Source: Polyrhizophydium stewartii | Taxonomy: Eukaryota; Chytridiomycota; Chytridiomycetes; Rhizophydiales | Assembly (NCBI GenBank): GCA_027604665.1 | Contig: JADGIZ010000028.1 | Span: 1-40,091 of the forward strand | Length of the DNA: 40,091 nt | Direction of reading: 5' to 3' | In this document: piece by piece, positions 1 to 40,091 of the stretch | Layout: the number at the start of each line of letters is the position of its first letter | Position numbering within the stretch: the stretch's first letter is position 1 | Position numbers and translations under genes: made by a program | The notes under the pieces: model-generated | Database searches by the model: none | The model's input: only the letters and a program-made list of their open reading frames with translations | Told to the model about the DNA's origin: nothing

Positions 1-3000
1 CCCCCAAGCCGCTCAAACACACAACCCCCCCACCTTGGTCTCAAACAGCTCGTGGAAGGTCTGGAAAATCATCGTAAAAGGCACATCGGCCCCACGAAGC
101 GCATCCACAACCCATCCGCTCTCAAGCGCAAACGCCCGGTCGCCGTACTCGTAGCTCTCCTGCTCGAGCTTATTGACAAGGAAGCCTGCCGCCAACCAAA
201 ATACATAGCACCCCAGCAAGACAGCCGTCCCCATGAATCAATCGTCAGTCTCGGGCTCGTACATCATCACTCCATGTAAAATCTCCAACTCACGCAGCGA
301 AAACACATTGTCGTCCGGGTGGAACCGCCGCCCAAGATCCTTGACCTTGTCGCTGAGCGCGTCAAACGGCGACCGGTTGTTGCGCAGCGCCTCCTCCTTG
401 GCTGAATACACAGACATAAACACACGCGTACACCAATCGCATCCCACAGTCAGCATCCCCCCCACTTCTCCCCCTCTCTGCTTGCTCCGCCTGTTCTCAC
501 CCCTCCATCCCAACATCCCGCGCACAAAAACAAGCCAGACTCACTCTTCTCAATCATCGCCGTCCACGCCGCCTCGGCAACCGGACGCGACTGCACGCCG
601 TGGTCCGCAATGTGCAAGATCTGCAGAATCACGTCGTACATCTGGTACGGCTTGGCAAAGTGATGGAACAGCTGCACCACACACACACACACACACACAC
701 ACAAGCGTCAGCATCCGACCCTCCCTCCGACACCCGCTTCAAGCAACAACACCCAATCTCACCGTGTTCACATCCAGCAGCGAGTAATTGAGCTCGTGCA
801 GCAGATTCTCGGTATCAGGCATCATCTCAAGCCGCTTGTAAATCTCCAGCTGCAAGCACGCCACATCCAGCTCGTCCGTGATCAGATCCAGCAGGTCCTG
901 CTGCCCATTGTACTCCGTCACACCAGTGCTCTTGGCGCTCGTCACGGCCTTGGTCAGGTACTCGATCCGACGCGGAAGATCCAAGTCCGGAGACTGCGCA
1001 ATCTCCATCAGCGCCCGCGCGGCCTTGACAAACTGGCTGTTGCGGATCAAGTACTGCCAGTAAAAGTCGCGCAGCCCAAAGTCGCCGCCACTGCCGCCGA
1101 TGCCGCCGATGCCGCCGCCGATGCCGCCGTTGCCATCGTGGCCAAAGCCGCCCATGCCGCCGCCAACGCTCATTGTGCTGTGGCTCCGGGCCTTAAAGTA
1201 GTCCTCAATGTACGGCGACTGGATCTGCAGCACCTGGTCGTGCATCCCCTGCTGGATGAACCAGTCGTACAGCGACGTGTGGAACGCCTGGTCCTGCGAC
1301 GCCAGCGCGCGCGCAAGAACCTGCGACCGAATCGTGTCCACCTCCTCGACCGACATGGGCGGCCTGTTCGCGGGCCCTTGCACCAGCAGCGAGTCCATGT
1401 TGGCAAACATGCTGAAAATCAGCTGATAGCACTCGATGCGACGGAAATGCGACTGCGACGCCGCCGCAGCAGCCGCCGAGCCAGCCGACCCCGCCGCCGC
1501 AGCTGCCGCCGCCGCCGCCGCCGACGCGCCGACCCCGAGCTCCGACGAGTCCTTGGAGTCCTGATCCGACGCGTACTTGAGCGCCAGATCAACGACACCC
1601 GCAAAGAACTGCAAGCTCTTGTAATTCTCGATAATCGTCCGCAGCTTCTCAAAATGAATGTGCTTCGTGACCGACAAAAACTGCCGCAGCGACTCATTGA
1701 GCAAGCCGAGCTGCTCGTCCCTGTTTGCCATCGTCTTGGCGCTCTGGATCATCTCCATCCCCTTGTAAAACACCACGTCATTGTCCTGGCAAATCGTCGG
1801 GCACCGGTCCTGCAGCATCGACGTGATCGCTTGCACTGATAGCCCCTTCTCGAGCTGCTTGTTCACCAGCGACGCCATCAGCATCTTGCCAACGTCGCGC
1901 CCCTTGGCCGTCGACACCAGCGCATCAAACGTGAACCCGTGCAGCTCGCGCTTCTCCGCGTCCGACATGGCCGCCACAATCAGCGGGAGCTTGCAGTCAA
2001 TCAGCAGCGACACAAACGAGATTGTCTCGATCGCTTGGTGCACGAGATGGTGCATGTTGGCAAGCGACTCTTGCTCCGTCTGCAGCAGTCGAGGCCACGC
2101 GCGCGAAAGCGCAGCACAGTCAGCCGCAGATCTAGACACCAACAAAGAGCAGTCAACACTCCAAGAGCGCTGGCCCACCTTCCACGCCTCGGGATCAACG
2201 CCCGGCGGACGCGTGTCGGGCGACGGCAGCGCCGCAAAGCGCACGTAATGCGCCAGGAAGCGCGCGAGCGACTGCAGATTCATCTGCACCGACATCAGCT
2301 CGTCGTTGGTCTGCACCAGCTCCCACGCTTCGCCGCCGTTGGACTTGGTGCTGCAAAGGACCGCGCAAGCGCAGGATGCAGTGTCCAGAACGAGCGTCAG
2401 CGCAACCAGAGGCATGCAGCAGCACCCCGCCAATCAGTGACGCGGGCAATGGACCTCACATGCGCTTGATGATCTCCTTCTTCCAGATCGGCCGCAGCGT
2501 GCGCGCAAAGTAGATCGCAAAGCCATTGTGCTTGGCGCTGAAGCGCACCTCAAACGTCGACACCGGAATGCCAAGCGGGCCTGCAGCAGGCTGCAGCGGC
2601 TGCCCCTGCACCAGCGTCGGCTTGCCGCCCAGCTCGAAAAACAGCCTCGTTGCCAGGCTCGTGACCGCAGGCAAGAAAATATCCGCCGGCGTGGTCTTGA
2701 ACGACGAGTGCCCGCACGCAATGCCAAGAGCCATGGCGCAGCTCTGGTCGGGGCCATAAAAGGCGAAAAAGTGCTCAAAGAAGCGCAGGTCCTGGCCTGG
2801 TGCCTGCTTGAGCAGCTGCATCAGCATGTCCGCCGGCCGCAGCTTCGACACCGTCGACAGGCCCATGTTCGTCAGCAGAAAGAACCGGCGCGCCGGGAAC
2901 TCAAACTGCATCGCCAGCTCATTGAGGAACGCGCCGGGCCGCCCCGCGCTGGTGTTGGAGCTCTGCGCCACGAACCGGCTCGGCGCCTCGGCAACGGCCC

Positions 3001-5121
3001 ACGTCTTGCCGTCCACGTCCGTGTAGCTGAACGTCTCGCTCAGGAACATGGTCGGCGCCTGCGTCATGAGACCGACATTGAGCGACACGCCAATGACGCG
3101 GTCAATCTCGTCCGAAAACGCCTGCGCAGCAACCAGCAGCCCGTCGGCATAGTACGCCTCGTGGATCTTGCCGCTGCCAATCGCATTGTAGTGCGACAGG
3201 CCCTGCGACAGCACCGGCGGCCCGCGCGCGTACACGAGCCGCAGCGTCGACGGACCCGACGCGGCGCTGACCTCGCCGCCAAACGAGAACCGGTCGCGCG
3301 GCTGCGACGTCGAAAAGTACAGACGAATGCCCGTTGACGTCACGCCCAGCAGATGAATCGTCGTCGACTCGACGCGCGAGACCGGATGCAGCGACACGAC
3401 CTCGAACGTGCGCTCGTCGAGGGCGCTCTGCGGGATAGAGTTCGAGAACCGGATCACCTGCGAGAACAGGTCCGGGATCTTGGCGATGCAGATCATGTCC
3501 TTGCCGTCGGGGCCGAGCGAGTACACCTGCATCGCAGCCAGAATGTGCGTTCAGCGACCAAGCACGACTACGCCGCGATCCACAGTGCTTTGCCGCCTAC
3601 CGAGATGGCATTGTTTGGCGCAACAGTGTACAGCGCCTTGAGCTTATTGTCGATCGTGAAGGACTTGACGGCGTCTGTGGGCCGCGTCGTCAGCATCGCC
3701 CGCAAGCGATCCAGCAGTCACAAAACGAGCACCGAAAACTCACTCTCGCTGCCCCATAGCAGGAACGTCGGCACAAACGCAGCGATGCTGCTGGAAGTGC
3801 GGTTGATCTTGCGGATTTTGCGGACAAACCAGCCGTCCTGGGCCTGTGCATCGACGCACGTACACCGAAACACATCCATCGCACGCCGCAGTCAGCCGTC
3901 GCCCGATTCCACGAGCACGGCAAATATGCGCTCCAAAGCAGCAGTGGCAACAACAGCCACGCACCTCGTACTCGAGCTCGTACAGCTGCCCGTTGTTGCC
4001 GCGCATAAAGATCCTTCCCGTGTCGGTGCCCTTGATGCTGGTCATGTTGACGCCGTCCGACGAGATGGACATGTCTGTGCGGTAGATGGTCATGGCGCCG
4101 CGCGGCAAGCCCTGCTTCTCGCGCTTCGTGAACGCAACGCCGAGCAGGATGATCTCGAGCGGCGTCGCCACGACCAGCACGTATTCAATCTGCTCGAGGA
4201 AGACGCCCGGCACGGGCTTGACCAGCGCCGCGCTGATGATGATCTGCTCCTGGTCATCGAATGTGTTGATGGAGCTGCGAGAGCGTGCGCGCGCGCGCGC
4301 GCGGAGCAAGTTGGCGGTCGAGTCGTCAGTCAGCAAGACGAGTCAGCGACACATCGAACTGCGAATTGTGCGCCGAGCTGAACTGCGCACCTGTCGCTGT
4401 TGTCCTCGTAGTTCCACAGGTAGAGCCTGTTGTCGATGCTGATCCAGACCCGGTTGATCTCGGGGAAGATACCCATGAAGCTGCGGCTCTGGACAGCTGG
4501 ATGCAGCAGCAGCGGCAGCAGCAGCAGCCGGACAAACTCGAAGCGTGAGCGGTTTCTGTGCGCTCGCGCGCTGCCGGTCCCGCCAACACTGGGGGGGGGG
4601 CACGCGCGAGCAGGCCGCACTCACTGTCGTACTGCTGGAAGATGTAGTCTGGCAGCGACAGGAAGGCGTCCTTGCGCAGCGAGTTGAAGTTGGGCCCGTT
4701 CTCGGCGTCGGTCGAGATACTTCCTCGTTGAATCACGTCCTGGCTGCCTGTTGCACGTCGTGGGGGAGCGGGCCGGGCGGGCGTCGGGTCAGCATGCGGC
4801 GGCGGCCCGTGCATGTGCGCGCCTGCGCGCGGCGAGGCGTGGTACTTGCTCTTGCACAGGTCGTACAGGTCCGGGAAGCTGCGGGCGGCCGTTGGCGCGC
4901 ACGCCAGGCGCGGCCGTCGGGCGTCAGCGAGCGGTCGGACACGGCAGGCACATCCAAGCGCACGGCGCGCGGCCCGCGCGGGGAGCAGCCCGGTCGCCGC
5001 GGGACGGCCTCGCCAGCGGCGGCGCGCACCTGTCCTTGACGAGGCGCTCCTCGAGCACCGTCGCCGCATGGCGCAGCGCCTCGAGCTTGACGCCCTGGGC
5101 GGTGGTGTCGTTGCGCGTCAT
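1..5121 (-). CDS. NUP155: Nup155/Nup170-family nucleoporin (3' end beyond window)
   Basis: Large scaffold nucleoporin of the nuclear-pore inner ring. Twelve phase-consistent exons run on the minus strand: 5121-5030, 4878-4625, 4496-4391, 4274-3965, 3843-3744, 3674-3601, 3526-2460, 2350-2179, 2079-763, 671-545, 401-294, 185-34. They encode about 1293 residues. A donor at 33 shows that a final exon lies off the left edge. The N-terminal half has the Nup155 beta-propeller signature (WNYED; GWF followed by a KI-KI block). The C-terminal half is the helical Nup170 domain, including PYQMYDV and, in the last visible exon, ESGWVVDAL. The start at 5121 gives a short N-terminus ending in SFPDLYDL, as in the family. 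Oddities are a poly-Ala/Gly insertion near residues 910-935 (DNA 1457-1540) and a Gly-rich loop near 1020-1055, both absent from typical homologues. Exon 2 may hide another intron. Confidence 0.93.
676..704. repeat. (CA)n microsatellite in a Nup155 intron
   Basis: About 14 CA dinucleotides. On the coding strand this is a (GT)n run between the presumed branch point (GCTGAC, complement at 707-712) and the acceptor just before exon base 671. Confidence 0.9.
4285..4304. repeat. (GC)n run in a Nup155 intron
   Basis: Alternating GC stretch inside the intron between exons 3 and 4. It too lies between the CTGAC element and the acceptor preceding exon base 4274. Confidence 0.75.
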
Positions 5122-5284
5122 CTCTGCGTGCGGGGCAGCCAAGATCGCTTGCGGCGGCGGCCGGGATCCATGGCGCGCCATGGCATGGGCGGCATTGAGC
5201 GGCGGAGCAGCGATGCGAGCGCGCCTGGCGCGAGTTGCGGCGGGACGGCCATGGTCGGTTGCGTCGCGACCCCGCACAGACCGC
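5122..5284. promoter_or_regulatory. Divergent intergenic region Nup155 / DRC4
   Basis: 163 bp separate the two inferred start codons, so it must hold both promoters unless the DRC4 start is wrong. It is very GC-rich, and I saw no TATA or CCAAT motif. Confidence 0.4.
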
Positions 5285-7412
5285 ATGCGCGACAGCCCCG
5301 CGCCTCGGGCCGGCGTGCGGTCCCTCGCCGCGCACCCTCGCTGACGCCCGACCGCCCCCCCCCCTCGCATCGCACTCGCTGCATCTGGCCCCACACGCAC
5401 CCGCGCATTGCAACCGCCGACAACGCCGACAACGCCGGCAACGCCGACAACGCCGACAACGCCGACAACGCCGCCACGACTCGCCCCGCAAGTCGGCATC
5501 GGCGAAGAAAGACCCCTCCAAGTCAGGCTCCAAGGCGACGCTAACGGCGTCCAAGAAGGACCTCAAGAAGCTCAAGAGCAACCAGTCCATCAGCGCCGAT
5601 GCCGCCCCGGCCGCCGGCGCAGATACGGCCGAGGAGCTCAAGAAGCTGCAAGAAGATCTCACGGTCGAGCGGCAGGAGCGCAACTACTTCCAGCTCGAGC
5701 GAGTGCGTCTCGGCAGGCCGTTTGCCAAAGTCGCTCGCTGCTAACCCCGCACACCATCCATCCTCGCGCTGCGGCTCTGGCTGCGCGCGCCGTGGCTGCC
5801 GCCAACAGGACAAGATCAACCACTTTTGGGAGATCACCAAGAACGAGCTTGCGGCATGCAAATCCGAGCTGCTCAACAAGGACCGCGAGCTCGAGGAGCA
5901 GGAGGAGAAGCATCAAGTCGAGATCAAGGTCAGCCCCCGCCGCTCAGAACCTTGTGACTTTCAACGAGGCTCACACGTTTTCTGTGCTTCCTCGATCGCA
6001 GGTCTACAAGCAAAAGGTCAAGCACCTGCTCTACGAGTACCAGAACAATGTCGCGCACCTGCAGTCGGACTCGGAGCGCGCGCTGCAGCTCGACCAGGAG
6101 GAGCACCTCGCGCGCGAGCTGCAGCTCAAAAAAGACAAGCGCTCGCTCAAGCTGGAGCTCAAAGAGTTTGAGCTTTCGCACGAGGACATCATCAAGAACC
6201 TCAAGCAGCGGCACGACCAAGAAATCACCAACATGCGCAACGACTTTGAGCGCCAGGCAAAGGAGCTGCACGCAAAGTACGAAAAGAAGATGAAGGTCAT
6301 CCGCGACGAGCTCGAGCTCAAGCGCAAGAACGAGATCCACGAGATCGAGGAGCGCAAGAACGGCCAGATCAATGCGCTCATGAAGAACCACGACAAGGCG
6401 TTCACTGAGATCAAGAACTACTACAACGACATCACGCTCAACAACTTGGCGCTCATCAATTCGCTCAAGGTCGGCACGCACTCGCGTAATTCGTGCTCTC
6501 CATCGTTGTTGATGCCGTTGCTGACGCTTTGCGCTCGCTGCTTGCGGTTGCCCTGCAGGAGCAAGTCGAGGAGATGAAGAAGAAGGAGGAGCGCAACGAG
6601 AAGCAGATGGCGGACATCACGGCCGAGAACAAGCGCCTGTCGGAGCCCCTGCAAGTCGCACTCGCCGAGGGCGACGCTCTCAAGCGGGAGCTTGCCCACT
6701 ACGAAAAGGACAAGATGTCGCTGCAAAACGCCAAGGCGCGGCTCAAGGTGCTCGAGGAAAAGTACAAACAGCTGACGTGGGAGCACGAAGTCCTCGAGCA
6801 GCGCTTCTCGCAGATCCAAAAGGAGCGCGACGACCTGTACGAGAACTTTGTCGATCGCATCATCAGCGTCCAGCAAAAGACTGGATTCAAGAACCTCGTG
6901 CGTCGCCGCTTGGAAGCCTTGCATTCACCGTGCCTGCGTGTTTCTGGCGGGATTTTGATGTCTTGGGCTGCTCACACACATGTGCTTGTGCATGCGCAAA
7001 CCACGCAACGCTCATAGATTCTCGAGAAGAAGGTCGACTCGCTCAAAGAGAACCTCGAAAAGAAGGAGCTCCAAGTCAACGAGATCCTCAAAGCCACCAA
7101 CCTTGACCCAACGGCGCTCGCCAACCTCACCAAGCGGCTCGAGGACGTGCTTAACGCCAAGAACCAGCAGATCAAGGAGCTGCAGTACGACCTGTCCAAG
7201 GTCACCAAGGTATGCGATTGGTGGTACCTTGCCGCAACTCGTGCATGACTCTGACCGCACGCGCTATCACGCAGGCACACAACGACATGATCCGCGTGTA
7301 CGAGGCAAAGCTCACCGAGTTCTCGATTCCGATAGAAGAGCTCGGATTCAAACCGCTCATGGTCGCGACCAAGACGGCGCCAAACCCTGCGGGATTCGTT
7401 GCCGCCCAGTGA
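5285..7412 (+). CDS. DRC4: Dynein regulatory complex subunit 4 (GAS8)
   Basis: Coiled-coil subunit of the nexin-dynein regulatory complex of motile cilia and flagella. Seven exons are in phase: 5285-5314, 5493-5702, 5809-5928, 6002-6469, 6559-6897, 7018-7209, 7275-7412. They give 498 residues (human GAS8 is 478). Diagnostic blocks run in family order: [82 protein letters not shown], and a C-terminal GFKPL. Almost the whole product is charged coiled coil. The first exon (10 residues, start 5285) is inferred: it has a GTGCGG donor, a GCTGAC branch at about 5340, and the first AG downstream is the acceptor at 5491-5492. The rest of the model is firm. It is divergent from Nup155 and convergent with ULP1. 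It implies a flagellated life stage. Confidence 0.95.
5416..5469. repeat. 9-bp tandem repeat, six copies, in DRC4 intron 1
   Basis: Six copies of GCCGACAAC, one with a single substitution. They lie between the inferred branch point and the acceptor of DRC4 intron 1. There is no AG dinucleotide from the branch point to the acceptor. If the intron model were wrong, this would be an (RRQ)n-coding repeat, which no homologue has. Confidence 0.85.
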
Positions 7413-7601
7413 TGGATCCCTCTGTCCAAGATCACCTGTTTCGCTCGCCAAAATACAAAAAGCACATTCCCGCCAAAGCGTTCCCCAAACGAGGCGAAAT
7501 ATATTGCAAACAGTCGCGCAAGCCTCCCTCGTCGCCTCCAAAAACCCTCTGAGAGAGACCTCTTGGCCGACGCGCCAGCGAGGCCAGCAGCGCGCCGAAC
7601 G

Positions 7602-10037
7602 TCACAGCAGCTCTGCCTTGATGATCTCGTACGCAATGCGCGTGCGCAGCATCGGCATGTCCCGCTGCGAGAACCGAAAGGCCGCTTGCCGCGCCGAGTG
7701 CTCCATGAACATGCACGTGAAGACGCCGCAGTCGTAGCTGTTCTGCTGTGCGGGGATGTTCTGCATCGGGCGACTATCGTCAGCTGCTTGGCCCTCATTG
7801 GCACGCCGCCTGCGATCACGCGCAGCATGGCTCGCACCTTTGGAGTATAGTCCTCCCAGTCGCTCAGGTCGATTGGCGTCTTCTTCTTGTCAAGACTCTC
7901 AGATTTTAGATACTCGCGGAGCAGCTGCACCCAAGCCATGCGTGTCAGCGCAGCTCAACAGAACGGATGTGATGGCACACAGAAAACGATCCCTCGAGCA
8001 TCTCACCTCTTGGCACGTCGGATTGCTCCCGTGCAGCGAGTCATAGTACTCAAACCGCTTCTGCTTGAGATTGATGACGGCGCACGTCCAGTGTGCGCCG
8101 AGGTGCACGGGCACAATCACAAGATCCTTTTCAAATAGATCGACCTTCTTGGTCCATCGGCGCACCGAGCTGTATCCGCGCGTGCGCAGCTGCTCGTAAA
8201 AGAACGTGTTGAACACGTGGATCCGCGGGAACTTGTCCTGCGCTTGTTTGGCGCGCTTCATGCACATCTCGCCGTAAAAGTTAATCACTTCGTCGTTGAG
8301 CCACGTCGTGTCCTTTAGCGTTCGGATGTCTTTGGACAAGATCTTGACGCCAAACGCCTCGACCACGACGCGGTCGCCCGACATGACCGACTCAACCTGC
8401 GAGTCGCGTTGCGGAGCCTCGTCAGCATCGACAGCGCAAGCCGACGCAGAAGTGGCAGGATCGGCGCACCAGCTTCTGAGCGTCCGGAGGAAGTTTCGCG
8501 ATCGGAGGCGAGTCCTCAAGACGCAGCTGGTCGATGTGCGCCTCCGCCTCGCTCTCCTTGGCTAGCAGCTGATTGTACAGTGGCGTGTCGATGTCGCGAT
8601 GCTCGATGCCGCTATGTCCAAACGACAAGTAACTCGCGTCAGCAGCCGGATCCCACACTCAAGTCAGCCCAGAGCAGCAGTCGCACCCGTATTTCTCAAC
8701 CTTCTCCCTGAGCGACACGAGCCAGTCGGGCTTCCCGTCCCTATGCACCGCAACGAGTCTCAGCGTCACAGATCAAAAGTCGACGCGCCCGGGCACCATC
8801 GCGAGACACACCTTTCCGAGGCGCGCGGCGCTGTCGTGGAAAGCCTTGGCAGTGCGAGAGACGCTTTCTGTGGCGTGTCCCGCACAACCGATCGGGCCAG
8901 CGTCTGTCGTGCCTGCCGCGAGTGCTCCTGCTTCAAGCGATCAATCGTCGCCATGTACGCCTTGAGCTCGCTGATTTGCTTAGCCTTGCCGGAAAGCCTT
9001 GACTGGGCATCCGCCGACAACGGCACATAGCTACTCTGCAGCCGGCTTGCGGCATACTCGCTGTTGCGTGCACGCTGCGATGAGATGCGAGTGGTGGATC
9101 AGCATGTGTCCTTGCAAGCATATGCAGCACGCCGAGCAACGCCTACCTCCTTCATCATAAACGTCAGGCCCACACGAGGCACCTTCTTGGACACTATCCC
9201 GGCGGCGTTTGGGCGTAGCAGCTGCGAAAAGGCCACCGAGCTCGACGTCGTTGATATGGATCTCTGGCTGCCTCTCGACGGCGACGTCGCACCCGACGAC
9301 GCAATCGACCTGCGCGGCCTGCGCCACGCCAGCGGGAGGGCAGCCGGTCCCGCCGCAGGGCCTGCCGCAGGAGACGGCGATCGCGGCAACGCAGGCGGCA
9401 TGATGCGGCCGCTCGACGCAGCGACTGTCCGCGCCGGCCAGTGGCCAAGCGTGCGCGGCTCGCCGGCGACTATTGCGTCGCCGGCGCCTGCAGCCTGGAC
9501 TTCCGCAGATCCTGCCGGCACGACGACTCCCTCTGTGCTGGCGTGGGCCTGGGTCTCTGCTGCAACGGCGTCTCCGCTAGCGCCAGCGCCAGCGCCCGGT
9601 GCCTCGGTGGCCTCGGGGCGGCCGGGCCTCGACGCCTCCGCCTCCTTGCCCGAGCTGCCGTCGCCTGCTGGGGATGCCGCCAGCAGGGCCGCGGCATTCG
9701 GCAGCGCCGCGGCCGCGGGCGTGCGCGGCCGCAGGGTCTCAAACTCGGTGTCGTCGCACTGCTCGGCGGCGGGCTGCTCGCCGTCGGCCCCTGCGTACTC
9801 GCAGTCCGCAGCCGTGTCGAGCTGGTCTTGTCCAGAAGCGAACGCGGCCGCTCCGCCTGCCCCGCCCGCGGCGGCGTCTGCGGTGCCCGGGGAGCTCCAC
9901 CTCCACGGCGTCGTGAACCAGCTGGACCACCCACTGGCCGTGCGCTGGCGCTTGGCGTCGGGCGCGGGCGTCTCTGGCGCCTCGCCCGCGCTGCGCCTGC
10001 CCTCGGCGCGGCCTGCGCCAGATCGGAACCGAGACAT
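7602..10037 (-). CDS. ULP1: ULP1/SENP-family SUMO protease
   Basis: C48 cysteine protease that matures SUMO and removes it from substrates. Seven phase-consistent exons: 10037-9147, 9074-8812, 8740-8687, 8611-8470, 8396-8007, 7924-7838, 7760-7602, giving 661 residues. The N-terminal ~300 residues are disordered and rich in Ala, Pro and Gly, as expected for a localisation region. The catalytic domain occupies about residues 455-661. Its His is in GAHWTCAVINL (about H552), Asp in YYDSLHG (about D569), the oxyanion Gln in PAQQNSYDCGVF (about Q615), and the nucleophile is about C620. All catalytic residues are present. The start at 10037 (MSRFRSG) is the only suitable ATG, and it lies just 9 nt after the VTA1 stop codon. 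The gene converges with DRC4. Confidence 0.94.
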
Positions 10038-10046
10038 GGGCAACGT

Positions 10047-11669
10047 TCATTTTCGTGCCGCAAGCGGGCCCAGGACGGCCAGCGCCTTCTGGAGGTTGTC
10101 CACCGCCGTTTTGATGTCCTCGTACTGCAGCGCGCTGATCGCAAACTTGGCGTGCTTCTGCGCCTGCGTCATGATGCGGTGGGCCTCCTCGTCAAACGGC
10201 AAGTCGCCGTAGTCATCCTGCGTGTCCGCTGCGCTCGCCATAGGGACATGCGCAGGCGCCGGTGCAGGTGATGGCGCTGGTGCAGGCGCAGACGGCGCAT
10301 ACGCATGCTGATGGTGCATCACGGGCGGCGGCTGCATGCCTGATGGCGTAGACGATGGCGGCGACGGAAAGCTGCCGCTGACCTGGGGATGCACGGGAGA
10401 GAAGGTCGGCGGTGCCTGCCAGTACTGGTGCGGCTGCTGGACCTGCGGGGGCTGCGGCTGCGCAGGCGAATGCGCCGTCGAGAAAGATCCCTGGCCCAGA
10501 TCCATTGACGGATACTCGAATGGCTTGGGCGGCGGTGGCAGCGGCGGCGGCAGCTGGTCAAACTGATTGAAGCCCGCCGTCGGTGTTGTTGCGGGCATGC
10601 CAGAGGCGCCCGCGAATGCAGATGGCGCTTCAAACGACTCCGAAGGTCCTGGACCGGCCGGCAGATCGCTCGCGCCGCCCAGGCCCTCAAGGTCGTTTGG
10701 ATCGCCGCCGGGAGGGCCGGCAGTTGGGATCCGGCCTTCCTTGAGTGCCTTGACAATATCTGCGGCTTTGAACTTGGCGTACTTGATCTTCTGCTTGATC
10801 TGCAGCGCAAAGAGCATGGCGGCAAGCGTCAGCGCGGCAGGCACAGTGCCTCAGGCGAGGGCATGGCCAGAACCACCTCGCCGTCAAGCTCGCCAAACTG
10901 CTTGAGCAGTTCCAAAAAGATGGATGCGGCCAGAAAGGTCTTGGCCGTGCGTCTTTGTGCATGGGTTGCGCATGAGTTGTCAGACACGGCCGCATTTCCA
11001 GTCGCAGGCGTGCTCTGCGCAAGCTCACTTGCTCGCCTTCCCTGCCCGGTCCTCGTTGTCGGCGTTGACAAAGATCTTGAGGGCAAAGTTCTCGATGTGA
11101 GCATAGGCCACCACGTCGTTGCTGATGGCCTCGCTCGACGCCAGGTTCTTCTTGTCCTGCCGAACCATGGGCGGCCGGCAGAAGATGCGCAGCCGTCGGG
11201 CAGCCGGGCGGTCGCAGCGGTGCGGTGCGGGCCAGGGTGTCAGATGCGCCAGGTGCTTCCGAGGCGCTTCTCGGCGACACCCACTTCCTGGAGCAGGTCG
11301 ACGAGGCTGCTCAGGAACGCCTCGCTCTCCTTGCTCTTGAAGCCCCTCTCCATGGCCAGCTTCGCTGCATAGTAGTTGCCTGCGTGCGGCAGCGGTCGTC
11401 GCCGCAGCAGAGGAACGGCAGGCGACGCCCATTCAGTGCCGACGTCCGACAGCGCCAACAGGTCAGCGAGCGCGGAGCGGCGGCCCGTCGGCGCTGCGCA
11501 CAGGCAAGCACACGCTCGGCGCGGGCTGCGGCGGATCGCAGACGCATGCAGAGGCCCGCGCAGACCCACAGTAGTAGGCCACGATGGGCTCGCGCTCGCG
11601 CAGCTCCCGCCCGCGCTGCAGAAATGTGTCGATGAACTCGAGCTCGGCCGGAGGCTTGGGCAGCGACAT
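10047..11669 (-). CDS. VTA1: VTA1/LIP5, Vps4 activator of the ESCRT/MVB pathway
   Basis: Activates the Vps4 AAA-ATPase during ESCRT-III disassembly at multivesicular bodies. Five exons: 11669-11570, 11379-11285, 11156-11029, 10952-10877, 10799-10047, giving 383 residues. Residues 1-165 form the helical MIT-like domain (REPIVAYYC, then HIENFALKIFVNADNEDRAGKA, then KTFLAASIFLELLKQFGEL and IKYAKFKAADI). The middle is a long Pro/Gly/Gln-rich linker. The C-terminal ~45 residues are the Vps4-binding domain (DEEAHRIMTQAQKHAKFAISALQYED). Domain order and length fit the family, including the internal linker. Start 11669 gives a complete N-terminus. It is tandem with ULP1, with almost no intergenic space. 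Confidence 0.94.
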
Positions 11670-11988
11670 TCCTCGACTGATGGCAAGTGCCGAATGCCCG
11701 CTGCTCGCGGACGATGGCTGCGGCTGATACAGGCATCACGCGCTGCCGCCCGCGTGCCGCCGACACGGTGGCGGTCAACGGCGGCTCTCTGTGCGCTGCC
11801 GTGGGTCTTGCAGGACGACGACGGCTTCTCAGACACCCAGGAGTCCTCGGCACAGTTTGTGGCACCTGTAAACGACGGCCGTGAGGTGAGCAGATGCGCC
11901 GGGCCGCCACATGCAACGGCGTCTGCTCAACCCGCCCTCTGTGCGCTGACCCTCCTATGCCCTCAAAGGCGTCCTTTACTGTAGGCCC
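11670..11988. promoter_or_regulatory. Divergent intergenic region VTA1 / PCGF
   Basis: 319 bp between the inferred starts. It contains an exon-like plus-strand segment at about 11814-11885 with good splice signals on both sides (CAG before, GTGAGC after, GCTGAC at about 11946). I could not join it in frame to the PCGF gene. It may be a 5'UTR exon of that gene, or chance. Confidence 0.35.
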
Positions 11989-13172
11989 ATGGTGCGCTCG
12001 AAGCCGTGCCGCGGCACTCGACCGCTGACAGCGTTTCATGATGGCGATGGCCACAACACACGGCGCTCACAAAGGCCGGCGATCTATATCCGTGAGCGCG
12101 AGGCCACGACACGGAGCATGCGCGCGGACTAGCTGACACGGGAGCCCAGGCTCACGACGTGCGGCATCTGCCAGGGCGTCATTATCGATGCAACCACCAT
12201 CAACGAGTGCCTGCATTCCTGTAAGCTCGTCCGCGCATGACATTCGCGGTTACGCTCTATTCTTACGCCCGCTGCTCCGCTCGGCGTTCCAATTGCAGTC
12301 TGCAGGTCTTGCGCAGTCAAGGAATGCGGGCAGCCGGACTCCAAGTGCCCCACATGCGGCTTTCTGCTCGGGGCGAACCCATTCGAGTTTCTCCGCCCAG
12401 ATCCGACGTTACAGAGCGTGATCATCAAGCTCATGCCCGGGCTCGTCGAGCGATGCAAAGAGATGGAACTCGAGTACGCAGCTGAATGCGCGGCCAAGTC
12501 CTCTGCCAAGACTCCGAGGAGAGGCCGCCATGGTGGCCGCGCTGACGGCGCAAAGCTCAACTCATCCTCGACGTCACCCGCAAGATCACCTGCCCGATCC
12601 CCAGCGAGGTCATCCACCAGATCGCCCCCCAAATCCCATTCGAGATCTCCCGCGAGGTCGCCGGTCGCATCGCCGGCTCGCTCGGGCATGATATCCTCTG
12701 CCAGCTCACCCAAGTCGCCGCCAAAACGCGCACGCGGCCTCAGCAGCAGCAGCATCGGAAGTGCTGCCGGCGAGGACCACGCTGGTGACGGCGATGACAA
12801 CTTGCCAGTGGCGATGGTCCTGTTCACAGTCGAGGCCGATCCCGAGTGAGAGTCGTGTCTCGGATTGGACTGAGCGAGATACGAAACTGACGTTGAACCA
12901 CGTGTCGCAGGCTTCTGCAGGCTCCGCCTCCCGATATCAAGTCTCTCGGCGACGGACCTCGTCTGTTCAAAGCCAAAGCGACAAGCACAGTCAAGACAGT
13001 CAAAAGGCATCTGTCCAAGCTGATTGGCCTCAATGCGCATGCTGGCATCGTTCTCACGTTCCGTAAGCAATGCCTCGGCGACGAATGGACGCTGGAGTAC
13101 GTTTCTCGCACCATGTCGGCCGACGATGGCGATCCTATGGCTCTCAGATACTCTTTCGCGCCGCAGCTCTGA
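11989..13172 (+). CDS. Polycomb-group RING finger (PCGF)-like protein, RING plus RAWUL
   Basis: Resembles PCGF/Psc/BMI1 subunits, the RING1 partners in PRC1 (histone H2A ubiquitin ligase). Model exons: 11989-11991, 12075-12091, 12150-12220, 12299-12845, 12911-13172, all in phase, 299 residues. The N-terminal RING is C3HC4 with the PCGF-type core: LTTCGIC, then VIIDATTINECLHSFCRSC, then CPTCG. Human PCGFs read LMC-LC and IDATTI-ECLHSFC at the same place. A ~120-residue Ser/Pro/Arg-rich linker with repeated SPARSP follows. The last ~75 residues match a RAWUL domain: ATSTVKTVKRHLSKLIGL, then LGDEWTLEYV, then PMALRYSF. The RING and RAWUL exons are firm. The 3-nt ATG exon and 17-nt microexon are inferred because they restore the family's DLxP-L-T-C lead-in. 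A different E3 family is possible, but the RING-RAWUL pairing is specific. Confidence 0.85.
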
Positions 13173-13323
13173 TGCTCATCCGTGCGGCAACCCGCCATCA
13201 CAACAACTGTCCCAAAAAGCGCAGTGCAAACGCATGCTTTCAATTGGCCCTACAATGCTTTCGATGACAGAGCATCAGCGCTCGCGCACATGCAGTCCGT
13301 CACTTGCACAATCGCCACAGCGC

Positions 13324-14805
13324 TCAGTTGCCGGTCTTCTTGACTAGATAGCGGCGGCGGGCTGTGGCGAAAACTCAAAAGTCAGCCAACATGGAAGACC
13401 AGAGATTGCGGGTGCTGGTGCAGCCCTCACCGTTGATGAACCAGTTGTTGAGCTGCGTCAGATTCAGCCCCGTGACGTTGCACATGTGCTTCTTGGCGTC
13501 TTCCGACGGATAGGGGTGCGACCTGTGCGCATCGAGCCAGTCACGCAGCACCTTGTGGACTTCCTTGGAGTGATTGGGTCGCTTGGGCTGGCGAGCGAGG
13601 GCGAGCGCAGCAGTGGCTTGTGAGCCACGAGTCGCAGGACAGCTCGGTCACGGTTTCTGGCTTACCTTTGCATTGGAGCCGGGCGAGTCTGGCCCCGCCG
13701 ATCGCGCAACGTCCAGCGAGTACGGCATCAGCGCCTTCTTGGACACTGAAGACCCCTCGGTCTTTGCACTTAGCAGCCTCGACTCGCCTGCCGCTTGGCG
13801 AATGCTGCGGCCGAGACTCGCTGCACTCGGGCTGCCTGACTGCGTCGACCAGGGCAGAAGCGTTGAGGAGTTGGAGGAATGGCCCAAAATACCGCCAGTT
13901 CGATTGAGGTTGATCGACCCTGACAGAAGCCGGACGTCGCTGGATGTGCCATGCGAAGCCGTCGAGTGGGCCTGGCCTGCAACCCGAACTTGATCGCGCG
14001 GCTCGAGGCCCGCGAGCGACTGCGGTCTGGTCGGGACGCGGATAGGAAAGGGTGGGCGGTCGGAATCGTGGCGGCTTACGAGCGTCGTCGACGAGAGGAA
14101 CTTCATCGGGCCGGGATGCGAAGCCGCTGGCGGGAATAGTGGGAATTGCGTGTCGCTGCTGGTTGTCCTGCCGAGAGCGTCGGTCCTTGCGTCGGCAGAG
14201 CTGGAAAAGTGCGTATCAAGCTCGCTGCGGTCCCTTGACGCTGCAAGTGATGTGTTGGTGCGGCTGACGGCGGCTTGACTGTCCTGCGTGCGAGCCACGT
14301 CGTAGTCGAGCCGGCTGTGGGTTGCAGTCATGCGCCGAGTTGTGCTTCGGACCCTGAACGGCGAGAGCCGTGTGAACTCGGACTCGGAAACAAAGCCGTC
14401 GACGCCCTGCTGGGCCGCCTCGTCTGCGTCGATGCGCTGCTCGCAGGCGTCGACGATTTGGTGCACAAGCACAACGACGGCGGCGAGAATCGCGCGATCG
14501 AGGCCCTGGTCTGCGGCACCTGCGCGAGCGCCGAGCTCCGAGGCGGCGCCGCTTGCGCCGCGGCACACCATGCCGATTGTCACCCCGTACTCGCAGAGCA
14601 GCTCGCCCACAAGCAACAGCGTCGCCTTGAGACTGTCGACCCGCATGCTTCGCTGCGCGTCGTCGCGTAGCTGCCATAGCTCGAGCACGAGCGAGTAGGC
14701 GGGATGCTCGATGAGGCAGGCGCCGCGCTCTTGGGCCGTTGCTGGTGCGGAGCCAGCGCGCTGTGGTGTGGCATCCACGCCATGGGGGCAAGTCTCGACG
14801 GTCAT
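13324..14805 (-). CDS. TALE-class homeodomain transcription factor
   Basis: Three phase-consistent exons: 14805-13666, 13587-13431, 13361-13324, giving 444 residues. The homeodomain is at the extreme C-terminus (about 381-440). It contains the TALE loop extension (HPYPSEDAKKHM) and the recognition helix LTQLNNWFINARRRYL with canonical Trp48, Phe49, Asn51 and Arg53. An intron interrupts helix 3 just after Asn51. The N-terminal ~380 residues are not recognisable. They include an Ala/Val-rich predicted helical stretch around residues 60-115 and then long Ser/Thr-rich disorder. The gene is divergent from another homeodomain-like gene 1.05 kb away. Family assignment is firm. Target genes and biological role are unknown. 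Confidence 0.93.
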
Positions 14806-15859
14806 TCTGTGCGTGTCGGCTGTCGTTCGAGGCCCGAGTTGCGTCAGGAGGTGCCGGAAGCGGGCGATTGGCGGTTGGGGCAGCCGAGCGAGATGGTGAC
14901 AGGCACCACGGACAAGTCAGAAAATAAGCGGGGAGCCCGTCGTCTTTTGGCTGCCAGGCGCGGGGACGCAAGTGGCCGACGCTGCGAAACTGACAGGACG
15001 GCATTGGAGGACGGACGGGCGGCGACCGCTCGCGTCGCGAGCCAGTCAAACGCGTCGCCGGCACAAACGCGCTCAGTCTGAGCTGCCCCGGCTGACGACG
15101 GCGCCGACCGGGCGAGCGCCTCCCTCCCCGCGCCTGCACCGCTGCACCGCAAGGGCGTGCAACAGGAGCACATTGGCTCACTCTATGCGTGCTCCGTGCT
15201 GCGCTCTCGGCGGCCACAGGCGGTTCGCTGCCAGCTCTCTCAGTGAGAATCGCCTCTTCCCAAACCGACTCAGTCGAGGCCGCGGGCCGCCCCCGTCGCC
15301 ACGCACAGCTGATGCGGGCCGTCCTTGAACAGTGCCAAGGACGATTGTTGTGCTCTGTGCGTCGGCTCCAGAGCGTCCCCCGTTGCGCACCATACCAGAG
15401 CCGCACGCCTCGCGCGCTGTGCCGCGGTGCACCGACATCCCCGCCCCACTCGCCGCGCCGCATAACTTGCGCTCCAGAGCGCATATTGACAGCCCATGTG
15501 ATCGCCAAATGGTTGCTTGACGGACGCAGTGGCACCAATGACAGCTCGCCTGGTTTTGCAGCGGCGCCAAAGTCAGTCGCTCACTTTGGTGACTTGGGTC
15601 TGGCAACCGAAACATGGGCTCGACTCCCTTTCGCCGGCATCGACAGACAGACGGTCGGGCTCTCTGATTGTCAACCGGCTCTCAGAGACCACTGCAAGTC
15701 TTTTTGGCCAGCGCCGTACCCTGCCAGACCCAGCCGTGAAGCGCCGCCCAAGTCGGTTAAAGCGCGACGCCAGTCAAACGCCGCCTCGCCCCCCTCCCCG
15801 CGACGCAGCCGGACGTTCCAGAGACACACCTACTCGCAAACACAATACCAACGGCAGCC
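14806..15859. promoter_or_regulatory. 1.05-kb shared upstream region of the homeodomain pair
   Basis: The largest intergenic space in the window, with no recognisable gene. Long open frames on both strands here have Arg/Pro/Ala-rich translations typical of random GC-rich DNA. No tandem repeats or transposon ends were seen. It presumably drives both divergent homeobox genes. Confidence 0.5.
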
Positions 15860-17436
15860 ATGCAGGACGCCAGGCGATTGCTGGGCGAGCTGCGCAGGCA
15901 GCTCGGTCTGATGCCGATGACGCGAGCCGAGGCCGAGTCGATTCTGCGCAAGGACGTCTCGGGCTTTCGCTCAAGCCTGCTTGCTCTTGTTACGCCGGCG
16001 GGAGCAACTCAAACACCGGCAGTGACGAACAGCACGCCTGCAGAGGACCATGTCGATGTGCTCGCAACTCTGCTCGGCGATGGGATGGGCGATGTGGCCG
16101 CTGCCGCAACGCCAATGTCCTCGTCGACACAGGCCTCGTTTACTTTCTCGTTTACGTTCAGTGACTCGACGGACGGCGGAAGCGGCGGCGGCGGAGCACC
16201 CACACCGACGTCTTCGCTGCTTGAGACCTCACTCCGAGAGCTCAATCTATCGACCAGCGCACTTGATCCGCCGTCGACACTCACCCCGAGTTCGTCCGAG
16301 TCATCGATTGCGCTTCCGCCGTTTGGCGTCGTGTCGGCGGTCGCAAGTGCCGACGCAGAAACGACCATTACGACTCGCGGCTTCCGGTTCACGCAGATGG
16401 TCCACAACGACTGGGATCCGCGCACGCGCAACCAGCTGCTCGTCATCCGCCACGTCTATCTCGAGCAGCGTGAAGCGCTCGTTGCGAGGCTCACCGACGC
16501 CTGGCAGCAGATGCGTGCAGAGTTTACGAGGAACGACACGCTGCTGCCCATAAGCCAGGCAACGATGGAAGATCTGGACAAGAGCATCACCTCACTGATC
16601 TCGCACACGATCCTGCTTCTGCAGTACCACGCGCTCGGGCGAGTCTTTGAACTCGCGGGCACGAGCATCCCGCCAGAGTGCGTGCTTCCGGAAGAGGCAC
16701 TCAAGATCGAGTCCGTGTTCAAGAAGCGTGCCACCGAGGCCATGAAACGTGCCAGCAACGGTGACTTGCTGCTCAGCTTCTCCCAGATCGCAGCGCTCGA
16801 AACCAACACTGCGGCCGAGGGCGTGTGCTCCAAGCTCGAGAAGAAGCGACTCGCGGCCAAGACCGGGCTGGAGTTGAACGAAGTTGCGATTTGGTGAGTG
16901 CTGCGCGTGTGCGCGAAAAGCCGAGGCCGACTCTGACAGACTTGGCTGGTGCACTGCAAAGGCTCGAAGCCAAGCGCGCTTCGGCAGTGCATGGGAACAT
17001 GTACCGCATCGCTCTCGCAGCCGAGCCGCCAGCTGCTTCGGGAAACAACTCACAAGACGCGGCGGCAGACGGCGCATTCGAGCTGCCTCCGATGCCAGGC
17101 CTCGATAGGGCTGATTCCGTGCTGACCGCGGCGCTGCAACAGCCTGCTCTTCACCCAGCGCCTGGTGCACTTGGCCAGGATTCTCTCTTTGAAGCGCTGC
17201 AGATACTGCCGATGGCGTCCGGAGCGGCAATGACCTTTGGCGACCTCACTCAGATCCCGCTTCAGGCGTTTCCACCGCTCGGCATGCTCTCCCTTGACCA
17301 AATGCCTTTGCCCGTCGACTTGAGCTTCCCGACACCGCTCCCCTTTGCGATTTCTCTGGAGGCGCCGATGCAAGATACCGATCCAGCACGCGAGCCATCC
17401 GGCAAAGCCGCGGCGGGCTTCGGGGCGACGCAATGA
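15860..17436 (+). CDS. Divergent homeodomain-like protein with activation-like C-terminus
   Basis: Two exons, 15860-16893 and 16962-17436, encode 502 residues. Near residues 326-352 the sequence EKKRLAAKTGLELNEVAIW, followed after the intron by LEAKRAS, matches homeodomain helix 2-turn-helix 3: Trp48 and Arg53 in register, Leu at 49, Ala at 51 in place of the near-invariant Asn. The intron has a consensus GTGAGT donor, a CTGAC element and a CAAAG acceptor that keeps the frame. The N-terminus has a basic amphipathic helix (about 1-30), then Ser/Thr/Gly-rich disorder (about 50-165), then a conserved-looking helical block (about 175-320). The C-terminal ~120 residues are Pro/Leu/acidic, like a trans-activation region. 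No close family was recognised. The homeodomain call rests on helix 3 and on the head-to-head homeobox neighbour. Confidence 0.6.
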
Positions 17437-17541
17437 CTCACTGGACACACTGCATCTCATTGAAAATCATCTCATCACTTCATTTGAGCGGCCCGAGCCA
17501 GTCCCCACGCATCATGCAGCCATGAGGCGGCGCAGCCGCAC

Positions 17542-19271
17542 TCACAGCGAAATACACGACTTGAACACATCAAGCGGGTTGCCCTGCGAGATCATCCACC
17601 ATTTGGCGACGAGCCGGTCTGAGACCTCCTTGTAGAGCACGTTGTTTTGGCTGTAGAAATGCAGCACCTGTCCGACCTCGCTGTGCGAATACTCGGGGAT
17701 GTGAACGCGCGAGATATGCTTTGGTGTCTGCTTGAACTGCTCGGCAAAGGCATCGTTGTGGACCGGGTTGATGCTCGGGGGCAAGATGACCTCGAACTCG
17801 TCGCGTGACGCCAGGTCCACCACGGCGGGCTGATCAAGAGCCTTTCCGGCCGTTTTGTTGACGGCGGGCAGCTTCTGCAGCAGGTTCTGCAGGTAGTACG
17901 AGTTGACAAGCGACTCGGTCTTGTCGACTGCGCCGAGAATTGCGGTTTTGGGCTGACATCGGCGAGGCGGCGTCAGCAAGCCGCTTCAGCCTGGTCTCAA
18001 TCGAATAAAGCACAGACCTGTCCGAGCTCGGCAAGGATGTTGTGGAACACCATCGCAACGGCAAACTCGTTTGACATGATGGGCTGCGATTTGGCATTGC
18101 AGTACTCGGTCTTTCTGAACAGCGCGTTGAACTGGTCGAGCGCAATGAGCACGGGCGGCCTGTAGACGGCGGGAGTCAGCGATCGAAAGGAACTCTGCAC
18201 GCGGTGTGCTCGCCACCGACACCGTCGCACCTGTCTTTTGCAGCCAGGATGCTCTTGACGACGTCCTCAAATGCGTCGTGCGCGGGCACTGCGCCTGCGA
18301 TGCCCGAGGCAGCGACATTGGCGACGGTCTGGCCGCTCGAGCCGAGCGACGGCAGCTTCTCAAGAGCGCTGGGGTTCCAAGCAACGATGCTCTCGAGCAA
18401 CTTGCGCGCGAGATCGGGCTGGTAGTACTTTGATCCGTCTGCCGACGGTTCGTATGGCTCGATTCCGCTGAACCACTGCGAGACTGGGCAAGGCGAATGC
18501 GCATCAGCTGCACGCAGGCGAGGCGATGCTCGAATGCGGCATCGGACAGACCTCGCGGGGCGGCAATCACAACCCAGCCTTTGGAGCGGAAGTGGCTGGC
18601 AGTCAGAAGCAGCGACGCCGTCTTTCCGCTGCCGCGAGCGCCGTCTGCATGCGCGCCGCTGTCAGTGTCGTTGCAGCGCCATCTCGGCGCTCCTTCGTGC
18701 ACTCACCGACAACAAAGGCCGTGCTGCATGCGTCCTTGGAGCCTTCCTTGTCGATGAGATGGATGAGCTCGGCAGTCGACTCGCGGAACATGAGCGCGGG
18801 CTTGTCGACGAGCTTGAACTGGCGGTCAAGGTTGGGGCCGGCCGCAGGCACCTTGCTGATGAAGTCCTGAGGCAAGCTGACGAAGCGGCCCAAGTTCTTT
18901 CTGGCGACAGTGGTCTGGTGAGGGAGCCGATCAGCGCCAGCGTGCGCCAAAGGCATGCATCTCCAAGCGAGCCGCTCTTTGGAGCAACTAAACGCTCACA
19001 GGGTTCCACTCCATCAAGGGCAGGTTGGCCTCTTGGACGACGTTGGCCTGCGGGATGGCTCGCAGTCAGCCTTTTTTGTCGTCGCTGGCCGGCTGCTGGC
19101 ACATGCACCGGCCCACTCAGCGCAGGGCGCGGTCACCAGCTGAGCAGCCTGCGCTGCTGTAGCTGCCGCAGTCGACGCCGCGGCGGCCCCCGCCAGGTCC
19201 ACGTTTCCGGCGGCCGTCGAGAAGGCATGCCGCTGGCCGCGCAGCACAAGGCGTGCGATCCTCGAGATCAT
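17542..19271 (-). CDS. DAP3: Mitochondrial small ribosomal subunit protein mS29 (DAP3)
   Basis: GTP-binding mitoribosomal protein of the small-subunit head. Seven exons: 19271-19137, 19047-19000, 18896-18707, 18644-18514, 18475-18231, 18159-18018, 17952-17542, giving 433 residues. The first ~45 residues (MISRIARLVLRGQRHAFSTA, then Ala-rich) look like a mitochondrial presequence. A P-loop GARGSGKT follows after FRESTAELIHLIDKEG. The Walker-B-like segment PVLIALDQFNALF and the C-terminal HIPEYSHSEV and ISQGNPLDVFKSC blocks are family-typical. The short intron between 18514 and 18475 is the least certain junction. The start codon is 89 bp from that of the divergent B9D1 gene. Confidence 0.9.
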
Positions 19272-19360
19272 CTCGGCCAAACTTATTTTTGTTTGTCAGG
19301 CGCAATTCATTGGGGCAGCTGTCCGCATCGCGTTCGACTGGGTAGCGAGCTTCGCGCCAA
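19272..19360. promoter_or_regulatory. Bidirectional promoter region mS29 / B9D1
   Basis: Only 89 bp separate the start codons of a mitoribosomal gene and a ciliary gene. An AT-richer patch (ATTTTTGTTTG) at about 19285-19296 stands out from the GC-rich background. Confidence 0.45.
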
Positions 19361-20349
19361 ATGGCAGCCGGGGCGAGCGCGGCGCCGGCGGGGCCGACGT
19401 TCTTTGGCCTTGTGTGCTCGGGGCAGATCGAGTCGGCATACGTGCGCTTCCTTGCCGCCGCGGCCGTGGCTGAGCGGGCCATCTGACGCAGAGGAGTTGC
19501 TGACCCAGAAGGCCGCACTGGCGCCACCGATGCAGTTTCCCGAGTTCGACAGTCTGTACTGCAAGTTCGGGTTTCACATGGGCCCAGACTGGACGGTGCT
19601 TTCGGTGGGTCCGTCCTCTCGTTGCGCAGTCGCTTCGTGTCGCCTGGCGAATGCTCGCGCGCCGGCGACCGAGCTGACATGGGCGGCATCCACACAACAA
19701 CAAAAGGGCCTTGAAGAGGGCATCACACAGTTTGCAAAGAGCAGGCAGGCGTCAACGTTCACAGACAGCGGACAGGCTATCAAGCCGTGCGTCTGGAACT
19801 TCCCGTTCTCGGTCTCGTTCAAGTCGACGAACCCGTTTGGTGTGCCGCTCTGGCGAACGCAGCGGAGACGACACGTCGATCTGACTGCGCGCTTGCAGGA
19901 TGGCCACAGCTGCTCGTGACAGTTTACGGGCTAGATGCACTCGGACGCGATGTTGTTCGCGGCTATGGCTCTGTGCGCGTCCCTATGGCGCCAGGAAGGT
20001 GCGGAATGCATTTGGCGTCATGGGCGAAAGAACCTCATTGACTCGATTTCTCTCAGCCATACGCTCTATGTCTCCATGTTTGTTCCCATCGCAACGTCAC
20101 CCTTCAACCAGTTCTACTCGTGGATGCTTGGACGTCCGCCCGAGTTCATCGACCCAAAGTTTGCTGCGAAGAGCAGTGGCCGCGAGAGTGCGATTCCGAA
20201 TGCCACGCACGCTGCTCGGTCCTCCGCTGACCCGGCTGCCGCCAGTCACACGCGTGCGCAGCCAAGGCACCGTCAAAGTCCTGCTCAACATTGTCACCAA
20301 GGACTTGGAGGCGCTCGGATACGCCATTCCAAAGAGCGGCGGTGCGTGA
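19361..20349 (+). CDS. B9D1: B9 domain protein B9D1 (MKS ciliary transition-zone complex)
   Basis: Component of the Meckel-syndrome (MKS) module at the ciliary transition zone, with a C2-like B9 domain. Six exons in phase: 19361-19441, 19536-19604, 19707-19839, 19899-19998, 20057-20187, 20246-20349, giving 205 residues (human B9D1 is 204). Conserved blocks in order: [86 protein letters not shown], and [19 protein letters not shown]. Every splice has a CTGAC-type element or a strong acceptor. There is a ~9-residue insertion before VWNFP relative to animals. With DRC4 and IFT27 it indicates a flagellate organism. Confidence 0.95.
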
Positions 20350-20527
20350 CGGGTTGATAATCCTCACACCACCGGCCAATGTGGACAAAGTCGTTTGCCT
20401 TCGGGGCTCAATGAGGAGACGCATTGAAGCGGAGAATGGCAAATCAGAACTGAAGGGACAATGCAACGGTGTCATGAATAAATAAACTGGCGCTTTACTG
20501 CGGATCACTGCTTGCCAGATGAATTAC

Positions 20528-22281
20528 TTAATCCTCGCGCTGCTGGTCATCGTCATGCCGTTGCTCATCACCCTGCTGCTGCTCATCGTCGTTGCTTCCG
20601 TCTTCTTCCGACTCGGAAGCCGTTTCTCCCGGTTCCAGGCCGATAGCCTGAGGTGCCTGCTGCGGTCTCGGCCGCGTGACTGCGGGTGCCTTGTCGTCAA
20701 AGAAATTGTTTTCGACAATAAAGCGAATGCACTGCAAAAGTGCATTCTTGTCTTTCTTGAGGTCAGTCTCAAGCATCTGGGCAGAAGAAGCGAGTATGGT
20801 CAGATTCGCCAGAGCCATCAACAAACTGACCACGTCAAGCTCACCATGTTGAGCAGCGGTCGTCGCTTGGCGCCGTGGAAAAGCGGGGCGACTGGGTCTC
20901 GCTTGGCTTGCTTCTTCTTGGCCTGCACCGGCTTTTCATCTGTTTTGAACTGCGACGGGCCGCCGGTTTCCGTGCTTGGCTCGCCCAGATCGTGGCTGAA
21001 TCGACAGCGCGCACCAAATCGGCAATGTCCGCGTGCAAAGTGAACGCAAGTTCTTGCCGCGCGCTGCCTGCCACTGGCGCCATTTTCACTTCGCATGTCG
21101 CCTTCGTGATCCTCGGCGGGTATTTTGCATGACCGCTCTGACGTCTCCGCGGCGCGCCGAGCATCAGAGCCTCGAGATCCCTTCAGTGTCTTGCGGTGGA
21201 CGTCGATGATGTCACCTCGCTTTTGGCGCTTGCTCTGTTCCTCTATCTGGTGATGCATGGCAAGGTGTCAGCGCTAAGCTATCCAGGAGTCCGCTCAATA
21301 AGCCCGCACCTTCTTCTGGATGTTCTGGTCGGTCGGGTAGTTGCGCTTGCGTGCCTTTATCCACTGCTCAATATCCTCGGGCGTTTCAAGCACAACCTTC
21401 GGATACATGCTTCAGACAGGGTCAGCGAATGATGCGCAGAGACAGAGATACGAAATTAATATGTTCTTGATCTCAGCGCACCTTGCTGCTTCGTCGTCGA
21501 GGTGCTCCTCCTCCTTGTGCGCCGCAATCACCTTGCTGGTGCCGACAAAGTCGCAGAGCGAGCACTTTTTGTGTGATCGCATGTGCTCGTTCATCTGGCG
21601 CTCGTTGGAAAACGACTTGTCGCATGTGTCGCAGCGCATGGCTTCTTGGGAGTCGATGCTGCTCGACAGCACGGCCGCAGGCGGATCGCCGCCGTCATGC
21701 GGGCCGGAGTCGTTTGCATCGGGCAGACCCTCGCCGCCGACAAACTGCGAGAGCTCGCCATGCAGCTGACCTGCCTCCATCTTGCGACGGCGGCGTGCAG
21801 CGCGCTTCCTCGCCCACCGCGAGGGCTTGCCCGGCTCTGCATCCGACCCGTCGCCGTCAACGTCGTCGCCGCCGTGGTCGCCGTCGCTGGTCGTCGCGGG
21901 CTCGCCGACGTCGGCAGGTGGCTGCTGGTGGGCTTGCTGATATGGCTGGGCATAGAGGGTCGGCACCGTGTGCTGCTGCTGCTGCTGGCTCTGGTGCTGC
22001 TGCATCTGGTGAAACATGGCCACCGAGTGCATGTAGTAGGCCCACTGTGCCTGTGCTTGCAAAAAAGCGTGCGGCCCGGCTGCGGACGGCGCCTGGGCCG
22101 GATGGGAGCTCGCGGACGGCGCAGCGGTGCCCGCATAGAGCGGATACGGCGGGTATTGGGGCACGGCCGGAGGCGCCGCGGCAGCCGGGGCACCGGCGTG
22201 CGGGCCCGGCTGCGTTGATGGCGGCGGCGGCGGCGGGAGGTACGACGGCGGGAGCAGCGACTGCGGGACGGATCCTCTCAT
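20528..22281 (-). CDS. NUFIP1: NUFIP1-like box C/D snoRNP assembly factor with extra CCCH finger
   Basis: NUFIP1/Rsa1 proteins help assemble box C/D snoRNPs with the R2TP machinery. Four exons: 22281-21482, 21409-21310, 21246-20845, 20776-20528, giving 516 residues. The N-terminal ~110 residues are Pro/Ala/Gln-rich. A C2H2 finger (CDTC, then HMRSH, followed by a second CSLC/H/H-like finger) occupies about 210-260. The NUFIP signature PKVVLETPEDIEQWIKARKRNYPT follows. The C-terminus has the NUFIP-like motif KRRPLLNMMLETDLKKDKNA, then LQCIRFIVENNFFD, and an acidic tail. Unusually, a CCCH zinc finger (C-x7-C-x5-C-x3-H: CVHFARGHC, then RFGARCRFSH) lies between the NUFIP core and the C-terminal motif. 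It is divergent from the KEN-box gene, with 44 bp between starts. Confidence 0.86.
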
Positions 22282-22325
22282 TTCAAAGCGAAACTCGCAA
22301 GCAGCGCTTCGCCCACGAGTCAGGC

Positions 22326-23526
22326 ATGCTCGCCCAGACGCAGAAGGAGAACCTGGCCGCACACCGCATGCGCACGCCCATGGCCAAGGCCGCCGGCGCA
22401 GACCACTCTGCCGCCGGCGCGGGGTCTGGTCCGGTCAAGACAGGTGGCTGCGCGCTCGACAGTCCCCTGCTGCCCCTCGGCAGACCCGGCTGGCGTGGGC
22501 AGCTGTCGATGGGCTCGAGGCTGGTGTGGAAGGTGTCTCCCAGCAGCACCGACGACCAAGAACCTCTGCCCACCCTGCTTCTGCGTCTTGTGCCTCGGCG
22601 TCCCCAGCCAGCGCCAGTCCCGCTCGGCAGGCCGCCCGCCATCCGGACACGCCTGAGACGTCCGAGATTTCGTGTTGTCGGCGGACTGACCGGCGATCAT
22701 GGCTGCCTCCCCGCCGAGATGCACCGAGCAACGGCGCCGCCGCACCGAAGCGGGATATCCCGCCCGTTTGATCCTGAGCGCGCCCAACGGTTACGGAATG
22801 CTGACGCAAGTGGCTGCTCCAGTGCTGCGACCCGCCATCCGCTCCAGCGTGCTCGCAGAAAAGTCCAACACGGCCACCAAGCCGGCGCCGTCAGGCAAGA
22901 AGCCCCTTGTTGTTGTGGCGGCACCACCCGAAGCCAGTGCTGCCGGTGCCGGTGCGGCGCGCGTGCGTGCCCTGCGCGAGGTCACCAATAAGACGCCTAC
23001 GAGCGCGGACAGATCCGCTGCCAAGCGCGACAAGGCTGCGAGGCCCGCCACCGGAAAGTCTGTTCGCATCGCACCGGCCGACGGCAAGACGGCCCCAGGC
23101 ACCGGTGCCGGCGTCGCGCGCGCATTGCACACCCCGCACGCTCCGCTCGCGATCCATGCCAATCTGCAGCGCACTGCTGCCAAGGTTCCCAGTCGGCTCG
23201 CGGCTGGGTTTGCCAGCGCAGGCGCCAGCAGCGGCAGCGACGACGACGACGACGATCTGGAGGAGGACACCATCGAGTACATGCCGCCATCGACGTTTGG
23301 TGCTCTCTACCGCTTCCCGGACCACCTAGATGTCAACATCGCCTCGTTTTCCGGCCCACCCGCGTTTGAGCATGTGAGGCCGCAGATCCGCAAGAAGCTC
23401 GAGCTTGCCGGGCAGCTGGACCTCGAGCCGGTGCGTCCGCCGCCGCCAGTGCGAGCGCTATCGCCGATACACCACGACCTGGATATCCCGCCTTTTGAGT
23501 TCGACTCTAATGCACTGATCATTTGA
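22326..23526 (+). CDS. KEN-box protein, candidate securin-like APC/C substrate
   Basis: Two exons, 22326-22443 and 22823-23526, encode 273 residues. The 379-nt intron is long for this locus, but it has GCTGAC at about 22799 and preserves the frame. The N-terminus is MLAQTQKENL, with a KEN box at residues 7-9. Near residue 100 is RALREVTNK, which resembles the degenerate destruction-box region of securins and B-type cyclins. An acidic run (SDDDDDDLEED) is followed by TIEYMPP and a Pro/hydrophobic C-terminal third. The composition is disordered and basic, then acidic, as in securins. No catalytic domain is visible. Primary sequence similarity to a named family is weak, so function is inference. 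A continuous frame from ATG 22699 is the alternative start and would lack the KEN box. Confidence 0.6.
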
Positions 23527-23642
23527 TTCGATTCACAGTTCATGCTTATTCAACTGCCCGCCCGGCTTCGCCCGGCAGCAGTGCTTTCTTCCGACATGTG
23601 GCTGCGGAGCACCACATAAACCAAATAGCTCTGCGAGCCAAA

Positions 23643-25018
23643 TCACCTGCGCTGGTGCAGGCCGTGCACGCGCAGCTTGTCCTTGAAGTCGTCCCAGTCG
23701 ACGTATGTGCCCTTGAGGTGTCGGGCTCCGGACGCAGCGTCAAATGACTCGCGGCCGTGCAGCACGCGGCGGTTCGCAAAGATGACGCAGTCGCCAGGCT
23801 GCAGCAGCGTGCGATACACGAGCTCGGGGCGGTTGAGGATGTCCTCGAACACGCGGAACGCCGCGTAGAATGCGTCCACCACGTCGGGCGGCGCTTCAAG
23901 AGGTCCCTGGAACGGCGGCGCGTAGAAGACCTTGAGCCCGTCGTTGACATCGCCCGGCGTGATGGTCGGGCGGCTAAAGTGCATGTGGTGGCCGTCGTTG
24001 ATGTAGTGGAACGTCACGGGCACCTTGGCCAGTGTCTTGTAATGCTCGGGATGCTCTGTCTTGAGGATCTCGACGGCACGGTGCGTGTCCGTGAAGATCG
24101 AGTGCCCGCCCGTGACCGTGTTCTGCAGGCTGTGGAGGAACTGCAGGCCGGGTGGGGCCTCAAAGTACCTGCGCGATGTGAGCGTCAGCCTCGCGTCATG
24201 CTGAGTCGCGTTCCGCGATTCAGCCCGCACATCAGGTCCATGTGCAGGCCGAGGTACAGCGACGTGTACGCAATGTTCTTGGCGTCGGGCACACTGCGCA
24301 CGTCCCAGCTGGTGCCGTAGAACGTCTCGCGGATGCAGCCGATGCGGCGCGCAACCGTCTCGACTTGGCGGTCGTTGGTCGGCACGCCGCGCAGGAAGCA
24401 CAGGCCAAAGTCGCGAAGCTCGGCCAGCACGCCCTCGAGGCCCTCGCGCGTGCTGATGAAGGCGTCGTACGAGTGCTCGCGCCTGCTCGCGGCGTACGTC
24501 TCGGCGTCCCACAGCAGCGGGCGGACCGCAGGCACGGGCGGGGCTGCGTAGTTGTAGCGCCGCAGCCAGTCCAGCCCAAAGACGCTGGTGTGCGCGGCGC
24601 CGGGCTGGCCGCGCAGCGAGCCACTCTCCCACACGATCTCGAGGCGCGGCTTCTCGGCCGACACCGCGCCTGCGGCACCCGCCGCGCCAGCGCCCGCCTG
24701 GCCGCCGTCGAGAACCGTGACCTTGGCGGGCCGCACGCCCTGTGCAACGTCGGCCGACGAGTGCAGCTTCTGCCTGTTGCTCGGGTGGACGCACGCCGGG
24801 CACTGGCAGTTGTCGCGCAGCCACGTGAAGTGGAACCGCGACTCGCCGCTCGCCGCGGCCCCAGCAGCCGGGTCGTCCCACCGGAGCCGGAGGGATGTGG
24901 CGTCCGTCTCGGAAACCTGCAGCGTCGACCTGGCCCGCGCCCACCCACGCAGTGATACCTGCGCCGGCCGCGCGCTGCGGGGCCATGTGCGTCCTGCCAG
25001 CCTGCCAAGAGCGTTCAT
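23643..25018 (-). CDS. BBOX1: Gamma-butyrobetaine dioxygenase family (carnitine biosynthesis)
   Basis: Fe(II)/2-oxoglutarate dioxygenase that makes carnitine from gamma-butyrobetaine; trimethyllysine dioxygenase is a sister enzyme. Two exons, 25018-24231 and 24168-23643, encode 437 residues. The N-terminus is Arg-rich and Ser-containing, like a mitochondrial presequence. The N-terminal zinc-binding subdomain (WLRDNCQCPACVHPSNRQ) is present. The catalytic core has the HxD pair in LGLHMDLMYFEAPPGLQ, the distal His in RRVLHGRESF, and the 2OG-binding Arg in RHLKGTY. The last third aligns to the family end. The gene begins 27 nt after the stop of the upstream Ku70 gene on the same strand. BBOX versus TMLHE is not settled by sequence reading alone. 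Confidence 0.88.
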
Positions 25019-25045
25019 TCCCGAGTTGCAGGGAAAGTTGGTTGG

Positions 25046-27944
25046 TCATGGATGGCGAGCGAGGTACTGCTCGACGCAAGCAATCAGCTCGGGCTTGCGC
25101 TTGCCGCGGATCGGCCAGTTGACCGTCTGCAGGAACTCTGTCAGCTGCGCGATTGTGAGCTGCCCGAGATTGCCCTTGGCCGACAGCTCCCGAACGCCTT
25201 CGACGGACAGATCCACCGGCCCTCGCGATCTCTTGCTGGTCGTGCCCGTGCGCGATGCGCCGCTCGGACCTGCGCCGCTCGGACCTGCACCTGAGCTTTC
25301 TTGGCTGTCGCTGGGCCGCGCGGCTCGCTTTCGAGGCATTGGCTGAGAGGCGTCTTCATCGGCATCGTCCGTGCCCGCCGAGTCTGGGAGCGGGCGGACT
25401 GGCGCTGCTCTTCGGCCAGCGCGTGCCAGGCCTCCAGCACCGCCGCTCGCATTTGGTCCGATGCAGATCTGCGCAGCCGAGTCAGAGTAGTGCCTGCTGG
25501 ACCCAACCCAGCTTTCCAAGCGGCCGGGCTTACATTATTGAACGCTGCGATCAATGCGCCGTGCCGACTGCGGATGGCGTCCTCGTCGGGCAAGGTCGAG
25601 TCGACAAAGTCCACATCGTCGCGGCCGTACGCCTCGGCCTCGATCAGCTTGCCCAGCATTTGCAGCGCTGAATTCGCCGTTTCCGTCAGCCAAGAGCGAT
25701 CTCACGCTGTGGGCCAGCATGCGGCACAAGCACACCGGGGTTGTGGCAGACGGTAAAGTCAAAGTGGTTCATGGCCGCTGCGCGGATCAGCGCGGTCGCC
25801 GCGTCGAGATTCTGCGCGTCCACCGGGTCGCCGACAAAAGACAGCTTGCGAAGGTCGTCGCCAAAGGGGAGGAAGATGGCGTTGAACCCTGCGGGGATCT
25901 CGCGGCCAGTGGGATCGACTCCCTTGGCCTGCGGAAGCAGTGCCACCATGCGCGGGTTGGCCGTCTTGCGCGCGATCAGGCGGCAAATGGCCATCTTCTT
26001 GCGCTCGCACATGCGCTTGTGCAAGTGCGCAAAGAAGGACGTGCTCCCCTCGAACAGCTGCGTGCAAATGTCAGATCGCGAATCGCAGCTCAAGGATACC
26101 AGTAAGACAGGCGCACCGACTCGTCCGGCACGACAAAGACCGAAGGCCGGACATTGTGTTTGAGCTTGAGATCTCCAATGTCCTTGAATCCGAGCAGCAA
26201 GAGACCGGGCGAGCCGATTGTCTTGATCTGATCAAGCTCGTCTTTTGTGAAGATGGCCTGCGTTCGAACCGAAACAATCAGCATGCATCTAGCTAGCTGT
26301 CGAGCCACACATACAAGCGTCACGCACCCGGGCGTCTCCAAGCTCGTAAAAGTACTTGAGGTCTTTTGGACCGAGCAGCTCGCGCGTGGTCTGAGTTTAA
26401 ATCGCGCGGCGATTGAGTCAGCACGCCCCTTCGACCGAAAAAAAGACGCGGATAAAGCCTCACCGAGCAAATGAGTCCCGACTGCGTGACAACTTCACGG
26501 CCGTCAATGTCAACCTTGGTTGAGTCGGGAGCCTTCTTCTCCATGATCAGATAGAAGCTGACCGGTGGCCGGTGCAGCAAGTCAGCATGTCGGCGCCAAA
26601 TGTCCTCGTGGACGTGAAACTTACGCTTTGACACCGATCTGAAGCGTTTGTGAGATTTGGAACGGGACGCGGAAGGCAACGCGCTTCTTGAACTCCTTCT
26701 GTTGCACTCGCTCCGCCAGCGCCTTGTAGTCACCATCAAGCGGCATGGCGCTCTTCTCGACGTCTTCGTCGCGCCAAAACTCTGTGATCTTGCCGTAGAA
26801 CAAGCTGAAGTCGAATCTCTCTGTCGGCGTCTTGTTGAGGGCAAACAACTCGATCGAGATGTGGTTGTTCTCGAGATCCTGGTGGTGGAGAGATCAGCGA
26901 GCGTCATTTCAAACAAAAGTGATCGCCACAGCAGCGCAAGCCGGACCTTGATGCGCGTGTTTGCCGAGTCAAGCGCAGTCTGCGAGCCCTTTGTTGGGTC
27001 GTCGTTGTTGGTGATCAGGAAGATGCGCTTGCGAGCCATGCGAGGTGCGCTGGAAGAACACCAGGGTCAGCGCGGAGAAGATGTGCAAACTGCACATGTT
27101 CACATCGTGTTCGAACCTGCGCGAGAAGATGTTTGTTGCGAGCCAGAACACTTGGTGAAACTGGCATTCGCCTGGGCCACCAACTGCATCGGCGAGCTTG
27201 GCGGGATCTGTCGAGTGCAGATTGAGTGGTCGGCGTGCACGAGCGTTCGTTGGACAGCGCACGCACCGCCAGACAGCTCCTCGAGGCGCTTGATGTTTGC
27301 GATGCTGGGCAGGTCCATGTCGACGAGTTTGTGGATGCCGGCGCACCCCAGTTCGTTGCGGGTGGTCGACTGCTCGGCAATGCAGTGTGAGCGCACCGAG
27401 GCCGCAACGCTCGAACAGCTTATTCAACGCACCGTGCCAAACAGCACCAGGCTGATTGTATCCGAGTCGCTCTGCTTGATCTTGGCCTGCATGAACACCG
27501 TGATCGCAGCCAGAGACGCCTGGAGCGGTGACCGCCCGAGGCCCGCGGGCACGGCTCTCATGGACTCGGACGCATCGACGAGAAACAGGTCGCAGCACCT
27601 GTCGTTGACGAGTTGCTGCGTGCGGGCAGTGCAGGGCGAGCCGTAGTCAGACCATGCCGTGCATACGCCCACAGTGCAGCTCATCTGCAGGCCTCCGTCG
27701 CCTGCGGCTGCGCTGCCCAGGCTGCGCAGGCGGCCCCGGCTGTCGGACGCACCCTGTCCGCCGTCGCCTCGTCCTCCTCGTCGGCATCGCGCTCCTCGGC
27801 CATCGTGCGCCAGTCAGGGAAGCCGAAAGCGCTAGCCGTGGCGGTCGTCGCCGCATGGCCGTACGTGTTGTCGCTCCCCGGGCCCGCGCCGGCGCCGGCA
27901 CCCGAGGTCAGCGACGCCGTGACCGTTCCGGACGCGAGCGACAT
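25046..27944 (-). CDS. XRCC6: Ku70 DNA end-binding protein (NHEJ)
   Basis: Subunit of the Ku heterodimer that binds double-strand breaks for non-homologous end joining and protects telomeres. Twelve phase-consistent exons: 27944-27753, 27615-27433, 27369-27267, 27207-27117, 27049-26947, 26878-26625, 26557-26464, 26390-26328, 26257-26117, 26057-25736, 25667-25534, 25468-25046, giving 700 residues. Layout: a low-complexity N-terminus (about 1-64), a vWA-like domain (LFLVDASESM, KRIFLITNNDDP), the Ku beta-barrel (LQIGVKA, KYFYELGD, LLLLGFKD), the C-terminal arm (LFEGSTSFFAHL, then CERKKMAICR, then LPFGDDLRKL; NPALQMLGKLIEAEAYGRDD), and a C-terminal SAP domain (LSAKGNLGQLTIAQLTEFLQ, then GKRKPELI). 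It is longer than human Ku70 (609) because of disordered N-terminal and linker segments. It is divergent from TAF1. Confidence 0.94.
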
Positions 27945-28167
27945 TGCCGATCCCGGTCAAAGGAAGCAGGGGCCGCAACGGGGACTCCCGGCCCTTGCAC
28001 TGCTGTGGGCAGCGGTGGCCGACGAGCGAGCGTCGCAGTCGCGGCCGTCTGTCTCGAGCCTCTGCTTTCTGCCGCGCGCGGCACGCCCGCTTGCGGCCTT
28101 GCATGGGCTGACCGTCGGTGCATGGAGACCGAGAAGTCGCGGCGCAATCTCACCTTGCCCGGCCGCA
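27945..28167. promoter_or_regulatory. Divergent intergenic region Ku70 / TAF1
   Basis: 223 bp of GC-rich sequence between two start codons. No specific motif was recognised. Confidence 0.4.
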
Positions 28168-31100
28168 ATGAGCGAGACGCAGCAGCATGGCGGCACCGGC
28201 GCGCTGCCGTACATGTTCGGCAACGTCGACGAGCGCGGCCAGCTCGAGCAAGACGCCTTCGACGAGGTGCGTCCCGCGCGCACCCGCCCGCGAGCTGCGC
28301 ACCCGCACGCCGCGGCAGGAGCAGCCGCCTGGTCGCTGACGCTGCTCAACAACGCTCGCCCCTCGGCACGCGACGGCGCTCGCGCGGACAGGACCTGCGC
28401 GAGGCCCTCAACAGCCGCGAGGCCGCAGAGTACCTCGACCGCATCATCACCAACACCATCGAGCTCAGCGATGCGCCGTTCATATCGTCCGACTTCAGCG
28501 CCTCGCGCATCCAGCCCACGGCCGACGCCATCGACTACTCCAACATCGACGAGCTCGCCGAGGACCTGACGGTGCCCGAGCCATCGTTCCAGCAGTCGGT
28601 GCCGATGATGCAGCAGCAGATGATGGGCATGCCGCAATCCTTCTCGGCTTTCCCGACTCCGTTTGCGGCCTCGTTCCCGACGGCGTTTCCCTCGGCGCCG
28701 TTCCCAGTCCAAGGCGCAGCGGCCACCTTCCAGCCGGCGCTCTCCCAGCCGACGTTCTCGGCGCCTCTGACCTTCCAGCAAGCGCCTGCGCCTGCGCGCG
28801 GCGCTCAAGGCGACGACGACGACTACGACGAAGGCGACGCGGGCGGCGTGGACGATGCTGCTGCGCCTGCGCCTGCGCCAACCGGCTTCATGCCCTTCCA
28901 GCCGCTCGGCGCCATCGGCATCCAGAACCAGCAGCCGCACCAGCCCATGCCGTTCTCGATCCCGGCCATGCAGCCAATGACCATCATCCCGCCGTTCATG
29001 CCCATGATGCCGTTCAACCCGCAGGCCATCGGCATTGCGCCACCGGCGCCGCCAAAGGTCTTCGACAAGGAGCGCCTTGCTGAGCTGTTTCCTGGGTACG
29101 ACCAAGGCCGCCTGCGCTTCTCGGAGCTGTTTGCACCAAAGATCGTCAAGCGGCCCGTCTACCTGCGCATGGAGGTCCCAAAGAAGTGTATGTGCGCTTG
29201 CTTTGCATCAGCCGGCGTCGGTGTACCGGCGCTTTCATGTTGGCTGACGCTGGAACAATCGCGCAGTACGCAAAGATCCATATTACGAAGTCATGCGCGA
29301 CGACCGCGACGAGTTTGACCGCCCGATCCCGCCAAGGTTCCAGATCGAACCGCCAAAGCCTGCGGCGTCTTCGCTGTCGTCCAAGCTCGAGCCCTCCTCG
29401 GACTCTGACGGCCCAAAGGAGGGCGACGGCGACGTGCCTGCCCTGGGCCAGCCTGGCGCGGCCTCGACGGGCAAGGCAGGTATCCTTGACGAGCACACCC
29501 TCGCGCCAATCATGCTCGACACATGGGAGGAAAAGGTCATTTGGGACGACGAGCAGACGGACGGCGACGCCATGAACGTCGACGTTGCTCCCAGCAAGCC
29601 GTATGCGCCGCCGGACTTGCCGCCGCTATCGAGATCTTTGAGGCTGACGCGACTCGTTGCTTGACGCACTGCGGGGCTGCAGGCGTGTTCTTGCGCGCTT
29701 CCGCAACGCGCATCTCGATCAGGACGACTGGCTCGATGCGATTGTGTTTGACGAAGAGGCACCAGCAGGCCGCGTGCCTTTCCATCTCGACGATCCGAGT
29801 CTGGTCATCTCGCAGCAGAAGCTTGCTGAAATCGCAAAGAGCGCCGATCCGAAAATGGCGCAGGTGACCTCGTTCTACAAGACGCGGGTAGGCTTGGCCG
29901 CATGCACCATGCCTGCAGCTCCCGCGGATACTGACCCTCAGCACACACGCAGCCCGACGGCAAGCTCATTGATCGCTTCAACATATCCGAGGACTGGCTC
30001 TACGAGTTCACCAAGCCGCGCACAACGCAGGTCCGCCAGACGTATGGCCCTGTCAGCATCCAGCACTCGTTGCCCGTCATCAAGATGCATCCCCACTATG
30101 TGTGTTGCGCATCACCGCGTCGCGCACCACTCTTCAACGCTCGCTGACTGAGCCGCATAACCCGGGCAGCTCAAGCCGCTCCTGCATCTGAGGGAGCTGC
30201 GCTCATTCCACCGCCCGGCAATCAAGCTGCCGCTTAATCAGGACATCCACTTTTCGCGTCTCAAGGCCATCAAGAAGCGGCCCAAGGAAGTCGATCCGTC
30301 AGAGCTCATGCGCACGCCAAAAGATATCAGTCTCAAGGACACGTCGAAATTCGTCCTGATGGAATACTCGGTGCGCCGCGCTTGCTTGCTCCGCTGATGC
30401 GCCGACACTTGCGCCTGACAAAAGTGATCCGCCCTCCGGCGCGTACAGGAAGAGTATCCGCTTATTATGCAGGCGATCGGCATGGCGAGCTTGATCTACA
30501 ACTACTACAGAAAGAAGGACGACAAGGACAACTTCACGCCAAAGGTGCAGCTCGCAAAACGCCGCTCCCGCCGCTTGTTTTAACATCGCTGTGACACTCA
30601 CGGTGCCCATCGTCGTCACGCCCAACGTTGCAGATGCAAAACGGCGTTGCGCAGATTCTCGAGTCCGTCGATGCGTCGCCCTTTTTTGGATACGGCGACG
30701 TCAAGCCTGGTCAGACAATCCAGGTTCTCTACAACAACCTGTTCCGCGCTCCCATCTTTCCCCAGAATGCACCGCAGACCGACTTTCTGCTGATCCGGTA
30801 TGCGCATTCTTGGATGGCCGTTGATCAGCCTCGCTGCCGCGCTGACCCAGCTTGCGCACCGCAGCCACACGTACCAGCAAAAGACACGTTATTTCCTGCG
30901 CGAGATTCCAAACATGTACGTCGTCGGCCAGAACTTCCCTGTCCAGGAGGTGCCGCGTCCGCAAGCGCGCAAGATCACTCAGTCTCTCAAGCTGCGCCTG
31001 CAGGTGCGTCGCGACTTGTCTCTATTGCTGCATGTACACTCCGGCCTTGACGCTGACGGCATGGCTCTGCCAGGTTGTGTCGTATCGGCTCATGTGGAAG

Positions 31101-33751
31101 GACCCGTTCAAGCGCCTCCGCTACGACAAGCTCAAGAAGTTCTTCCCGATGTTCTCGGATGCGCAGATCCGCCAGAAGCTCAAGGCAAGCCAGCAGCTCT
31201 TGCTCGCATCTGCACCTGCTGCAGAATCTGTCCGCGGACCAGCGACCGAGAGCTGACCGGGCAAGGTGTGCAGGAGTTTGCGCAGTATCTCAAGAAGGGC
31301 GAGAACACGGGCTGGTGGAAGCTCAAGAGCAACATCCAGATGCCTGACGAGGACGGCATCCGCAAGATCATCACGCCCGAGCAGGTCAGGGTCGTTTTGC
31401 TGTCTTGATCTGCGTGTGTGCTCTCTCAAATTGCAGCTGACAGAGTCGGTCGTCTGTGGATGCAGGTGTGCTTGTACCAGAGCACGCTGGTTGGCCAGCA
31501 GCGCCTGCGCGATGCAGGCTATGGCAACGACGATCTGCGGGATGTGCAGAACGAGGAGGAAGAGTCGACCCTGGACATTGAGGTGCAGCTCGCACCATGG
31601 GTTACGACCAAGAACTTTGTCGTTGCCGCCACGGTTGGTTTGCACTGCTTGTCATGTTGCTGTGCGGCCTGCCCCGCTGACCGGCGATCACGGCGGAAAC
31701 ATACAGGGCAAAGGCATGATCAAGCTCTTTGGACCAGGCGACCCGACTGGCTGCGGCGAGGGCTTCAGCTTCATCCGCGCGTCTATGAAGGAGATGTTCT
31801 TCAAGTCGGGTGTCTCGGAGAACCTGCGCAACGGTAAGAGGGCGGCATTTCAAATGTGCGCGGACGCAAGGGCCTGCCGCTTACTCGCAGCTTGCGTCAG
31901 CCTTTATCGACGCCAAAGCGCGCCAGACTTATCACAAGTACTCGATTGTCGAACAGCAGAAGGAGTACAAGGAGGAGGTGCGAACGGCGTCGCCCCCATG
32001 AGAGGCGGCCGCACGATTGCTGAGCATGTGCGGCTGCAGATTGAGCGCATCTGGACCAAGCAGCTACGTTCGCTTGGATCGACACGCCCGCCCGAGGACG
32101 ATCCCAGCGACATGGAGCGCATGAGGCAGAGCAAGCGCGTGAGTGTCTCGGGTGCACTGCTGGTGCATCGCCTGTGCAGCTGGTTAACGTCTCATCGCCC
32201 CCTCAGCAACTCGAAGCCGACGAGGAGCGCGACCGCAGGCGGCGGTTCGGCCACCCAGGCGCGGCCTCTCCGACCGCGCACTCGCCGCCCGCTGTTTCCC
32301 GCGGTGACGGTGCGCCTTGCAGCCGCCTATGATCTTGGCGCGATGAACGCGGCTGACGAGTCGCTCGTGATGCAGCTGGCCAGTATTCTGACGCGGAGCC
32401 GGACGACAATGGGTCGATGCACGGCAGCATGGCAGCGAACAAGAACAAGGTGCTGGTCATCAGCCGGCTCGTGCGCAACGAGCGGGGAGAGCTCAACTGG
32501 AAGTCCGAGGTCATCCGCGACGGCCGCGTCATCAACGCATATCTGCGGCATCGCAACCTGATCGAGAACCAGGACGTGGACGAGTGGGTCGCAGCCGACA
32601 GACAGAGAGCGTGTGGGTCTGAGCAGCATTGGATGGCTTGCTGACACAATGCTTGGTTTCTACAGGGACTATTACGCCTCGCTTTCTGAGGAGGAAAGGC
32701 TCAAGTTCAGGCAGCGCCGCACGCGCGACCACGTCTCGCGTCTTCAAGCCAAGCTCGGCAAGAAGCCGACCTACGCCGCTGAGCCCGAGGAGGGCCAAAC
32801 GGCCGATGGCGCCGGGCTGCTGGACGAGAACGGCGACAGGATCGCGGGTGATCCTCACGGCGCAGAACAGCCTGGCGCGCCGGGCGATCCCGCGATGGCC
32901 GACGCGGCTGCCCTGGCCAATCCTGCACTCGCCGCGGTCGCCGGTGCGCAGGGGCCTGGCACACCAGGGCAGGGCAAGGCATCAGGCTCGGCTGGCGGCA
33001 GCTCGCGCAAGCGCCGCGCCGCCGATGCAAGTGCCGACGCGACGCCGTCGCAGCCCAAGGTGCCGCGCCGCGGCAGCCCCAAGATCGAGCTTTCGAACCG
33101 GCTTGCGCCGCTGATTGCCGAGATTGTCGCGATGCCGGGCATCGGGCCGCTGATCACGCTGCCGGCGCCGCACGAGGTGGCTGGCTACGCCGAGCGCGTG
33201 CCGACGCCCAAGTCGTTCGACCAGATCCAGAAGGACGTCAAGAACTACAAGTACAAGTCGGGCGAGGCGTTCCTTGCGGACGTTCAGCTTGTTGCGAGCA
33301 ACTGCGCGGCAATCTATGGCACCAACAACGACCTGTACGCTCTGGCAGCGGCGGCCGTCAACCGTGTACATGCGTTCATGGCTGAGGTGAGGCGGCCCAG
33401 TGCATCGCCCTTGCGTCTGCCGTGGATTACGCTGACACTTTTCAGTTTGCCGAGGACATGGCTCGGCTTGCGCAAGCATTGGCGATCGATCCGGTGAGCG
33501 ACGCCAACCGCCAGCGCTTGCGGGTTTCGCCTGCTGACACGCACGCACGATCGACACACCAGGCGGCACGTGCCGCCGCAGCTGCAGCTGGCGTGCCAGC
33601 TGGCCAGGTGCCCGCGGAGCAAGGCGGCTTCAAGCACGAGCCCGACTCGCACATCCCGTACCCGCAAGCCGCGGCATATGGTGCGGCGATGCTGCCTGGA
33701 TCGCAGGACCCTTCATCCTTTTCGGGAGCGATGCAGGGCGGCGGCATGTGA
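28168..33751 (+). CDS. TAF1: TFIID subunit TAF1 with a single bromodomain
   Basis: Largest TFIID scaffold subunit. Nineteen exons in phase: 28168-28266, 28392-29187, 29267-29600, 29683-29887, 29953-30099, 30170-30370, 30449-30544, 30634-30797, 30865-31003, 31074-31184, 31274-31384, 31466-31633, 31707-31833, 31901-31977, 32040-32138, 32207-32303, 32376-32583, 32666-33386, 33446-33751; 1401 residues. An N-terminal TAND-like acidic region is followed by the DUF3591 core (LRSFHRP, then LMRTPKDI, YNNLFRAPIF, MYVVGQNFPVQEVP, DAGYG, and DPTGCGEGFSF). A basic helical region (KNKVLVISRLVRNERGE, DYYASLSEEERLKFRQRR) leads to one bromodomain at about 1195-1300 (LSNRLAPLIAEIV, then CAAIYGTNNDLY). The CCHC zinc knuckle present in animal TAF1 was not seen. 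One intron appears to be GC-AG. Confidence 0.94.
31185..31273 (+). other. Probable GC-AG intron in TAF1
   Basis: Donor AAG|GCAAGC rather than GT. GCTGAC lies upstream of the acceptor GTGCAG. Splicing here joins QKLK to EFAQYLKKGENTGWW in frame, as in TAF1 homologues, and no GT donor in the interval gives that join. Confidence 0.75.
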
Positions 33752-33926
33752 TGCGCCAGAGACTGTACACTCTGCAGGCGGCGCACAATAACAAACTGCA
33801 TAGCTTCTGTCGAGTTGCTGCTTTGTGATATTCGGCGTTGAGAGGGAACGAGCCAGAGGCTGAATGCACGTGAGCTTGCTCTTCAATGAACGCAGCTTGC
33901 CACCCCAAAATGCACGTGAGCGTGCG

Positions 33927-34822
33927 TCAGTGCATTTCTGCAGCGGCCTTGCTGATGATGCGCAAATGCTCCTCAAACAGCTCGTGGGATGCATTTGCAA
34001 CAAAGTAGAACGGGGCCTCGACGTCCGAGTTGGTTGCCGACGAGCACTCAAAGTACATGAGGTTGTGCTGCTTGGCAAACTCCTCGCCCTGCTGCGTCGT
34101 CACGCTGCGGCGGAACGCCTGGTCAATCTTGGTGGCCACGAGCACGCCGCGACCGCCACGCAGGTCCTTGATCTGCTTGACAAACTGCAGCCACTTTGGC
34201 AGCGCCTTGAAGGAGTCGGCGTTGGTGACGTCAAAGACGAGGATGTACGAGCTCGCCGACCTGCACTGGGGACGAGCGCGCAGTGAGCGGCGCTGGAACG
34301 GCTTTGCGCAAGGAGGGACGAGCCATGCGAGCGCACGTATTTCGGGAGGTACTCTTGGAAAACGTCGTGACCGGCAAGGTCAAAGATGAACATCTCGACC
34401 GTGACGTTGGTGTCGGGGATGTTGATTGGCTTGACGCACACATCGGCGTGGATGGTCTGCGGTCGGACGGCGTGCGCGGCAAGGCGTCAGAGGGTGCCAA
34501 AGGCACACGAGGCAGCGGCTCGAAAGAACGCACCATGCCATAAGTCTTTGGGAACTGCGCGCCGTCGCTGTGAAAGGTCTGCACGAGCGCAGTCTTGCCG
34601 ACCGTCGCATTGCCTGTTTGCTGTCGCGTCAGCTGTTTGCGGGGCAACGACTTGGACAGCGAGCGCGGCGCGCAGGTCAGGCTGGCGCCGGCCGTGCGGT
34701 GCGCTCAGAGCCGCAACCGACACAAGCTGTCCAGGCTCTGGCAGGCGCGAATGCTCCACGCGGGAGCACCAGCGCTCACCGAGGATGAGGCACTTGTTTC
34801 GCAGAATAAGCTTGGTCGACAT
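33927..34822 (-). CDS. IFT27: Intraflagellar transport protein IFT27 (RABL4)
   Basis: Rab-like small GTPase of the IFT-B complex that partners IFT25 in flagella. Four exons: 34822-34780, 34613-34534, 34456-34337, 34265-33927, giving 193 residues (human IFT27 is 186). The P-loop is GNATVGKT (split across intron 1). The HSDGAQFPKTYGM block, the G3-like FIFDLAGHDVFQEYL and the G4-like VATKIDQAFRR match the family, and YFECSSATNSDVEAPF is the IFT27 G5/C-terminal signature. The usual prenylation cysteines of Rabs are absent, as expected for IFT27. It is head to head with a small TPR gene. Confidence 0.94.
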
Positions 34823-34948
34823 GCGGAAACGTTGCTTTCCATCGCAACCGCCAACTTTGCTGCTACCTCAGCGGCGACAACAGAGGCGCCAACATCGAGT
34901 ACAACACCAGCAGCAGCAGCAGAGGCAAGCACAGCAAGCACCCAGGCA

Positions 34949-35528
34949 ATGTCGACGGGAGCAGCGCCAGTGCCGGATCCGCGCGCGGGAGCGCCCGCGG
35001 CGCAGACAACCGGATGCGAGGAGTGGCTCATGCTGCGAGTCGGCGCGGTGCCGCGCAACTCGCTCGGCTGGTTCCGCTGCGGCGTCGGGTTCTACAACAA
35101 GAAAGAGTTCACAAAGGCCATCGAGTGCTTTGAGAAGAGCGTGGTTCTGGACCCCATGAACGTGCGGACGCGCCGCGCTCCGTGGTCCGGCGCGACGCAT
35201 ATCGCGAGCTGACGCTGTCGCCGCAGTACAACGCGTACCAGATCATGGCGCGCGCATGCATCGCGGTCAACAGTGAGTTGACGCCTTTCTGGCCGCCAGC
35301 TGAGGGTGCGGTGGGCTGACTGCAGGCCTGGCGTGCCGCGGCGCGCAGGAAAGGACGACGCCATCAACGCGCTCAAGCAGTCCGTTGCACTCGACAACCC
35401 CTCTGACTGGTGCGTGCGCGTCCTGGGGCGAGAAGGATGCCACAACAGCTCCGGCTGACAAAACGACATCATATCTTCGTGCATCCAGGCAGCTGCTGGT
35501 CGAGCTCACGTCCAACAAAGAGTATTGA
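34949..35528 (+). CDS. Small tetratricopeptide-repeat protein
   Basis: Exons 34949-35161, 35227-35272, 35349-35409 and 35489-35528 encode about 119 residues. The product is nearly all TPR: NSLGWFRCGVGFYNKKEFTKA, then IECFEKSVVLDPMNYNAYQI, then MARACIAVNRKDDAINALKQ, then SVALDNPSDWQLLVELTS and a short tail. Consensus TPR residues (W, G, Y, A, P) are in place. The splice junctions and stop are well supported. The start is not: the frame stays open upstream to 34752, where it would overlap IFT27 exon 1 on the other strand. I do not recognise a specific family. Its position head to head with IFT27 allows, but does not prove, a flagellar role. Confidence 0.75.
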
Positions 35529-35610
35529 TTGGGTCGTCCAGGACGGACGCAGGCGATTGCGTGGTGCGAGCGCGCCAGCGCGCTCGTCGGGGTGTTGGCG
35601 CGCCGCTCGA

Positions 35611-36646
35611 TCAATATGGCTGGAAGCGCACGCCGGCTGCGGTGGCCGGCGGCCTCTGCGGCGGCCGGCGGCGCACGAGCTGTGGGTTGAACTGCGAGTT
35701 GTAGTACTGGCCGTCGCGGTCGTGGCGGGTTGCAAGGCCGTGATGCTGGGCAAGCAGGCTCTGCTCCCGGCGACGCTCGGCGGCCTCGCGGTCGAGCCGC
35801 TCCTGGCGCAGCTCCTCGATCGTCTTGGGGCCCGAAGACCGAGGTGCAGGCGCGGCCGGCTTCGGCAGCTGCAGATGTCCATCGAGTCAGCCGAAGCGGG
35901 TTGCGGCGGGCGATCTGGGTTGTCCGCACTTGCCCTCTCGAAGATGTCCGGCGTGTGTGCGCTGCGCCTGGCATCTGCCTCGCGCTTGACGGCCAGATAC
36001 TCGGCCATCTCGGCGGCAGGGTCGAGCCGCCGCTTGCTGGCCCTGTCGAGGCGCTCGCGGCGCTCTCTGTGTGGATGTGAGCCTCCAAGCGGCGATGCTC
36101 GGCACGCCAAGGCCCGCACCTCTCGTGCGGCTTCTCGGCCTCGCTGCGGGCGGATGTGCCAAAGTCGAGCGAGGCGTACCACGGCGCAGCCTTCTTGCCG
36201 TCGTAGGTCTCGCCCAGGGGCACGCCGCTCTGCGGGTCGGGCCGCTCGCGGCGCTGCTCGCGACGCTGCTCGCGCTCGAGGCTTCGGTCGCGGCGGCTGG
36301 GCCTCGCAGCGCTGCCGCGGCCGCTGCCCGCGGGGCCGCCCGGTGCGATGGACTCGAAGAGCTCGTCCAGCGGATCCTGCGGGGCAGCTGGGGCAGTCGC
36401 TGCGGGCGGCTCGGCCAGCACAGGCATGGCGGTTGCGGGACCGCTGGCGCCAAGCCGAGCCAGGTCCTGCTCGCGGGCGGCCCGCTCCTCGTCACGGCGG
36501 ACCCGCTCCCTGTTCTTGCTGCTGTAAACGTTCCAGCTGCAGTTCCGGGGCCACGGAGAGGCCTGGCGTCAGCGCCGTCGCAGGCGGCGGGCGGCGGACG
36601 GCTGCCGAGGGCACCTCTTGTGCGGGAGGAGATTGAGCTTTGGCAT
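35611..36646 (-). CDS. LENG1: LENG1-like protein (CIR_N-type N-terminus)
   Basis: Homologue of leukocyte receptor cluster member 1, a conserved nuclear protein of poorly known function related to spliceosome-associated CIR_N proteins. Four exons: 36646-36615, 36536-36120, 36066-35934, 35868-35611, giving 279 residues (human LENG1 is 264). The N-terminal MPKLNLLPHKSWNVYSSKNR plus VRRDEE matches the LENG1/CIR_N motif across the first intron. APWY, KRRLDPAAEMAEYL and the C-terminal EELRQERLDREAAERRRE and YYNSQFNPQ blocks follow in family order. The middle is charged and disordered. Intron 3 (35869-35933) appears to be GC-AG (donor AGG|GCAAGT). The gene converges with the TPR gene and is tandem with ICL. 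Confidence 0.9.
35869..35933 (-). other. Probable GC-AG intron in LENG1
   Basis: Coding-strand donor AGG|GCAAGT, GGCTGAC 17 nt before acceptor TGCAG. The join of DIFER to LPKPAAP is in frame and restores the LENG1 C-terminus. Confidence 0.75.
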
Positions 36647-36801
36647 CGTACGGGAGAGTTTGGAGGGGCGATAAATGAGGGCTGTTCATTTGGATGCGGC
36701 CGCCGCTGGACGGCTAGCTGACCGCATGCCGGGCTCGCTGGCTGCGATGCGGTTGAGTGTGGGGGGGGGGTTGATCTGGGGCCGGGAGGCGGCGAGATCG
36801 C

Positions 36802-38046
36802 TCAGTGGAACTGAGTCTCGGTGACGCCTTTGCCCATGGCGGCGGTCGAGGCCACGCCGCCCTGGACCGTCTTGATCAGGTTGTCGTAGTACTCTGCGCC
36901 GGACCACTTCTGGTGGGCCAGGGTCTCGACGCCGTGGTTGCGCTCCTCACGCTGGATGCGCTCGACATAGGCGAGCATGCCGCGCTTGGCGTAGTCGCGG
37001 GCAAACAGGTCCGTGATAAGCGAGTTGGAGTGGAAGCCGGCGAGGGTGATAAACTGCCAGGCAAAGCCAAGCTTGGCGAGGTCGCCAATGAAGCTCGAGA
37101 TCTGGCTGTCGGACAAGCCGGCGGCGTCCCAGTTGAACGAGGGCGACAGGTTGTATGCGAGCATGGCCTCCGGGGCGACCTTGTGCACGCCCGTGGCGAA
37201 CTCCTTGGCCTGGGCGAAGATCGGGCTCTTGGTCTCCATCCAGATGAGGTCGGCGTACTTTGAGTAGGCAGCGCCGCGGGCAACGCAAGCGGGCGTGCCG
37301 CCCTGGTAGCTGTAGTAGCCCTCGCGGACGCGCGGGGCGTCCCAGTCAAAGTACGGGTTGACGCCTAGCGACTTGGCGAGCGCGCGGGCCTCGTCGTTGG
37401 AGAGCGAGGCAGCCTTGGCGGCAAAGTCGGCGGCGGCGGCGCCCTTGCCGGCGGCCCTGAGGGCCTCGGCGACGGCCTCGTGGTAGAGCATGATCTTGGC
37501 ATTCTTGACCCACTCGTCCTCGATGGTTTGGAGGGCGTCGCCCGTCTTGCCGGCGTTCTGCGCAGCGGCCATGACGACGGCGAGCGGCTTGATGTTGGGG
37601 TTGGTGGAGCCCAGGATGAAGGGGTGGTCGCGCGGGTCGATGGTCGAGGTGATCAGGGTGGCGGCCTCGGCGTCGGTGCGGGCAACAATGATGTTCTCGA
37701 CGCCCATGATGTCGAACTGGAGGCGCACGGCGACGAGGCGGTTGATGTGCTCCGAGATGGGGACGAGCACCTTGCCTGCCATGTGGCCGCACTTCTTTGT
37801 GCCCGGGGCCTGGTCCTCGAGATGGATGCCGGCGGCGCCGCGCTCGACGAACATCTTTGCGAGCTTGATGGTGGCGGTGATGCCGCCGTGGCCCGTGTCC
37901 GCGTCGGCGATGATGGGGCGCAGGAAGTCGGTGTAGGGCATCTTGGCGCGGGCGGCGAGCGGGCGCGACATGCGGTCCTCGCGCTGCTTGCGGTCGTGGA
38001 ACAGCTGGGCCATGAACAGGTGCTCGACCTTGTTGGGCACCGTGTC
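36802..38046 (-). CDS. ICL1: Isocitrate lyase, 5'-truncated
   Basis: Glyoxylate-cycle enzyme that splits isocitrate to glyoxylate and succinate, used for growth on acetate or fatty acids. One long exon of 414 codons plus stop begins at an acceptor (CCGCAG|GACACGG). It opens with [21 protein letters not shown], a point about 100-110 residues into typical fungal isocitrate lyases. The active-site [10 protein letters not shown], the DADTGHGG and [14 protein letters not shown] substrate-binding segments, and NYSPSFNW-type residues (here NLSPSFNWD) are all present. No N-terminal exon was found upstream. The preceding sequence belongs to V-ATPase subunit d and then kinase fragments. The first in-frame ATG is internal (HLFMAQ), so the gene as assembled lacks a proper start: deletion, rearrangement or assembly join. 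Confidence 0.93.
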
Positions 38047-38206
38047 CTGCGGGAGCGGCGCGGGCGTCGGGAGCGGCGGCAGCGGCGATGGGCGCGTGCG
38101 CGCACATGATTGCGGCTCGCGTCAGATGGCGCGGTCACGGGAGATCATGGGTGCCGCACGTGCGAGCGGGCGAGCGAGCGAGCGGCGGACGTGGAGGAGG
38201 GCGCAC

Positions 38207-38378
38207 GTTAGATAGTCGAGGAAGGTCGAGAGGGGCTTGTTGGCGTTGGCGCGCAGGCAGTTGAACTCTGCGACGAGCTTCTCGCGGGCGCGCTCGGCGA
38301 TGGTGGTGGTCGCGAGCGGCGACGGCTCGTTCTGCAGGAAGTTGCCATAGTCTGTTGCAGCGAGCTGCAGCTTGAGGT
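38207..38378 (-). pseudogene. Orphan exon of V-type ATPase subunit d (VMA6)
   Basis: One intact exon of about 57 codons encodes [20 protein letters not shown], then [19 protein letters not shown], then [17 protein letters not shown]. It is near-identical in pattern to the conserved N-terminal part of V-ATPase subunit d (V0 sector). It has an acceptor (GCATAG) and a GTGCGC donor, so its introns start correctly on both sides. The neighbouring exons (start of the protein, and the TGTLHGRD region after it) are not in the window. Splicing to the ICL exon would be out of frame. It is therefore a gene fragment left by rearrangement, or an assembly artefact. Confidence 0.85.
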
Positions 38379-38602
38379 CTATGCGGGCCGGGGCGGCGCG
38401 GGGCAGGGCGGGCGTCGCTTGTCTCGCTGCTGCTGCTGCTGCTGCCGCCGCTGCCGAGCAGCGTCGACAGGGCTTGCAATGCGCTCGCGTCGCAGTTCAT
38501 CTGGGCGGGGTTGGCCGTGTGGAGGCAACTTGGCCAATCCGCGGCCGCCGGCGTCTCGGCGTGTGCGTACTCTCAGCTTCCGGTGCTGCATGTCCCTGCA
38601 CT

Positions 38603-39004
38603 CGAGCCATCTGTGACTCGCTCAAGTCGGACTCGGGGCGCTGGACCGCGCAAGAGGTGCATGTCAGCGGATACACGCCAGCAATGCCGTGCGATGTGCT
38701 CTCCTTTGCCATGGCAGCCATCGAGGTGCTCACGGGCAATGTGCCGTTTAGCGATGGCATCGAGAGCCATGACGCGGCAGCCAAGATCAAGGCGGGCGAG
38801 CGTCCGTCGCGTCCAGTCGGCGTGCCTGACGCACTCTGGCGGCTCATCGAAGACTGCTGGCAGCAGGATCCTGCCAAGCAGCCGTCGTTTGCTCAAGTCG
38901 TCGAGCGTCTCGAGGCGATGCCAAGCAAGCCATTCAAGCTCGACGAGCTGTTCGAAGCGAACCTCAAGTCAAGTCGAGCATCTGTTGCCGCCGACAAGGC
39001 TTAA
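38603..39004 (+). pseudogene. Truncated TKL-type protein kinase C-lobe
   Basis: The open frame matches only the C-lobe of a tyrosine-kinase-like Ser/Thr kinase: remnants of the activation segment (RAICD, then SLKSDSGRWTAQEVH, where APE has become AQE), helix F (CDVLSFAMAAIEVLTGNVPF) and the terminal DALWRLIEDCWQQDPAKQPSF block. It ends at TAA 39002-39004 after a short basic tail. The N-lobe, HRD-type loop and most of the DFG segment are missing, and sequence upstream of about 38600 is unrelated. It sits next to a related broken copy, so it is read as a decayed tandem paralogue. Confidence 0.75.
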
Positions 39005-39092
39005 CTGTGCTCCACCACTGCAAAGCGCTTCAAAGCCAACGTCAAGGCGGCAGAGTGGCTTGCGGCGCTCGCCACTGGCATCGCTGCTTCGA

Positions 39093-39804
39093 GTGTGTCT
39101 CGATGCGGACCGGCCATTCCTCGTCATGCCGCTCATGAGCAACGATGCGCGTGATCATGTCAGCATACACACAAACATGAGCATCAACGAGCGCATCGGC
39201 ATCCTGCTCGACACGGCACGCGGCATGCAGTACTTGCACCACACACAGCAGCGTGTGATCCACGGCGATCTGAAGGCAAGCAACATCCTGATTGGTGCGG
39301 CCGCCGATGCTGCCTTGTGCTTGCTGTGCCCCCTGCTTGCCGACAACTGGAGCCGCATCCTGACTGCAGGCGACGACGGGCGGGCACGGATCTGCGACTT
39401 TGGGCTGTCGTTTGTCAAGGCGGATTCAGACGTCGACGCGCCGCTGCGCACTGACGCCGTGCGATAGGCAGCACCCGAGGTGCACAACAAAGAGTGCAAG
39501 GTCGACTTTCCATCGGGCGTGTTCTCGTTCGCCATGACGGCCATCGAGCTGTTCACGGGAGAGCCTCCGTTTGCCGAAGATGATGGCACCGACGATAGTC
39601 AAAGACTGGATCGAAGATGGCCAGAGACCCAATCAGCCAGACGGCGAACCCGACGATGTCTGGCAGCTGATCGCGGACTGCTGGCAGCCAGACCCATCCA
39701 CTCGACCCAGCATCGACGAAGTTGTCGACCAACTCGAGGCGATCCGCAAGCAACCCAGCGAAGCATTTCAGGCTGACGCTGCGGCGACATCGCTTGAAGC
39801 TTGA
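39093..39804 (+). pseudogene. TKL-type protein kinase, disrupted copy
   Basis: From 39093 a kinase reads CLDADRPFLVMPLMSN, then GMQYLHHTQQRVIHGDLKASN (catalytic loop HGDLKASN). An intron at 39295-39369 follows (GTGCGG donor, CTGACTGCAG acceptor), then DDGRARICDFGLSF (DFG). The frame is broken by TAG at 39465-39467, exactly where kinases have Trp before the APE motif (VR-stop-AAPEVH). Another frame change near 39578-39597 lies between PPFAEDDGTDD and KDWIEDGQRP. Downstream the DDVWQLIADCWQPDPSTRPS block runs to TGA 39802-39804. Only shadowy N-lobe similarity lies upstream, in other frames. The catalytic Asp and Lys-Asn of the loop are retained, so decay looks recent. Sequencing error at the lesions cannot be excluded. 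Confidence 0.8.
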
Positions 39805-40014
39805 TTGACACTGCGCCGGCCGCCGCTTCCTCGACCAGACCGCCCAAGCGCGAGTCGAACCAACTCAGCAGCGCCACCGACTGCCGGAGGCGCCTCACAG
39901 CCGCGGCTTGCGCGGTGCACCGGCAGAATGAAGCTTGTTGTTGGATCTGGCTGACGGCAGATGCATCGAGCGGGCTGCTCGCAGCGGGATCGGGACATTG
40001 GTCACTAAAACAGA

Positions 40015-40033
40015 CAGGCAGGCAGGCAGGCAG
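40015..40033. repeat. Short (GGCA)n tandem repeat
   Basis: Four to five GGCA units in the gene-free last ~290 bp of the window. Nothing else was recognised between 39805 and the end. Confidence 0.7.
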
Positions 40034-40091
40034 CGCATGCGAGGAACCGAGTCTTCATTCGCCGGGCAGGCGGGCATGCGTTTTGATCCAA

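Follow-up and report, generated by a model that had tools for sequence, protein, structure and literature searches.

In the genome of Polyrhizophydium stewartii, a saprobic chytrid related to Batrachochytrium, two homeodomain genes stand head to head and are transcribed divergently from a shared region: HD1, predicted to encode a TALE protein with an intact recognition helix, and HD2, predicted to encode a diverged non-TALE protein which has lost N51, a key DNA-reading residue (Table 1). The window, that is the whole stretch of 40,091 nucleotides that was analysed, had been described in an earlier note as containing a TALE homeodomain gene and a diverged homeodomain-like gene that run away from a common 1.05-kb region, and our independently built gene models end exactly at the coordinates which that note had given for the pair, leaving 1,054 bp between them. 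This was also held to be the largest gap of the window, and in our codon-bias map it is indeed the longest between segments scoring at least 12. Likewise, the claim that an intron cuts the recognition helix of each gene agrees with the models, the interruption falling within codon 48 (W48) after base 2 in HD2 and within codon 52 after base 1 in HD1. The models, splice sites included, are predictions, and at the level of sequence both of them, both domains, the divergent layout and the loss of N51 from HD2 are established.

Table 1. Coordinates of the predicted features of the HD1/HD2 interval
Feature	Position	Strand	Description
HD1	13324..14805	-	predicted TALE homeodomain gene, 444 aa; ATG at 14805, stop ends 13324
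HD1 exons	14805-13666, 13587-13431, 13361-13324	-	introns of 78 and 69 bp, GT-AG
HD1 N-terminal conserved domain	14281..14724	-	about aa 28-175; candidate dimerization domain
HD1 TALE homeodomain	13333..13587	-	about aa 381-442; recognition helix WFINARRR; PF05920 match
Shared divergent promoter region	14806..15859		1,054 bp between HD1 and HD2
TGACAG sites	14897, 14991, 15487, 15539	all +	within the 1,054-bp region
HD2	15860..17436	+	predicted diverged non-TALE homeodomain gene, 502 aa; ATG at 15860, stop ends 17436
HD2 exons	15860-16893, 16962-17436	+	one 68-bp intron, 16894-16961, GT-AG
HD2 homeodomain	16751..16998	+	aa 298-357; WLEAKR instead of WFQNRR (L49, E50, A51)
HD2 C-terminal tail	16999..17433	+	P- and L-rich; candidate activation region, from sequence only

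The HD1 model is identical in 444/444 residues to the P. stewartii protein P0001, to which the name Meis3 is attached in the source record. Its homeodomain, placed at the extreme C terminus, matches Homeobox_KN (PF05920) at E=8.8e-18 with 64.3 bits, over the Pfam cut-off, and contains the three-residue loop extension of the TALE class (HPYPSE, with PYP), such that the assignment of the minus-strand gene to this class is borne out; its intact recognition helix is what would be expected of a TALE-like member (HD1) of a fungal HD locus. The protein P0002, 75% alike by BLAST and considered as a second HD1 allele, is the same sequence minus 197 middle residues and thus a different gene model or isoform. 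Viral contigs compared with the HD1 alignment gave 33 pattern matches, of which 0 were confirmed.

The N-terminal domain of HD1, common to this protein and its relative P0003 of Entophlyctis helioformis (58/187 residues identical), opens with an HP motif whose likeness to the N-terminal domain of MEIS/PKNOX is weak; in the MEIS/KNOX (MEINOX) proteins the TALE homeodomain is similarly preceded by an HP-opening domain. HD1 differs from these proteins in that its N-terminal part has no MEIS/KNOX Pfam match at E<=10, and in the hhalign comparison with the MEIS-type domain, where a score of 21.7 over 30 columns (single-comparison E=0.02; reached by 0/200 column shuffles) corresponds to a probability of only 2.4% and the global mode gives E=0.87. 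Joo et al. describe MEIS/KNOX homology as absent from Fungi (PMC6219170). A structure model of the HD1 N-terminal part matched nothing in the PDB at E<=0.001, a search which could not succeed because none of the listed solved MEIS relatives covers the MEIS N-terminal part.

The canonical HD2 homeodomain of fungal HD mating-type loci carries WFxNRR. In the present HD2 WLEAKR replaces WFQNRR, so that residue 51 is A and the canonical recognition helix is lacking. The Pfam profile check proposed for both proteins was clear for HD1 and for HD2 gave, at E<=10, homeodomain families only (Homeodomain, 13.8 bits, E=0.053; Homeobox_KN, 12.5 bits, E=0.14), both below cut-off; residues 281-370 alone match Homeodomain at E=0.0044, and shuffles of this stretch (n=9) matched homeodomain families in 0/9 cases and unrelated families in 4/9, with E down to 0.029. 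These sub-threshold scores, together with the absence of HD2 from the list returned by a six-frame PF00046 search of the assembly at E<=10, could be taken to mean that HD2 lies outside the homeodomain proteins, its likeness to them being accidental. In the same direction points an AlphaFold model of residues 170-344 (the exon-1 part, from one sequence and with the recognition helix missing; pLDDT 70.7), in which a single helix runs through the region where helices 1 and 2 of a homeodomain would lie. This model had 376 PDB matches at E<=10, with 0 homeodomains among the 50 listed, and no match of any kind at E<=0.001. Such an accident is nevertheless very improbable. All 29 of the 29 solved-structure sequences matching 60 HD2 residues at E<=10 are homeodomains, albeit with a best E of only 0.051, and HD2 is identical, without gaps, to the canonical homeodomain of contig C597 at 15/43 positions. 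Its score against that homeodomain is 65, a value that 0/2000 shuffles reach (maximum 42), as is also the case (0/2000) for the score against a stretch of HoxB13. Since the five alignments shown to solved-structure homeodomains are without gaps, HD2 has no TALE loop. As judged by these comparisons HD2 is a real but eroded non-TALE homeodomain, its likeness over helices 1-3 exceeding chance; the earlier note's diverged homeodomain-like gene therefore stands, and the lack of any homeodomain signal in the plus-strand protein, by which that note would have been refuted, did not occur.

Given this erosion, HD1 might be a general developmental TALE factor, as its name in the source would suit, and HD2 an independent, decaying homeodomain gene adjacent to it by accident. 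The codon-bias score falls from 55.3 in exon 1 of HD2 to only 12.8 in the weakly coding exon 2 (threshold 12), and a search with residues 180-380 returned no database protein at E<=1 (3392 candidates), HD2's own included, so that the gene is probably without annotation in public records. As evidence on HD2 relatives this negative is weak, a parallel search with the N-terminal region of P0003 having returned only itself and missed the relative P0001, probably because of the word filter. The decay of an accidental neighbour is, on balance, somewhat unlikely: HD2 retains an open frame of 378 codons, its first exon shows a coding signal, and its GT-AG intron leaves the frame intact. Moreover, searches of 12.86 Mb of the assembly found three homeodomain genes above the Pfam cut-off, HD1 among them, and the reported gene number of P. 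stewartii is 9,378 (PMC12204190); with so many genes and so few homeodomain genes two would rarely adjoin by chance, the probability of a homeodomain neighbour for a given homeodomain gene being, by our estimate, about 0.2% even if there were ten of them. The two genes do form a pair, and chance is an unlikely reason for their adjacency.

The shared region itself bears on how the two genes might be coupled. TGACAG is a target site of TALE proteins, and the region contains 4 copies against 0.24-0.61 expected (the lower figure being derived from the window outside the region), a statistic that is post hoc because the sites were spotted by eye before the count. Four copies were reached by 12/5000 dinucleotide shuffles and by 0/10,740 overlapping stretches of the same length (1,054 bp) drawn from 120 kb of GC-rich DNA of the same assembly, and among the 180 hexamers of the same letters TGACAG alone reaches 4; the enrichment of CGGGGA in the region exceeds that of TGACAG. 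The excess is seen at the level of sequence.

The explanation we prefer, and to which we give an even chance, is that HD1 and HD2 form one co-regulated unit in which HD1 reads DNA, HD2 is its dimer partner and the two together act as a life-cycle switch. HD1 would be a TALE transcription factor that combines an N-terminal partner-binding domain with an intact DNA-reading helix, while HD2, whose DNA-reading helix is eroded, would most likely serve as its dimer partner and may hold an activation region in the proline/leucine-rich tail. One promoter region would drive both genes, and HD1 could bind there via TGACAG, leading to joint expression with feedback. Most likely the heterodimer acts as the switch of a developmental or life-cycle programme, be it that of the zygote, of a resting stage or of the diploid state, a task described for homeodomain heterodimers of Chlamydomonas, Dictyostelium and basidiomycetes (PMC6219170). 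Dimerization, autoregulation, activation and a life-cycle role are what we infer, and the pair may function in the manner of a fungal HD locus.

Linkage to MIP is usual for HD mating-type loci in Basidiomycota. The earlier note had seen in the pair a resemblance to such a locus, and of this the divergent TALE/non-TALE arrangement holds; the only Peptidase_M3 (MIP-type) match in the assembly, on the other hand, lies on another contig, C40 (the present contig is 40 kb, and linkage beyond it is possible), and HD2 lacks N51. In a true mating-type locus both genes would occur in the population as alleles or idiomorphs, and an active dimer would form only from products of different parents after gamete fusion. 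Fungal HD mating-type loci have alleles or idiomorphs that diverge deeply between mating types, and their non-self dimers pair by way of the N-terminal domains. We consider this unlikely, even though one member is TALE and the other non-TALE, the layout resembles that of Ustilago and Coprinopsis, where HD1 and HD2 likewise diverge (PMC2866331), and that of the pairs described in Paramicrosporidium (PMC5701793) and Rhizophagus (PMC11414155), and no HD2 relative was found, as expected of a fast-evolving protein. The Paramicrosporidium pair, similar in layout, is reported to be without heterozygosity or allelic divergence (PMC5701793). In P. stewartii no haplotype or paralogue of the locus was found elsewhere in the 12.86 Mb searched (one partial assembly, one strain), and the right flank has, besides itself, one 38-bp match in the assembly; as evidence against a second allele this is weak, because the updated assembly is reported at 31 Mb (PMC12204190). 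Similarly, the 12.86 Mb gave no match to the STE3 (searched without positive control), HAP2 (positive control sub-cut-off only) or SPO11-type (TP6A_N) families, and since this is well below the reported 31 Mb and the controls are weak, absence of sex-machinery genes is not established. With Peptidase_M3 on another contig and a non-canonical HD2 helix, a role of the pair in mating or in mating-type identity is an inference. Quite unlikely, too, is a chytrid sex-determining HD locus descended as a divergent TALE/non-TALE pair from a common fungal ancestor, in which HD2 would be without base recognition, HD1 alone would read DNA and HD1-HD2 pairing would decide compatibility.

A comparative study reports no significant matches of ascomycete Mat1-1/Mat1-2 queries in chytrids and calls a conclusive answer on the chytrid sexual cycle elusive (PMC6572847). 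No chytrid HD1/HD2 locus appears among the literature matches listed (titles and abstract openings, with preprints and most subscription papers outside the scope); similar pairs have already been published from Basidiomycota, Rhizophagus, Paramicrosporidium and Microsporidia. A divergent TALE/non-TALE pair in a chytrid would suggest that this architecture is ancestral to fungi and not a basidiomycete invention, and the 4-kb interval makes the question of chytrid mating control directly testable in Polyrhizophydium strains and in Batrachochytrium.

The HD1 of basidiomycetes is TALE-like. The earlier comparison with Basidiomycota stands as regards the divergent pair, since the HD locus there (b of Ustilago, A of Coprinopsis) likewise consists of two divergently transcribed homeodomain genes (PMC2866331), and is less secure as regards a TALE-like member as a common feature, since Joo et al. 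term bW and bE non-TALE (PMC6219170). Unlike the b and A loci, the present pair belongs to a chytrid, its HD1 homeodomain is at the extreme C terminus, its HD2 is without N51 and Peptidase_M3 is on another contig. In the microsporidian Encephalitozoon cuniculi, clustered homeodomain genes have been proposed as candidate mating-type loci, no idiomorphs having been found in the isolates studied (PMC2866331); the likeness to our pair is one of arrangement. By layout our pair resembles PSACC_01945/01946 of Paramicrosporidium saccamoebae (Rozellomycota), HD1 and HD2 homologues that are organised like a MAT locus in a deep-branching lineage of fungi (PMC5701793). Likewise the putative MAT locus of Rhizophagus irregularis comprises HD1-like and HD2 genes with many alleles between isolates; the paper that compares it to the MAT locus of basidiomycetes also contests its part in mating (PMC11414155).

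The best reading of the two head-to-head genes is as a co-regulated pair working as a heterodimer, in which HD1, the TALE homeodomain gene, would supply the DNA-reading member and HD2, the diverged non-TALE homeodomain gene, its partner, with a possible activation tail. The outer ends of our gene models coincide with the limits (13324 and 17436) assigned to the pair in the earlier note.

Coordinates of the homeodomain pair and its flanking genes
Feature	Position	Strand	Description
PCGF-like gene	11.9-13.17 kb, stop at 13172	+	identified by eye from RING- and RAWUL-like segments
HD1	exons 14805-13666, 13587-13431, 13361-13324	-	predicted gene model, 444 aa
Shared region	14806-15859		1,054 bp; both genes transcribed away from it
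HD2	exons 15860-16893, 16962-17436	+	predicted gene model, 502 aa
DAP3	right of HD2, end 105 bp from HD2	-	convergent with HD2

That the minus-strand gene encodes a TALE protein, as first proposed, is borne out by Pfam, the homeodomain at the extreme C terminus of HD1 matching Homeobox_KN over the cut-off (E=8.8e-18). The model is identical over its full length to P0001, a database entry titled 'Homeobox protein Meis3 [Polyrhizophydium stewartii]'; a second public model, P0002 (HK105_004193, 247 aa), is without 197 middle residues found in P0001, and it is likely that one annotation is wrong or that both are isoforms. With P0003, the Entophlyctis helioformis relative, HD1 has in common an N-terminal domain (about residues 28-175; 58/187 identical) and the homeodomain (40 of 59 identical), the linking stretch being little conserved in the two HD1 sequences compared. 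Pfam gives no match to the N-terminal domain. Its start aligns by hhalign with the MEIS/PKNOX domain over 30 columns at a score of 21.7, reached by none of 200 column shuffles (best 19.5) nor by the reversed sequence (14.2); the E-value is 0.02 for a single comparison, but the program probability is 2.4%, and global mode gives E=0.87. For MEIS/KNOX homology, Joo et al. (PMC6219170) name Apusozoa, Ichthyosporea and Choanoflagellata; for Fungi they report none.

On sequence likeness, the HD2 homeodomain is genuine though eroded. Two homeodomain families are the only Pfam matches to HD2 at E<=10, both under cut-off; residues 281-370 alone match Homeodomain at E=0.0044, and shuffles of this segment matched homeodomain families in none of nine cases. 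Since four of the nine matched other families, with E down to 0.029, the Pfam support is thin if taken alone. Each of the 29 PDB sequences that HD2 matches at E<=10 is a homeodomain sequence, the best at E=0.051, with no gaps in the five alignments inspected. An ungapped alignment with the canonical homeodomain of contig C597 has 15 of 43 residues identical. Among 2000 HD2 shuffles, the real score was reached by none against C597 or HoxB13, by 15 against the C343 homeodomain and by five against HD1. The earlier description of the plus-strand gene as homeodomain-like holds for likeness beyond shuffles, while Pfam stays under cut-off and a six-frame PF00046 search of the assembly missed HD2. Its recognition helix reads WLEAKR where the canonical string is WFQNRR (F49 to L, Q50 to E, and N51, a near-invariant residue, to A), W48 and R53 being retained. 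Altered N51 occurs in two genes of the assembly, HD2 and one on C343 (14937-15080, L004), where an atypical homeodomain, WFAHRR, has H at N51 in a 379-aa open frame.

Introns cut the recognition helix of each gene, as noted earlier: at codon 52 in HD1 and, past the second base, at codon 48 in HD2. The latter appears to sit where the '48(2/3)' intron does, one that Joo et al. (PMC6219170) list as common to TALE genes. A protein search with HD2 residues 180-380 gave no match at E<=1, its own entry included, whereas HD1 and P0003 recovered theirs, so HD2 is probably absent from the public proteome or modelled very differently there. By codon bias, exon 1 of HD2 has a clear score of 55.3, whereas that of exon 2, at 12.8, is weak (threshold 12).

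The shared region contains four copies of TGACAG, against an expectation of 0.24 when the remainder of the window is the reference, 0.32 with 200 kb of assembly and 0.37 with its 120 kb GC-rich part. TGACAG is a target of MEIS, TGIF and KNOX proteins. Dinucleotide shuffles give an expectation of 0.61 and reach four in 12 of 5000, and no 1,054-bp window holds four, either in the GC-rich part (0/10,740) or in all 200 kb (0/3,580). TGACAG ranks second among the 660 hexamers present, and CGGGGA, occurring five times and more strongly enriched, ranks first. The TGACAG excess would favour autoregulation, as support rather than proof, because the sites were spotted by eye ahead of counting.

On the left, the PCGF-like gene converges with HD1; the one frame scanned, 12241-12846, has no Pfam match. 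Among 30 of the window's 247 listed open frames taken for Pfam scanning, 19 matched at E<=0.01, and the matches in the window comprise nucleoporin, GAS8, Ulp1, Vta1, DAP3, B9, C2H2, GBBH/TauD, Ku, bromodomain, Ras, CIR (below cut-off) and isocitrate lyase. Peptidase_M3, the family to which MIP belongs, has its sole match in the searched assembly on contig C40. That assembly, of one strain, comprises 12.86 Mb in 690 contigs, one of which, C28, makes up the window in full; the updated one is described as 31 Mb in the published account, which places the saprophytic chytrid P. stewartii nearer to Batrachochytrium dendrobatidis than Homolaphlyctis is (PMC12204190). In the first 10 kb of 20 contigs sampled, GC is 31-43% in eight large contigs (C1, C2, C3, C4, C10, C17, C18, C20; L011-L014, L020, L027, L028, L030) vs 61-68% in the other 12; the low-GC contigs may reflect mixed organisms or unusual regions.

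In basidiomycetes the essential homeodomain is that of HD2; a scheme in which HD1 reads and HD2 partners would, if true, reverse that division of labour. The basidiomycete HD1 is probably TALE. Joo et al. (PMC6219170), by contrast, class basidiomycete bW and bE as non-TALE. We regard it as unlikely that the pair is a mating locus. The analysis covered one strain, one partial assembly and two HD1 sequences. No chytrid HD pair appeared among the papers listed by the literature searches, and in one study ascomycete mating-type queries gave no matches in chytrids (PMC6572847). Homeodomain clusters of Encephalitozoon have been put forward as mating loci, idiomorphs not being found there (PMC2866331). 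MAT-like HD1/HD2 pairs are reported from Paramicrosporidium, with allelic divergence absent (PMC5701793), and from Rhizophagus, where the mating role is described as disputed (PMC11414155).
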